Positions 1 through 64,000 of a DNA stretch of 64,000 bases are shown piece after piece. How positions within the stretch are numbered: the stretch's first letter is position 1; each line of letters starts with the position of its first letter. This stretch comes from Haliotis asinina. Taxonomy: Eukaryota > Mollusca > Gastropoda > Lepetellida > Haliotidae. A program made the position numbers and the translations under genes. The notes below the pieces were generated by a model. That model was given only the letters and a program-made list of their open reading frames with translations, searched no databases and had not been told where the DNA came from. The DNA lies in contig NC_090282.1 in assembly GCF_037392515.1 (NCBI RefSeq), forward strand, positions 33,159,054 to 33,223,053, written 5' to 3'.

Positions 1-375
1 AGTTGCCAGCTTGAAGCATTCGGTATCAAAGGCTACAAAGCTTGACACAAAGAGGAAGCTTCTTATCGAGCTGTAAGCCCTCAGCTTTTCTCTTGTTTTT
101 GTCCTTGTCAACTTAATGTGCAACGTTTATTCAATTGAACATAAAAAGAACAAAAACTACACTAAGATAATCACGAAAACGCGATATGTTCTTTAGTCAG
201 TATACCGGTTCTCAGAAAAAATATTGCAATACGTATCGTTGAAAAGCATATCGCAACATGCCGTTATACTGGTAATATCGTGGCGTCGCACAATTAAGGG
301 TATCAGCAGAAGCTAGCTACCACATCGCTGGTAGGTTATCATCAGAAGTCATACACAAAAAAAACCCAACTTCTC
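1..375. other. non-coding, nothing recognised
   Basis: AT-rich DNA without a supported exon, RNA gene or repeat. I see no long open frame and no match to the repeat families found elsewhere in the window. Confidence 0.4.
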
Positions 376-479
376 TTAGTGGAAGGGTTTCAGAACTTTA
401 GGTTCAAGGTAGATTTTCACTGAGGATATAGACGCCTTCCATCTTTTGCCAGGAGTGTGAGTTGCAGGTGGCGAGAAGG

Positions 480-995
480 TGGAGGGTAGATCGTAGGCCG
501 GTGGCAGATAGTAGCGAGTTGATGGCGGGCTGCTAGCGTGATAGTGGAAGGTTGATCGCGGGCCGGAAGCGAGACAGTGGAGGATTGAATCATCACAGGT
601 CCGAAGAAAAATACCGGAGGGTTGATTGCAGGCCAGTAGCGAGATTGTAGGGGACTGGTCGCTGGTGAAGGGTTGAACTCGTGCCAGAAGCGAGATAGTG
701 GAGGGTTGAATCACAGGTCGGTAGAGAGATAGCGGAGGGTTGATTGCGGACCGGTAGCGAGATTGTGGAGGGTTGATCACAGATCGGTAGCGAGATTGTA
801 GAGGGCAGATCGCAGATCGGTAGCTAGGTAGTGAAGGTTTGATGGCTTGTCTGTAGTAGCGAGATTGTGGAGGGTTGATCACGGGTCCGAGGTGAGATTG
901 CAGAGGGTTGATCGCGGGCCGGTAGCGAAATAGTGGAAGGTTGATCACGGAACAGTAGCGAGGTATTGGAGAGCTGATCACGGATCGGCATGTAT
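480..995. repeat. degenerate minisatellite, ~33-36 bp unit
   Basis: About fifteen imperfect units built on GGTAGCGAGATTGTGG followed by AGGGTTGATCACGGG. Substitutions and small length changes separate the units. The reverse strand reads as a long open frame with recurring RYRSVINPPQS-like peptides, but this follows from the period and is not evidence of a gene. Confidence 0.8.
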
Positions 996-1642
996 AGAGG
1001 GCATGCATATACACAGGGATTACTCTTCCTTTGTAATGTCATTTGCTTATAAATAGTGAACTCCTCGGGAAACTGCATTTTCGATACTAGTATACATTAA
1101 TAAGCATTATGACGCTCAATAACACGTATAGTGTTATATCAGACATTTGCACGAATTCAGCTTGTACTTCCCGGCCCAGCTGCAGAAAACGTAGCTCCAT
1201 CCTTTCCGCCACCGTCCTCGATTATAATGGACATGACGTATGTTACCGTATTTATCATAACAGAACTGACAAATAATATACTGTAGATAAGAAACCAAAG
1301 TTGCCGATCTGGCAGCGGGCGTTGGAATTATAATATCTTATGTAATAAAAAGAAGAAGAAAAGAAAATCAACTGCAAAAATTGGGAAAATGCAAATAGTA
1401 CAACAAAAGAAATCATGCCACAACTGACAGTAGCTCAACACCACAACGCCACGACGCCACGACGCCATATGCTACATGTAGACAGGAGACTCGGCTTCTG
1501 TCGTAGCCTAGATTTTCCACGTATTACACAGCAACACGCATGTCTTTCGTACACAGACGGACACCGGTGTCGAGATGTGACTAACACGGATCCGGTTACA
1601 ATTCCAGGGGATCACAGGCTTTCACGGATCAAAATTTACCAA

Positions 1643-1735
1643 AGTTAACCTTATCTTAAATGCCGTAATATAACGTTTCACTAAGGTTACGTTAGTGACT
1701 TACGATCACCTTAGTGTTTTGTGAAAGGAGGTCCA
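1643..1735. repeat. short foldback element, relic
   Basis: The core at 1676-1727 is an imperfect hairpin: TTTCACTAAGGT on the left pairs with ACCTTAGTGTTTTGTGAAA on the right around a short centre. It resembles the hairpins at 25.9 and 34.0 kb in its CTTAG/CTAAG and CTTACGA words. It sits just upstream of the dead Tc1-like transposase. Confidence 0.45.
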
Positions 1736-1765
1736 GGACAGTAAAGGCTCATACTGGGTCGTCAC

Positions 1766-2245
1766 TTGCGTGGTAGACACCACGGCCACCTCTACGGCTG
1801 TAGTAATACCACAGAATTGAAGCCCAGACAGCGAGGATCGCTGTCGCCAAGGACTGACCAGTATCATCGGTGGAGACCTTCAGTGATGTCAAGGATTCGG
1901 GGTATGGCCATGCACACCACCAGTGGAGACGGTTTAGAGAGGAGCCACACGTCTCCGTACAGACGCCGTGTTTACAGACGAAACTGGATACAGGGCGTGC
2001 ACATGTTTGGTTGCAGGGGTGTAATGATGTTGGTCGCCATCTCCCATATCGGAACAGCAGACTTGCTACACGTCCGGGGCACAGCGCTACACTTCGTTAC
2101 ACGCATCATGCAACATGCCAACGTCATTTTTTCAACATGACAACAACCGATTTCACATGACAATACTGACAACAGCCTTCTTGTGAAGCACAACATCACT
2201 GCCATGACCCCAAGTGTCTCCACATCTAAACTCCATCAAACATTT
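1766..2245 (+). pseudogene. Tc1-like transposase relic
   Basis: A frame running to 2140 carries RRRVYRR, then GVMMLVAISHIG followed by DLLHVRGTA. This matches the central part of Tc1/mariner DDE transposases, where GGGSVMVWGAISH and a VxGxLxAxRY stretch are usual. Homology appears to continue after the stop (QHNITAM-like residues near 2190) in another frame. No intact DDE triad, start or terminal repeats are visible, so this is a dead fragment. The assignment rests on recognising the family pattern. Confidence 0.5.
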
Positions 2246-3420
2246 ATGGGTTTAGACTAAAATCATCCCATTTAGATACTAACCACTCCCTTTAGACTTC
2301 AATCATACCCTTTTAGACTATAAAGTTCCCCTTAGACCCCAACCATCCCTTTTAGATTCCAGCCATCCCCTTTAGACCCCAACCATCCCCTTAAACCTCC
2401 AACCATACCTTTAGAACCCAACCGTGCCCTTAAACCTCCAACCATACCTTTAGACCCCAACCATCCCCTTAAACCTCCAACCATACCTTTAGATCCCAAC
2501 CATCCCCTTAAACCTCCAACCATACCTTTAGACTCCAACCATCCCCTTAAACCCCCAACCATACCTTTAGATCCCAACCATCCCCTTAAACCTCCAACCA
2601 AACCTTTAGACCCCAACCGTCCCCTTAAACCTCCAACCATACCTTTAGAACCCAACCGTGCCCTTAAACCTCCAACCATACCTTTAGACCCCAACCATCC
2701 CCTTAAACCTCCAACCATACCTTTAGACCCCAACCATCCCCTTTAGACTTTAACCATCGACGTTAGATTCCAGCCATCCCCACTAGACCCCTTCCGTATC
2801 CTTTAGAATCCAATCTTCCCAACTGGACCACAACTATCCCTTTTAGACACCAGCCATCCCTTTAGACGTAACCATCCACATGAGACCCCTACCATCCCCT
2901 TTAGAATCCAGCCATCTCCTTTTGGCCCTAGTCATCTCCTTTAGACTTCAATCGTCCCTTTTAAACTCAAACCATCCCCTCTGGATTCCATTCATCCCTT
3001 TCAGATTGCAACCATACCCTTTAGGCTCCAACCACACTTCTTTTGACGCCTACCAACCCTTTTAGAAACCATCGACAGCGTTTAGATCCGAGCCATCCCC
3101 TTAATAGTCCAACCGTCCAAGTCGGACCCAGCCATCCACTTTAGACTCCAAACATTCCATTTGGACCCCAGTCAGCTCTTTAGTTTCCAACCATCGACTT
3201 TAGACACGTACCAGCATCCTCATTTAAGACTCCATAAACCATAAACCCGCTTTGCATTCCAACCATCTCAGTTAGACTTAAACCATTTCCTTTAGACACC
3301 AACAACCCCCTTTAGACACCAGCCATCCCCTTTAGATTCCAACCATCTCAGTGAGACTCAAACCATTCCCTTTAGACACCAACGGCCCTCTTTAAACACC
3401 AGCCATCCCCCTTCAACAGG
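2230..3420. repeat. CCATCCCCTTTAGAC-type minisatellite
   Basis: Over 1 kb of tandem units built from CTTTAGACCCCAACCATCC. The 2380-2745 block is most regular, with a double unit of about 38 bp alternating TTTAGACCCCAACCATCCCC and TTAAACCTCCAACCATACC. Units decay towards 3420. The reverse strand from 2733 to 2332 is open and would encode repeated GLRGW/GSKGMV peptides, but no start context or splice support suggests a gene. Confidence 0.9.
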
Positions 3421-4455
3421 ATGGTTGGCGTTTAATGACATCTTACACGGTTTGACGTACGTATGAAATCGAACTTACTCTTTCATAATGATTTTAAAGG
3501 TACTATACGATCTCATAACGAATAGGTTTTAAGAAAGAGTTTGATTTCAAACGCCCGTGAGACCCAGACAGATATGTTCAGATCAATGTCAACCCAGAGT
3601 TAGGGACCTTTGCATTAAATGCATAAATAATAGTCTATATTTTTTTCGTCACTAATTACGTGATAAACGAACTGAATTATGATTATTAATTATCAATACA
3701 TACAGATGGAAATTTCAGAAGCTTACTGTAATAGAACTGATCAATGGGTGCAGTGTCTGGAAAATGTAACCCAAGGCACCACCTGTTACAGAACCTACAG
3801 CACAAGCATATTGACTATGCAAGCATATACTGTTTACTCAAAATCTAATCTCATCAAACGATGATAATCCTGGTCGGGGTGTCATATGTTTACATACAAG
3901 TCGCATGTTCATGTGAAGCACCTCACTTTAAAGTGACACGTGCATACCTATGGGCTCTGTTTCTACCGTTTTCTATTCTCCCTAGTATATGTGCCATGAC
4001 CGAGCAGACTCACACGAACGATGCAGTCTGCTTACTTTGTAGGGCTTTACACTGCCTCTGATGAGTCGATCGTTGGAAAACGCGCTCTTTTTCAGCCAGG
4101 CAGTATATTCACACAATCCAGTCATGCACAAACGGGTTCATTCATTCCTCGTTCACTGAGCACACAGAGCTGTGTCCCAGATAAACAATTAGTACATTTA
4201 GTAACTGTGCGCTGTAGTCACTTATAATCAGTTGGAGAAGAAAATCGGGAGAGGGGGTCGAGTTTGGGGTTCTAGAGCTCTGCAGTGAAACCCACAAGGG
4301 GTGCCAGGCCCAAGTAACTGTGCTTTTGTCAATTAAGCCATATCCTGTTGTTGCTGCATGTTATATACTGTGGAATATCGGAGCTTGGTTTCTCCAGGAA
4401 TTATATTCCATTGCACATGATTGGCACCAAATGTACAAAATGTAGTCTGTCTAAC
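3421..4455. other. non-coding, nothing recognised
   Basis: Short open frames occur (3679-3864, 3861-4061, 4021-4227), but none resembles a known protein or has convincing splice borders. I see no repeat family. Confidence 0.4.
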
Positions 4456-4459
4456 AGTC

Positions 4460-4655
4460 GCTGAACCACATTATCTCCCCTTCCTAACATTCCTGCAATG
4501 CTCATCTTCCCCTTCCTAACCATTCCTGCTCAAGAACTAAATGAAGCAAGTCTAGTTTTCCCAATGTCTTCAATTTCTCATCTGACTGGGGCCCCTTTTC
4601 AATTTAAATGAGTTTATTTGTTACTGTCAAAATTATATATATTCAGAGAGTTAGC
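4460..4655 (+). repeat. dispersed repeat, copy 1
   Basis: Shares a diverged block with 33445-33605. Common words include CTAAATGRAGCAAGTC, GGGGCYYCTTTTCA, TTTATTTGTTAC and TATATTCAGAGA, in the same order and spacing. The family is not recognised; it may be the end of an old transposon. Confidence 0.5.
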
Positions 4656-5412
4656 GTTAGTCTAAGGTTCACATGCCAAAGGCATATATTCCACAGGAGT
4701 ATACATGCCGGGGACGTCTTGAAGATATGGCGAAAGTGACATCACAATCTTGTACAGTTAAACGGATGACTGGTTTTACTCACCTTGTCAATATATAATA
4801 TTCCGACTGTCCTTCACGTATCCTATCCCAACACCGGTAAGCTCATTATGAAACTGGATTAATTTGTTTCAATATATATGTCCCAGGTTTCCTAAACAGT
4901 GTGTTGCTGTGTGGCACATTTCCCCGCGATAGCAATGTACAAACGCATGTGCAGTGTAGATATACAAGTCTGAATATACGCCGACCAGGAAGTAATATAT
5001 GATATCGCATTATCAATGACAACGTGAATAAGCCAAAGGCGTACGTTAAGAATCTCAACCATACTCTCGATGGGGGCTAAATGACCGGAGGGCTGGCGTG
5101 GGAAGGTGTAGAAGCAACACTTCTTAGGTTGCATGGTCGAACAGAAAGACGAGGCGAGACTATATATGGTGTTTAGTGAACCGGCACAAACTGAAAGTCG
5201 TCTACGTGTGACGTAATTTTATAGAACGATGGATAGGGGATTTGCATGTGTTCCTGGGCCGAGGCTGTTCCCGTGAAAGAGGAAGTACTGAGTCCTAGTT
5301 TGATTAATTGGCCCCTGGTGTCGTTATTTATAATGTATTAATCACGACAGGTTCTTGCTGGGTTGGGCAAATAGATTGTAAAGAGCAATTATTCATTAAC
5401 TTATATCTTTAA

Positions 5413-7422
5413 AGGGGCACTAATGCGGAGCAATTTCCGTGGACTGGTGTAAACTTTTGTTATTGTTTTTCTCCCGTGAGTACCCGGATGATATCCCAGA
5501 ATTCGTGACTGGTTCGTGACCTCTGCTGCGCAGTCCGTAGGCGCAACTGATAGTTTAATTATAGACAGATCAACTGAGGTGAAGTCATTTTTTACTTCAT
5601 TACAAATGTATTATGAAAACAAATTAAACACTTTGAAGGTTAATCATCTGCCAGTGGTAGAAATGGTAAAAAACTATTAGGACGGAAAAAAAACGAAGCC
5701 AATGTACGTCTCTATATTTTGCCTCTTAACCCTAATTAGTTTATTGTCATATTTGTATGATTCTGAAAATTAATATAAGAACACACGATCTGCTTATACT
5801 CATAGTAAATTTCTAACATAACAGCAACATTTATACATTGTATAGATTGCCAATGTGAATCCTATTTCACACACATACGCGATCTAGTGCCTGTTTTCTG
5901 TCATACAGATTCTGCTGAATGCTACAACAAATAAATTAAAACAAAATGCAAATAATGAATGTAAAACAGACTAATTTTATAGCAACAATGTCAGGCTACT
6001 ACCTTGTTCAGGAGTGTATCCATCAATATCCACGTAAAAGAAATCGTATTCCATTCATCTGCAGCTGGTAAATAATCCTGCTCTGTGTCGCGTGTCTTAC
6101 AACTGTCTCATTTGCGAAAAAGTAACACATCGTTTCACGTCTTTCACACTGGTGAAAACCAGATAAACCTCTCATTGGTCTCCCAAGATAGCACACCTGG
6201 CAACTAATTGTTGGATGCCCACTATTCTAAGTAATTTAATTAACCAATAATGAGCAATCAATCAATCAACGCAAGGGTGGATAATTCTTTGAAGGGAGGA
6301 TGTTGTTTTTGCACTCACACTTTACGACAGGGTGTTGTCATCTACACACACTGCCTTTTGACAAATCCGCTAGAAGATAAAAGTAATTAATCAATCAGTG
6401 TGTTATCGGTTAATCCTTTGATCGATGTTTGCTTTTGTAACTCAGCTGATAAAACCTCTTGCATCACTTACATGCACATATTACATAACATACAATACAT
6501 TTGCCATTACAGACCTTAATTTATAATGTTGAGTATTTACTCCAGACAGGAGAAATGCCAAATGGGAACCTTTCTTGAGTAACCGAAGTGGTGTTACTAC
6601 TAATTATACCTGTTAAAAAATCATTAATTGACCATCCAGGGAATGATGACAAATAATACGTGTATTTACACCATCAAGCGCGAGTTACAGCAAGGAAGAT
6701 GTAATCTCTGTGTCGCATGCAGCCTGAAAACACTTATGGGCCGAAACTGTTTTGAGGATACCAACGGAATTTCGTTACATAAGGAATACACACTGGCATT
6801 TGCTGTGTACTTTGGTAAATATGGGAAATAAGGGTTTTTTTACGTAAGAAAATTTTCAGATTTCTCTACCAAAGGCAAAGTCATCGTTTTTTGTTTACGA
6901 ATTCAAATAAATCAACTGTGTGTTTTTATTATCATAAATAAGAAACCATTGTAGCTACCATAGCTACCAAAATTTACGTATGATATTTGCTATCACAGCT
7001 CAACCAACACTCAAAACTACCTAAATATAAAGCTTTGCAATCTTCCGTACTGAAACAAATGGCTTGCTGCGTGCCTGTAGACATAATATTTTCATGTAAC
7101 ATGATTAAATATCGAGGTTAAAAACGCAGAAATAGGATCAAATTAGATCAGTAACTATACCATCCAAGCATCCGAAAAGTACTACACTGCTGGGATATTT
7201 GGTTACGATCGGACAAGGAATACCATGGATATTTTTAAACAAATGGCATATGATGGGCATCCGGCCTCCTGACTGTTTAGGTGAAAAAATTCTGCTAATA
7301 TGGACAGGAGCCCAGTTCCTTTGTCCGTCACGGTCGAAGGAGCGGGCGCTGACCAAATTGCGGTTTGGTTTCGTAATTAGACCGTTGGCGAGAAACATTA
7401 TTCGCTCCGCATCAGTGCCCCT
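5413..7422. mobile_element. TTAA-flanked 2-kb DNA element, non-autonomous
   Basis: The left end AGGGGCACTAATGCGGAGC is matched in inverted orientation by GCTCCGCATCAGTGCCCCT at the right end, with one mismatch in 19. Both ends are bounded by TTAA (5409-5412 and 7423-7426), as expected for piggyBac-type target duplication. The element is 2,010 bp. The interior has only short open frames and no transposase that I recognise, so it is probably mobilised in trans. The piggyBac link rests on TTAA alone; the TIR tip does not begin with the usual CCC. Confidence 0.6.
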
Positions 7423-7426
7423 TTAA

Positions 7427-8720
7427 GGTTGCGGTCCAATGCTCTAATTTGATGTATATTTCAAGTGCCTATCATTTCATCATCCTGATAACCAGTCTTA
7501 TGAAAATCTAATGTTTATAATAGCTCCATCGCGATATCTCTCTAAAAATTCATACAGCGACGGGGCTGTGTTGGTTATAAACATATAATGCTAATATTAA
7601 TGCTAATATTATTCTGTGATATAACCGAAAAAGAGAAATCCCCTGTGCTTTAGTTAGGTTTTACCCAAGGCGAAATTTGAGATAATTTGTCCAAAGACGT
7701 ATATCCGTCTTTGTTCTTTCTAAATATTCCTGAAATGTTACTAGTGGTAATCTAATTCCACACGCTTATCTCCCTTTGGTGGAAAAGGAGGAACGGAAAA
7801 CGTGCTTAAAGAAAAACAAACACTGAGTACACTGGCCGAGCGTTGTTGGGGTGTGTTGGTATGTGAAACGTTACTAATGTCTCTCGAAAACTTTTGGGAT
7901 TTGCGTTAATGTAGTGCACTTTAGAAGCATTTTAGAAAACAATGAATTTTGCGCTCTCACGCGCAGAATTAATGGCAGAACAGTGTAATGAATCCGATCG
8001 ATGGTCTCGGTAGTGAGAACGTAATCTTGGTGCCATTTTTAGATTGTTGCAGAGTCAGATGTGGATAATCTTTATTGATGAGCAACATGGTGCGACATGG
8101 TTTATTTAGGAACTGATAATATCTCTGCATTGGTTTTAGATATGTAGAATTTCTCTAGCCGAGAGCACTGTACCGAGCGTACCGTTAGAAACAGGTTAAT
8201 TGTCATTCTCAATGTAACGGTCGTTTGTTTACAAAACTTCGCAAATTTGAAGAATCGGCTTTTTGAAATAAATATTCATTGATGTTGACTGGAACTCTTT
8301 CCGTCATAATAATGACTTGAAGAAACCCAGCTTGATTAAAACTAAACTAACATATTCGCAACCCACAACAAGCCAATATCCATCCAGACTTTCATGAAAA
8401 TTTCAACTGATTGGATTATATGTTTTTGAACAGCAGTGATTTCTCAGCCTCAAAGGAAATTTTATGATTACTAGGATGAATGGTTGTAATTTATAAAGTT
8501 ATCCAAAGATCCAATGGACGAAATGCTCAATATTTTATTGAGACTATGCCAGGCTTTCAGTCACTCTGACAAAAGTGTTTTCTATGTAAGTTCCACAGCT
8601 CGTGCCCCAGTGAGCAGGATTATCGTCAGTTTTAAATCTGTACACTTTGTTGATGACTGGCTGAATATGTTCAGTAATGTCCAAATATTTCAGAGTGTGT
8701 ATACTTCAAGCTGCAGATGG
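7427..8720. other. non-coding, nothing recognised
   Basis: AT-rich stretch upstream of the first sulfotransferase coding exon. It could hold that gene's promoter or a 5' untranslated exon, but nothing in the sequence decides this. Confidence 0.35.
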
Positions 8721-8723
8721 GAC

Positions 8724-8890
8724 TGTGGGGTAGTATAACCAGATAACTGTCAAAGCATCCGCTCATCAAGCTGTTGACCTAAGTTCGATTCCCCATATAG
8801 GTACAACATGTGAAGCCCATTTCTGTTGTCCCTTTCTGTGATATTTATGGAATATTGTTAAAAATGGCATTAAACTGTACTCACTTCAAT
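8724..8890 (+). repeat. tRNA-derived SINE, type A
   Basis: Diverged copy of the tRNA-like SINE seen repeatedly here. The head has a GTTCGATTCCCC B-box, followed by GTGAAGCCCATTTCTG, a GATATT-GGAATATTG body and an ACTCAC tail. Best read against the copies at 10982 and 22719. Confidence 0.75.
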
Positions 8891-9429
8891 TGCAGATGGT
8901 GTTCACATTTTCACACTGCTTCATGATGTGCAACACCATACCTTAATACCTTCCTTTGCGATGGCTAGCACACAACATGGTGACTTATGGCTTCATTGCT
9001 CCCTACAAATGAAAGCCAACAAATGATTTGAATATATTCACTTCCCCCCATGGTCTTTATAAATCATGAATTTTTATTTGACGCAATTTCACATGCTTTT
9101 GTTTGTTTACATTACACTGAAATCTTCCTTCCATGTCTGAAAAATTCAATTCATTCCTGATTTCTCTGGACAGTCTTTTTCTCAGTAATTTTCCCGGATT
9201 TTTTAATAATTTTTTTTGTTATATCTCTTAGAGTTTCCTTTGTGTTCTCTTTCACAGCCTTTGGAAGTTTAGTAACATGTCTGATGCCAAAAGATCTCTT
9301 CTGCCAACTTTGTCCCCAGCTTTCAGTCAAGCACACTCATCAATGTTATCTGTTAATGACTATTGCCCTTTGTATGTCAGATATTCTTTTCAACTATGAA
9401 TTATACCCAGTATGTTTAGATGCTTAAGC

Positions 9430-9530
9430 AGTGGTGGGGTAGCCTAGTGGTTAATGCATTTGCTTGTCATGCTTAAGGTCAGTGTTCACTTCCTAACATG
9501 GGTACATTGTGTGAAGCCTAATGTTCCCAG
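9430..9530 (+). repeat. tRNA-derived SINE, type A, 5' part
   Basis: The head is well preserved: GGTGGGGTAGCCTAGTGG (A-box region) through GGGTACATTGTGTGAAGCC. The body and tail are missing, so the copy is 3'-truncated or interrupted. Confidence 0.7.
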
Positions 9531-9954
9531 TGTACAAACATCAATGAGTACTAGAACAGATATGAATGACAGCCTGAAAGCTATTGATAACATTATTTAT
9601 TTGAAAATCAATGTGATATATTGCATGGTACTCGTCACATGTATAAGATCGCCTTTTGAATTATCAGTGCTTGTATGTGTGATACTCAAATTGTATAATG
9701 ACAGTGTATGAAATAAGGCCTGTCTGACTACCTGAGATGTGCTAGATTTCTGATGGACAGTCTAAATTTACAGCTAGCCAGTCCTGGTAAAAATGTTAGA
9801 TGTTCCATGTGTCTGAGTAAATTCCCCGTAATTTAGTGTCTGGTTTGGTTGAACACTTTTTGGGCTGGTAACATTTTGAAGTAACCAGTTCTAATGTTTG
9901 GCTGGGTTTTTGGCTTGTTTCATACACTGATGGTGATTGTGATTCATAGTTGGA

Positions 9955-10238
9955 CCCAGACCCACAGTGACCCGTGAAGGTCCCGGGGTAGAATAGGCCT
10001 TCAGCAACCCATGCTTGCCATAAAAGGCGACTCAGCTTGTCGTAAGAGGCGACTAACGGGATCGGGTGGTCAGGCTCGCTGACTTGGTTGACACATGTCA
10101 TCGGTTCCCAATTATGCAGATCGATGCTCATGTTGTTGATCACTGGATTGTCTGGTCCAGACTCGATTATTTACAGACCGCCGCCATATAGCTGGGATAT
10201 TGCTGAGTGCGGCGTAAACCTAAACTCACTCACTCACT
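9955..10238 (+). repeat. SINE type B, near full length
   Basis: The best copy of the second SINE family. It runs from GACCCGTGAAGGTCCCGG through CAGCAACCCATGCTTGCC, GTCGTAAGAGGCGACTAACG, CCAGACTCGATTATTTACAG and GCCGCCATATAGCTGG. It ends in GCGGCGTAAACCTAAACTC plus CACTCACTC. The last ~45 bp match the tail of the type A SINEs although the heads differ. Confidence 0.85.
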
Positions 10239-10468
10239 CCCAGACCCACAGTTGGGATTCAGGGGTGTGCACCCACTTTTTTGTCCTGAAATTTTTGTTT
10301 AATGACCATTGAAAATTGGGGGGAAACTAAGGTGTGCACCACGATTTTTCTCAATGGTGTGAATTCCCCTCTTTCTCAAAAAGCTGTATCCGCCCCTTTG
10401 ATTATTTTTTATTTTTCATTACAGAAGCCAGTAAACATGCTAGCTGTCCTTGGGCCATTCACAGGATC

Positions 10469-10601
10469 ATGGTTTCCTGCCACACTGGCCGATGTCTTCA
10501 AGGCATCTTCTTAGTGACTGGAGTCCTGTCAGTCATCTCAATCCTCTATGTCAACAACATAATATCCCATGGTGTAACAATTGGACCCCCACAGATTGCA
10601 G
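10469..10601 (+). CDS. sulfotransferase exon 1 (signal anchor)
   Basis: Begins at the first ATG after a TTTTCATTACAG acceptor at 10422-10433 and encodes MVSCHTGRCLQ, then the hydrophobic IFLVTGVLSVISILYV. The frame is open upstream of this ATG as well, so an earlier exon could add a longer cytoplasmic tail. The donor GTCAGT at 10602 leaves phase 1, which the next exon requires. A stronger-looking GTGAGT at 10620 gives the wrong phase. Confidence 0.7.
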
Positions 10602-13600
10602 GTCAGTTGCTGACAAGAGTGAGTTGGGGCACAAGGGACATAACTCCCTTGGATGTTGAAACCAACGGACCTTGTATTGCTGAAAGTAATATGTCTTTGG
10701 TCCAACACTCATTCACACGAATCACACTTTGCCATGCACATTTACATAAGTATTTAGGACTAACAGTAATTGCGGTAAGTTTGCTGTTAGAGTTGCTTCC
10801 CTTAACCAAGGTTTGCTAACACCATTTCATGCTCATAGGTATCTTTAAAGTTCTAAATGTACTGGACCTCCATCAGAGTCTATGTTGCTTTGACAACTGA
10901 TGTACATGTACTGAGATATCCCAGAAATATTGCTCGAAATGATAGTAAACTAAACTCCCCCACTCACTCACTCATGTAAGGGGGTGGTGCAGAAGCCTCA
11001 CAGTTAATGCTTATACTCATCATACCAAAGAATTTAGTTTCATTCCCAACATTCATACAATGTGTGAAGCCCATTTCTGGTGTCTGTCACTGTGATATTG
11101 CTGAAATATTGCTAAAAGTGGTGTAAAACTATACTCACTCACTCATACAAGGATCAGGTTGTGGGTTGGGGTGCCAAGGTTCAGTTTCTGATATAATATT
11201 TTATGAAGCGTTCCCAATAACATCTTAACCTACTGGGTATTTATTTATGTTGTCATTTTGTTTGGGTGTATATTTCGTTCGGTGTTCACAGTTTGGACTC
11301 CCAGTCCCAGTCTTGTGGATACTATCAAACCAATAATTGGACATTGTTTAAAACATATTCTGCTTAAAATGTTGTTTTCAGTTGACTTCTGATTTGCATG
11401 TGTTTCTCGTGTGTTCTGGTGTTCACAACTGTGGTATTGATGTAATGTTGCTGAAAGACGTGTAAAACTAAACTCACTCACTCACTCTCACCATCTACAC
11501 TCTGAGTCAGACTAGCTGATACATTGAGTCTCTATGTTTGTGCAGGTTCTAGGTCCAAGACATCACAGGACAGTAACAGCTGCAAGAGATGTCTAAGACC
11601 TGTGTCCAGAGATGGGGTGGAGGACCTCTTCTGCATGGTGAGAGAGAGAACTGATCAGTGACAACTGCTTATAGTTAAAGAACGAAAAAACTTTTATTTG
11701 TGTACCCTTCTAACCATTACATATGAAAGACTTGTTGTTAGTCTTAAGCGAAACACCAAATGTATTCTTTAAAAACTTGTGGTTAATCAATACTGTCATG
11801 TTTCATAAGGTATGTCATGCAAAATCTTATTTGCCATCAATGAAAGAAATGTTTTACTACCACTAGCTGGCTTTTTATCTAATCGGGTATATACACTGGG
11901 AAGTTGAGTGAGCCAATCACAACTCACTTGGCTTTTTTTTAAAATCATCTCAGTGATTAAAGTTGACAACATTAACCATGCACAGGTTCTCCGAAAGAGG
12001 CAGAAGGAGTTCTTGCATATATTTTGAATAAATTTTCAGACCTGTGAATGTGTCTGTGAAACAACCTTCATGACTGCGACTGCTATCTTTTTTGACACTG
12101 GCAAGTTTAGTTGTAACTGCAGCTTAGCTGATTGGCTACTGTGAGAATGTGGAGCCAGCAGAGGGAGGTGATAAAATTTTCAGACTGAGCCATAGATGCA
12201 TCCATGGTATACTGGAGACTTACTGGAACATATACCCAAGAGATATCAAGGATGGTACAGTCTAAGATAAAAACCTAGTTGCACCAGCCAAATTCCAACT
12301 GCACTACTTGAATGCAATATGTAGGTGCAAATATTAGATGTTTTATTCAGAAGTTTATCCATTCAAAATTTGACTTGCTCCTGGTGTAAGTTAGGCGTAT
12401 AACTAGGCTGTGATTTATAATATTGGGTTGCACCAGTGCAAGTAACACAACACTAAATTGAACCCTGGTATTGCAATATATTGTGAAAGTGTAACACTTG
12501 GTTAAGGTAACAAACAAACTGTTTTCAAACAGTGGCACTAGCCAATGTTGTCATCACACAAGAGATCAATGGAAAATGTTTCCAAATTGAAGACTGCACT
12601 CTTAAGTGTCAGACTTGAGAAAAAAGCATCAACTGCCAAAACCAATTTGCCTTTTTCATTCTCTATGTATTCAGTGGTGTCTCTATGTATGTCCGTATGT
12701 ACGACATGATTTGTTTCAATGTGATATCTGATGAACTATTGTACCCAACATCTCCAAATTTGGTGACAGCCTACATTGGGGGATTACACAGACACCAGTC
12801 AAATTTGGTGACCTTGACCTTATTTTCAAGGTCACCACGACGCATTGGCCACTTTTCAGATTCTTGTTAATGCGATATCTCATGAACTATTGTACTCAAT
12901 GTCTTCAAACTTGGCGACAGCCTACATTGCAGGATTATGCAGACAACAGTCAGTTTTGATGACCTTGACCTTATTTTCAAGGTCACCATGATTCAGATTC
13001 TTGTTAATGCAATATCTCATGGTAAAGATTCTTGTTAATGCAATATCTCATGAACTATTGTACCCAATATATTTGAAATTGGTGACAGCCTACCCTGGGG
13101 GATCACACAGACACCAGTCAGTATTGATGACCTTGCCCTTCTTTTCAGGGTCACTATGACACTTTGAACACTTTTCACACTCTTTAAGTTTAACATATCT
13201 CATGAACTATTTTATGTCTTTAAGTTCAAGTTTGGTGAGTCTACATTAGGGGATTGTGCAAATAAAATATGACCACAACACATTGTCCACTTTTCAAACT
13301 TATATTAACGCAATATTTCATACAACATTGCAACCAATGTCCTCAAATATGTTGACAGCATACACTGGGCGATTATCCTGACATCAGTCATTTCACACGT
13401 CTTGTGTGTGACTCTGTGAGCAAAAAGTAAAGAGTAATGAATATGTTATAAAGTTTTCATTCTTCTTAAGCGGCAGGGTATGTTGCCATGTCAGTGGCAA
13501 ACACTTGTTTAATATGGGTTAAAAGTCACGCAAATACAATTGCATGACCAATAAACATTCTCAAAACTATTAATGTTTAATAATATAAAGGAAATACATG

Positions 13601-16600
13601 ATCACGAAAATCGGATGAACTGGTTTGCGAAAAGTGTACTGCAACATATTGTACTGTGAAGTTCATATTGCAATATACTACTTAACCGATATTATTGCCC
13701 ACTCCTATCAACAGGTGACCATTATGACAACTTGTGATTTTGACAGAATCATCTATAAAATCAAATTGTAGCTCTCAAGCTAGGCAAAGCAGGTGACAAG
13801 AATAAATGACAAAATTGTGAAAACAGAAAACTTTCATTTTTCAAACATTTGTCATGAAATCAGATTTAGAAAAATCTGTAAACAAGATATTTTACGCCCA
13901 GCAGTGTAGAGTGCCCCTCATATGCATACCTCACATTACATCACAAAGACGTGCCCCTTTGATTGGTTGGAATTTTGTTTGTGGGAGAGAATTGTCAAAA
14001 TGAGCAGTTTCAATGACATGGTTTCCTTTATAGTGATGTCAGTATTTGATTTATGTACCATCTTAGAGTATATGTTATCTTTAAATTTGTAAAAGACCAT
14101 TTGTTTTCAAGTACAGTTTAATCTCATGGCATAGAGTTCTGTTTCAGGATCGACCTAAATACCTAAAACAGCTGAAGAACCCATGCTGGTTTGAGAAATC
14201 CAAGCTTCGATGTTTGCCATACTTTCATATCCTGGGCTGTGCCAAGTGTGCAACGACTGACTTAAGCACACGTATCACCCTCCATCCAGACATCATAAAC
14301 CCTGATGCACCGTTCGATAAAGAAGCCTTATGGTGGACCTGGAGGAAATATGGTATTCTTTCACGCACAGTTGAGAAAGAAGTTCCAGGAATACCAAACA
14401 CAATAAGTTTGTAGTTCACAGAATTAATTTCTCTAAACCCTGGTTTCTGGCATCTCTAGACTTTTTTCAGAAAATCCATTCCATTTTTAACTCAGGGTTG
14501 TGGTGGAACACATTTTCTCGGGTTTGTCCTGGGCAGTGGTTGCTGGTTTCAAATAACATCAGTTATCTGGTCTGCCATATGTAGATAACATTCAATAAAG
14601 AGAGAAACAGGTAGACTGAAACGTATTATCTACAGTCCTCATTTTTTTATTCTACCAAATTCTGTTTTATACCAAAATGCTAACAACTTCATGTAATCAA
14701 ATGTCATTGAACACCACATTGATTGCAGCAACCACTTACATTTGCTGTTTGCCTATGGTCTGATTTGTCAAAAAGACAAACAAACTTTAATCATTATTGA
14801 ACAAATCATTCTTGAAATCAAACTAACATTGCTACAAGACAATTCTGTGTTGTAGTATTAAATGCATGCTGTAGAATTATAGCATTAGCTAAAGCAATGC
14901 CAGAAATGATTGGAAAATGCTTTTTAGCAATTTGATAATGGTTGATATTTCAGATTCAAACCTCATGTATAATCATTCATACCACCTCGACCTAATATGT
15001 GATTAGTCATGATGCTCCATTCTCTAATCATAAAGATTACCCTTAAAATATCGAAAAAAATTGGAAAAAATTCCATGGTAGAAACATTTCTAAGAAACAA
15101 GCTAATCTGTGACCCACCTGGCAGACGGACATCGTGACAGCGCTCATGAGTGCTTATGTTTGAACCATTTCAAAAGTACCTGCCCATTCACCTCACTATG
15201 GTAATCAGGTGTCTAGACACCTTTGTCTGATGATATCACTGATGCCTTAGAACAATCTGAAGGGAACCACATTTGATTGTTTGACTGATTTTTATAACAC
15301 CACTTTCATCAATGTGTATAATTTTTAACTTACTTTACCATAGGACATATGCATATTACCTCAAGCTTCGCTTAGAAGAGATCAGACAGTCATTGATTCG
15401 CCATTCTCATGAATGGCTACCTCATGTATCGACGAGTGAATAGGCACAGAAGTGGTGTGATCTCCTGAACCGCGCAAGCGCGGACCTTTCAAAATTCACT
15501 TTTACTTCAAGTGTCCTTGTGTCCGGACGTTTCGTTTGGTTCGCTATAGTTTGAGTTTTTTTTCAGACTTCTACCTTGTTCTTTGGTTATTCACATAGGT
15601 GTAGGTAGGTATTTTACTTTCATGTTACATCAGTGAATAATAGAATTGACTTCACTTACCTGGCTACCTCATGTAAATTTATCAGTTGCCGTTTGACGTG
15701 GGTCGTGTTTTTCTCACATCTCAGGGGTTCTTGCGTAGTCTTGGCATGGTGTGCGTAACTTGGGTTAGTTCCTACACCAATTTATACTTGGCTATCTTTA
15801 TGGTTTATCCATTTGCTCTATACTTTTTCCTTTTTTCTCACGTAGCATGTCTTTGGTTGTAGGGGCAGCCGTCTTGGTTGTTGTCTCTACCCCGCTTTTG
15901 GATGTGCCTATTTTTATTAATCAGGGGCGTTTGTCGCATTTTTTATGTAGGGGTGTTTTCTACTATACGAGTTTTATAAGTTTTTCTTGCTTGTACACTG
16001 CAGTAGCTGTTTATGACTCATCAGTTTTGTACTGTGTGTAAAGTCCTAAAGTCAGCGAAGGACCCCTACCCCTGGTGTCCGGACTGCGCCACCGTTTCTT
16101 GCTCTCTTGACGTTGAAGCGTTTTTCTCAAAGGCGCAGGAAGATGTCGTCACCAGCGTCGTCGTTAGGATACCGTTCGTCGCTACAGGAGACTCCGGAGT
16201 GACAGCTGCCAGCGCTGACGCAGGATTCTTCTCACAACTCGACGTGTGATCAGCCGTCTCCAGAGCTGCACCGTCCTGATTCCTTCGTTGACTTATCTCG
16301 CCCCAATGCCTTAAGTCACCCGGAGGTGCAGAAGTTGCTCCGGTCTTTATTACAGCCCGCTGTTGGGACGCCTGAATCAATGCTGATGCCGACACCGACG
16401 CCGATGCAGTTGCTGCCTTCTGCTCTGATGCCAGTGGCATCTCCCTCTACTGAGCCGGCTGTGTTTCCTACGCCGATGCCGACTTTGGAGCCTCTACCGA
16501 CGCCAATGCCGATGGCGACGATGATGCCAACACCAGGACTGGGCTCGACGCCGGAGCTGTTTACCTATCCCCATGCCGACACTGATGCCGCCTCCCGATG

Positions 16601-19600
16601 AAGATGGCAACGCTCACGACTGGGTCCTCCCACCCCCAGTCATGCCTGTTCACCTGACACCAGTTGGTGGGAGACTAGGAATCTTTTGGCCCAACTGGAC
16701 ATTCCTAGGAGATCCCTACGTCACAAACATCTTAAGGACCGGTTACAAACTGCCGATTGTCACCCTGCCGCCACTAACATCTGCACCTCAGGCGCGAGTG
16801 TACTCTCAGGAATGGCAGCTCTTACTTCAAGCCAATATTCAAGTGCTGTTGGAGAAGCAGACCATAGAGTTAGTAGTCGATCCCGTTCACTCCCCAGGGT
16901 TTTACTCTCCCATCTTCCTTGTCCCCAAGAAGGATTTGGACAAATTTTGGATGATCCACAACATGGCGGTTTTCAACTGTCTATGCCTTTCGGACCTGCC
17001 TCATTTTCGTATGGTTACCCTTGGTCTACTGCATGCCAAGCTGCGACCAGGAACGTGGTTAGCCGGTCTCGACTTGCAGGACGCATACCTCCATGTTCCA
17101 ATTTTTCGGCACCACCTTAAGTTTCTTCAGGGTGCATTACCAGTGGAGGGTCCTCCCTTTAGGAATTCCTTCGGCCCTGTGGCTGTTTACACGGATCACG
17201 TCTCTGATCGCCCTATTCCTTCATCTGAGGGGAATAAACTTCGATCCCTACATAGATGACTGCCTCCTGAACAACTTCGAATCTCAGTTGCTTCGCAGAC
17301 AGTTGAATTTCACCACTTGCCTTCTTCAGTAACTGTGGTGGATTATCAATCTTGACAAGTCACATCTCATGCTGTCACAGGAACTGACGTTCATTGGGGG
17401 TCTTTTTGTGAGTCATTCCAGTTTGGTCAAAGTTCCTCCAGCCCATTGGGAGAAGATTCTCAGGTTCGTGACCCTAGGCCTCTCTCAGCCTCTGACCCTG
17501 AGAGAGCGGTAGTCTCTGTTGTTCCTCCTCACTTCAGCTCAAGATCTTACCCACAGAGGTCGCCTCATGCTCCGGCCTCTTCAACGGTTTCTTCTACCTT
17601 TTCTTCAGAGGGACGAACTACATGTGCGCTTCCTGTTACATCAGCAACAACATCATAGCAACAGCTCTGTCCAGGCCCAGAAGACCGTCTCCAACGGAAT
17701 GGATGCTCCACCCAGAAGCGTTCCACCTTCTGTGCCGGAATCTCGGGCGTCCCCTGATAGATCTGTTTGCCACAAGTCTAAATCATCAGTTGCCAGTATA
17801 CGTGTCCCCAATTCCAGATCCAGCAGCTTGGGCAGTCGACGCCATGTCCCTCTGATGGGAAGGATTTGATGATTACGCCTTCCCTCCGCCAATTCTACTG
17901 CCGGCAATCATCTGAAAATCAGACAGACAAAGAGGATTCGTCTGCTTTTGGTCGCGACCTGGTAGCCAACCAGGTCGTGGTTTCCAGAGCTGCGCCGTCT
18001 TGCCGACGGACACATCCTTCTGTGCCACCTTCACAGTAATCAGTTACAACTTACATCCAGACCCGATCAGGTTTCATCTGTATGGATGGGTCATTTACAA
18101 AAGGCATAGAGAGCTAAGGGTTACCCGACCCGAGTAGCTAAAGTCATCGCCAAAGCTCATCGTACCTCTACCAGATCTTTGTATGACGATAAATGGTTGT
18201 CCTTTTAGAAGTGCTGCACCCAGAAATCTCAAGATCCCTTGTCTGCATCACCGCAATTCATTGCTGATTTCCTTATTTTCCTCCGCTCTCCAAGGCGTCT
18301 CTAGGGCAGTACCACAGGAACCCATTTTGTCAGAGTTGAACTCTGCTCTGGCCGTCAAATGTGATAGACAAGTTTCTAAAGTACCGGAGCTTACAGCTAT
18401 GCTCAAGGAGTTCAAACTAGAGGATCAGAAGATCAGATTTTGTCCTCCAGCTTGGGACCGTAACATCGTCCTGAAACATCTTCGAGGCCGTCCCTACGAA
18501 CCTTTGGAGGAGGCTTCTTTTGACAACTTGTCCTGGCTCTGGCTACCGCTGCCAGGGTAAGTGAGATCCATACTCTGGATGTTACACGGATCAAGTTTGA
18601 CCAGTCTCGTCATGGATGTGCCCATTTAGGTTTGTTCTGGGACTTTATTGTGAAAAATCAGTTGCCAGGTCAGCCCGATCGACTGTTTACCATTCCTCCT
18701 CTCTCTGCAATTTTGGCCCCTGTCGATATGGAGGAGAACCTGCTGTGCCCAGTGCGTGCTTTAAAACTTTATATAGCTCGGTCTGCTCTGTTGAGACGAG
18801 GTTGGAAGAGATTGTTCATTCCTTTTTCGTCAACGTGCAAGGGCGAGGTAAATAGGAACACTGTTGCTTTATGGTTGCTTGCTACAATCCTGGCCGCTTA
18901 CGATGCCCAAGGACTGCCTCATCCCACAGCTCACAAACCCTACGAAATTAGAGCTTTAGCTTCCACGATGGCTCTCCACAGGAATTGCATGGTTCCAGCT
19001 ATAATGGAGGGTTGCTTCTGGAGATCATTGACGGTCTTTGCCAGCCACTACCTATGCAACTTGGCAATGGAGGACGTGCAAGGTCTCCAGTCTTTGGGTC
19101 CTCCAGTGGTCGCTCAACAGCTCACCTGTCCTACCGCTCATTAGGTAGCTACTGTTTCTTACCTGTAGGTCTCATGGTTCTCTTTCATATTGTGCTATGA
19201 TCGGCTCCATGGAGTTCTTCAAGTTACTACCTGTGTTCTCATGTTACAGGATGTTTCCTGTACCTGACTCCTTTGATTTCTCAGGATTGCATGATATCTG
19301 CTGGCATCTGTTGGCTTTGGTCCTCTGGAGCCCGACACCGCCAACCTACTGTCGAAGCCTTATGCATATGTCCTATGGTAAGGTAAATTAAAATTTTGTT
19401 AAAATCTAAATATTTTAGATATTTAAATACTTACCTTACCCAAGGATGGTGATTTCCCTCCCAACGCTGGATGCTTCTCCCCTCTTTGGGCTCTTCGGAC
19501 TGGATATTCTTTTTCAGTAAAAGTGAATTTTGAAAGGTCCGCGCTTGCACGGTTCAGGAGATCATGCCACTTTCGTGCCTATACACTCGTCGATACATGA

Positions 19601-22600
19601 GGTAGCCATTCATGAGAATCAGTGACATCTTCTATGCGAAACTTGAGGTAATATGCATATGTCCTGTGGTAAGGTAAGTATTTAAATATCTAAAATATTT
19701 AGAATTTAACAACTTTTTAACAAATAGACAGGATTGAGAACTTTTCTCTAAACACAGATCTGTCATCTCACCTTTTGGTGTACCTGAACCCCATTTCTAC
19801 CAGAGCTACAATGAGAGTTGTTTTTGAGACATTTATGGTATATTTGATATCACCTTGTATTTTAGCACATGTCAGTGTGATCTTGCGTTCATACTCTTTA
19901 TAAAATGCATGCTGTATGACACCCTTATCAAAGTTTCCTAACAGGTTTTGATTTTGACACGACCCTCAGGTAAATGATATGTTTACAACTTTGTACACCT
20001 GACTGTAAGTCAATTTAACATCTTTACACACTCATGTCTGAAAAGAGGTTTGTCCCTTTGTTTCTCCAGTATGAAAAACTGGTATGAATTTGCAATCAGT
20101 TGTTCTGCAGATATATCAAGTTATATCATGTTGCCAGTTCAGTGCTCATATGCGAAGTGAAACTTCTTGGGTGAACAAGATTATCTATGTGATTTGAATT
20201 GAGACTTTGTTAATTATTTTGAATATAACTACTACAAGAATTCCATAATTTTCAAAAACAGATGTTCAGAAAAGCAAATCTTTTAAAGTCATTTATGTAA
20301 TTTGATTAGTTGAGACTATAGCATATGAATAATTATAGTCTGTATTTCAAAACTACAGTTTTTACAAAGTATATTTACGAATGTTGTTGAAACGTAAACA
20401 CTTCCCCCTGGTAAGACAGCCCTAAAGTGCATTTTTTCATCAGAGCTTTAATATACAACTAGGTAGAGTTGTACATGTACATGTGCTTTCATCTTGTGTC
20501 AAATTCATCATATTGATATTGAAGCCAAAAAACACTTTTCAAGCATTTCTAGAGTTACTTTTAAGATTGCCTCTTGGTCAATACTGATAGTCCTCTGACT
20601 TCCCGCATGGTTGCCATGGTTACCTTTACTTATACTGTTTCTTTGGACACCAACTAGAGTGTGCATTACAGAATATGAGTTATAGAAAGAAAGAAGAAAT
20701 AAAGGAAAGAAAATAAATGTTAGTGACTGTGAAATGTTGACTCCCTAAGTTTTGTTGTGGTCAAAAAGTGCAAATGTGTACAGGATAACAATGACATACA
20801 CCAACAAAAACACTGAAATGTGTAAACTTGTGATATCCTTGTTTGTGTCATAATTGTGATGTATATTGATTTTTACATGATAATGTGCTGTGACATTTTT
20901 AAGAAACCCTATGGAAATAAGAGAGGAAATGTGAAAATCTGTTGTGTTTGTCCATGTGTTGTACTTGTGATGTAATTATTGATTTTACATAATACAAATG
21001 TAAAGCAAAATGTTTCCCATTCAGCTGAAAAAAAGGAACTATAATCCTTGACTGCACAACGTAATTTTGAGATTAGTGTTTTCATAATATATTTTTTGGG
21101 ACTTATGTAGAAAATACCATGGACATGTACAATTAGTTTCACTTACTGTTTTTACAGGTTACGTTGGTTACTCCCGTGCACGAATACGTAAATTTAGACA
21201 GTATGTCAAATACTTTGACCCACTGGCTCACAAGCTGCAGACATTGATGAAGGGAAAAGATCAGAATTTTTCCCACTTCATCACAAGTAAGTAGTCATTG
21301 ACGTTGTTTTTATCCCCCAAAACGCGTTTTACGGGGGGTATTAAACTGCACCCTATCCATCCGTCCGTCTTTTCCAGAGCAGAACTCTAAAACTGTTCAA
21401 TATTTCTTCACCAAACTTGACACATCGATTGGTGTAGTGGTGTACTGGTGCCTTTTGATAGTTTTGGAATTCTGAATAAAATATTTTTGGCGCTTCTTAG
21501 ACTGAAATTGGAGGTAATGCGGGGGATATTGATGACTGTGTCTTCTTGTTATTTAAGGCAGCACTCAGTATTAGTCCAGATATGTATGAGATGGTTTGTA
21601 AATAATTAAGTCTGGACCAGACAATCCAGTGATCAATATTGTGAGCATTATTCTACACAACTGGAAGTAGTTATTGAAGTGCATATGGCTGCTGTGAGGG
21701 AGAGTCAGTTTAGAAAGTGCTGAATCAGCGTAACAAGTAAAGGACAGTTTGCTGTGTTCTGCATGCCCAACACATTTGTGTGAAGAATGCATCTGAAAAT
21801 GTGAAAACAAACTAAGCCAGAATATCCTGTCTCCAGTTTTACCTCCTTTGGCCTTGGCTCTCATTATGTGAAAGCATTAGACTGAGGTACAGCCACCATA
21901 ATCCACCTCCTGTGCTCCTAAGACAGTGAATTAATCCTTGTTTTTGGAAGTCTAATTGGTTCATTTCAAAGGATAATTGAAAGGAGATAGAGAGCATCTG
22001 GACTGGCAGATTCTTATTTGTTTGAATAAAATGAAAATAATAAAATAAATGCTTAAAAATTGTATTCCTGTACAACAGTTCCCAGTGTCTTCACACACTT
22101 GAATTAAGTTGGATCTGAAAAAGGAGAAATGGGAATCCTGTCATAAAATGATGCTTGCTATAGTATGGAGACTGAATGTTCCAAAGATCGTGTTTTTTTT
22201 GTTGATTTTTAGTGGATGGGTCTCCACCAGATTTTTGGGACTTTCGAGGCTGGCCACTGCTGCCTCAGAACCATGGCCACAGCGAACCATGTGTCTACAC
22301 CCCGCAGCTGATGAAACATGTCTATGCAGACCCCAAGTTCATCCTCATCCTGAGGAACCCAACTGATAGGTAAGTATAGCAACTGTACTGTGCTTTGTAT
22401 TTAGTAAAAGGGGTTAAAAATCTTAGAGATGCTCCGTTGTCCTCTGGTGCCATGTGAGTAAAACATCTGTAGCCTACCTCCAGATATCAGAACATGTGAT
22501 ATTTTCTAAACACATCTGAATTTTCTCATTGCAGCAAGAGTTGTGGCCCGTGCCTTTGCCTGGATGTACAAGTGTTGGGTTAGAAAAATCTTCTAATGAT

Positions 22601-25600
22601 CCTTGATTCAACAGCACTTTAGACTTTGTTGCCCCACTGAGATACATCCTGTGTAGTTCAGTTGAACACTGTTGTGCTAAACTTTGATGTGTGGAACTTG
22701 CACTTGTCCCAAAGTAAAAATGGGGTGGTGAGGAACCTTAGTCATTAAGACATTCACTTGTCACACCGAAGACCTGGGTTCAATTCCCATGTGTACAATG
22801 CCTTTTCTGGTGTCCCTTATGTTATTGTTGGAATATTGCTATGAGTAGAGAAAAGCGGAACTCACTCACTCAAAGTAAAAACTCGATCCCTTCATATCCT
22901 TTCTTTATTCATAAGTTTTGGATTGTGTCAAACCTCAGGTAACAAAAAATATTTTTGTGAGTGAATTAAATTTTGACACAGCAATGTTTTGCTCAATTTG
23001 TGATATACTATACTGTTGCCATTTTCTCACAGTCTCTGGTGTCATTGATCTGTTACATACTATACTCATACTGTTTTTTCTCTTGTCATTGATCTGTTAC
23101 AGACTGTTGTGTACTCCAACTGTTATTTCTCCTGTTCAATTACACAGTGTATTTATAATGTTATTTCTGCTGTCATTGTTAAAGACAGTCTGTTACTTCT
23201 CAAAGTGATAATTTTTCATGTTCTTTTACAGACTGTGCACTGTTAATTCTCCATGACCTTATTGTATTACAGGATGTATATTTGGACTATATATCTCTCA
23301 TCGTTAATCTATTGCAATCTTCGACTAGGACTGTTATGTATCTTCCTATGGTTCTGTTCTAGTCTGTACTTGGACTGATCTCTATCTTGTGATTGTTCCA
23401 TTACTGTGTGTACCGGGACTATCATTCATCCTGTCAATGTTCTGTACCAGTCTGTACTTGTAGTATTGCTGATTGTGCCATCCAATTACAGATTCTACTT
23501 GCAAAGTTGTTGATAATGTTTTTTGGTCACAGAAAATACTTGTAGAGTTGTTGATCATACCATTCAATTACTGATTGTACTTGTAATTTTGTTGTTCTTT
23601 TGCCAGTCTATGTAAACTTCGTCTCAGTGTATTTCGTTACACTCCACCACTGAGTCTAACAAAACCTAGTAGAAGGTTGCGTCAGGTAACCTTTGAGCAA
23701 CCAATGACAGTCCAATCAAATGTGAGATGGTTAAATAGATTTATCCAATAAGACAACGGCTACTATTTGTCGATCGGAGGGACTTTCAAAATATTCAGGT
23801 CACTGACAGAGGTCTCTCCGCAAACAAAAATTAGCATATGACACAATTATTTGACCTGCAGTATATACGCTTTGGGGCTTGTGTTGACATGGTTACCATT
23901 AGCTAATATTTCCGCAAGCTGACATCCTTGAATATTGTCAAAAACACTGTTTTCAGCGAGTGTTTACTCACCGTTGTCATGGCTGTACGTGCGCTGTGTG
24001 CATCACCTGGAAGCGATCATACGCTAAATAGCATTCGGAATCGTTTGGGTACAAACCTTTTCGAGATGAAAAGTCAATAAGGGATGTGTGAATGTCTACT
24101 TTCGCGATTTGGAAAGCTGTGTTCTGATTGGTCAATCTCAAAGGTTACCTGTCGTAACCTCCCAGGTTTTTGTTAGGCTCAGTGGTGGAGTGTAACGAAA
24201 AGTACTGAGGATAAGTTTACTTAGACTGTCTTTTGCGAACTGCACTTTTTGATCATGAAATTCTTTTACAGACTGTGTTATCAATGTTATTGATAATACC
24301 ATTCAGTCACAGACTACTCAAATGTTGATCCTGCTGTTTTGTTACAGATTGTACTCGTAATGTTGATAACACCATTCTGTCTCAGACTGTACTTGTAATG
24401 TTGTTGATAATACCACTGTCAAAGACTGTACTAGTAATGTTGATCATGTCTTTCTGTTACAGACTATACTCGGACTACTTCTTCCTTCGTCAGGGTGACA
24501 CACCTGAAGACTTTCATGACGACGTGAAGAAATCCATGCAGATACTTGCCAACTGCCAGAAGACCCACACTCAGAAGCAGTGCTACTTTAGTGCCTCTGT
24601 CTACAAGAGACTGGAAGTATGTCACATCTAACAGTTATATTGAGTTTCAAACTGATCATTTAAACTGCCCCTCCAATATTTGCCAAATACATCTGTCCAT
24701 AAATTATTCAGTAGGGTGAGTCTGGTACTCATTATTTTCCCAAATAATTCTGTAGAGTGAATCTGGTAGTTTTATGTTTAAGAAATACAGTTTGCTCTAT
24801 CACCAAGTGTAGTGTAATAAAGTGTGCTTTATTAGACTATACTTGGTGGTAGAGTGAACTGTATTTGTTTTCTAAGATTTGATTAAACTCAGGCAAATAA
24901 ACAAACACTGTGTCACTGATCTAAATTGAGAATCCTCGCACAGGGCTTACTGACGGACTGTTCTTTTGGTGTGTCTGCCCACCCCCACCTTAAGACGAAC
25001 ATTATTAGAAAAACAAATGAGAAAAACAGTTTGGTCACGGTTTATGTTCGGGTTAAATGTCTTCTCTAAATTAGTTAGTTATATTTGTGATTAATGAAAA
25101 CGATAGGAGGCAATATGAACGTTTCTATGACCAATGTAAGTTCAGATCAGCACATTCAGATGAACCTGACTAGTCAAGCAGCATTCCATGACTGCATTGT
25201 GGGAATATAACATTGCAAACGTTACTGTATTAATGTAAAATTAATGTCGAATTATGAGGCATCGTATCCGTCCGGAAATGTAATGTTTCCACCATGATGT
25301 TAGCTGATTGACACAACTGCATAACAAAAAACGGGATGCAAGAGACTAGTCTTCTGTGGGAGGCTGTACGAGGCAATGGCAGCTAATGTGCATCAGGATG
25401 TTAGTTACATTGTGACGTAATGCAAAAAGTGCACAGTATCGTCTGATACAGTTCACTTTGCATTGTGACGTAATGCAAAAAGTGCACATTATCGTCTGAA
25501 GCAGTTCACTTCGTCTGTGCCTTTTGATCTTTCACCAAAGCATCTTAGAATTGAGAATACACAGCACAACCCAGATTACGGGTATCGAAGTTTCCTTGAG

Positions 25601-27343
25601 TCAGATTGAAATCCCTGTGAAAACACTTGATTCCACTGCTGCTGTTTTGTTCACTATTTTGGCAAGCTTCAGTGTTGGTATTAACTGTTATGGAGAAACA
25701 CCTACTGCAATTAAACTGTGCTAAACAATCTCATAAGAGTTACATCTTAGTGCCGGTACCACTGAACCATTAACTGCAAAACTATGGTATAGTTATCTTG
25801 ACTAGAAGTGTCAGAAAGTGTTTGTAAGAAAGTGTTTGAAAGTTCCCTAAATTATTACCTAGGTATAGATTTTTGAAGATCTCTTAGTGCTAAGATAGTC
25901 ATAAGTGCCATATATTAACCTTGACTTACGACTACCTTAGCGCTTAGAGAGTTTTGAAAATCCAGGCCCAATTCAGTGTGTCCAAACACAGTATGGACAC
26001 AGAGTGTATTCTGCTATATGTGGATGTAAATCACATCTACCTCATGCTTGCCAAGTATGATCATCAGTTTCTCATCTGTTTATCATATTTCTAAATAATC
26101 TGTAGATGTCAGCCATATTTCAGTCAGTGCAGATCTTTTTAGCATGTATTTTAACACAAGTAAATGAAATAAGAAATATTTGTGTCAATTCATTTCAGAC
26201 ACGAATTCACTTCGGTTGTTACAGTCTGTATATGAAGGAATGGTTGAAAGCATTTCCACTGCGACACTTCCTTATCCTGAAGACTGAAGAGTACTCAAAG
26301 AACATCACGGAGCACATGAAGAGGGTGTTCTCTTTTCTTCAGCTCAGTAAGCAGTTTCATCTGAAATATTGTCCACAAAAACACACCAGGGTGGCAACCG
26401 AAATACTGAAGCTTGACTTTTCACAATTTTCTTCTTTTGCGGGTGTTGTGATAGCTTTACGGTTAAACCCTTTGTTTGTCACGCTGAAGACCGAGGTTTG
26501 GTTCCCCACTTGGGTGTAATGTTCAAACCCCATGGTATCGCAGGCTGGAATATTGCTGGAATATTGCTAACAGCAATGTCTCGGTAAAGTCTCTCTTACT
26601 CGCTCACTCAGTTACTCACTCACTTACCTACCCACTCCTGATGGATGGTTTGTTGTTTAACACAGCATTATTCCAGCTATATGGCTGCAGTCAGTTCTGA
26701 CATGTTGGTAGGCATATTCATGAAGAGTGTTTTTAGCCATTGTGGGGGAAATTAATGCCTTTGTCTTTGTTGGTGATTGCCATGAACCTTCTTGTTGGTG
26801 ATTGCCATGAACCTTCTTGTTGGTGATTGCCATGGATGGCATTGCTGGATGGATAGTGGCACAGACAAGTAAAGCAGTAAGACCCAAGGGCTTAAGTAGA
26901 CCTGTAAACATCTTAGACGTGCACTACTTCGTCCCAACTCCAGTTGACAAATTCTATAACTGAACAGGACTGTAAACAATGCACAGGGTCACAAACCAGT
27001 TGAAATTAGGAATAGTAGGATGATTGGCACTCATGCTTGGCAGCTTGTGTCCGGGGAATTTCCATGCATGTGCTGTGGTTGCAGATAGTAGATCGATTAG
27101 AAATAATGTTGAACCTCAAGATTCACTCACTCACCATATGCTCACAAAATGTTTATTTCAGGTCAGCCATCAGTAGATTTGTATGAGGAAATTGAGGACT
27201 TGGGAAGATCTCGTGTCACAAAGAAGAAGAAGAAAGCTCTGCCCATGTTAGAAAGCACCAGGTTGATCCTTGATCAGTTTTATGCCCCCTGCAATCAGGA
27301 ACTGGCTAATCTGCTGGGTGACAAGAAGTTCTTGTGGAAGTGA
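10469..27343 (+). CDS. CHST15-like Golgi sulfotransferase (8 exons)
   Basis: Predicted to transfer sulfate from PAPS to a glycan, probably a chondroitin-type chain, in the Golgi lumen. Coding exons: 10469-10601, 11546-11637, 14148-14352, 21158-21286, 22213-22369, 24463-24616, 26199-26346, 27162-27343. Together they make 1,200 nt, 399 residues plus stop, with every junction GT-AG and every phase consistent. Residues ~13-30 form one hydrophobic signal anchor (type II membrane protein). The PAPS 5'-phosphosulfate loop is GCAKCATTDL in exon 3. The 3'-phosphate motif RNPTDRLYSDY spans exons 5 and 6. The C-terminus LDQFYAPCNQELANLL is typical of the CHST15 branch. Exact acceptor and sulfated position cannot be told. 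The start in exon 1 and the exon 1 donor (chosen because GTCAGT gives the right phase) are the least certain points. Confidence 0.92.
10911..10976 (+). repeat. SINE tail fragment
   Basis: Only the common SINE 3' end is present: GAAATATTGCTCGAAATG, then a TAAACTAAACTC-like stretch and CACTCACTCACTC. It cannot be assigned to type A or B without a head. Confidence 0.55.
10982..11152 (+). repeat. tRNA-derived SINE, type A
   Basis: Nearly complete copy in intron 1 of the sulfotransferase gene: GTGAAGCCCATTTCTGGTGT, GTGATATTGCTGAAATATTG, GGTGTAAAACTATACTC and CACTCACTC. The tRNA-like head is diverged. Confidence 0.8.
11437..11492 (+). repeat. SINE tail fragment
   Basis: GATGTAATGTTGCTGAAAG, then GTGTAAAACTAAACTC and CACTCACTCACTC: the shared SINE 3' end, ending about 50 bp before exon 2. 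Confidence 0.55.
11546..11637 (+). CDS. sulfotransferase exon 2 (stem)
   Basis: Acceptor TTTGTGCAG, donor ATG|GTGAGA. Encodes a cysteine-containing stem region, CKRCLRPVSRDGVEDLF, between the membrane anchor and the catalytic domain. Phase 1 to 0. The other two frames have stops. Confidence 0.75.
12720..13400. repeat. tandem array, ~150 bp unit, about 5 copies
   Basis: Units share GATATCTCATGAACTATTGT, TTGGTGACAGCCTACATTGG, GATTACACAGACACCAGTCA and GACCTTGACCTTATTTTCAA in order. Spacing between the GATATCT words is about 151, 168, 151 and 118 bp; the long one contains a small internal duplication near 13000-13045. The array decays at its 3' end. It lies in intron 2 of the sulfotransferase gene. 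Confidence 0.85.
14148..14352 (+). CDS. sulfotransferase exon 3 (PAPS loop)
   Basis: Acceptor GTTTCAG, donor G|GTATTC. Encodes the start of the catalytic domain: LKNPCWF, then YFHILGCAKCATTDLSTRI, the 5'-phosphosulfate loop with its lysine and TT pair, then LHPDI and ALWWTWRKYG. Reading through the donor gives an open frame to 14414. Splicing there is preferred because it gives GYVGYSRARI, as in relatives. Confidence 0.9.
15320..15507. repeat. DIRS left inverted terminal repeat
   Basis: From about ACTTACTTTACCATAGGAC to TTTCAAAATTCACTTTTACT. It is inverted relative to 19516-19703; shared words include CATATGCATATTACCTCAAG, ATGAATGGCTACCTCATG and GCGCGGACCTTTC. A few short indels separate the two. 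Confidence 0.85.
16013..16601 (+). pseudogene. DIRS gag-like region
   Basis: The frame from 16013 encodes FCTVCKVL...DPYPWCPDCATVSC, the cysteine-pair motif usual near the start of DIRS gag proteins. It stops at 16249. A second frame (16326-16601) encodes a proline/methionine-rich PTPMP repeat region that runs towards the polymerase. The two pieces are out of frame with each other. Confidence 0.6.
16573..17332 (+). pseudogene. DIRS reverse transcriptase
   Basis: The first frame (16573-17259) has FYSPIFLVPKKD and LAGLDLQDAYLHVPI, two reverse transcriptase core blocks. The catalytic YIDD box lies at 17249-17260 in a different frame (17093-17332), so there is a frameshift near 17100. In the family these blocks copy the element RNA into DNA. 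Confidence 0.85.
17622..17870 (+). pseudogene. DIRS RNase H region
   Basis: Encodes ALSRPRRPSPTEWMLHPEAF, then IDLFATSLNHQLPVYVSP and AAWAVDAMSL, the pattern found after the polymerase in DIRS and related elements. It is in a third frame relative to the polymerase and ends at a stop near 17855. Confidence 0.65.
18183..19144 (+). pseudogene. DIRS tyrosine recombinase (integrase)
   Basis: Two pieces, 18183-18560 and 18632-19144, in different frames. Visible family features: TRIKFDQSRHG near 18590, LCPVRALKLYIAR, the catalytic H..R pair in AHKPYEIRALAST, and FASHYLCNLA holding the likely tyrosine nucleophile. The enzyme would join the circular DNA copy to the genome. The frameshift between the pieces breaks it. 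Confidence 0.85.
19360..19442. repeat. DIRS internal complementary region
   Basis: The first half, TATGCATATGTCCTATGGTA, is the reverse complement of the left end of the element. The second half, TATTTAAATACTTACCTTAC, is the reverse complement of the right end. In DIRS elements such a region templates completion of the circular intermediate. Confidence 0.8.
19516..19703. repeat. DIRS right inverted terminal repeat
   Basis: Starts AGTAAAAGTGAATTTTGAAA and ends in GGTAAGGTAAGTATTTAAAT plus an AT-rich stretch. Inverted copy of the left repeat, with several substitutions and a short deletion. Confidence 0.85.
19704..21157. other. intron 3 remainder, nothing recognised
   Basis: AT-rich intronic sequence between the DIRS element and exon 4. 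No exon or repeat family recognised. The polypyrimidine and TTTACAG acceptor for exon 4 are at its end. Confidence 0.5.
21158..21286 (+). CDS. sulfotransferase exon 4
   Basis: Acceptor TTTTTACAG, donor A|GTAAGT. Encodes YVGYSRARIRKFRQYVKYFDP, split here after residue 20 of that stretch by position only, then a lysine-rich segment and FSHFIT. Phase 2 in, phase 1 out, matching exons 3 and 5. Part of the central catalytic domain. Confidence 0.88.
21310..21440 (+). repeat. dispersed repeat with CGTTTTACGGGGGG block
   Basis: CCCCCAAAACGCGTTTTACG followed by GGGGGTATTAAACTGCACCC and CATCCGTCCGTC. I recall this type of sequence as a common interspersed repeat in molluscs. It starts 24 bp downstream of exon 4. 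Confidence 0.45.
21578..21660 (-). repeat. SINE type B fragment
   Basis: TTTGTAAATAATTAAGTCTG followed by GACCAGACAATCCAGTGATC, the central part of the type B SINE in reverse orientation. Confidence 0.65.
22213..22369 (+). CDS. sulfotransferase exon 5
   Basis: Acceptor TTTTTAG, donor AG|GTAAGT. Encodes MDGSPPDFWDFRGWPLLP and later KFILILRNPTDR, the strand and first half of the 3'-phosphate-binding motif, whose serine is supplied by exon 6. Phases match both neighbours. Confidence 0.92.
22719..22875 (+). repeat. tRNA-derived SINE, type A
   Basis: Good copy: GGGGTGGTGAGGAACCTTAG, CACACCGAAGACCTGGGTTC (B-box), CTTTTCTGGTGTCCCTT, TTGGAATATTGCTATGAG and the ACTCACTCACTC tail. In intron 5 of the sulfotransferase gene. 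Confidence 0.8.
23030..24462 (+). repeat. degenerate splice-acceptor-like array
   Basis: Imperfect units of roughly 38-50 bp carrying TGTTACAGACTGTACTTG, then TAATGTTGTTGATAATACCA. The last unit runs into the true exon 6 acceptor, CTGTTACAG|ACTATACTCG. Units at 24285-24460 are most alike; those before 23450 are heavily decayed. The array is interrupted by a 0.6-kb inserted element at 23606-24227. Each unit copies part of the polypyrimidine tract, the AG and about ten exon-like bases. Confidence 0.7.
23606..24227. mobile_element. 0.62-kb inverted-repeat element (MITE-like)
   Basis: Ends are inverted over about 85 bp: TTTCGTTACACTCCACCACT with GAG.CTAACAAAACCT and CAGGTAACCTTTGAG on the left; the reverse complement, including AGTGGTGGAGTGTAACGAAA, on the right. 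The middle has no coding capacity. It sits inside the intronic array, whose AGTCTA/TTAGACT words flank both ends. Confidence 0.75.
24463..24616 (+). CDS. sulfotransferase exon 6
   Basis: Acceptor CTGTTACAG, donor GAA|GTATGT. Begins with the second half of the 3'-phosphate motif, (R)LYSDYFFL, then HDDVKKSMQILANCQKTH and a cysteine-containing stretch. Its acceptor is the last member of the upstream array, so use of decoy sites is possible. Confidence 0.92.
25409..25514. repeat. 53-bp direct duplication
   Basis: Two adjacent copies, 25409-25461 and 25462-25514, of ATTGTGACGTAATGCAAAAA plus GTGCACA.TATCGTCTGA and CAGTTCACTT, with a few differences. Each has TGACGTAA, close to a CRE-type site. 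Intronic. Confidence 0.8.
25865..25964. repeat. foldback element (hairpin) A
   Basis: Left arm GATTTTTGAAGATCTCTTAG with TGCTAAGATAGTCATAAG; right arm CTTACGACTACCTTAGCG with CTTAGAGAGTTTTGAAAATC. The arms pair over about 40 bp. Same family as 33951-34032. Confidence 0.7.
26199..26346 (+). CDS. sulfotransferase exon 7
   Basis: Acceptor CATTTCAG, donor A|GTAAGC. Encodes TRIHFGCYSLYMKEWLKAFP, then HFLILKTEEYSKNITEHM, the late catalytic helix region typical of CHST15-like enzymes, with a possible N-glycosylation site NIT. Reading through the donor gives an open but unrelated frame to 26519. Confidence 0.92.
26428..26625 (+). repeat. tRNA-derived SINE, type A
   Basis: Diverged copy 80 bp after exon 7: CACGCTGAAGACCGAGGTTT, GGTTCCCCACTTGGGTG, GGAATATTGCTGGAATATTG and an ACTCGCTCACTCAG tail extended to CACTCACTTAC. 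Confidence 0.75.
26764..26838. repeat. 26-bp tandem repeat, 3 copies
   Basis: TTGTTGGTGATTGCCATGAA with CCTTC repeated nearly perfectly three times; the last copy diverges into GGATGG. Its reverse-strand open frame is incidental. Confidence 0.85.
27162..27343 (+). CDS. sulfotransferase exon 8 and stop
   Basis: Acceptor TTTATTTCAG. Encodes SQPSVDLYEEIEDLG, a lysine run KKKKK, then LDQFYAPCNQELANLLGD, KKFLWK and TGA. The FYxPxNxxLAxLLxDxxFLW ending is a hallmark of the family and confirms frame and gene end. A long AT-rich 3' untranslated region probably follows. Confidence 0.93.
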
Positions 27344-27413
27344 CTTCCAGGATTTTTTCACAAAGCGAAAGAAACTCATATTTTTTATTAGAGCTGAAAA
27401 CAGGTCTGGGCCC

Positions 27414-27519
27414 TTATTCTCGAAATGTCCGTAGCCCTATGAATTCTTAACTTTGATTGTAGCCAATGTGTTAAGAAGGGCCTTAATAAGTCCGTAGGGC
27501 TGCGAACGTTTTGAGAATA
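27414..27519. repeat. foldback element B
   Basis: TTATTCTCGAAATGTCCGTA plus GCCCTATGAATTCTTAAC pairs with GTTAAGAAGGGCCTTAATAA plus GTCCGTAGGGCTGCGAACG and TTTTGAGAATA. It lies 70 bp after the sulfotransferase stop, so it is probably in the 3' untranslated region. Confidence 0.75.
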
Positions 27520-27552
27520 GCTAGCCTGGTCTTTGTAATATTACTTTTGTGG

Positions 27553-27702
27553 GCTTGGGTAGGCACATGTTTAAGGGCCTGCTCATCACGCTGAAGATCT
27601 GGGTTTCATTCCCCACATTAGTACAATACGTGAAGACCATTTCTGGTTTTCCCCACCGTGATATATCTGGAATTTTGCTAAAAGTGGCACTCACTCACTA
27701 CT
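27553..27702 (+). repeat. tRNA-derived SINE, type A
   Basis: CACGCTGAAGATCTGGGTTT, CATTCCCCACATTAGTACAA, GTGAAGACCATTTCTGG, a GATATATCTGGAATTTTG body and CACTCACTC tail. Probably inside the sulfotransferase 3' untranslated region. Confidence 0.8.
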
Positions 27703-28089
27703 GTTATTTGTTATTTGGGGCAGAACATTTAGAAGTTTGGGATCCATTCAAAGTTGTTTACCTGATCACAAATTGGTAACCATGTGATGTGAAATATTTA
27801 TTGTGGTTATTGTTATAGCTTTGGTTAATCAATTGCCAGATTTGATTATGATCAGGTTGTAATTGTGATGAAAGTGCCATTTCATATAAATGCTTTACAG
27901 CCAAAGTAAACTGGATATGGGATTTTTCATGGAGGTTATTGTTAGTGTTTTCTTTAATTGATTGCAAAATCTTTTATTATCAGTCACATTAAAATCAAAT
28001 CTTTTAGTCGTGTCAAATATCTTCCATGGTGACAATCTTTCATCTGTTCCAGGGAAATTATATAAACAACTCTATATGCTTCACTGAGT

Positions 28090-28288
28090 TATACCAAAAC
28101 TTACACTCAGGAATATTCCAGCTGTATGGTGGCAGTCTGTAAATAATTGAGTCTGGACGAGGCAATCCAGTCATCAACAGCATGTGCATTGATTTGTGCA
28201 GCTTGGATACGATGACATGTTTTTCACCTTGTATGATAGGCATGTGTTGCTGCTGGCCAGTTCTGACCCGGATCTTCATGGGTCCAAT
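28090..28288 (-). repeat. SINE type B, 3' and central part
   Basis: Reverse-strand copy: GGAATATTCCAGCTGTATGG, CAGTCTGTAAATAATTGAGT, CAATCCAGTCATCAACAGCA, GATACGATGACATG and the head word GACCCGGATCTTCATGGGTC. The internal head segment is deleted. Confidence 0.75.
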
Positions 28289-28289
28289 A

Positions 28290-30346
28290 CTGATACTCTA
28301 ACTGGAAAATTCAGCTGACTGACACCACCACAGATGTAGCATGTGTCATGTCGTAACTCACAGAAGTTTGGTTCAGAAGTCAGACTAACTTTCAATTAAC
28401 TTGTATGAAGAATTATGTAAAATTTAATTGTCTGCCACGAGCAGAGGATGAATGAAAAAAAAAAAAAACACTAAATGTGTGGAATTTATATGCTGATTTC
28501 ATTGTTTTCTGATTGCGTGAATAAATTGTGATTTTGCTAACTTCAGAAGTTGGGTAATTCTTCATATTTCAACCTAGGAACACATTGTCTAATGTCCCTT
28601 TACCATGCAATCTTTGGTGTGCCTAATTTTAATGTTTCACCATTATACTATTTCATACGAAATGGATCCCAGATCAAAACCATATCATCATCGCCATATT
28701 GGCATCTTCATCAGGAATTCAAAGAAAAAAGTGGAAACTATGTCTCCAAAATATAATGTACTTTGTATGCTGGAAATGTGTATAATCCATTTTTTAATGT
28801 CTTCTTTGTTTCTTGTGCAATCAGTTCTTACTTATGACCATCTAAAATAGTGAAAACAACAGAAGCTTTGTTACAACATCTGAAACAGATGACAACAGAT
28901 GAGAATTGAATTAGTTACCCTGAGTATTTTTTTTTTATTTGATCCTTTTGAATCTGAGCATGGACATGTGGCCTTTGATAGGCATTTATTGTGAGAGACA
29001 AGTAGTCACCAATATTTATTCTTTTGACTGAAAATATATAATCTGAATCATTTTATGAGTTTGATTTATGACTTGATGCAGTGCCATATGTTTATATATG
29101 GATCATGTGATTTGATTGTGCCAAATGTTTACACATGATTCTGTTGACTGTGTCACTGATGTGTATTCCACAGAGCCTTTTAGTTTTACTCAGTAATTTT
29201 ATACTGTTTGCAGTTTTAGTGGCTCCTATGTCAAAATTAGGCCAGCATCTACACCACAGATTTGCATTACGTATACAGTATTCTTTGTTTATAATGAACA
29301 TGTCTAAAATGAACTGATCGACATTATGAACTGTTCTCTTGACCTGGAAACTTGATGTCAGTTTCAGTCGAAATATGTTCAATGAATTGTGGTTAAAATT
29401 CTTCAGAGGCATTTAGAATTTGGTGTAGTGATGCAAGATAAACTTTATAGATGCCTACATAATAAATATTTAATGCTAAACAATTTGAAGAAGTTGGGAT
29501 CGTGCATGGATAATTGTTTATGTTTGATTTCTGATGAATTTATTACTTCTTGATGGGTAAAGGAGTTGTTGATGTTTGGATGTTTTTGTAACGGGTTAAG
29601 CTATCTTTGAAGGACGGGTTGAAAGTTGTCTGAAAATCCCAGACTAGAGTAACTTCTGACCTTGCAGATTGGAACATAGACTACATTTCTGAAAGTCATA
29701 TTTCATATGCAGAATTGAAGTAGCCAAAATTAATGCAAAAATTAATCAGCTGTTTATGAAAGTCTGTGTTAGTTTACCTCTAGAAAAAAATAATTGATGC
29801 AAGTGTCACCTGTAAATAACTGACCCCCTTTTATAGACTGCCTGTTTTGGTCCCTGAAATCTGGCTTATCTATAGTCATATACAGTGTGTATAAATCGTT
29901 TAATCATTCCCTAGAATCTAGAAGTCACCTTGCTAGGTTTACCTCAAAGCCCCATGACAGTTTGCAAGTTGATGGGATCTCATAGACATTATTTTTGTTG
30001 TACTTACGATGTTTTTCAGAATTGTTGATGATTTATTTCTGATGGCTTTTGCTGGATTTATGTGCCTTAATACTTAATTCTGACAGAACCATTTGTAAAC
30101 CCCAACAAATGATTGTTGGTTCTGCTGATTGTGTGACAAGACAATGTTGGTAACCTCCCTTTGTCATTACCCTCCTCATGCAGTATTCTCAAGATCTCAG
30201 TGTTTGGTGTGTTGTCTATGAAATATTTTATTCTGCTTCAATGACTTTGGATTTGGGGGCACATAAATCAAATACAAAATAATTCCTTTCCAAACAATAT
30301 TTCTTGAGAACTGAGATTTTACATTTTTTAACCTTCTTTCTAGTCA
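28290..30346. other. AT-rich non-coding, possible 3' UTR
   Basis: No exon or repeat family recognised. AATAAA words occur (for example in GTGAATAAATTGTG near 28517), so polyadenylation of the sulfotransferase transcript could fall here, but the sequence does not fix the site. Confidence 0.4.
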
Positions 30347-30487
30347 GTATAGAGGCTAGTAGTTAAAGTGTTATTCATCATGCCAAAGACATGGGTTTGA
30401 TTGCCCTCATTGGTACAATGTGTGAAGCACATTTCTGGTGTCACTACCATGATATTGCTGGAATATTGCTAACCTCACTCATTAGTC
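30347..30487 (+). repeat. tRNA-derived SINE, type A
   Basis: TAGAGGCTAGTAGTTAAAG, CATGCCAAAGACATGGGTTT, GTACAATGTGTGAAGCACAT, GATATTGCTGGAATATTGC and a short CACTCATT tail. Confidence 0.75.
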
Positions 30488-33440
30488 GGTATAAGGTAGT
30501 GGAGTTCACAGAAATTGCACTATCAAGATGGAATGCTGTCGAACTTGTCTGGATCACTAACTATCAGGAAAACGATGTCTGTAACAGGAGTATTTTTGTT
30601 ACATTATTTTGTAGGCTTGTTAAGAAAGCATGGCTAGTGGGGTCTGGACTGTACTCCATACCACAGCACAGATGTGAATGTATGGAACTGTCTGATTGGA
30701 TGAAAATGCATTTCACTAGCATTTGTGGTCTTGAGATAGACATTTTCCCGTAGCATTTTCCCTGCCTGACATTATGAAATTCATAGTATTGACAAACTGA
30801 CCAGTGTACATGAATACAGGAGTTGTACTTATTCTTTGAGAGGTATTATAGTAAATGTAGTTTGGAAGATGAAGGAAAACCAAATTACCAAGGTACTGTC
30901 ACCATTATCAAGCAAGGGATCTCACTTGCTTGATAACGGTGTCAGTATCTACACTGTAACGTCAAACTCAGTGCAGTAAAGAGTTGACTGTCAATAGAAC
31001 TTGTACAATGTACATATACTTCCTTATGTGAAAAAATCACATTAAATGAATATTGGTATAGGGAATGTTTTCTTCATCACTGACTCAAGTACTGATATTG
31101 CTTACTGTTAACTTGCTCCTGTTTTAAGGATACATGAACTTTTACACACAGTCTGAACCTCCAATTAGATCCTTCATTTCTCTGCCTGCTAATTAGCATG
31201 AATAATGTATTCGATGTACAGATTTGTAACTCTCTTGAGTGTGTGGGGCAGAATGCTGGGACTGTCCTAGTCTCCCAGATTAAAACTGGCTCTGTCATTG
31301 ATAATTTTCAAGTGGGGATTTAATCATGCTTAATATTTATATACAGTGTATATGATTATGTATGATACGATATATATATTATCGTGATATGCTTATATTA
31401 AGCCAATACTGATATTCAGTATTTTGCAATTCAGGTAAATGTGGTCACTAAGGAAATGCATGATACCAGACAATCAAATATATTAACACCAAACCTTCTA
31501 GCCCATAAAAATACAGAGGGGATTGCTAGATATATGACTGTATCCTACTGTTTGTTAATGTTTGACTACTTATTGGTTTCAAAAGTATGTAGAGTGCATT
31601 TTGAACAGTTTATGATATGTGATATTTAACTTATATTTTTTCCTTACATACTAGTGATATTGTCATATGTTTGCATCATATACTCACTGAACGTTAGAGG
31701 TATGGTATATTTCAGGTATTCTGTATCTAATGTCATGTATATACCATAGTTATAATTTATTCTTTTGGTTCCAATGACATTCATCCTTAGTTTGTAAGCA
31801 CCATACCATTGGTGGGTTTTACTAAAGTGGTGAATATCTAACACCATATTCACTGCAGGTTTTCTGATTATTCCAATAGATGAAATTTGAATGCCTTATT
31901 TAGATGCTTTGCCTTTACAAATGGTTCTGTTTTTCTGATGCATGGTGGAATACATGAATATTGCTTTGTTTCGCATTGGAAAACATCGTTGACAAGGCAA
32001 CATGGTCACACCCATTGTGTGTTGTTTTAAATTGTAACTTTTAAGTGCGATTCTGGTATCCCATGGACATTTATATGGTTAGTTAAGATGGCTGGAATTT
32101 GAGTTCCTTCATTGTATTTTTTCATTTTCTGCCTTATGAAGGTTGCACCATTTTATACATGTTTGATCCTTGATCTTTGTGCATTTAGCATCATCCTCAT
32201 AGGTAAAATTTTAAATTGCATTGAGCATGTTGAAGGGATTTCTTGTATTCATTTTGTTTTTGCAAGAATCTTAGAATTTTGAAAGTATCGAGTGTCTTCC
32301 TCTTCAATCTGTGAAGCAATATGCTGTTATATTTTTGTGTCTTTATTCTGGAGAAGTATTTCGCACACTCCCTTGGTTTTTACAAAGTTACTTATTAATT
32401 ATCAGAGAGGAAGAAAAAATAACCAAAGAATAAATATAAAAATACTTTTTATCATGTTACCTTCCTGTTAGTCTTTTCAAGAATGTCTACCTTGTGTGAA
32501 CTTACAGGTGTGTTTTCTGAGCGTACCAGCCAATAACTTGTTGCCACCTTTGGACTGTTCTTGAGTGGTAGTCAAACAGTTTAAGTTGTTCAAGGTATGA
32601 ACTTGACCAATGAGACTGCAGTGTGTTTAACCAAGGTAGTGTTTTATGCTTCTGCATAAAAGGATTCATATACAGGATACAGATTGGTAAAAACATCTGT
32701 TTGTTTCTCATGTATACTTACAGTGCCTTTTTGTGATGGTGAGAAAGACTTACGAGCCTAGTAAACTGATGCAACAACATAGCTCAGGTTGTACTCTATG
32801 CCTATTTCCTCCTTCAAGTCAAACCACAAAAAGAATGAATATTTGAATGTATGTTTAGCTTGCACCTGTTAAGACTACTCAGAATAGAAATGGTTTGTCA
32901 AATATTGTTAATACTCTTACTTGTTGAGATTGTCTGTTGTCCTCAAAGTACCTTGTTATTTGTGATTCTGAGCAGGTACGTTTTAAATGCTCTAGAGGTA
33001 GCAGAACGTGTGCACTGCACAGCTGATTGCTCTTTCCAACATTGTATACCAGACAATTGGACACGATAATCTTAATCCCTGCTTCTAAGACAATTACAAA
33101 CAAAAACAATTAGTACCGAATAGGTAAATTATCTGGTCTAGTGATCTTTACTTGCAAATTTGATGTTTTGCTGACAAAGTTGTGTCATCTTGTTTGTTAG
33201 TTATCGCAAGGCGATACAGTGTTGTTTTCACACCCCTCAAAAAATTTGATGAAAGTGGAATGTTTTTTTTGTCCTCAAAATTCAGCTTATCTACGGTAAT
33301 GTATGTTCACAATAGTGTCCTCCTATCTGTCTTCTATGCATATCAGTTATCTCCTTTGAAAGTGGGGACCAAGCGTTTTGAGTTCTGATGAGTGAGAGAT
33401 GTGTTAATGTCACTGCTTAAAGCCATATAGTGGTCACACA
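30488..33440. other. AT-rich non-coding, nothing recognised
   Basis: Three kilobases with only short, chance-length open frames on both strands, none resembling a known protein. No repeat family recognised. Confidence 0.4.
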
Positions 33441-33444
33441 GTCC

Positions 33445-33605
33445 CTGAAACACAATATTTTACCCACAGTCAAGCCCTCCCAGCAATGCTAAAGCCCTAA
33501 ATGGAGCAAGTCCAGATTTCCTCAGGAATCTCTGGTCTCCTTGGGGCTTCTTTTCAGTTTTAGTGGGTTTATTTGTTACAATCAAAAGTATTTATATTCA
33601 GAGAC
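33445..33605 (+). repeat. dispersed repeat, copy 2
   Basis: Counterpart of 4460-4655: CTAAATGGAGCAAGTCCAG, GGGGCTTCTTTTCAGTTTTA, GTGGGTTTATTTGTTACA and TATTTATATTCAGAGAC in the same order. Confidence 0.5.
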
Positions 33606-33788
33606 ATGGCATAAATCTAGGGGACTTACAAAGAGGCACAGGTTACAAAGGTGACTGCAACTTAGTTGTCATTGTACTTTGCACAACAGATGAGGCCAAG
33701 TATTTCCTGTTGTCAAACTAAGTTTGGTCACAGGCAACATCAGTATCTATGTCGGCATCATGTGTATGATGTTACAGTTACTGACATA

Positions 33789-33910
33789 CATACATAGACA
33801 TATGCATACACAGAGACACACACAAGTACACACAGACGCACACATGCACGTGCGTGTCCACCATCTCTCTCACAAACGCGGGCGCGCACACGCACGCACG
33901 CACGCCCATA
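33789..33910. repeat. CA/CG-rich simple repeat
   Basis: ACATACATACATAGAC, runs of CACACA and finally CACACGCACGCACGCACGCC: alternating purine-pyrimidine DNA of the kind prone to Z-form. The open frame across it (HTHTQRHTQ-like) is a by-product. Confidence 0.8.
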
Positions 33911-33950
33911 CACAGTCACCTCGTTCGTATTGAGATTTAAGTTACTTTTT

Positions 33951-34032
33951 AGGGCCTAGATTTTCGAAGCTCTGTTAGTGTTTAGGTAGTCCTTAGTGCC
34001 ATGCGCTAAGAGAGCTTCGTAAATCGTGGCCT
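33951..34032. repeat. foldback element A, second copy
   Basis: AGGGCCTAGATTTTCGAAGC with TCTGTTAGTGTTTAGGTAG pairs with GCGCTAAGAGAGCTTCGTAA and ATCGTGGCCTT. Matches the hairpin at 25865-25964 in CTTAG/CTAAG spacing and arm ends. Confidence 0.7.
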
Positions 34033-34321
34033 TGCGCTGTAAGGTTTGCGACCTTTGTTGTGTCTGTCTGACAATCCAGAATATATGTCTTGACATTATT
34101 CCACTATTATTGCTTAAAGAAACTAGCATGTCGGTATTGCATTATGCCTATTTTGATGATTGATAATAAACCAGTATTATACGAAATGGATGTGGACATT
34201 TTTACTCCAAACAGGGCCTCTGTAATGCTACGTCTCAGGCAACCCATCTTTGGGCATTATATTCTGACCGTACGTATCTCTATTCCAGATATCAGTCCCT
34301 CGTTTGTCTAATCCAGATTGT

Positions 34322-34540
34322 GTTAGGTGAGTGAGATTGGTTTTACGCCACTTTTACCGATATATGGCGGCGGTCTGTAAATAAATTGACCACACAATCC
34401 GGTGATCAAGAGCATGAGCTCCTATGTACGTAACTGGGATACGATGACAAGTCAATGAAGCTGTCCACCCGATCCCGTAAGTCGCCTCTTACGACAAGCC
34501 TGGGTTGCTGAGGACCATTTCTAACCCGGTCAACTTCTTA
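34322..34540 (-). repeat. SINE type B
   Basis: Reverse-strand copy: GTGAGTGAGATTGGTTTTAC, ATATATGGCGGCGGTCTGTA, CACCCGATCCCGTAAGTCGC, CTCTTACGACAAGC and TGGGTTGCTGAGGACC. Confidence 0.85.
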
Positions 34541-34859
34541 TGTACAGGCTGACATTCAAGACCGTTAATATTGCTGATTGCAGCAATTAGCAACAAACGT
34601 GGAAGCGAGTATAATTGCGAGGGTGATTTGCACAGAACTGGCAATTGTAGATTCTTCGACCTCCCATCTGACTTCCGTCCTTTTGAATTTATTAGGAGTT
34701 ATTCGGTTCCCTCGGAGTGACATATTTTCACTGACAGCATTAGCCTATGACAAAGGTTACAGGTCATTAGGACCTGTGGTGACTGAATCCTTATCAGACA
34801 CTTCTAGGTTCATCTGTTGTAAGACATCACATTGAAGCCACAGTAGTGGAAATATACAC

Positions 34860-35925
34860 ATATACAAAAACTGTATGAGATCTAGAGGTCTAGCTATTTA
34901 TACTGATATGAATTTTAGGCGATGTAGAAATGCATTATTATTCAGTATTATGTCGTAGTTGTTTGTTTCTATGATTATTTTACCCTTTAGTTGCAACATA
35001 TATTAATTTTGCACGTGTCACGGTCAAAAGTGAGCACATGTACTCGCCGTTAAGCAATTTCTATTTAAAAAAGCTGTACTTACAGCTCCGAAAATCAATT
35101 GATTTCTGTTTTGATATTAAATATTGGGGCGTCCTAAGATAACAACTGTTCAAAGATGGCCATTTATTGGTATACGGAATGCTTGTATGCCATTGACGGC
35201 TTTGTAAGACATGTTGTCTCTCCGCCAACAGGCCAGAAAACGCTAACAAACTAATGACATTAATGGCTGCCAACGCTCCGGTCGACCACGAACTCCAAGA
35301 GAGGATATAGTCCTCAGATTCACACGATTTCGTCCGTTCATGTCAAGTGTCGTTTATCCAACAGAATGTCCTGAAATAGCCAAAAAAATCAGCCGGTTAT
35401 AGAGCTTGGCGACAAATCAGCAAGTGCCTGGGTTCATTGATGGTACTGGGTAATAGTTTTTATTTAAGTGTCACATGTTGAACATATGCTATGCTGACAG
35501 TGGAACACAAACACTCATTGAGTACACCTGACCTGACTCAGGTGTTAGATAATCTAAGACAGAAAAAACCCAAACCATGTTTACTTAAACCCAACTACAC
35601 CAGCCTAAATGTAGGCGGTGCATGACTGAATGTTTGATTTGTTACTGATACACTGTGTATCACAGCGTGGAGGCTGAGACTTATTTACTTATCTGTTATT
35701 AGTTACTCTTACGTCCGGGTCACGCCACTTATTTAGGTGACATATCTCCATTGTCTGATATTGTGCACAATCGTTATACTGACCAATTCAAGGCGAGAAT
35801 AAAATATAGATGAGGGTTGACATTGAGCAATACAGTAGACACATTTCTTAGATGAATTAATGGTTACTGGTAGTTCTTAATCATTTTGATTTAATGGCCA
35901 GATTTAGAACATTCACATTCTATTA
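34860..35925. other. non-coding, nothing recognised
   Basis: AT-rich sequence without a supported exon or repeat. Confidence 0.35.
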
Positions 35926-35929
35926 TTTA

Positions 35930-36620
35930 TCATGTTAGGGTAATACGCAGTTTAGTTCAAAGGCAGTTGTTCATCTGTTGGTATTACAATGTAAGGCAGG
36001 TTTAGAACGTACACAGACCTTTGTTCAACATGGTTTTACAATACAAGGCAGGCTCAGAACTTACACATACGGTTATTCAATATTTTATAAGAATACAAAA
36101 CGGATTTAGAACTTACACAGTTGTCCAACATGGTCTCACAATACAAGGCAGGCTTAAAACTTACACGGTCAGTTGTTTATCAAGTTAGGTCTCAAGTCAG
36201 GGGCCCGTTTCACAAAGCCAAATATCTCGTAACTTTTCTCGTAGCATTTGCACCTCCTTTGTTACAGTATGCCAGGTACAAGAGCTGCGAGAAAAGTTAC
36301 GAGATCTTAGGCTTTGTGAAACGGGCCCCAGGTCTAGAATGTACACAGTGTTTTGTTCAGCTTGTTTTTACAATACTACAGACAGACTACGAACTTACAC
36401 GGTGAGATGTTCTTCAAGATCTGACAATCCAAGGCAGGTTTACAACGTGCACAATCAATTGTTCAACCTAGTTTTACGATCCAAAGCAGGCTTACAACAT
36501 ACACACACAGGCATTCACCTGTGAAGAAAGATCTTGCAAACGCTAACTGGCAGTTGTTCATATTACTGAGGTTAGAATACAAGGCGGGCTTGGAACGTGC
36601 AGAGTTATGTATGCATCCAG
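35930..36620. repeat. tandem array, ~55-60 bp unit
   Basis: Units built on ACAATACAAGGCAGGCTTA, GAACTTACACAG and TTGTTCAACATGGTTT, about ten copies of varying decay. A palindromic element (36200-36329) interrupts the array; the repeat pattern resumes directly after it. Confidence 0.8.
36200..36329. mobile_element. 130-bp palindromic element
   Basis: Left arm GGGGCCCGTTTCACAAAGCC plus AAATATCTCGTAACTTTTCT; right arm AGAAAAGTTACGAGATCTTA plus GGCTTTGTGAAACGGGCCCC. The arms are near-perfect over about 46 bp around a centre of about 35 bp. No coding capacity. Confidence 0.8.
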
Positions 36621-37149
36621 TTGGTGTCAAATAGGTACACAAGTAATCCTGTTTAGTCATTAGTTCAGATACTGACTCACTCATCCATATAATTCAGCCA
36701 CAAAGTCATTAAGCTCATGCTTCACTAAATACATGTAGCTCGGGATGCAAATTCATGCTAGATGCTTTCTTCAAAGAAATCGAGTTTCCCTCTCCTCGGT
36801 GTATTTCCAAGAAAGCCTCAATCCCTGGTCCCGCATGGAAGCCGTGTTACCAGGGTTACCGTACCCAGGGATAGGGTTAGGATGCGTGGGTGGATAAGGC
36901 GGGCCACCTTCCTTCTGGCTGTCATATGTTGTGGATGTGATTACACGTACCATTAGTTTTCCTTTAGTGTACTTCTCGTTGTGAAACAGGATAACATTGG
37001 GGTGTTGATCAAAGTGAACAGTTGTGAAGGTGCATGCAATCTAGCGCTTTGATGCTCTACTGTAGTTTATTATGTACCACCTCATTCACCACTAACAGCA
37101 ACATTCTGCAGGTTTCAGTCACTAATCGAATATGAGTAAAAGGTCAGAG

Positions 37150-37226
37150 ACATGGCTATCGACACTGTCAATCACTGGATTGTGTAAACCAGACTCGATT
37201 ATGTATTGGCCGCCGTCATAGACCTG
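37150..37226 (+). repeat. SINE type B fragment
   Basis: CACTGTCAATCACTGGATTG, TGTAAACCAGACTCGATTAT and GGCCGCCGTCATAGACCTGG: the central part of the type B SINE. Confidence 0.6.
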
Positions 37227-37892
37227 GAGTATCTGCAGAACTGCTGCTTTAAACAAAAAGCCAACAAAATCACTAAATCACTTGTTTGTAATCTAAATAT
37301 ACACAGGGATCAGTTGTCCGAGAGTATCAATCGCAAACTTAAAATAAAACGCCCTGTTTCATCGAGGATGAGTATGGATATGCTACTGGTGCAGTAAAAC
37401 GGTCTTGTGGTCCAGCGTTGAAAATCGGTGAATGCAGGCAAGCAATATGTTTAGTCGCAGAGCACTGATTTTGTGGATTTGAATTTATTGTGTTGTACCC
37501 TCTAGGACCCAACCACTGAAATAAAGTTTCAAAAATTCTTTACCTCACTACAACACTTGGGTGCATACATTATATGATACAACCTTTCTATGTTAGGTAT
37601 TTAGAAAGCATAAACTTGAGTATTGTATCAACATAAACAGCAGTATATAAATCAGTTATATGAGAGTCACTAATCCTGGTTGTCAGCTAGCACATGTCAT
37701 CCACGGAGACGGCCACATTGAACGTGACAGAAGTTATGTCACACGGAGCTGGTTCTATCAGACACGAAACTAACGCAAAAAGTAACGTTATTAAAATCTG
37801 GAGACAAAATATTTCAGCATAAAACCTTTATTGTGAAAATGCACGAGTAATAACTATGTGACATACATGCTACGTCGGGTTCTAGAGGGTTA

Positions 37893-38690
37893 AATAGAGG
37901 ATACTAAACGACCTTCCGTGTAATACCATTTTTATTAAACGAGTTAATGATTTGGTATCAAACGAGCGAAAGCGAGTTTGATACTAAATCTTTAACGAGT
38001 TTAATGAAAATGGTATTTCACGGAAGCGAGTTTAGTATTCTGTTTATTACTCGCCAACATAAATTGACAGAAACTGCCGCGAAATTGCCTATAGTATGAG
38101 GACACTCAGCTTTCAAGTCAAACAAGGTCTAGTAAAATCGCGACATCAATATTAGCATTGTGACGTCACAACTTTGAACCATTTTGACGTCATAGGTCAA
38201 GCGGTATTACACTGGTGTAATATTGAAGTGAAAATATTACACTTAGGAGATTAACATGTGTCCCTGAGGTTTCAAATGAAATATTCCCGTGCTTCAAATA
38301 CTCAATAACACCCGGAAATTGGCCAACACATGATGTTTATCGACATTGTAAACACAAAAGTAAACCAAAGGGGTTTTAGTGTCTGCACTCGTTTACATCG
38401 AATACGGACACAGCAGTGAAGTGTCATCAGCTGGTTCTCATGGTAGCATCTGGAGTTGCTCATTTGTGACGTCATTCTAACTTTACGTCACAATATGATT
38501 TGAATGACGTCACCACTGTTGATGACACAACAAAACAATTGTTTACGTGTCAATACGCGGTGAATAGTCTTTCAGTTTCCGGGAATCTAATACCATTTAA
38601 TCATGTTTTTCAACCAATCAGATTACAGAACACTGTAACGTTTGGTTTACAATGCAGTATATTCCACGGGCGAGTAATAAGGCTACATAT
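37893..38690. mobile_element. composite inverted-repeat element with CRE-type sites
   Basis: The left 150 bp form a hairpin: GATACTAAACGACCTTCCGT and TTGGTATCAAACG against CGAGTTTGATACTAAATC and ACGGAAGCGAGTTTAGTATT. A further pair, TTTATTACTCGCC (~38040) and GGCGAGTAATAA (~38670), brackets the following 0.6 kb. The bracketed part has four perfect TGACGTCA octamers and no coding capacity. The exact ends are uncertain. Confidence 0.55.
38161..38512. promoter_or_regulatory. cluster of four CRE-type octamers
   Basis: TGACGTCA at 38161, 38185, 38467 and 38505, plus a TTACGTCA at about 38483. CREB/ATF proteins bind this palindrome in animals. The sites lie in a repeat-like element, not beside a recognised gene, so regulatory use is only inferred. 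Confidence 0.35.
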
Positions 38691-38929
38691 TTCGTTATTA
38701 GATGCTACATTGTCACCTTACCACTTGGTAGCTGATCTCAAACTGCATAACTGATTTTGTACAGACGTGTTCTTGAAGGTAATGTATGGTTAAATATGAG
38801 GTGTTGTCACGTTCACAGGTATTTGACTCGGACAGAGACGTGCTGTGAATGTGTATGTGATTAATAGTCGTTGCTGCTTGTAAATTTGCAGTTTAACCTC
38901 AATACTTCACACACACCAATGACCCGAAC

Positions 38930-39075
38930 AGTCCCTCTCACTTCATGCGTCAGGCAGGGCAGCGAGAGTACCCTTTTGGCGTACTTTAGTGTGACCCCAG
39001 TAGGAGATCGAACCACCTACTTGCCGCTCACAAGGAAGACGCTAGGTCCATTACACCACCGAGGCAATGAGTCTG
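38930..39075 (-). repeat. tRNA-like sequence, probable SINE head
   Basis: The reverse strand reads GCCTCGGTGGTGTAATGG (A-box like), then GTGGTTCGATCTCCTACTGG (B-box like) about 45 bp on. The 5' and 3' ends do not pair into an acceptor stem and the sequence runs on without a clear end, so a tRNA-derived repeat fits better than a tRNA gene. Confidence 0.45.
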
Positions 39076-39195
39076 TCCTTACAAAGGGACGTCCCAGAAA
39101 CTGGACTGGTTAAATTGTTGAACGCCACAATGCTACAAAAAACGGGTGACAACTGAGATGGATTTATTGCATTCAAAGATGATCATACGGATAGC

Positions 39196-39431
39196 GAGTG
39201 AGTTTAGTTTTACGCCGCACTCAGCAATATTCCAGCTGGACCAGGTAACCCAGTGATCAACAGCATGAGCATCGATCCGCGCATTTGCGAACCGATAACA
39301 TGCGTCAACCAAGTCAGCGAGGCTGACCACCCGATCACGTTTTTCGCATCTTACGACAAGCACAGTTGCCTTTTATGGCAAGCATGGGGTACTGAAGGTC
39401 TGTTCTGCCCCTGAGCTTCACGGGTCGAAAA
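39196..39431 (-). repeat. SINE type B
   Basis: GAGTGAGTTTAGTTTTACGC, CACTCAGCAATATTCCAGCT, CCAGTGATCAACAGCATGAG, CGTCAACCAAGTCAGCGAGG, CTTACGACAAGC and a CTTCACGGGTC head. The segment with the GGCGGCGGTCTGTAAATAAT word is deleted. Confidence 0.85.
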
Positions 39432-39442
39432 TAAAGGTAGGG

Positions 39443-39513
39443 ATAACAACAACATCTGCAACGGCGACAACAACAACAACAACAGCAAACAACAACAGCA
39501 ACAACAAATATAT
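39443..39513. repeat. (CAA)n microsatellite
   Basis: Imperfect CAA/ACA repeats with GCA interruptions immediately following the type B SINE head. Confidence 0.85.
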
Positions 39514-40980
39514 AACAATCACAAGATAAAAACCTTACATTAGTGGGCCATGGTCCAAAGATTACTACGTATCTCGGTATTGTCAAGGAACGCAACATAC
39601 GTCGCCAGTATTTGCCTCGGCGTGACAAAGCACTTCCTGGTTCAGACATGGGTACGGCAGGGTGTGCTCCCCACAGCCCTACATATCTGCAACCCGATCG
39701 TGAGGACAGGCGATAAGCTAAGCCTGCATTCAGATCTCGGTCTCCCTGTGCAGTGCTAGGTACACGACGACCCGGCTTGATATGAACATTACCTCTACAA
39801 GATGACAGGCGTTGTCAGGCTTAACTGGACAGCTATTGAATTCAGCTGATACAGATCACCGATATACATCTGGGCAGTGGTTACAGTGTGTTCACGTTAC
39901 AGGTCTAATCTGCGTGGAGGTGTACCTAAACGTAAGGTAGGTATTGCGATAAAGATTCACTGTGGTAGGGACTACGTGACAGGTCTCTTGTGTTAAAGAC
40001 ATGCTCATGTTTCAACGCCAGCTATACATGCACACATTTGACTTGCTCTAAACCAACAATCTCATGTCAACAATCATCCCCTGTTTACGTTGATAGGGAG
40101 TTGATGGGTTTTCTGTACCTTCATTTTCCTCATGATCTGAAAGGTTAAATTTTCGAGACCTGCACATCATCTAATACAAGGTAAAGAATACCAGAGCACC
40201 GCTCCATGAAACGGTCGTAACGCTAAGATGATCGGAACTTCTATATTTTAACATAGACTTACGCCAGTCGCAGTGCAACGGTCGCTTTGAGAAAAAGGGC
40301 CCTTTAGATAGTGTATTTCTTGTGTAAAATGTGTTTTAAGATAAACACTGCACTGTTCAGGTGAGAGTATTCTGCCCCATCGTTTGCAACCGTCATTATC
40401 ACCTGCAAAGTGTTCATCCGTACAACTTTGAACTATTAGTAAAGTAAACGGACCATGCACAACAGCATGTGTTGTAAATTACTGCTGTGAAACAGAAAAT
40501 GCATTGAATTTCTTTTAATCCTTAACACAAATCGGAATAGGCATATATATTGAAATAAAGTTAACAATTCAAGAGTGTGAGTGAGTGCGGGTGAGTGAAA
40601 GACCACAGTGCTCTTGATACCTTTGAGTATTTTCACAAAAGTTATGCTGCAGTGATCGTGACTTGTATTTTCTCAGTACTGTTGAAAACAACGTTTGTTA
40701 TGACCTGATTAAACTATTAGAAAATATCTGAGGGGAGATTATGTCTAGCAATATTTGTTCAAAGTATCGCCCCAAAAGTGTTAATGCCAAAGCAGGTATT
40801 AAGATTCTTACTATAGATCTAGTTTATAAACTCTTCTTAATGATAGAGAACGGTTTAAATGAACCGGTCTATAGGTTAAATTCCAATCAATGCATTCCAA
40901 ACGGACTATAACTATGTGTGATCTGAAACAATACTAAGCCATTTATAGCTTCCCATGAAATCAGCTATATTATGTCAGGT
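39514..40980. other. non-coding, nothing recognised
   Basis: No supported exon, RNA gene or repeat family in this stretch. Confidence 0.35.
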
Positions 40981-41229
40981 ACATATGGGAGGTAACTATT
41001 GTAGGCTTAGAATGAGTCTTACTACATCAAGGGTTACCTCCCTTGGTGTAGCAAACGGCTGCCATTGTTGACATGGCAGATGGGACAACAGATGATAGAA
41101 GAAAACAGGTGAGTTTGAAAGGGGTGTGGATAATACATTAATACATAAGAGTTAGCTGGCAGATATAACATTCATCTATCAACGGTATACAGAGTCGGTA
41201 CTGAGTACACGACAGGGGCAGGAGGGTCA

Positions 41230-41830
41230 AGGAAGTTCACTACTACGCATTGCCGTTGACTTTGTCAGATTGGGAGTAGAACACTGAAAAGCGTTCAGAA
41301 TATCAGTAATAGAGCAAGTTATCAGGTTTGTAAGGAAACCATTAGACAAGAATTACAAGGACAACTGGGCGAAAAAGCACAGAATCCCCCTGATTAAATA
41401 TGCAAAAGAGAAAGACGTTAAAATGCTGCATGCCTCACGAAACTCAAGATGGGGGTAATGTTTTCATTCCTGATGAAAGTTCTGTCTGACCTTTTCCGAA
41501 TTAAGTGAACATTTGGTCAAAAGCTACTATTAAACCAATCTAAGAAAACCAAAAATAAAAATGGCCCACAATTTCACATGTGGGGTGGGATATCATCATG
41601 TGACACCGTTGTGTGTTTTCACTGGAAATTTGACGAAGGAACGGTAAATTGACATCTGTAAAAATGTCCACCTCTTTCCAACGGCCAGAACACTGCATGA
41701 CGGTAATCGCATTGCCCAGGAATATAACGGCCTAAAACACAATGTGGGCGAGACAAAACAGTGGCTGCCGATCTCACGAAGTATTGAAAGACATTTACAC
41801 TGTAAGAGAATCATCTCAACATATTCATTT
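41230..41830 (+). pseudogene. Tc1-like transposase relic
   Basis: Broken frames encode pieces in the order of a Tc1/mariner transposase: KNYKDNWAKKHRI and YAKEKD near 41350-41420, then FIPDESSV (a decayed first catalytic aspartate block), VNIWSK, a GPQFHMWGG-like segment and a VCFHWKFDEGT-like segment. Several stops and frameshifts separate them and the later catalytic residues are not found. No terminal repeats were identified. Confidence 0.5.
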
Positions 41831-43600
41831 AAGTTAAACTTCTGTTGTTGATATACACGTATTAGTTATTTGACGAAACAACTTTCTCAGAATTTCTTGG
41901 AATACTATAATCATTAAGTCCAGTACAATGCAATCGGTTTTCTGCTTGTCGGGTACGAAGTCTACTCGAGATATCGTAAATCGATCATGACTGTCAACAG
42001 TCTCTTTATTGCATGTAACAAAAAGAGACTACTCGCACCCACTGCTTTCACGACTGTGCAGCAGGGCAAGATATAGACACGAGTGTTGAAGTACCTTAAC
42101 TGCTATCTCCCAAGTGCATAGATAACAGTCTTAGTCCAAGTTACACCAAGTCAGGCAAGTATAAGCCTAAAAAGTCGAATCTTTATCTACTGATATGTAC
42201 CATGGTGTGACGTGTGTGCTGGGCGCTGTGTTAGTTTATGTAAAAATGGACGTGTGACTAAATTTCTGAAAGAAACGTGTCTGAAAAGGGATGAAGGCCA
42301 TGAGGAAATAACAAACATTATATCTACAATTGGAAAAGTGAAAACAGTGTTTGGTCGTATCTTACGCGACGAATTTGGCAATAAATGGTATATTGTTGAA
42401 AAGATTTGTATGATGACATTGACCTATATTTGTCAGCCTTACATAAAACATTGTGCCATAAATATCAGTGAGTTTCTACAACACGGTTAATGATCCTCAT
42501 CCATTATGTTCGAGGGCCAAAGAGGAAGAACTTCCCCGTTATTCCTCATTAGACTAGTTCTCTGCTAGAACTCTGTACGAAGAGACGTCGTGAAGTTCGC
42601 GTTGTGGGCAGGATGTTGATGTAGGTGTTTGGGCGTTGGAGCCTGTCGTGTGTAACGGCCGAACAAGGCGTTGATTCGAATTGAACTACGGTACAAAGCG
42701 CTGGTCTGATTTGAGAGGCGCTAAGAAGCATTTAATAGTTCAGGTGACGTTACGATGTGTTGATTTAAATCGAGTGCCGCTATGAAACGTGGGTGGCATT
42801 GCGAAGAGTTTGAGTGGTTGGGGGCATTGATGTCGTTTGAGTTGTTGAAGATGCAGTCATGGTTTGGTGTGGTCATCACCTGTATATAGTCTGACAAAAA
42901 TGTTTCAGGACGGTGTTTGGTAACTTTACTTTAAAAGTATAAGTGCTATCCGTTTCCAATTTGGTAAGAGGTTTTTTTTATTCTTCTACCATTGAGGATT
43001 TTAACTGTCATAATTTCTCACTCGATAATACGAAATTTGCCTATTAGAGCTGTCATTATTTCACAACACAAGGGTGTTGGGCTACTTACCGGAACAGCGA
43101 CCCGGTCATGTAAATAGGCAGGACACATGTCACATTCTTACATTATGCTCACCAGGTCATCTCACATGACTTCAAACACGTGCATTTTGCATTAGTTAAC
43201 GGTGTCAATACCGGTGTAGGGCAGAGGGGGGTCATCTCAAAATCAAGTATGTCACTTAATTTTTATGATTTTTGTCAAATTGCTATTGCAATGTCTTTTC
43301 ATGCACATGTAAATAACGGAGAATTTTGATTGTTTAGTTTCCATGAAAATATTTTGAGCTTGGAAGTAGTTAGGGGACAGGTTTATTTTCTAGGCATTAT
43401 TCACTCCATTAAGCATATTTCTGTGAAACTACGCATGTACACATTACTGAAGTGGGTCTTTGATTTTGGGGGTTGATCACTTCCTTGTTTTCCTTGATTT
43501 TTTTCAAGATTTTTCAATCACAAAGCATCTCTTCTTCGGACAGGTCAGTATCTGATTCATCTCCAAGATGTATTAAGATTGGTGGGATGGTCTCTTCTCT
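41831..43600. other. non-coding, one unassigned ORF
   Basis: An open frame at 42212-42490 (92 codons) has no family I recognise and no clear splice borders. The rest shows no exon or known repeat. Confidence 0.35.
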
Positions 43601-43639
43601 AACACCACCCAGTTTCCAGTACTTATTTTCAGCTGCCAA

Positions 43640-44535
43640 TACATGTTTGACACAGGCTTCCCACCGACTGATATCAATCTCCCCTATTGCCATGTGAACA
43701 TTTTTTCAGCGTCAGACAACATGTTGTGTTGTAGCGTGATACCTTCCCCTTGATATCCCCCTTTATCAGTTCAATTGGATTCAAATCGCAATGGTATGGC
43801 GTTAGTCGTACAACCTCGTGACCAGCGTTCTTCAACATATTGTCGATGGCATAGGAAGGTGGTGGTTTGTGCTGTAACACAAGCTCATACAGCACTGGTT
43901 TTGTGGCTTTGTCAGGTCTCACGATGTTGCTTCTGTCAAACCATTCAATGATCTCAGCTCAACGACAATTGGATGTTGGACACCGATTGTCGGACTCACG
44001 GCACCTGTGGTATGGAGCATTGTCCATGACAAAGCAAGGACTTTTCTGGAAGGGCTGTAATCAGTTGGTCTTCTACATACTGTGTAAAGACAGCCCCGTT
44101 CATTTCCATATGGTAGTCTCTCGCGTCGGTGGACTTAGATTTAAATACCAAATCACACCCAGGCAGAAATCCTTTGTGTGAACCAGCCTGCAGAATTATA
44201 AGTCTGTGTCCTCTACCAGCTGGTAGCTTCCGCTTCGGTTCCTGTCTGTCAGGATGCTGCCATTGGTATGATGCTGTATGGGAGGCATTTACCCATGTCT
44301 AGATACACCGGTTCGCAAAAATCGGCGCGTTTTTTCAAATTGTTCTCAAGTAATTTATTCTTGACTTTACGATGTCATGCCGTTCACACATGGACAGTTT
44401 TATCCACTGAACACTTTTATATTTGTAACCAAATTTCAGCAACAATTTGCAAATAGTATAACGAGAGACATCAAGCTTGTGCAAGGATTTGTTTCAATCG
44501 CCGTACCGACACATGTTTATTTTGACGTCTTAGTT
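43640..44535 (-). pseudogene. IS630/Tc1-superfamily DDE transposase relic
   Basis: Reading the reverse strand in three frames gives, in order: LDVSRYTICKLLLKFG (helix-turn-helix), YLD followed by WVNASHTASYQWQ (first catalytic aspartate), GRGHRLIILQAGSHKGFLPG, FKSKSTDARDYHMEMNG, VMDNAPYH (second aspartate), and VVRLTPYHCDLNPIEL (catalytic glutamate). All three catalytic residues survive, but a small deletion after YLD, a frameshift before VMDN and a stop about 20 codons later inactivate it. Confidence 0.8.
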
Positions 44536-44789
44536 TTCTAATTGTGTCCCTGACAAGCCCTCGGGGCGAGGGAGGGCAAGTTTGAAATATGTAAGTTATA
44601 AAACAGACTGCGTGATAGGAAATATATTAACACCTTTTGGATCAAAAACCAGTAATCGAATGCATTATTCTTCCATACTAATATATCACAGCAGGTATTT
44701 CCCAGCTTTTGAAAAATATCCCCCAAACTAGGCTGTAACGTAATGCTGTCCGTGGTGTTCATTCTGCCACGTGCTACCAAGAGAATTAC

Positions 44790-45870
44790 GATATCGGATA
44801 AGGACTGGCCTTGATCCTAGAATGTACAACATCAATTTATTTAATGATGTCAACTTCTTTATGTGTGACATCCACAAATCTTGCTTCTCTTATGCATTCC
44901 AGATGTAAATGCCCTTCAAACATTTCATATCTTAACTTGTCCTTAAACGCCCGACTACCAATTAACCAGACTTGTGCTCAACAGATATATTTCGGCAATG
45001 CACCGAATGCAAAATTGAACAAAGGCTTTCGGCGTGACGTGTTAATCGTGCAACTACTGTGTCACCTACCTTCTCCCTTATGTGTTGAACATGTTTCAGT
45101 TTTCTTGTTTGATGGTCAACAATATTCCAGTTATATGGCGGCGGTTTGTAAATATACTATCCCCCAAAAGAAACGCATAGGCGATTTGTATTTAAAAATC
45201 TATTAATTACCTATTTTGTTCAAACTATCTTCAAAATATGTAACAAAAGTGTTGACATCATGATTTTACTCAATTGCACAAGTAAAAAATGTGTCAACTT
45301 TATATGTTACATGAGCTATACATGATTGAAAATACAATTTTCGCAACATATTTCTCGTGTATGTGTTTCTTTTTTTGATAGTATAATAATATAGGTAAAC
45401 GGCAGTAAATTATACCAGCCCACAATGTCAGATATAGCTTCACTTAAATAGTTACAAGTTTAATGAGCAATAATACACCGCCTGATCTGTATTGCTCTAG
45501 GTATTTTGGAAACGTCGATTCGCGCTGAGTGACGTTGTTTGGCGTTCAGCAGGGTTACTGTTGTCCTGTGAGGTATATTAAGATATATTATCAAGGAGAG
45601 TTAACAAATACGATAAAACGTGTGTGTTTCTACGATAGCGTAATCGTGTTATTGTTGATGACGGTGGAAAAAGTAGTTCATTTAGTTTTAAATTTGACAC
45701 TCTTGTCTCCAGGAAACGATTCATGCTTCTACGATTAACATTATCTATAGTATCTGAATCATTGCGGAGTTATGCAATCTTAATAGCCGGACCAATCAGT
45801 AATCAAAGCACGAATAGTATTCCGGGACGGACCAGAAGGTACCTTCATCACAGCGAATGACCACTTCAAA
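44790..45870. other. non-coding with one SINE scrap
   Basis: Contains a 40-bp type B SINE fragment at 45118-45158 (CAATATTCCAGTTATATGGC, then GGCGGTTTGTAAATA, reverse orientation). Otherwise no exon or repeat recognised. Confidence 0.4.
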
Positions 45871-45875
45871 CTATA

Positions 45876-47487
45876 CACCTGGAAATTAATCAAGCAACAC
45901 CCCAATTTTTTCTATTGGAGCAACTTTGAAGTGTTCTGACAATCAAAATATGCCGGGTTGATATAGTTTGACACTTTTTTATTCAACAGACGATCTCTGA
46001 CAAACAACTTAAAGGGAAAAAGTATCAAGACTTTGCTTTATTGCAACGAAATCCAAATTCTTAAAACTGTCTTAAATTCATGAAAAAATGGACACAATTT
46101 ACTATTCATCCACAGACGTTGTTGTCAAGTGTATTAACACAAATGTCACATGGAAAGAAAGAACAGTCATCTGAGAGTCTGCACACCGACTTTCATCAAT
46201 ATCTAGTGTGTCCTCCCTGCGCACGCACCACCGATTCCAGACGCCTCCTCATTCCTTGGATGAGTCTCCGGATCTGATTCTGGGGGATCCTGTTCCACTC
46301 CTCATGCAGGGCAGCCGTCAATTCGTTGAGATTATGGACTGGTGGGTCTCTCTGCCTCACACGACGGCCAATAAAGTCCCACAAATGTTCAATGGGGTTG
46401 AGGTCAGGGCTCATGGCAGGCCATGGAATTCTGTCAATTGCATTTTGCCGCAAAAAATCATTTACAGCATGCGCCCTGTGAGGTCTAGCATTGTCGTCCA
46501 TAAATATGGGTCTCGTTGCCAGAGGATGGTTCTCAAAATGAGGTACCACAGCCCTGTCAAGAACCTCCTGTTGGTAACGAACACCGTTAAGGTTGCCACG
46601 GATGGTAATGATATCCAACTTGCAGTTCATGGAAATGCACCCCCATACCATAACGGAACCTCCCCCAAAGGCCACAGTCTCCTGGATGTTCCGTGGAGCC
46701 ATTGCTGTGTTCCTCTGCCTCCAGACCCGAGTACGACCGTCCACCATGTGCAGCAAGAACCGGCTCTCATCTGAGAAATGGACCTTCCTCCAAGAGGCAA
46801 TGTTCCAGTGCAAACGGTCATTACACCAGGCCAGTCGGGCTGCCTTATGGGCTGGAGACAGTCTGGGTCGCTTGATTGGCCTCCTTGCCCGGTATCCTGC
46901 AGCTTTCAGACGATTCCGAACAGTCCTGTTCGAGATGGGTCTCCCTGGAAGCCACTCCTGTCTCAACCGAGAGCTCGAGTCGAAGGACCTGCGCCGTACA
47001 AGTCTCAGTAAAGCTCTGTCCTCCCGGACTGTGGTCTTCCTGGGTCTTCCTGGTCTAGGCAGGTCTTTAACTTCATTAGTGGCTCGGTATTTTTTCAAAA
47101 GTTTTGAAATTATGGAATGATGTCGTCCGATTTGAGTCCCGATTTGTCTTAGAGACATACCAGCATTCCTCATGCCGATTATTTGCCAACGAGTGGCCTC
47201 TGATAATTTCCTACGTGCCATGACATTGAAATGAATGAAAAACCGAATGCAATCGACAACCTGCGCTTGTAAACACCCCAGGGAAAAAGTGCATTTTTCG
47301 AAAGTTGAGGTTAAAGCAATGCACGTGCGCTGTGCAAGCTTCACGCGCGTCATATCAACCCATGAAAAGCTCATGCTGTATGTCAATACATCAAAATTGA
47401 ATAATCAATCATCAAAATTACTTCGTTAAACTTTGTTAAGTTTTTATGTGTCTTTGAATTTGGTGTTGCTTAATTAATTTCCATATG
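45876..47487 (-). mobile_element. Tc1-like transposon, intact
   Basis: The left end CACCTGGAAATTAATCAAGC and the inverted right end CATATGGAAATTAATTAAGC both continue AACACC. Together they form TIRs of about 26 bp with 3 mismatches. TA flanks both ends (45874-45875, 47488-47489), the Tc1/mariner target. Length is 1,612 bp with one full transposase frame: a standard autonomous layout. Mismatches at the TIR tips may reduce activity. Confidence 0.92.
46196..47221 (-). CDS. Tc1-like transposase, intact ORF
   Basis: A 341-residue enzyme that would cut and paste its own element at TA sites. Start chosen at MARRKLSEATRW because this is the usual Tc1 beginning; the frame is open for 55 codons upstream. 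Residues ~1-110 hold two helix-turn-helix parts (MRNAGMSLRQIGTQIGRHHS and a second around NRTVRNRLKAAGY), joined by the AT-hook-like RPGRPRKT. The catalytic DD34E triad is complete: HFSDESRF, FMDDNARPH and WPAMSPDLNPIEHLWD, with 34 residues between the second D and the E. GGGSVMVWGCIS precedes them as expected. No frameshift or stop: the only intact mobile-element gene I found here. Confidence 0.93.
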   Translation of the reverse strand: MARRKLSEATRWQIIGMRNAGMSLRQIGTQIGRHHSIISKLLKKYRATNEVKDLPRPGRPRKTTVREDRALLRLVRRRSFDSSSRLRQEWLPGRPISNRTVRNRLKAAGYRARRPIKRPRLSPAHKAARLAWCNDRLHWNIASWRKVHFSDESRFLLHMVDGRTRVWRQRNTAMAPRNIQETVAFGGGSVMVWGCISMNCKLDIITIRGNLNGVRYQQEVLDRAVVPHFENHPLATRPIFMDDNARPHRAHAVNDFLRQNAIDRIPWPAMSPDLNPIEHLWDFIGRRVRQRDPPVHNLNELTAALHEEWNRIPQNQIRRLIQGMRRRLESVVRAQGGHTRY

Positions 47488-47489
47488 TA

Positions 47490-48495
47490 TAGAATCTCGT
47501 TTGACAAGGACTGTAACTGGTTAAATGTTATCAGTCTACAATCTTAAATTTCAGTAAGGTTTCGATAAGAATGACAGACGGGAATACGTTTCTCTACACC
47601 TGATAATGTGAGTCCATTTCAAGTCTAGACGAATGAAGCTAATTTGTGTAGCTTGGATATCATTACTGCTAAATCAAAATGAATTACGAATTTAAACAAC
47701 TAAGACAAATAAAGTGACTTCTGTGGACCCGTTTCAAGCATGACTGTAATAACAATTGGCTTGGGTGTGGATGTTCGTCAATCCTGATTTTTAGGCACTA
47801 TTGATATTAATTCAAGTGGATGGTTTCTTTTCCGTCCAGCTTACAAGCGTTTGTGGTCATTCAAGATTTATCAAAGCTTGCCTTCTCAGTCTCAGCAGCA
47901 GTCACTGAAAGCGTATGTAGCTACATATGGGGTCACCATGAATATGGTTTATGTAACAAGCAGGTATTCTGTACTTTCGATTATTTTTCCTTTTGAGTCG
48001 TTGATTGGACAAAAGCATGCCCGTCTCACAAGAAGGGTAATAACTGATTATATACCAGTATCGTTCCCTCAATCTTCATCAGTTCCTCACTTTAGGGAGA
48101 ATCTTTGTTTATGCTTTGAATCTGTTTACCGGATGTTCCTCTTGTGAAGTTTGTAAAGATTGTTAATAATTCAGTAAGCAAGAAATTTTTCAGCTTTCGA
48201 AACATGTAAACGTTGCATGTCAGAATCTCAGCTGCGGTGCTGGATCATGCATTGGAGGGAAATCCCTTTCCGTACTGTCGGCTGTTGTAATCCCTGACCT
48301 CAAATCAGGACCAGGAAGGGCTCCATACTTACCACTGTTGTAAACCATGACCTTACACCAGGACCAGGAAGGTGTGTGGATTTTCCACTGTGAGATATCC
48401 ATTTTGCCAATTTGAATACCGAAGAAGGAAGTCATGTAGCGAGGATTATCTTCTCCGAGAGGTTATTGGTCTGTTCTACAAGGCAGCTCTTCCTG
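47490..48495. other. non-coding, nothing recognised
   Basis: A 98-codon open frame at 47851-48147 has no recognised family and no splice support. A short direct repeat, CCTGACCTCAAATCAGGACC and ACCATGACCTTACACCAGG, lies at 48292-48370. Confidence 0.35.
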
Positions 48496-48499
48496 ATAG

Positions 48500-48728
48500 G
48501 GGCCTTGGTCGTTGTCTGGGTTGCCTTGGTAGTTAGATTTGGTCTTCAGCAACCCATGCTTGTGGTAATAGGCGACTAACGAGTTCAAGTGGCCAGGCTC
48601 GCTGACTCGGTCGATACAGGTTATCGTATCCAAATTTCGTAGATCGATGGTCACAGTGTTGATCACCAGACTGTCTGATCCACACTCGAATATTTACAGA
48701 CTTCAGGAACACAGCGGCGTTAAACAAC
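48500..48728 (+). repeat. SINE type B
   Basis: CTTCAGCAACCCATGCTTGT, GGCGACTAACGAGTTC, CCAGGCTCGCTGACTCGGTC, GTTGATCACCAGACTGTCTG and a truncated end AGCGGCGTTAAACAAC without the CTCA tail. Confidence 0.85.
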
Positions 48729-48729
48729 A

Positions 48730-50255
48730 AAGTTAGAAAGAAATAACATTTGCTATTGGTCCTAACATGAACAACAGTACCACTGCCCGTCTACTGTATG
48801 TAGATCTCAGCTTGTCAGCGCATTGATAGGTGCGTTGAAGACAAGGACACGTGGATAACTTATGAATGATAATGTTTTTTGTGAACCTTTATGAATATTC
48901 ATCGACCTGTTATCCAACGTAATGACGTCGGCAGCAAAGAATGCTGAAAGTTTAACATGACTTTCATGTATGTTACACCTTGGTATATAAGTGATGTTCG
49001 CAAGGTGCAGCGGCAAAAATAACAGATGATTCTGTTCATGACTGTAGTCACGGCAACGACGAAATGAAAACAAGTAGTTTTTGCAGTTGTGGCACAATAA
49101 GTCACCCGTCATATCAGGCCAATCCTTCTTTTGCTTTCTTTAACACATAGTGTATTCTGTGAAGCGTTGTGTTCTCCTCGGCTAAGTGAAAGACGAAATG
49201 CTTGTCATATTCGTATACGCATTATTGCACATCAATGCACCAATGAACAATGTACGTACCTTCATGAACAGTATGGAAGCAGAATAAATTACCTTCCGTC
49301 TGAATGTGTATGTGCCATGTTTTGTCGACAGACGATGTTTTAAATAATACACTGCATTTCCAAGTTTGTAAACTTCCCTTGTGATTAGTATTATATAATC
49401 AAGCAAACTATTCTTCATGAATGCCTCGGATGCAGTCCCATTCGCACCATCGCATACAAAGACAGCCAGTGTGATGTCCCGTCTCACCCCACCCCGTCCC
49501 CACCCCTTCCCACCCCATACACATAAACAGACCGACAGACACACACACACAGAGACCACTTGACCGAGCGACCGACTCACAGGCAGGCAGACAGAGAGCC
49601 AGACACATGGAAAAAGCTTATTGTTCCGTGGGTAGAGTGTTGTCATTATCATTGTGAATCGGCTGAGGTATTTCCAATTTGAAACTTTAAACCCAGTAGC
49701 GTTTCGGTAGTTTAACGTCTGTTACGTTTGGTCGACTTCAATTCACGAGCGTACACTGTATTTAACTCGATAGCCTCTTTCCTCACGGATACCATAAGCT
49801 CATCACCACCATTACACTAACAGACTATTGTACCCTCGAGACTGACGGATCAGATACTATCAGCCAGTGCAGCAGATTCAGTGAAAGAGTTTAAGTACAT
49901 CGTGACTTTGCGGAGCTATCAGCTCAAAGGGCGCTAGAATAATGTGGTGTTGGCGTGTCTGTTCCCAGTTGTCCGTGGGTACATATTGTAAGGCGATACT
50001 GCAATGGCGTCGGTCTTCACTATACAGTAAACATCAGGGAACACTGAAGGTTCGCTTGATAAACACCGCTTCTGTACACTGTCGCTCCGTGATTGTTGGT
50101 TTTGGGACATTCAGACCAGAACAGTGAATGTCACTAATGGTAAGGATTATGGATCATGTTCATTGTGATGATGATGCTAATAATAGACAAGTTAGATAGT
50201 CATGCAGTCAAATTTGGTAGTGTAGTCCTCCAGCCCCTACAAAATGCGAGATAGG
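48730..50255. other. non-coding, simple repeat tract
   Basis: Holds a C-rich/CA-rich tract at about 49480-49605 (CCCCACCCCTTCCCACCCC, CAGACACACACACACAGAG, GGCAGGCAGACAGAGAGCC). No supported exon. Confidence 0.4.
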
Positions 50256-50265
50256 TTTAGATGTA

Positions 50266-51192
50266 TACGTCTAGAAAACGTATCGCAACACCAGAATAGT
50301 TGTAGGCTGGAATGAAGTCGTTGTTTCGATCTTCTTCACCTGCCGCTTCGCCCAAACACACTTACGCAAGGAACATGTATCAACAAATACACGTAAATTC
50401 ATGCGGATCATTGATGGTATGGGGATGCTTCTCCTACAATTGTAAACTGCCTCTGGTGTCTGCAAGGGGCAACCACAGTGGCGTTAAGTATCAAAGAAAC
50501 ACATTGCAAAAGGTCGTTGTTCCACATTTTGATGACCACCCTCTCCGTACAAGGGCGGTTTTTATGGACGATAATGCGAGACCCCACAGATCTGACTTGG
50601 TTCGTGATTGTTTTCGTCACTAAGCCATTACAACAATACCATGACCTGCAAGAAGTCCTGATATGAATCCAACTGAGCCCTGTGTAGTACATTTTAGGTC
50701 GTAGAATAAGGCAAAGACGACCTCTAGTTCAAACTCTTGCAGAGCTTGATGTTGCTCTCCATGAGGAATGGAACCATTTGCCACAAAGGCAAATCCAACG
50801 CCTTATTTTGTCAGTGAGGAAACGTGTTTCTGATATTGTTGCTGCAGACGATGGCTACACTAGGTATTGAGGTCCATGCCAGAGTTTAGTACTTCAACAT
50901 TTTTTCTAGTGACATTAGTGCTCCACTGACGTCTGACTAACAGTACCTTGTTGCTATGACAAGTTATTCTGACACCTGTTCTGTGAGTTGTGTACGGTCG
51001 TTTTGAAATGACCATGATCGAATGAAAAAGTAACAAAGTTCATGTAATTTTGTTTTATGTTATTGTCAATACTCTATTTATCACCACAATAACAGGTTTT
51101 ATCACAATTATTGCTATAACCGTATAACATCATTGGTATATGTATCAGCGGAGCTCCAAAATCCTGGTGTTGCAATACTTTTCCCCGATGTA
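50266..51192 (+). mobile_element. deleted Tc1-like transposon
   Basis: Ends are related in inverted orientation: CGTCTAGAAAACGTATCGCA plus ACACCAG on the left, CTGGTGTTGCAATACTTTTC on the right. About 930 bp remain, so roughly the first half of the transposase is missing. Confidence 0.65.
50312..50869 (+). pseudogene. Tc1-like transposase, C-terminal relic
   Basis: The first piece (to 50623) encodes GSLMVWGCFSYNCKLPLVSA, VVPHFDDHPLRTRAVFMDDN and ARPHRSD, close to the intact copy at 46.2-47.2 kb. After a frameshift near 50615 the end resumes as ALHEEWNHLPQRQIQRLI and ADDGYTRY before a stop at 50869. The DESRF block and the region around the catalytic glutamate are lost or scrambled. Confidence 0.8.
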
Positions 51193-51218
51193 TATAGTTG
51201 CTGCTACTGCCGTCGCCG

Positions 51219-51285
<67 letters not shown>
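51219..51285. repeat. (TAC)n microsatellite
   Basis: About 22 uninterrupted TAC/ACT units, next to the 5' end of a type B SINE. Similar CTACTAC words reappear at its 3' end (51487-51520). Confidence 0.95.
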
Positions 51286-51289
51286 ATGA

Positions 51290-51490
51290 AGATCAGGGGT
51301 AGACTTATTCAGCAACCCATGTTTGTCGTAAGAGGTGGCTAACGGGATCGGGTAGTCAGCCTCGCTGACTTGGTTGACAAATCCCTGTTGCTTAGATCGA
51401 TGTTCTTGCTTTTGATCATTGGTTTGTCTGATCGAGACACGATTAATTACAGGCCACCGCCATATAGCTGAAATATTGCTGGGTGCTCAC
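51290..51490 (+). repeat. SINE type B
   Basis: ATTCAGCAACCCATGTTTGT, CGTAAGAGGTGGCTAACGGG, CTCGCTGACTTGGTTGACA, GGCCACCGCCATATAGCTGA and AATATTGCTGGGTGCTCAC. The (CTCA) tail is replaced by CTACTACTAC. Confidence 0.85.
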
Positions 51491-51499
51491 TACTACTAC

Positions 51500-54380
51500 T
51501 TCTACTATCACTATCAATACCACTACCGCTGTACCACTTTTACTTTTTACTTTTTTTGTTCTTCACACGTGTTTCTCACGTTGCAAATAACTGACACCAC
51601 CACTTACCTGTTATATCTTTAATCCCTTCACTACCAAATGCGTCAGTTTATAACATTATTACGCCTCTTTAAATATCGACAAAGGTTGTCATCCCAGTCA
51701 TTCATAATACTGAAACAGGGCTGCTAAAGGGACACAACCCACGTTTCCCTAAGGAAATATGATATTCACCTGATAAAATTTCAATTATTGTTAGAAATGC
51801 GACGATGAAATTGATAAAATAATAAAAAAATACGTTATGTATTCCGCACCTCACATGAAGGGGAAGCGATGAAACCACTAAACCTGTCTAGGTGTGAGTG
51901 AAGTATCATATTAATACTCATCATCAGCGCCATTCTCCTGTTTACTGACACAGAATGAAGCGTCAAATAATCATCGCCATGCACTCGGCACGTTCACTTC
52001 ACCCAATGTCTTTCAGCACTGTAAAATAGTTCTGGCGCCGCTTCCAGTGACCGTCTACTGAACGAAACCGCCTCACTTGTTTGGTAGCTACTTTCACCGT
52101 GATATTTGTTTCAAGAAAGTAGTGGCATATGTTATTATTAAACAGCAGTTTACTATGTCAAATAAGTTCAAAGGTTCGAGAGCACAGTAAGTGTCATGTG
52201 TTTGGTGTACAGTAATATTGTAACCCTTAATCAACACTGCAGCGTTGACATACTAACATTCATACAACATCTGAGGTTGTAGCCTTACTTCACATGGAAC
52301 TTAACAACTTCATTGTGTATCCGGTTGTAATCGTCAGGGAAGTGGTGTGTCCGTATAAACAGCGTCCAAATTAACGTGGGTTCTCTGTATTTCGGGGCTC
52401 TCGTTAGACATGCATATCAGTGATGGTGTTTACCGAACTTGCCCTAAGTGCACCTGTAAAGAGTATAGTCTTCTCAGCTGCGTTCCTGAGGCGTGGCAGT
52501 AACCTAAAATAGTGGGTTCGAATCCCAAATTCGTCCTGAATGTGTTTCTAGAGTGTCATCACCATATTCGTGCTCGTGAGTTTCACTGAAGATGTTACAC
52601 CTGGGACCTGAACCCATTAACCTATTTAGAGAATGGCCTACTTTTCAGCCGATCCGGATTTCCTCGTGTGCAAGTGAAAATAGACACCACAAACAACTCT
52701 GGTTACACTGAAATCTAATTCCTTGTTTCATCAGAAAATGGTATTTAAAAATGAAGTTTATTTTTAAAATTTAATAACTCCGTATTTCTATATTTCATGT
52801 CGAGGTTTAGGCAGCATACCTTGACTAAGAAATCACAGCGTGCCCCTGTTTGATGAGGTCGTAACATGATTCACAATGCATCTGGCTTACTGGCTACACC
52901 TATTATGTGCTCTTTCCTCTTATTCAGTGTAGTTCTGTAACGCACAGTGAGACTGATATAATAATTTTCTAGCGGCAGAGTCTCGTTTTGATATTTCCAC
53001 GATTTCCAGGTTTCCATTTGTCAAATGCTCGCTAGGCGACAGAGCACGCTGTGCGACGTGTTTGCAAGGAATAGAAGGAGCGTAGTGCTGAAATATACAA
53101 GTGCCGATTAATATGTATATGTGCAGTTAAATGAATTAGTCTGGAATGGTTATGACACTAAGTTGCGCAACAGGACGAAACCCAGTAAACAGGAAACGAA
53201 ACTGTTCTGTAATCAATGTTTTGACTTGAATCTGATACGCCACAACATAACTGAAGTAATATGATAAATGGTACGAAGACAAACCAACCCACTGAATTAG
53301 CTTTTCCTGAAACCAAATCACAAACTGTTCAGTATGCAATCAATATATGAATTTATCTTATGAATAGTTAAAAAAAACCCTTTCTTTAAACACTGAATCC
53401 ATCACATTTAAAGTTTTGATTACAACTGTTAAACAATTAGATTCATACAAACAATAATGTTTAACATATTAATCTTTAACATAATTTAATGTATTAACAA
53501 CATATCACGATCAGCAATCTCAAGACAGTTTCTACTAATTTGAGAATCTTACCCGAAACTTTGGTGCTATAATGCGTCAAAAGCTCTCAAACCACCTGTT
53601 CTAACGGTACTCGTAAGTGAAAGCAGACTCTGTGTACCTCAAGGCCCTAGGAAACTTTTAGTACTTGCCCCAGGTTGTAATCTGCGATCTTACGCCAACA
53701 AGACAACTATATTCCGTTGGTGCATCAAAGAAAGTGATTGCAAACTGTCTCATCAACACCTCAGGCAATTTGTGCCATGAGACCAATTGATGGTAGTGCC
53801 GTAGGCGGTCATTTGAGGATCACAGCATCCAGTGATAAGCCCAATGCTATTTCCACCCCACAGGCAAGTCTTGCATTTGAGGTTCAGAACACAATAAGGA
53901 CGCTCGATAATACCCGTCCATATGTTTTTTATCAGAATATTTGAGGCAGCATCCTACTATGGTAGACTTTCCCAATTGAAAATGTCTTGGACATAACGGT
54001 TAGACACCTACGACAGAAACAGAACCAGTCGGTAGCGCTACTGAACCAATGTTTCGTTTGAACAACATACTCCAGGCTTTTTTCTACCATCGGGCGTCTT
54101 CAGGGCGTCGTTGGCATCTATTCCCCATCATCGGTGGCCAATGCCGATACTGACATTGTTAACTGAGTTGTTACAGTACCGCCCTTTTAGTGCATGTCTC
54201 TTCGTCTTCTGCTACCAACCACAGATTTGTCGAATGAAACATGATCAGACATAGGACCAAATGCTATGTTGTTATATTTAATAACACAACAATTAGAATA
54301 TTCATAGCAATGATTTACAATTTACTGTTTGTACACATTTAACAAAGCATACTCTCATATTAACAGGCAATGTAAGCAAT
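51500..54380. other. upstream of myosin gene, little recognised
   Basis: A possible third SINE type lies at about 52485-52620, with a GTGGGTTCGAATCCCAAATT B-box-like word. An open frame at 53738-53944 is unassigned. The region may include the myosin promoter, but no specific element can be defended. Confidence 0.35.
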
Positions 54381-54506
54381 ATGGCTGGGCCAATGGCAGC
54401 GCAATGGGGTAACCAACCCACTGGTAACCTTTCAACCCTTGTTGACCCCAACCTCAATGAAGTAATTGGCATCCTACATCAGCGTTATCAAGCGCAACAC
54501 ATATAC
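54381..54506 (+). CDS. myosin exon 1 (start)
   Basis: ATG at 54381 follows a possible TATTAACAG acceptor at 54358-54366. Encodes MAGPMAAQWGNQP, then LSTLVDPNLNEVIGILHQRY and ends HIY; donor GTAAGT. A second in-frame ATG four codons later is an alternative start. Confidence 0.8.
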
Positions 54507-57500
54507 GTAAGTATTTGCATTCGACGTTAATTTCATCCGCCCGGAAATGAACTTGTTCTGATGCAGTTTCGTACTGATAGTAGTCGTGGACATATGGAGC
54601 CGATTCGCAAAGACATTCTTAAAGTACACATCCTCCGCTGTTACAAGTACGTCATGAATTTACTTTACCCCCATACTCAGTTTTACGAAACATCCGCAAA
54701 CCGACCTAACTAGATGACAACCTCAAGGCATGTAACATAGACGACTGAAATTATTTCTATTCCTGATTTCCATTAGGTCTACATAGACACATCTACTCTT
54801 ACAGCACTCGTGTTCTTTCTGGGTATTCAGAAGCATTTCTATATGCGGAGCTGCATCGGAATAGGGAATATTGCGTGGTTTCATAACAAATCGTGTAACA
54901 TGACGGCCGTTTTGAAGTTCATCCTCATACTTCCAGATGTTAGTTCTTCATTTTTTTGAAGACGAAAGAAAACGGAAATAATATCTGATTTTGATCCACC
55001 TCCGACTACAGTTACGCGTTTGAATCTGGCTCCAACATGGCGTCCTTCCCTTGCTGATCGATGGCATATTGACCTGTAGGCCATTTAACCCGTCAATTCT
55101 CGCATCTTTCTGACTTGACTCGGAATGGCACAATTGCTCGTGAAGAACGAACCACTTCACAACATTATAGTAACATTAAGCATTTATCAACTTTTATTGT
55201 TCAAGCCATGTAGTTTTGTGACACATCTATATGATCATTGTTTCATGGACCTGTGGTCACATATTTCGTATGAATAAAACTTGCAACAATCGAATCAGGA
55301 AGTATTCATTGAGGATATTCTAACTGCCCCTTTCGGAAACCTTCGATAGTCAGTTGTGGTCAGAAAGACCCATACACTCACGCCATATTCTACGACTGCG
55401 TTGTAGCACAATGTCTGTATTGTGTGTGCTTTCCCGATATGTCATACTTATCAGTGCTCAGCAAAGATGTATAAAGGTTCCCCAGTGAGTTGTAGTTGTA
55501 GTGTTAGGTCACTTTTGAGGTGTGTGCGGTATCGTCAAGTATGTGCTTTCTTTGAATAAAGGAAAATGCTGTTTTGAAAAGGATTTAATCTAAGGACCCT
55601 CTGTCGTCTTCTGATAGAACATTATACTCACTTGTGTTGAATAAATGATCCATCTATTGTTTATTTTCACAGACAAATATCGGAGACATCCTCTTGTCCG
55701 TGAACCCGCAACAAACGATCCCTCTCTATGGCTCGCGGGTAGGTAATGTAAAGTGCGCTACAATAGAGCGAGGCCAACATGCCGACTTTAGCTTAGAAAT
55801 ATATGACTGTTGAGTTTCTTTAGAAGAAGCATTATCTTCCTTTTGAGAACAAGTATGTGGCACCTGGTTGTTTACCGATTGCTTGTATAAAACAGTCTGT
55901 TGGAAGCCTATGTTTAGGTATGTGAGTTGCAGGCATCTTAGCCCTACGTTCGGCTTATGGAACGGGGGCCTTTCCCATACACGAATTTTAAAGCGCCCAA
56001 TACTTTGAAACAAACTTTACCATAGTCGAAGCGATACGATCGCATTTTGATATATGATTTCCACGGTGAAAAAACGTGCCCTGCAACCTATTTAGTAGGT
56101 TTAGGTTATCACTTGTTGGGCTTATTGTTTTGTGCTTCCTTCAATTCTGAAACAAACAACTATATATGCTACAGGTTGGAGATTTCTACAGAGATGTGCA
56201 ATCTGCCGTTAGTCAGCCGCCACATATCTTCATGACAGCATGTCGTGTCCTTCGCAACCTTCAGATACACAACAGGGATCAGACTATTCTTCTGTCAGGG
56301 GAGAACGGGTCAGGTGAGTCAATGTCGTATCCTTTGCGATCTTCAGATACACAACAGGGATCAGACTATTCTATTGTCAAGGGAGAACGGGTAAGGTGAG
56401 TCAATGTCGTGTCCTTCTTAACCTTCAGATACACAACAGGGATCAGGCTATTCTATTGTCAAGGGAGAACGGGTCAGGTGAGTCAATGTCGTGTCCTTCT
56501 TAACCTTCAGATACACAACAGGGATCAGACTATTCTATTGTCAAGGGAGAACGGGTCAGGTGAGTCAATGTCGTGTCCTTCGCAACCTTCAGATACACAA
56601 CAGGGATCAGGCTATTCTTCTGTCAAGGGAGAACGGGTCAGGTGAGTCAATGTCGTATCCTTTGCGATCTTCAGATACACAACAGGGATCAGGCTATTCT
56701 ATTGTCAAGGGAGAACGGGTCAGGTGAGTCAATGTCGTGTCCTTCGCAACCTTCAGATACACAACAGGGATCAGACTATTCTATTGTCAGGGGAGAATGG
56801 GTCAGGTGAGTCAATGTCGTATCCTTTGCGATCTTCAGATACACAACAGGGATCAGACTATTCTATTGTCAGGGGAGAACGGGTCAAGTGAGTCAATGTC
56901 GTGTCCTTCTTAACCTTCAGATACACAACAGGGATCAGACTATTCTATTGTCAGGGGAGAACGGGTCAGGTGAGTCAATGTCGTGTCCTTCGCAACCTTC
57001 AGATACACAACAGGGATCAGGCTATTCTATTGTCAAGGGAGAACGGGTCAGGTGAGTCAATGTCGTGTCCTTCGCAACCTTCAGATACACAACAGGGATC
57101 AGGCTATTCTTCTGTCAGGGGAGAACGGGTCAGGTGAGTCAATGTCGTATCCTTTGCGATCTTCAGATACACAACAGGGATCAGACTATTCTATTGTCAA
57201 GGGAGAACGGGTAAGGTGAGTCAATGTCGTGTCCTTCTTAACCTTCAGATACACAACAGGGATCAGGCTATTCTATTGTCAGGGGAGAACGGGTCAGGTG
57301 AGTCAATGTCGTGTCCTTCTTAACCTTCAGATACACAACAGGGATCAGACTATTCTATTGTCAAGGGAGAACGGGTCAGGTGAGTCAATGTCGTGTCCTT
57401 CTTAACCTTCAGATACACAACAGGGATCAGGCTATTCTTCTGTCAGGGGAGAACGGGTCAGGTGAGTCAATGTCGTATCCTTTGCGATCTTCAGATACAC

Positions 57501-60500
57501 AACAGGGATCAGACTATTCTATTGTCAAGGGAGAACGGGTAAGGTGAGTCAATGTCGTGTCCTTCTTAACCTTCAGATACACAACAGGGATCAGGCTATT
57601 CTATTGTCAGGGGAGAACGGGTCAGGTGAGTCAATGTCGTGTCCTTCTTAACCTTCAGATACACAACAGGGATCAGACTATTCTATTGTCAAGGGAGAAC
57701 GGGTCAGGTGAGTCAATGTCGTGTCCTTCTTAACCTTCAGATACACAACAGGGATCAGGCTATTCTTCTGTCAGGGGAGAACGGGTCAGGTGAGTCAATG
57801 TCGTATCCTTTGCGATCTTCAGATACACAACAGGGATCAGACTATTCTATTGTCAAGGGAGAACGGGTAAGGTGAGTCAATGTCGTGTCCTTCTTAACCT
57901 TCAGATACACAACAGGGATCAGACTATTCTATTGTCAGGGGAGAACGGGTCAGGTGAGTCAATGTCGTGTCCTTCGCAACCTTCAGATACACAACAGGGA
58001 TCAGGCTATTCTATTGTCAAGGGAGAACGGGTCAGGTGAGTCAATGTCGTATCCTTTGCGATCTTCAGATACACAACAGGGATCAGACTATTCTATTGTC
58101 AAGGGAGAACGGGTCAGGTGAGTCAATGTCGTATCCTTTGCGATCTTCAGATACACAGCAGGGATCAGGCTATTCTTCTGTCAGGGGAGAACGGGTCAAG
58201 TGAGTCAATGTCGTGTCCTTCTTAACCTTCAGATACACAACAGGGATCAGACTATTCTATTGTCAGGGGAGAACGGGTCAGGTGAGTCAATGTCGTGTCC
58301 TTCTTAACCTTCAGATACACAACAGGGATCAGGCTATTCTTCTGTCAGGGGAGAACGGGTCAGGTGAGTCAATGTCGTATCCTTTGCGATCTTCAGATAC
58401 ACAACAGGGATCAGACTATTCTATTGTCAAGGGAGAACGGGTCAGGTGAGTCAATGTCGTGTCCTTCTTAACCTTCAGTTACACAACAGGGATCAGGCTA
58501 TTCTATTGTCAAGGGAGAACGGGTCAGGTGAGTCAATGTCGTGTCCTTCTTAACCTTCAGATACACAACAGGGATCAGGCTATTCTATTGTCAAGGGAGA
58601 ACGGGTCAGGTGAGTCAATGTCGTGTCCTTCGCAACCTTCAGATACACAACAGGGATCAGACTATTCTATTGTCAAGGGAGAACGGGTCAGGTGAGTCAA
58701 TGTCGTGTCCTTCTTAACCTTCAGATACACAACAGGGATCAGGCTATTCTATTGTCAAGGGAGAACGGGTCAGGTGAGTCAATGTCGTGTCCTTCTTAAC
58801 CTTCAGATACACAACAGGGATCAGACTATTCTATTGTCAAGGGAGAACGGGTCAGGTGAGTCAATGTCGTGTCCTTCTTAGCCTTCAGATACACAACAGG
58901 GATCAGACTATTCTATTGTCAGGGGAGAACGGGTCAGGTGAGTCAATGTCGTGTCCTTCTTAACCATCAGATACACAACAGTGATCAGACTATTCTATTG
59001 TCAGGGGAGAACGGGTCAGGTGAGTCAATGTCGTGTCCTTCTTAACCTTCAGATACACAACAGGGATCAGACTATTCTATTGTCAGGGGAGAACGGGTCA
59101 GGTGAGTCAATGTCGTGTCCTTCTTAACCATCAGATACACAACAGGGATCAGACTATTCTATTGTCAGGGGAGAACGGGTCAGGTGAGTCAATGTCGTGT
59201 CCTTCGCAACCTTCAGATACACAACAGGGATCAGGCTATTCTATTGTCAAGGGAGAACGGGTCAGGTGAGTCAATGTCGTGTCCCTCTTAACCATCAGAT
59301 ACACAACAGGGACCAGGCTATTCTTCTGTCAGGCGAGGATAGGTGAGGTTTCTTTGAACTAAGCTAAAAATGCAAATGAAAAACCATCGGTTTCAGGAAA
59401 GACAGAAGCTGTGAAAATCCTAGTTTCTCAATTCGGGCGCCTGTCGACGACAGTGACACCACACCAGGGACCTCCACAGAGCGAAGTGGCAAGTCTGCTG
59501 AGCGAGGTTTGCAAACTTATGTAAAGGTTAGGGCACTAGGAGTACTCAACTAACCATTTCAACGTTGAAACAGAGTGGAGCCGAGTGCTCTCATCAATTC
59601 AGTTCATCATCGTAGAAACAACAATTCAATTTGCTTGATACCTGTTTACTCAAACACACATTACCCATGGTGGTTGTCTCCGCCATGATTCTGTGTATTG
59701 GATTCACGTAAGGTCAACCTTCGAGGCGTGACATTTTACTTCACAGTATTGTCCCCGAAAAAGAATTATGTATTTATGTAAATTATGTGAAATTAACATT
59801 TTTCGCTTGTGTTTGATACCATCTTAAAAAAATTCAAATACACATGTCCAGGCAATGTCCTTGTTGGAGGAGTTTGGTAACGCGGATGTCGGTATCAACC
59901 GCAACTCTAGCAGACACGGCAAGCTTGTGGAACTCGCGTGGGATGACGGGAAGCTCGTCGGAGGTATCACGTGATTCAAACGTATAAACGTCTTTGAAAG
60001 ACTAATTGCACCTTCAACATGGTTTGCAAATTAACTGCGATATCACCCCGAACTGTTTGGCGACCAAGTGAAACGCTTGTAACAGAACATGTTTCAATTT
60101 CACATCAACGTATTTTCAAAAGTTAATAATGTTTTCTTGTGTTTCAAAAGCTGAAATAACGGTTTGGGGTCTGGAAAAGAATCGTGTGATGTTCTCAGAA
60201 CCCGGGGAAAGGAATTTCCACGTCTTCTACAGAATGTTAGTTGGATTCGACCAGGAAATGCTCACACGTCATAGACACAATCAGTCCTACAGGTGAGTGA
60301 GTGAGTGACTATTCTTCGAGAGAACTACTGATTGATCTCATTGACCTATGTCTAAGGAAAACGGCATCCAACAGGCAAATACATTCTCATCCATATCCAT
60401 GACAAATGGCATCACTGGGTTTTGATGGTTCAATTTGTTAACTTTTATTTCTTTTTGTGGGGCCAACCCTAATGTAACATAAATCAGAGCCCCACATATC

Positions 60501-63500
60501 ATGCAATGTTTATCACGCATTGGTGAGTGGATTACGATCTGGGATCGAAATGTTCTGAAGCCTGAAGCAATCCATGCTTGTGAAAACTGGTGACCAAAGG
60601 TATCGATAAGATGATAAGCCTGCTACATTGACTGATGCTCGCCATTTTGTCCCAAATGGACAGATAGATGTCCATGATGTCAGTCACTGGATTGTGTGGT
60701 ATAGGCTCGCTTGTTTACAGACCGACGTCTTATAGGTGGGATATTGATACGTATAGCTTCAAATATAGGAGCAAAGAAACCCAAATACGACGGTATCTAA
60801 ATAGTGAGTTTAGTTTTACGCCGCAATCAGCAATATTCCAGCTACACGGTGACGATATCTAACTAATATAACGTTCTCGAAATCGCGGTAATTGTAAGCC
60901 ATTGTCCTTTGACATGCCAGAAACCTGCGATCATGGGTGCGAATCCCATAATTGGGTTTCTTGGTGTGTAGGTTTCACTAGAGTGGTAAACGTCTAGGAT
61001 TTGTTTCAATTCGGACTCTAGTTCTTTACCTGATAGACTGTGTTTAACCCAAAGCTTTAAACCAAACACTTCATTTTGAATATTCTCATATATTTCTTTC
61101 TTAGGATCTTGGAACCGAATGATGGGGGGCAGATATACCGCGACATGAATGATGCAGAGAAGAACAAGGCGCACTACAGATACCTCCGCGAGTATCTCAA
61201 TACACTCGGCATAGAACATCAGGTGAAACAAAATGATTTCTCCCTTTCGTGTGTGTATAAAACCGTCTTAAAATATTTCTCACTGTTAGGTTCCAAATCA
61301 TCTTTCATGGATTTACAACCTCGAGATCACTTCAGTCTTTGAGTATGGACTCGATAAACTGAAATATAGGAAATTGGCCAGCTATTACTTGCTGGCTTGC
61401 TGCGTGTTACGTGTGCAGTCAGAATGTATCGTTGTTATTGGCGCCAGTTAATATATTTAGGTGCGGTTTTGAGCATGTAACTGAATGGTGACTAATTTAC
61501 TTACTTAATTCAAATGTCTAGACGTTCCGATCAGGCCGACAGACAGCAGGGGACGCCATATTTGAAGTTTTGAGTGCATTGTTGCATCTTGGCAACATTC
61601 ATTTCGCGCCAGATCCGGAATCGGATACGGCTTTTGTGGCAAACCAGACGGAGGTAGAGGCAGGTGAGACAAGGAGAACTTTTGAAAAATTGTGCCAGAT
61701 TGAATGTGTCTTCGTCTAAGATTGTGTGTGCAAGCAATGAGAGAATTGCACGTAGTACATGGAAACTGATAAGGATGCAATGTAAATTCTTCTCAGATAA
61801 ATTCGTACTCTCTTGCCGGGCAACGTTAAGTATCAAATTGTACTCATGCATGATAAGAACGACTACCCACGCCATTACCGCCCGAACCACGACTCTGTGG
61901 CAAATATAACAACAAATAAAAAACTTCAACTCCAAAACTAAAAAACGAAAACGTTACCAACCAATTCAGCCTTGTTTCAAAGACATTTAGAAGTTGGAGG
62001 AATCAAACTAAAAGTGCTTTATGGTTCAACTTCTTTATTTTACAAGGTCACAACATTTCAAGATAGATTCTGGTCTCTTCTGTCTCTTCTGAATCTGTCT
62101 CGAAATGTTGTGACCTTGTATAATAAAGAAGTTGAACCATAAAGCACTTTTAGTTTGTTTCCAGCAACTTCTAAATGCCTTTGAAACAAGACTGAATTGG
62201 TTGGTAAGTCTTTATTATACAAGGTCACAACATTTCGAGACAGTTTCTAGTCTCTTCTGTCTCTTCTGAATCTGTCTCGAAATGTTGTGACCTTGTATAA
62301 TAAAGAAAATGAACCATAAAGCACTTTTTGTTCAATTCAGTCTTACTCTGAGATGTATAGATGACCCAGTATCATTCAGTATTGCAAAGATAAACATGTT
62401 TGACTGACCTACCATGACACTCAATGAAAGAACCGAGAAACTCCACTCAAAGTCTTGTCGGGATTTGTGCATGCAAAGAAATGAAAATAAATGGCTGACT
62501 CTGTACCACGCGACACCACATGGGGTTCAAGTTGAAGATAGTTTCAAATTCATACGTTTAAATTATACAAATTTAACGAAAAGTACAAATTTCCTCCTCT
62601 CAATATACATCGTAAAATTTTCAAACAAGGTTTCCTCGTTAAAAATCCGGTTAAATCATCATTACAGAATGTTTAGGGCAGACATTCGAAGGAATTAAAT
62701 AAGTGCCTTTCATTTATTTCAACGTGGTGCACGCCTATCTTATAACCGTACTTTCCGACACGTATTTGTTGTGAAGTTTCTGTGAGTGGTTTGTCCAGGT
62801 GAAGCAGGTCAGATTCCTCCTGGATGAACACCTGCTGTCATCTCTGAGTCATTTTGGGTTGTTACACTCCAAAGAATTTGAATAGGCCAACGTATCAGAT
62901 TGTTTTTTTCTCAGGTATTAATGGTTTCCATTTACAAGCCGACATCTCAAAGAAATTCTGACAACAAATGCATTCTGCAGTTTCGAATTTCAGGCTTGCT
63001 TGGCACTAAACATGTTACGACTTTGTATACCACTACTAAGAGTGACAGTCACTCAATTTTGATGTTAGAAACTTGGTTTAAACTGTGTAGGTTTAAAGTA
63101 TATTAAAATTAAGCGAGATACAAATATTTATTTTCGACATTATGCCACACTAGAAACTTATGCACCAATATCGTAGATGTTGCATACAAATGGTTGGGTT
63201 AAGTCCAGTAAAATGAATAGATAAAGTGCTTCAACATGCCTTTTTCTTCGGGAAAAAAGTATCCTTCATTTATGTCCTCTGAAGGATTAACATTAAAATC
63301 AGTATTCCATTTAAAATGCAACTCTTTTCGACAATCACGTGTGGTGTATTTTCTTACTTTGCCTTTCCTGTTATCTACGTTCCATTGTGGACAATGTGTA
63401 GTTGTGTGTTAGTCGATATGAGGCAAATATTAAAATGGAGTCGTCTTTGAGATAAAAGCACACATAACCTGAATGAATGAATGAATGAATGACACCGACC

Positions 63501-63919
63501 GGATGGAGAACGCAGAGTCGAGTGTTCTATTCATACCAAACGTGGTGAAACGATGGCTCTGTATAATGGCGTTACTGAATGCTTAACTGACGTCATCTTC
63601 TTCGCACTATTCTTCAAAGACATTTCAGTTTATAATCGCTTTCATCTAAGTATATACTGAACAAATAGGTAAAGGATATGAAGAATTTGTTTCAGATATC
63701 TGAAATCGTTTACTGTTTCTTCACAGTAAAGACATAAACATTCATGATCCCTAACAAAGTTGACCAGTGTATTTTGGAATCTTACACCAAACACAACGTA
63801 TACAACGTTGTATACAACGTTTACAACGTGAGTAATATATCCTTCAGCTGCCGCCTTGTTGGGAGTTCAGGCACAAGATATTTCCGGTCTGTTCTTGACT
63901 CGCTTTGGCTATTCAGGAG
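54381..63919 (+). CDS. divergent unconventional myosin, 5' part (9 exons)
   Basis: An actin-based ATPase motor; the gene runs past the window end. Exons: 54381-54506, 55673-55738, 56175-56313, 59397-59506, 59852-59963, 60151-60292, 61105-61222, 61522-61663, 63848-63919; all GT-AG with consistent phases, 342 residues so far. Motor hallmarks in order: HIYTNIGDILLSVNP, the P-loop GENGSGKT split across exons 3 and 4, LLEEFGNA, switch I INRNSSRHGK, then FSEPGERNFHVFY and LLHLGNIHF. Only ~20 residues precede the motor, so there is no SH3-like N-terminal domain or kinase. Departures from the usual motor include GEN for GES and RHGK for RFGK. Class cannot be set from this part. A mollusc myosin-chitin synthase fusion is one candidate, class III-like another. 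Confidence 0.93.
55673..55738 (+). CDS. myosin exon 2
   Basis: Acceptor ATTTTCACAG, donor CGG|GTAGGT. 22 codons: TNIGDILLSVNP, the conserved strand and purine-binding loop, then QQTIPLYGSR. Phase 0 at both ends. Confidence 0.9.
56175..56313 (+). CDS. myosin exon 3 (P-loop, first half)
   Basis: Acceptor GCTACAG. Encodes VGDFYRDVQSAVSQPPHIFM, then LRNLQIHNRDQTILLSGENG and SG; donor CAG|GTGAGT in phase 1. The last 74 bases of the exon and 8 bases of intron are the first unit of the 82-bp array, so any of 37 further donor copies lie downstream. Reading on past the donor hits a stop at the end of unit 2 (about 56399). Confidence 0.9.
56240..59355 (+). repeat. 82-bp array of P-loop exon end plus donor, 38 copies
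   Basis: Units start at 56240 + 82n, n = 0-37, with no length change over 3.1 kb. Each carries ATGTCGTGTCCTTCKYAACC, TTCAGATACACAACAGGGAT, CAGACTATTC, a P-loop-like GGAGAACGGGTCAG and GTGAGTCA. The first unit is real exon 3; the rest are intronic. Variants: three leader types (CGCAACC, CTTAACC, TTTGCGATC), ACT/GCT, TTCTG/TATTG, and AGGGG/AAGGG. A few units have GTAAGG or TCAAG instead of TCAGG before the donor. The last unit is most decayed and ends in GGATAGGTGAGG. Confidence 0.97.
59397..59506 (+). CDS. myosin exon 4 (P-loop, second half)
   Basis: Acceptor CGGTTTCAG, donor GAG|GTTTGC. Starts G-KT, completing GENGSGKT, then EAVKILVSQFGRL and the proline-rich loop 1 region TPHQGPPQSE, ending ASLLSE. 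Phase 2 in, 0 out. Confidence 0.92.
59852..59963 (+). CDS. myosin exon 5 (switch I)
   Basis: Acceptor ACATGTCCAG, donor G|GTATCA. Encodes AMSLLEEFGNADVGI, NRNSSRHGK (switch I, with the NxxSSR core kept) and LVELAWDDGKLVG. The histidine replaces the phenylalanine usual in RFGK. Confidence 0.93.
60151..60292 (+). CDS. myosin exon 6
   Basis: Acceptor TTTCAAAAG, donor AG|GTGAGT. Encodes AEITVWGLEKNRVMFSEPGE, RNFHVFYRMLVG and a charged end QEMLTRHRHNQSY. The GERNFHVFY block is near-universal in myosins. Confidence 0.93.
60550..60745 (+). repeat. SINE type B, diverged
   Basis: AAGCAATCCATGCTTGTGAA, GATGTCAGTCACTGGATTG, TTTACAGACCGACGTCTTAT and GGTGGGATATTGA. In the intron after myosin exon 6. A reverse-orientation tail fragment follows at 60803-60850 (GTGAGTTTAGTTTTACGCCG). 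Confidence 0.7.
60900..60995 (+). repeat. possible third SINE type
   Basis: GATCATGGGTGCGAATCCCA resembles a tRNA B-box and is followed by TGTGTAGGTTTCACTAGAG. Similar to 52485-52620 in the B-box word and in a later GTTTCACT. Too diverged for a firm call. Confidence 0.3.
61105..61222 (+). CDS. myosin exon 7
   Basis: Acceptor TTTCTTAG, donor CAG|GTGAAA. Encodes ILEPNDGGQIYRDMNDAEKN, then YRYLREYLNTLGI. This matches the loop and helix after GERNFH in myosin motors. Phase 2 to 0 with neighbours. Confidence 0.9.
61522..61663 (+). CDS. myosin exon 8
   Basis: Acceptor AAATGTCTAG, donor G|GTGAGA. Encodes TFRSGRQTAGDAIFEVLSAL, then LHLGNIHFAPDPESDT and FVANQTEVEA. The LLHLGNI block is strongly conserved in myosins. 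Confidence 0.93.
61955..62207. mobile_element. 253-bp palindromic element
   Basis: The left arm starts TTACCAACCAATTCAGCCTT and the right arm ends with its near complement, AAGACTGAATTGGTTGGTAA. The arms agree over about 110 bp, including AAAGTGCTTTATGGTTCAAC and AAGGTCACAACATTTC, around a centre rich in TCTCTTCTG. A long RNA hairpin would form in the myosin intron 8 transcript. Confidence 0.9.
62208..62345. repeat. partial second copy of palindromic element
   Basis: Repeats the inner part: TATACAAGGTCACAACATTT, CGAGACAGTTTCTAGTCTCT, then TGTCTCGAAATGTTGTGACC and AACCATAAAGCACTTTTTG. It lacks the outer arms, apart from a short TTCAATTCAGTCTT at the right end. Head-to-tail with the full copy. 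Confidence 0.85.
62346..63847. other. myosin intron 8 remainder
   Basis: AT-rich. Holds four GAAT repeats at 63473-63491 and a perfect small palindrome GTATACAACGTTGTATAC near 63799. No exon fits: a candidate at 62802 is out of phase. Confidence 0.5.
63848..63919 (+). CDS. myosin exon 9 (last in window)
   Basis: Acceptor TCCTTCAG, donor G|GTAGGT. Encodes AALLGVQAQDISGLFLTRFG and YSG. The AALLGV start is the usual helix after the LHLGNI exon, and the phase (2 in, 1 out) fits exon 8. Later exons lie beyond the window. Confidence 0.85.
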
Positions 63920-64000
63920 GTAGGTGAAATTAATGATCATCGTCACAATAGTCTGTTCACAAGTATAACGCATGAACCCCTAATTCATGCATATGACATG

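Follow-up and report, generated by a model that had tools for sequence, protein, structure and literature searches.

The 64,000-nucleotide window of the Haliotis asinina genome that we analysed, to whose whole length all positions refer, contains part of a myosin gene whose P-loop exon runs directly into a long tandem array (Table 1). Seven exons, the P-loop exon and six neighbours, all bounded by AG/GT, join into one open frame of 276 amino acids that scores 171.1 bits against Pfam Myosin_head (cut-off 33.3); the downstream pieces, joined by X, score 123.2 bits against the same profile. As in a myosin motor, the P-loop GENGSGKTE and a switch-I-like NRNSSRHGK are found within this single frame. 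We also considered a myosin-chitin synthase fusion and rejected it, since no chitin synthase domain was found for this gene: none of the 40 listed hits of a PF03142 profile search lies near C3:33.2 Mb, and the open reading frames of the next 40 kb downstream were scanned by eye, a scan that a split or weak chitin synthase exon could escape. For the related motors L043, L044 and L047, PF03142 hits were found at 26-67 kb on the downstream side. Separately, decayed repeats follow the donor of L050; they were found with a pattern allowing up to 3 substitutions and are unreported by TRF at score 40.

Table 1. Myosin exons and array units in the window.
Feature	Position	Strand	Description and basis
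Preceding myosin exon	55673..55738	+	TNIGDILLSVNPQQTIPLYGSR; open frame
P-loop exon	56175..56313	+	139 nt, ends in phase 1; VGDFYRDV...LLSGENGSG; AG/GT boundaries, open frame, Pfam Myosin_head with neighbours
Unit 1	56240..56321	+	Coding copy: final 74 nt of exon and 8 nt of intron start; register cut
Intron	56314..59396	+	3083 nt with first donor, just 54 nt with last-copy donor; exon boundaries, donor scan
Units 2-37	56322..59273	+	Intronic copies of exon end with donor, in repeated 4-unit blocks; register cut
Unit 38	59274..59342	+	Decayed final copy, ends ATAG/GTGAGG; register cut, donor scan
Next exon	59397..59506	+	G/GKTEAVKILVSQF..., P-loop lysine and threonine; open frame
Myosin exon	59852..59963	+	Switch-I-like NRNSSRHGK; open frame, alignment to myosin-Ic
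Myosin exon	60151..60292	+	...PGERNFHVFYRMLVG...; open frame, alignment
Myosin exon	61105..61222	+	Open frame
Myosin exon	61522..61663	+	...IFEVLSALLHLGNIHF...; open frame, alignment

TRF reports a period of 82, 37.7 copies, 93% matches and 0% indels at 56240-59331. Cut in register, the array resolves into 37 full units, each with 0-12 differences from the consensus, and a 38th copy that is the most decayed of all, with 17 mismatches in register. The sequence-only reading had counted 38 copies up to 59355; 37 of these are full, and the donor of the last follows 59342. A 24-nt core of the unit, with up to 3 mismatches allowed, matches 38 times in the window and 0 times in 100 dinucleotide shuffles. 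The 82-bp unit itself was found at a single place in the whole 1.14-Gb assembly, and a search of viral contigs gave 0 exact matches. Head-to-tail units within the range of ~10-100 bp, at high identity, are the features of a minisatellite, and this array shows them.

The unit begins inside the true P-loop exon and crosses its donor, as first proposed, and comparisons among units bear out the further proposal that the array grew from the gene itself. Across units 1-37, 18 of the 82 sites vary. Unit 1, which lies in the real exon, is closest to unit 11 (1 difference) and not to unit 2 (8 differences), and units 1-4 differ from units 11-14 at 2 positions in 328 nt, indicating that the exon copy was itself duplicated, or converted, along with its neighbours as a block. 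At a lag of four units, 7 of 33 pairs are identical, with a mean of 3.39 differences vs 4.86 for all pairs.

Not all of the 37 additional copies of CAG/GTGAGT first noted are exact. The perfect donor is present in 31 of the 37 full units, unit 1 included, and hence in 30 of the 36 further ones, where its predicted U1 pairing (-12.3 kcal/mol) is the same as that of the real donor; four units have TAAG/GTGAGT, two have CAA/GTGAGT and the 38th copy has diverged further. For the units that were folded (4-6), hiding of donors by RNA structure is ruled out, as 200 of 200 shuffles fold equally well or better, and this weak folding leaves the donors of later copies exposed. In all 37 units the 8 intronic bases are invariant, but the share of variable sites gives this a chance P of 0.12, so that constraint on the donor bases is not established.

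Whereas P-loop coding had been ascribed to each copy, the P-loop codons GGGGAGAACGGGTCAG are intact in 14 of 37 units; the first P-loop glycine is changed to arginine in 20, and a serine to a stop in 4. At 13 of the 18 variable sites the residue encoded by unit 1 is altered, once to a stop (the last exon base, which is among these 13, was scored on the unspliced codon). Downstream of unit 1 the copies are intronic and show no sign of constraint on the protein.

Each of the 38 copies also has a 49-nt stretch, a candidate mini-exon, preceded by TTCAG or ATCAG rather than always by TTCAG as had been stated. These acceptors have 12-13 pyrimidines out of 17, above four of the seven real acceptors of the gene (range 8-14/17), and lie 33 nt beyond the preceding donor. 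Neither 49 nor 82 is a multiple of 3, and in sets of non-adjacent mini-exons the frame behaves as predicted from this arithmetic: none of the 35 singles or 561 pairs keeps it open, while 5275 of 5456 triples do, and 2456 triples restore GENGSGKTE and the downstream frame. Use of the later donors for which the outcome was computed (units 2-8 and 37) leads to a frameshift or a stop in all cases, and donors from unit 3 on meet a stop at the end of unit 2.

The array does not appear to be the peculiarity of the myosin gene that it had been taken for, since comparable exon-end arrays seem to be present in several further genes of the genome. On our own reading, an exon 3′ end with its donor heads 7 of 14 arrays among the matches listed for the donor word CAGGTGAGT (540 matches; the at least 14 loci were separated by eye among the matches listed, up to C2:51.83 Mb), 4 of 7 in a sample of CAGGTAAGT arrays, and 2 of 5 arrays on C1-C2 picked by the non-donor word GGATGCAGT; a single array can contribute many overlapping matches to these counts. 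An exon with a donor was not seen at the other 7 of 14, 3 of 7 and 3 of 5 loci. For the donor words, inspection was limited to the 5′ edge on the donor strand, and the edges of the GGATGCAGT loci and of the other sets were scanned unevenly for acceptors. The 13 further loci read as donor-seeded (L067, L068, L071, L073, L074, L076, L077, L079, L082, L085, L087, L088 and L091) seem to hold from ~2 (L073) to 43 (L079) copies in the stretches read. Five of their 13 exons pass the Pfam cut-off (DTC, IBR at two neighbouring loci, Ank and ApeC); for the remaining eight, with no Pfam match over the cut-off, the exon call is based on open frame and sequence alone.

Because 2 of the 5 GGATGCAGT loci on C1-C2 turned out to be donor-seeded, this word cannot serve as a clean negative control. 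On C1 and on C2 to 51.83 Mb, the 4 loci of CAGGTAAGT compare with 4 for GGATGCAGT and 3 for the non-donor word ATCTGCATT, so that a surplus by locus holds only for CAGGTGAGT. The locus read among the at least 14 listed for ATCTGCATT, L092, is an open 75-bp protein repeat of 783 amino acids without a stop and was not counted as a donor array. The unit length is divisible by 3 in 0 of 14 donor-seeded units, myosin included (P 0.003 if each had a chance of 1/3; seen post hoc), a count that includes the irregular unit of L076, which adjoins L077, and from which arrays with 3n units may be missing by passing as protein repeats.

Taken with a probability of roughly 0.7, our interpretation is that the array is a minisatellite that originated at a 5′ splice site and expanded in blocks, with the 5′-most copy kept as the exon donor, and that it is one of a class. 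A tandem duplication over the P-loop exon end and the first 8 intron bases would have placed a second donor inside the intron, and duplication of blocks of about 4 units at a time, together with homogenisation, would have produced the 37 full copies, as read from the sequence. The 5′-most copy would stay the exon because it alone is joined to the exon start and acceptor and because only its donor gives a working motor, and the array would persist because this copy still serves as the exon donor. Downstream copies would be tolerated if exon definition takes place at the first donor, either ahead of the other donors or to their exclusion; the frame consequences point to such first-donor use in transcripts. 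The classical preference is for the intron-proximal donor, however, which with 31 equal donors would predict use of a late copy, and the weak folding in units 4-6 offers no masking of the later donors. Other exon ends of the genome seem to have undergone the same process, and it is this that would make the array a member of a class. A bolder extension, speculative and unlikely, is that minisatellites in this genome arise preferentially at 5′ splice sites, exon ends repeatedly seeding arrays of strong U1 sites because a duplication across the donor is tolerated while the first copy keeps working, and that these arrays act on exon definition and RNA output in proportion to copy number, providing many genes with a mutable splicing dial set by array length.

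U1 protects long introns against early polyadenylation, and the downstream donors might act, unspliced, as landing sites for U1 snRNP that aid exon definition or block early polyadenylation of this long intron. The acceptor of the P-loop exon is pyrimidine-poor (8/17), and the copies are strong predicted U1 sites with little folding. There is a precedent in human PAH exon 11, where binding of U1 on the 3′ side of the natural donor improves exon definition (PMC5933811); the position of the U1-binding sequence is alike, but in the parts of that report considered it is a single intronic element, as against dozens of perfect donors here. We regard such a platform as unlikely, the invariance of its intronic bases being within chance expectation.

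The sequence-only reading had suggested noisy splicing or a length-dependent switch. Later donors or mini-exons would then be used according to copy number, with frameshifts and mRNA decay lowering motor output and three mini-exons giving an in-frame, longer motor. The U1 pairing of the further donors, the pyrimidine content of the mini-exon acceptors and the many open triples are consistent with this. Nevertheless, the donor-to-acceptor stretch is merely 33 nt, the first P-loop glycine is lost in 20 of 37 copies, 13 of the 18 variable sites are protein-changing, and the open 49-nt stretches were inherited from one ancestor, so that the copies are not independent evidence for a switch. A mini-exon switch is thus possible but unsupported, and we consider it quite improbable.

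We judge it similarly improbable that tandem duplication within this gene gave rise to the P-loop intron and left the array as a remnant. Intron gain by this route is documented (PMC4974935, PMC2891723, in the parts covered), and in nine of ten other distinct myosin genes read in the same genome the P-loop is unsplit by an intron, while in the tenth, L052, an intron follows 5 nt later; however, these are paralogues with 37-44% identity over the matched part, not orthologues. Moreover, the array does not extend to the acceptor at 59396, which is located in unrelated sequence, so that the two splice sites do not both come from duplicated copies, and the unit holds 8 bases (GTGAGTCA) that are missing from the coding sequence, which makes the donor seem older than the duplication. 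An inflated or collapsed copy number from assembly is very improbable, as the array lies within an 89-Mb contig of a 159-contig assembly, variants are distributed among its units in irregular blocks and not as exact repeats, and like-built arrays were read at 13 further loci.

A donor-seeded minisatellite resembles several known systems in part. Dscam and insect muscle myosin are known for mutually exclusive or tandem exon duplication, and here too exon sequence is repeated within a gene, again a myosin; unlike those exons, however, the copies lack the 5′ part of the exon and its acceptor, and in over half of them a P-loop codon is damaged. For this array, tandem duplication of (mutually exclusive) exons was rejected, since the repeats cover just the last 74 of the exon's 139 nt and the arginine and stop changes recur among the units. 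In intron gain by tandem duplication, the duplicated segment likewise extends across an exon boundary and splice signals are passed on to its copies, as in potato RdRp and vertebrate ATP2A1, where duplication across an exon-intron boundary led to intron gain or splice-site creation; as far as that source was covered, one or a few copies there create a new intron (PMC4974935), whereas here 37 full copies run from the exon through the intron with the acceptor outside, and arrays of such build seem to occur in several genes. In the literature on donor-seeded arrays, within the parts covered, the sole multi-copy duplications with splice signals across an intron were the fission-yeast SPOG_01682 and SOCG_00815, with tandem 24-bp AGGT segments and an intron across four and two copies (PMC4974935). 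The CeRep25B minisatellite of C. elegans, which carries short motifs and is over-represented near alternative splicing regions, is alike in lying near splicing decisions and, in the parts covered, is not described as derived from an adjoining exon (PMC4039745); intronic minisatellites are also discussed for an earthworm metallothionein, without an exon-end origin in the parts covered (PMC12783039). Tandem 82-bp units, block duplications and a decayed edge copy are shared with intronic minisatellites (VNTRs) in general, but unit 1 here is a coding exon end, and nearly every unit therefore brings a functional-looking donor. The P-loop string was absent from a literature text search.

Most work on the choice among equal donors (nearest acceptor, nearest next exon or first transcribed) has used engineered pairs. 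Dozens of near-identical donors after one exon, where the correct choice is essential for the ATP-binding loop, provide a natural test case, and RNA reads from this species would directly measure the rule. Of greater interest is the apparent seeding of arrays at the donors of several genes, which suggests exon ends as a source of minisatellites and would link the birth of repeats to the evolution of splice sites.

The P-loop exon and its six neighbours, all AG/GT-bounded, give one open frame that matches Pfam Myosin_head (171.1 bits), with myosin-Ic and myosin-Ib as the best-scoring solved structures, in confirmation of the sequence-only reading that the 82-bp array starts in the true P-loop exon of a myosin. 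Further motor pieces lie up to ~12.4 kb past the window (loci L009 and L010; 123.2 bits for the two stretches when X-joined), including an IQ-like piece read by eye. No frame damage was seen in the parts of the gene read, in which not every exon was placed.

The sequence shows an array that crosses the exon boundary, that expanded by blocks and whose copies hold protein-damaging changes. The array contains 37 full units and a decayed 38th, and a 24-nt unit core (≤3 mismatches) occurs 38 times in the window and never in 100 shuffles. Unit 1 is made of the final 74 nt of the exon plus GTGAGTCA from the intron. The claim of 37 further CAG|GTGAGT donors stands only in part: 31 of the 37 full units carry the perfect motif, unit 1 counted, but four have TAAG|GTGAGT, two CAA|GTGAGT, and unit 38 ATAG|GTGAGG (pairing energies with the U1 5′ end of -12.3, -10.7, -5.7 and -10.3 kcal/mol, respectively). 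Estimated from the rest of the window, ~0.4 sites at -12 kcal/mol or better are expected per 3 kb. Eighteen sites vary among the 37 units, none of them in the eight intronic bases, although with P 0.12 this invariance gives no evidence of constraint. Compared with unit 1, the residue is altered at 13 of these 18 sites; the first P-loop glycine is changed to arginine in 20 units and a serine to a stop in four. RNA of units 4-6 folds less than expected, with all 200 shuffles folding at least equally well.

Unit 1 differs from unit 11 at one position and from unit 2 at eight, units 1-4 and 11-14 show two differences across 328 nt, and 7 of 33 unit pairs at lag 4 are identical; growth was thus by blocks. 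The most diverged copy is the last. The coding copy belongs to a copied block, or was converted from one, which, together with the real exon end in unit 1, agrees with the proposal that the array grew from the gene itself.

When 241 bases from the beginning of the array were searched against the assembly (1,143,192,487 bases in 159 contigs), the best candidates scored included 18 matches, all within the myosin array. We also read ten other distinct myosin P-loop exons (L043, L044, L045 with its near-identical copy L046, and L047-L053). The P-loop is unsplit in nine, and the L052 intron begins 5 nt further on; among the genes read, only the window myosin therefore has an intron at this position. 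Its best-scoring relatives include L043, L044 and L047, which are probably myosin-chitin synthases, given the chitin synthase exons downstream on the same strand (26, 26 and 67 kb away, respectively). Such fusions are known from lophotrochozoans (PMC3942024). No chitin synthase match was found near the window myosin, although it is related to these motors. A second myosin, L050 (GRSGSGKT), has decayed ~26-bp donor-region repeats immediately following the donor, which TRF does not detect. They may reflect the array-forming process at an advanced age.

Donor-seeded arrays, those whose first unit is an exon 3′ end plus its donor, seem to form a class with the myosin array as one member, judging from a repeated-word survey of the genome. 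The pattern was three copies of a word at array spacing and the control the word read backwards, with many matches per array. The donor words CAGGTGAGT and CAGGTAAGT gave 540 and 231 matches vs. 79 and 35 backwards, and the non-donor words GGATGCAGT and ATCTGCATT 113 and 74 vs. 66 and 121. By locus, among the matches listed on C1 and on C2 to 51.83 Mb, the counts were 14, 4, 4 and 3, with CAGGTGAGT alone standing out. The 5′ edges of its 14 listed loci were read. At 7 of them a coding-looking exon ends in the first donor and the units repeat that exon's end; four of these exons pass the Pfam cut-off. The L067 donor is GTGGGT, at L073 the copy of the exon has diverged and sits immediately ahead of the TRF-drawn edge, and only the final exon bases recur at L076. 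An exon-seeded look was also found at four of seven CAGGTAAGT loci listed on C1 and C2, none above the Pfam cut-off, and two of five GGATGCAGT loci on these contigs are donor-seeded though chosen without a donor; three are not. The one locus read in a fourth set, L092, was rejected as a donor array, being a 75-bp protein repeat (30.9 copies in the stretch read, open for 783 aa). At the 11 donor-word loci scored, an exon continued beyond its first donor would run into a stop within 1-87 nt, and none of the 14 donor-seeded arrays read, the myosin one included, has a unit length divisible by 3, a regularity noticed after the fact.

Features and loci (plain positions, window; L, loci and C, contigs of the H. 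asinina assembly)
Feature	Location	Strand	Details
P-loop exon	56175-56313
Seven-exon frame	55673-61663
Full units 1-37	56240-59273
Unit 38	end 59342		decayed
(GTGA) run	60293-60308		GTGAGTGAGTGAGTGA; short, donor of exon 60151-60292
Tc1/mariner transposase-like long open frames	46196-47404; L012:8479-9504	minus, both	by eye
Chitin synthase exons	C3:75.20, 75.32, 6.65 Mb		linked to L043, L044, L047
Second myosin, L050	C1:59484700-59487240	minus
L092	C2:2064305-2067463		first unit after acceptor-like site; units also contain GTATGT
CAGGTGAGT loci, exon-seeded	L067, L068, L071, L073, L074, L076, L077
CAGGTGAGT loci, no clear exon	L064, L065, L066, L069, L070, L072, L075		5′ edge read
Deltex C-terminal domain exon			CAGGTGAGT set; 28.2 vs cut-off 25
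IBR exons, two neighbouring loci			CAGGTGAGT set; 44.4 and 42.2 vs cut-off 24.3
Ankyrin exon			CAGGTGAGT set; 23.5 vs cut-off 21.1
CAGGTAAGT loci, exon-seeded	L085, L087, L088, L091
CAGGTAAGT loci, not exon-seeded	L086, L089, L090		array fills stretch at L086
ApeC exon	L079		GGATGCAGT set; 31.4 vs cut-off 26.5; 43 units of 41 bp
Cysteine-rich exon	L082		GGATGCAGT set; Ly6-like by eye; no Pfam match above cut-off
Exon donor heading minisatellite of same build as myosin array	L071, L073, L076, L077, L079		the five Pfam-matched exons: Deltex C-terminal, ankyrin, IBR (two neighbouring loci), ApeC

Extension of the P-loop exon to the second donor would shift the frame, and extension to donors 3-8 or 37 (those computed) would introduce an internal stop. 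For the putative 49-nt mini-exons, adjacent units were left out because the intervening 33 nt was taken as too short for an animal intron. As had been proposed, one or two mini-exons break the frame (0/35 singles and 0/561 non-adjacent pairs open). Three, said to add 147 nt, leave it open in 5275 of 5456 non-adjacent triples, and 2456 also restore GENGSGKTE and the downstream frame. Candidate unit acceptors have 12-13 pyrimidines per 17, compared to 8-14 in the gene's seven real acceptors and 8 in the P-loop exon's own. Mini-exon inclusion and use of a later donor are hypothetical outcomes, computed from the sequence.

New introns or splice sites are known to arise by tandem duplication across exon boundaries (PMC4974935, PMC2891723), the closest cases seen being the multi-copy ones in fission yeast cited in PMC4974935. 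In what was seen of the literature searched for donor-seeded arrays, long arrays of donors were not described as something that recurs across a genome. The kind of event is already known; its scale and recurrence are, as far as seen, new.

Recurrence at other exon ends is our reading of a sample of loci. A duplication across a donor leaves the foremost copy where it naturally belongs and would for that reason be better tolerated than an acceptor duplication, which would put the wrong copy first; a donor-over-acceptor polarity is therefore predicted. We infer that the first donor is the one in use. The classical rule, which favours the intron-proximal site when two donors are equal, predicts the opposite use, and this is what would make RNA reads informative. 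Binding of U1 downstream of a natural donor can aid exon definition (PMC5933811), and by analogy the array may help splicing of its exon rather than hinder it.
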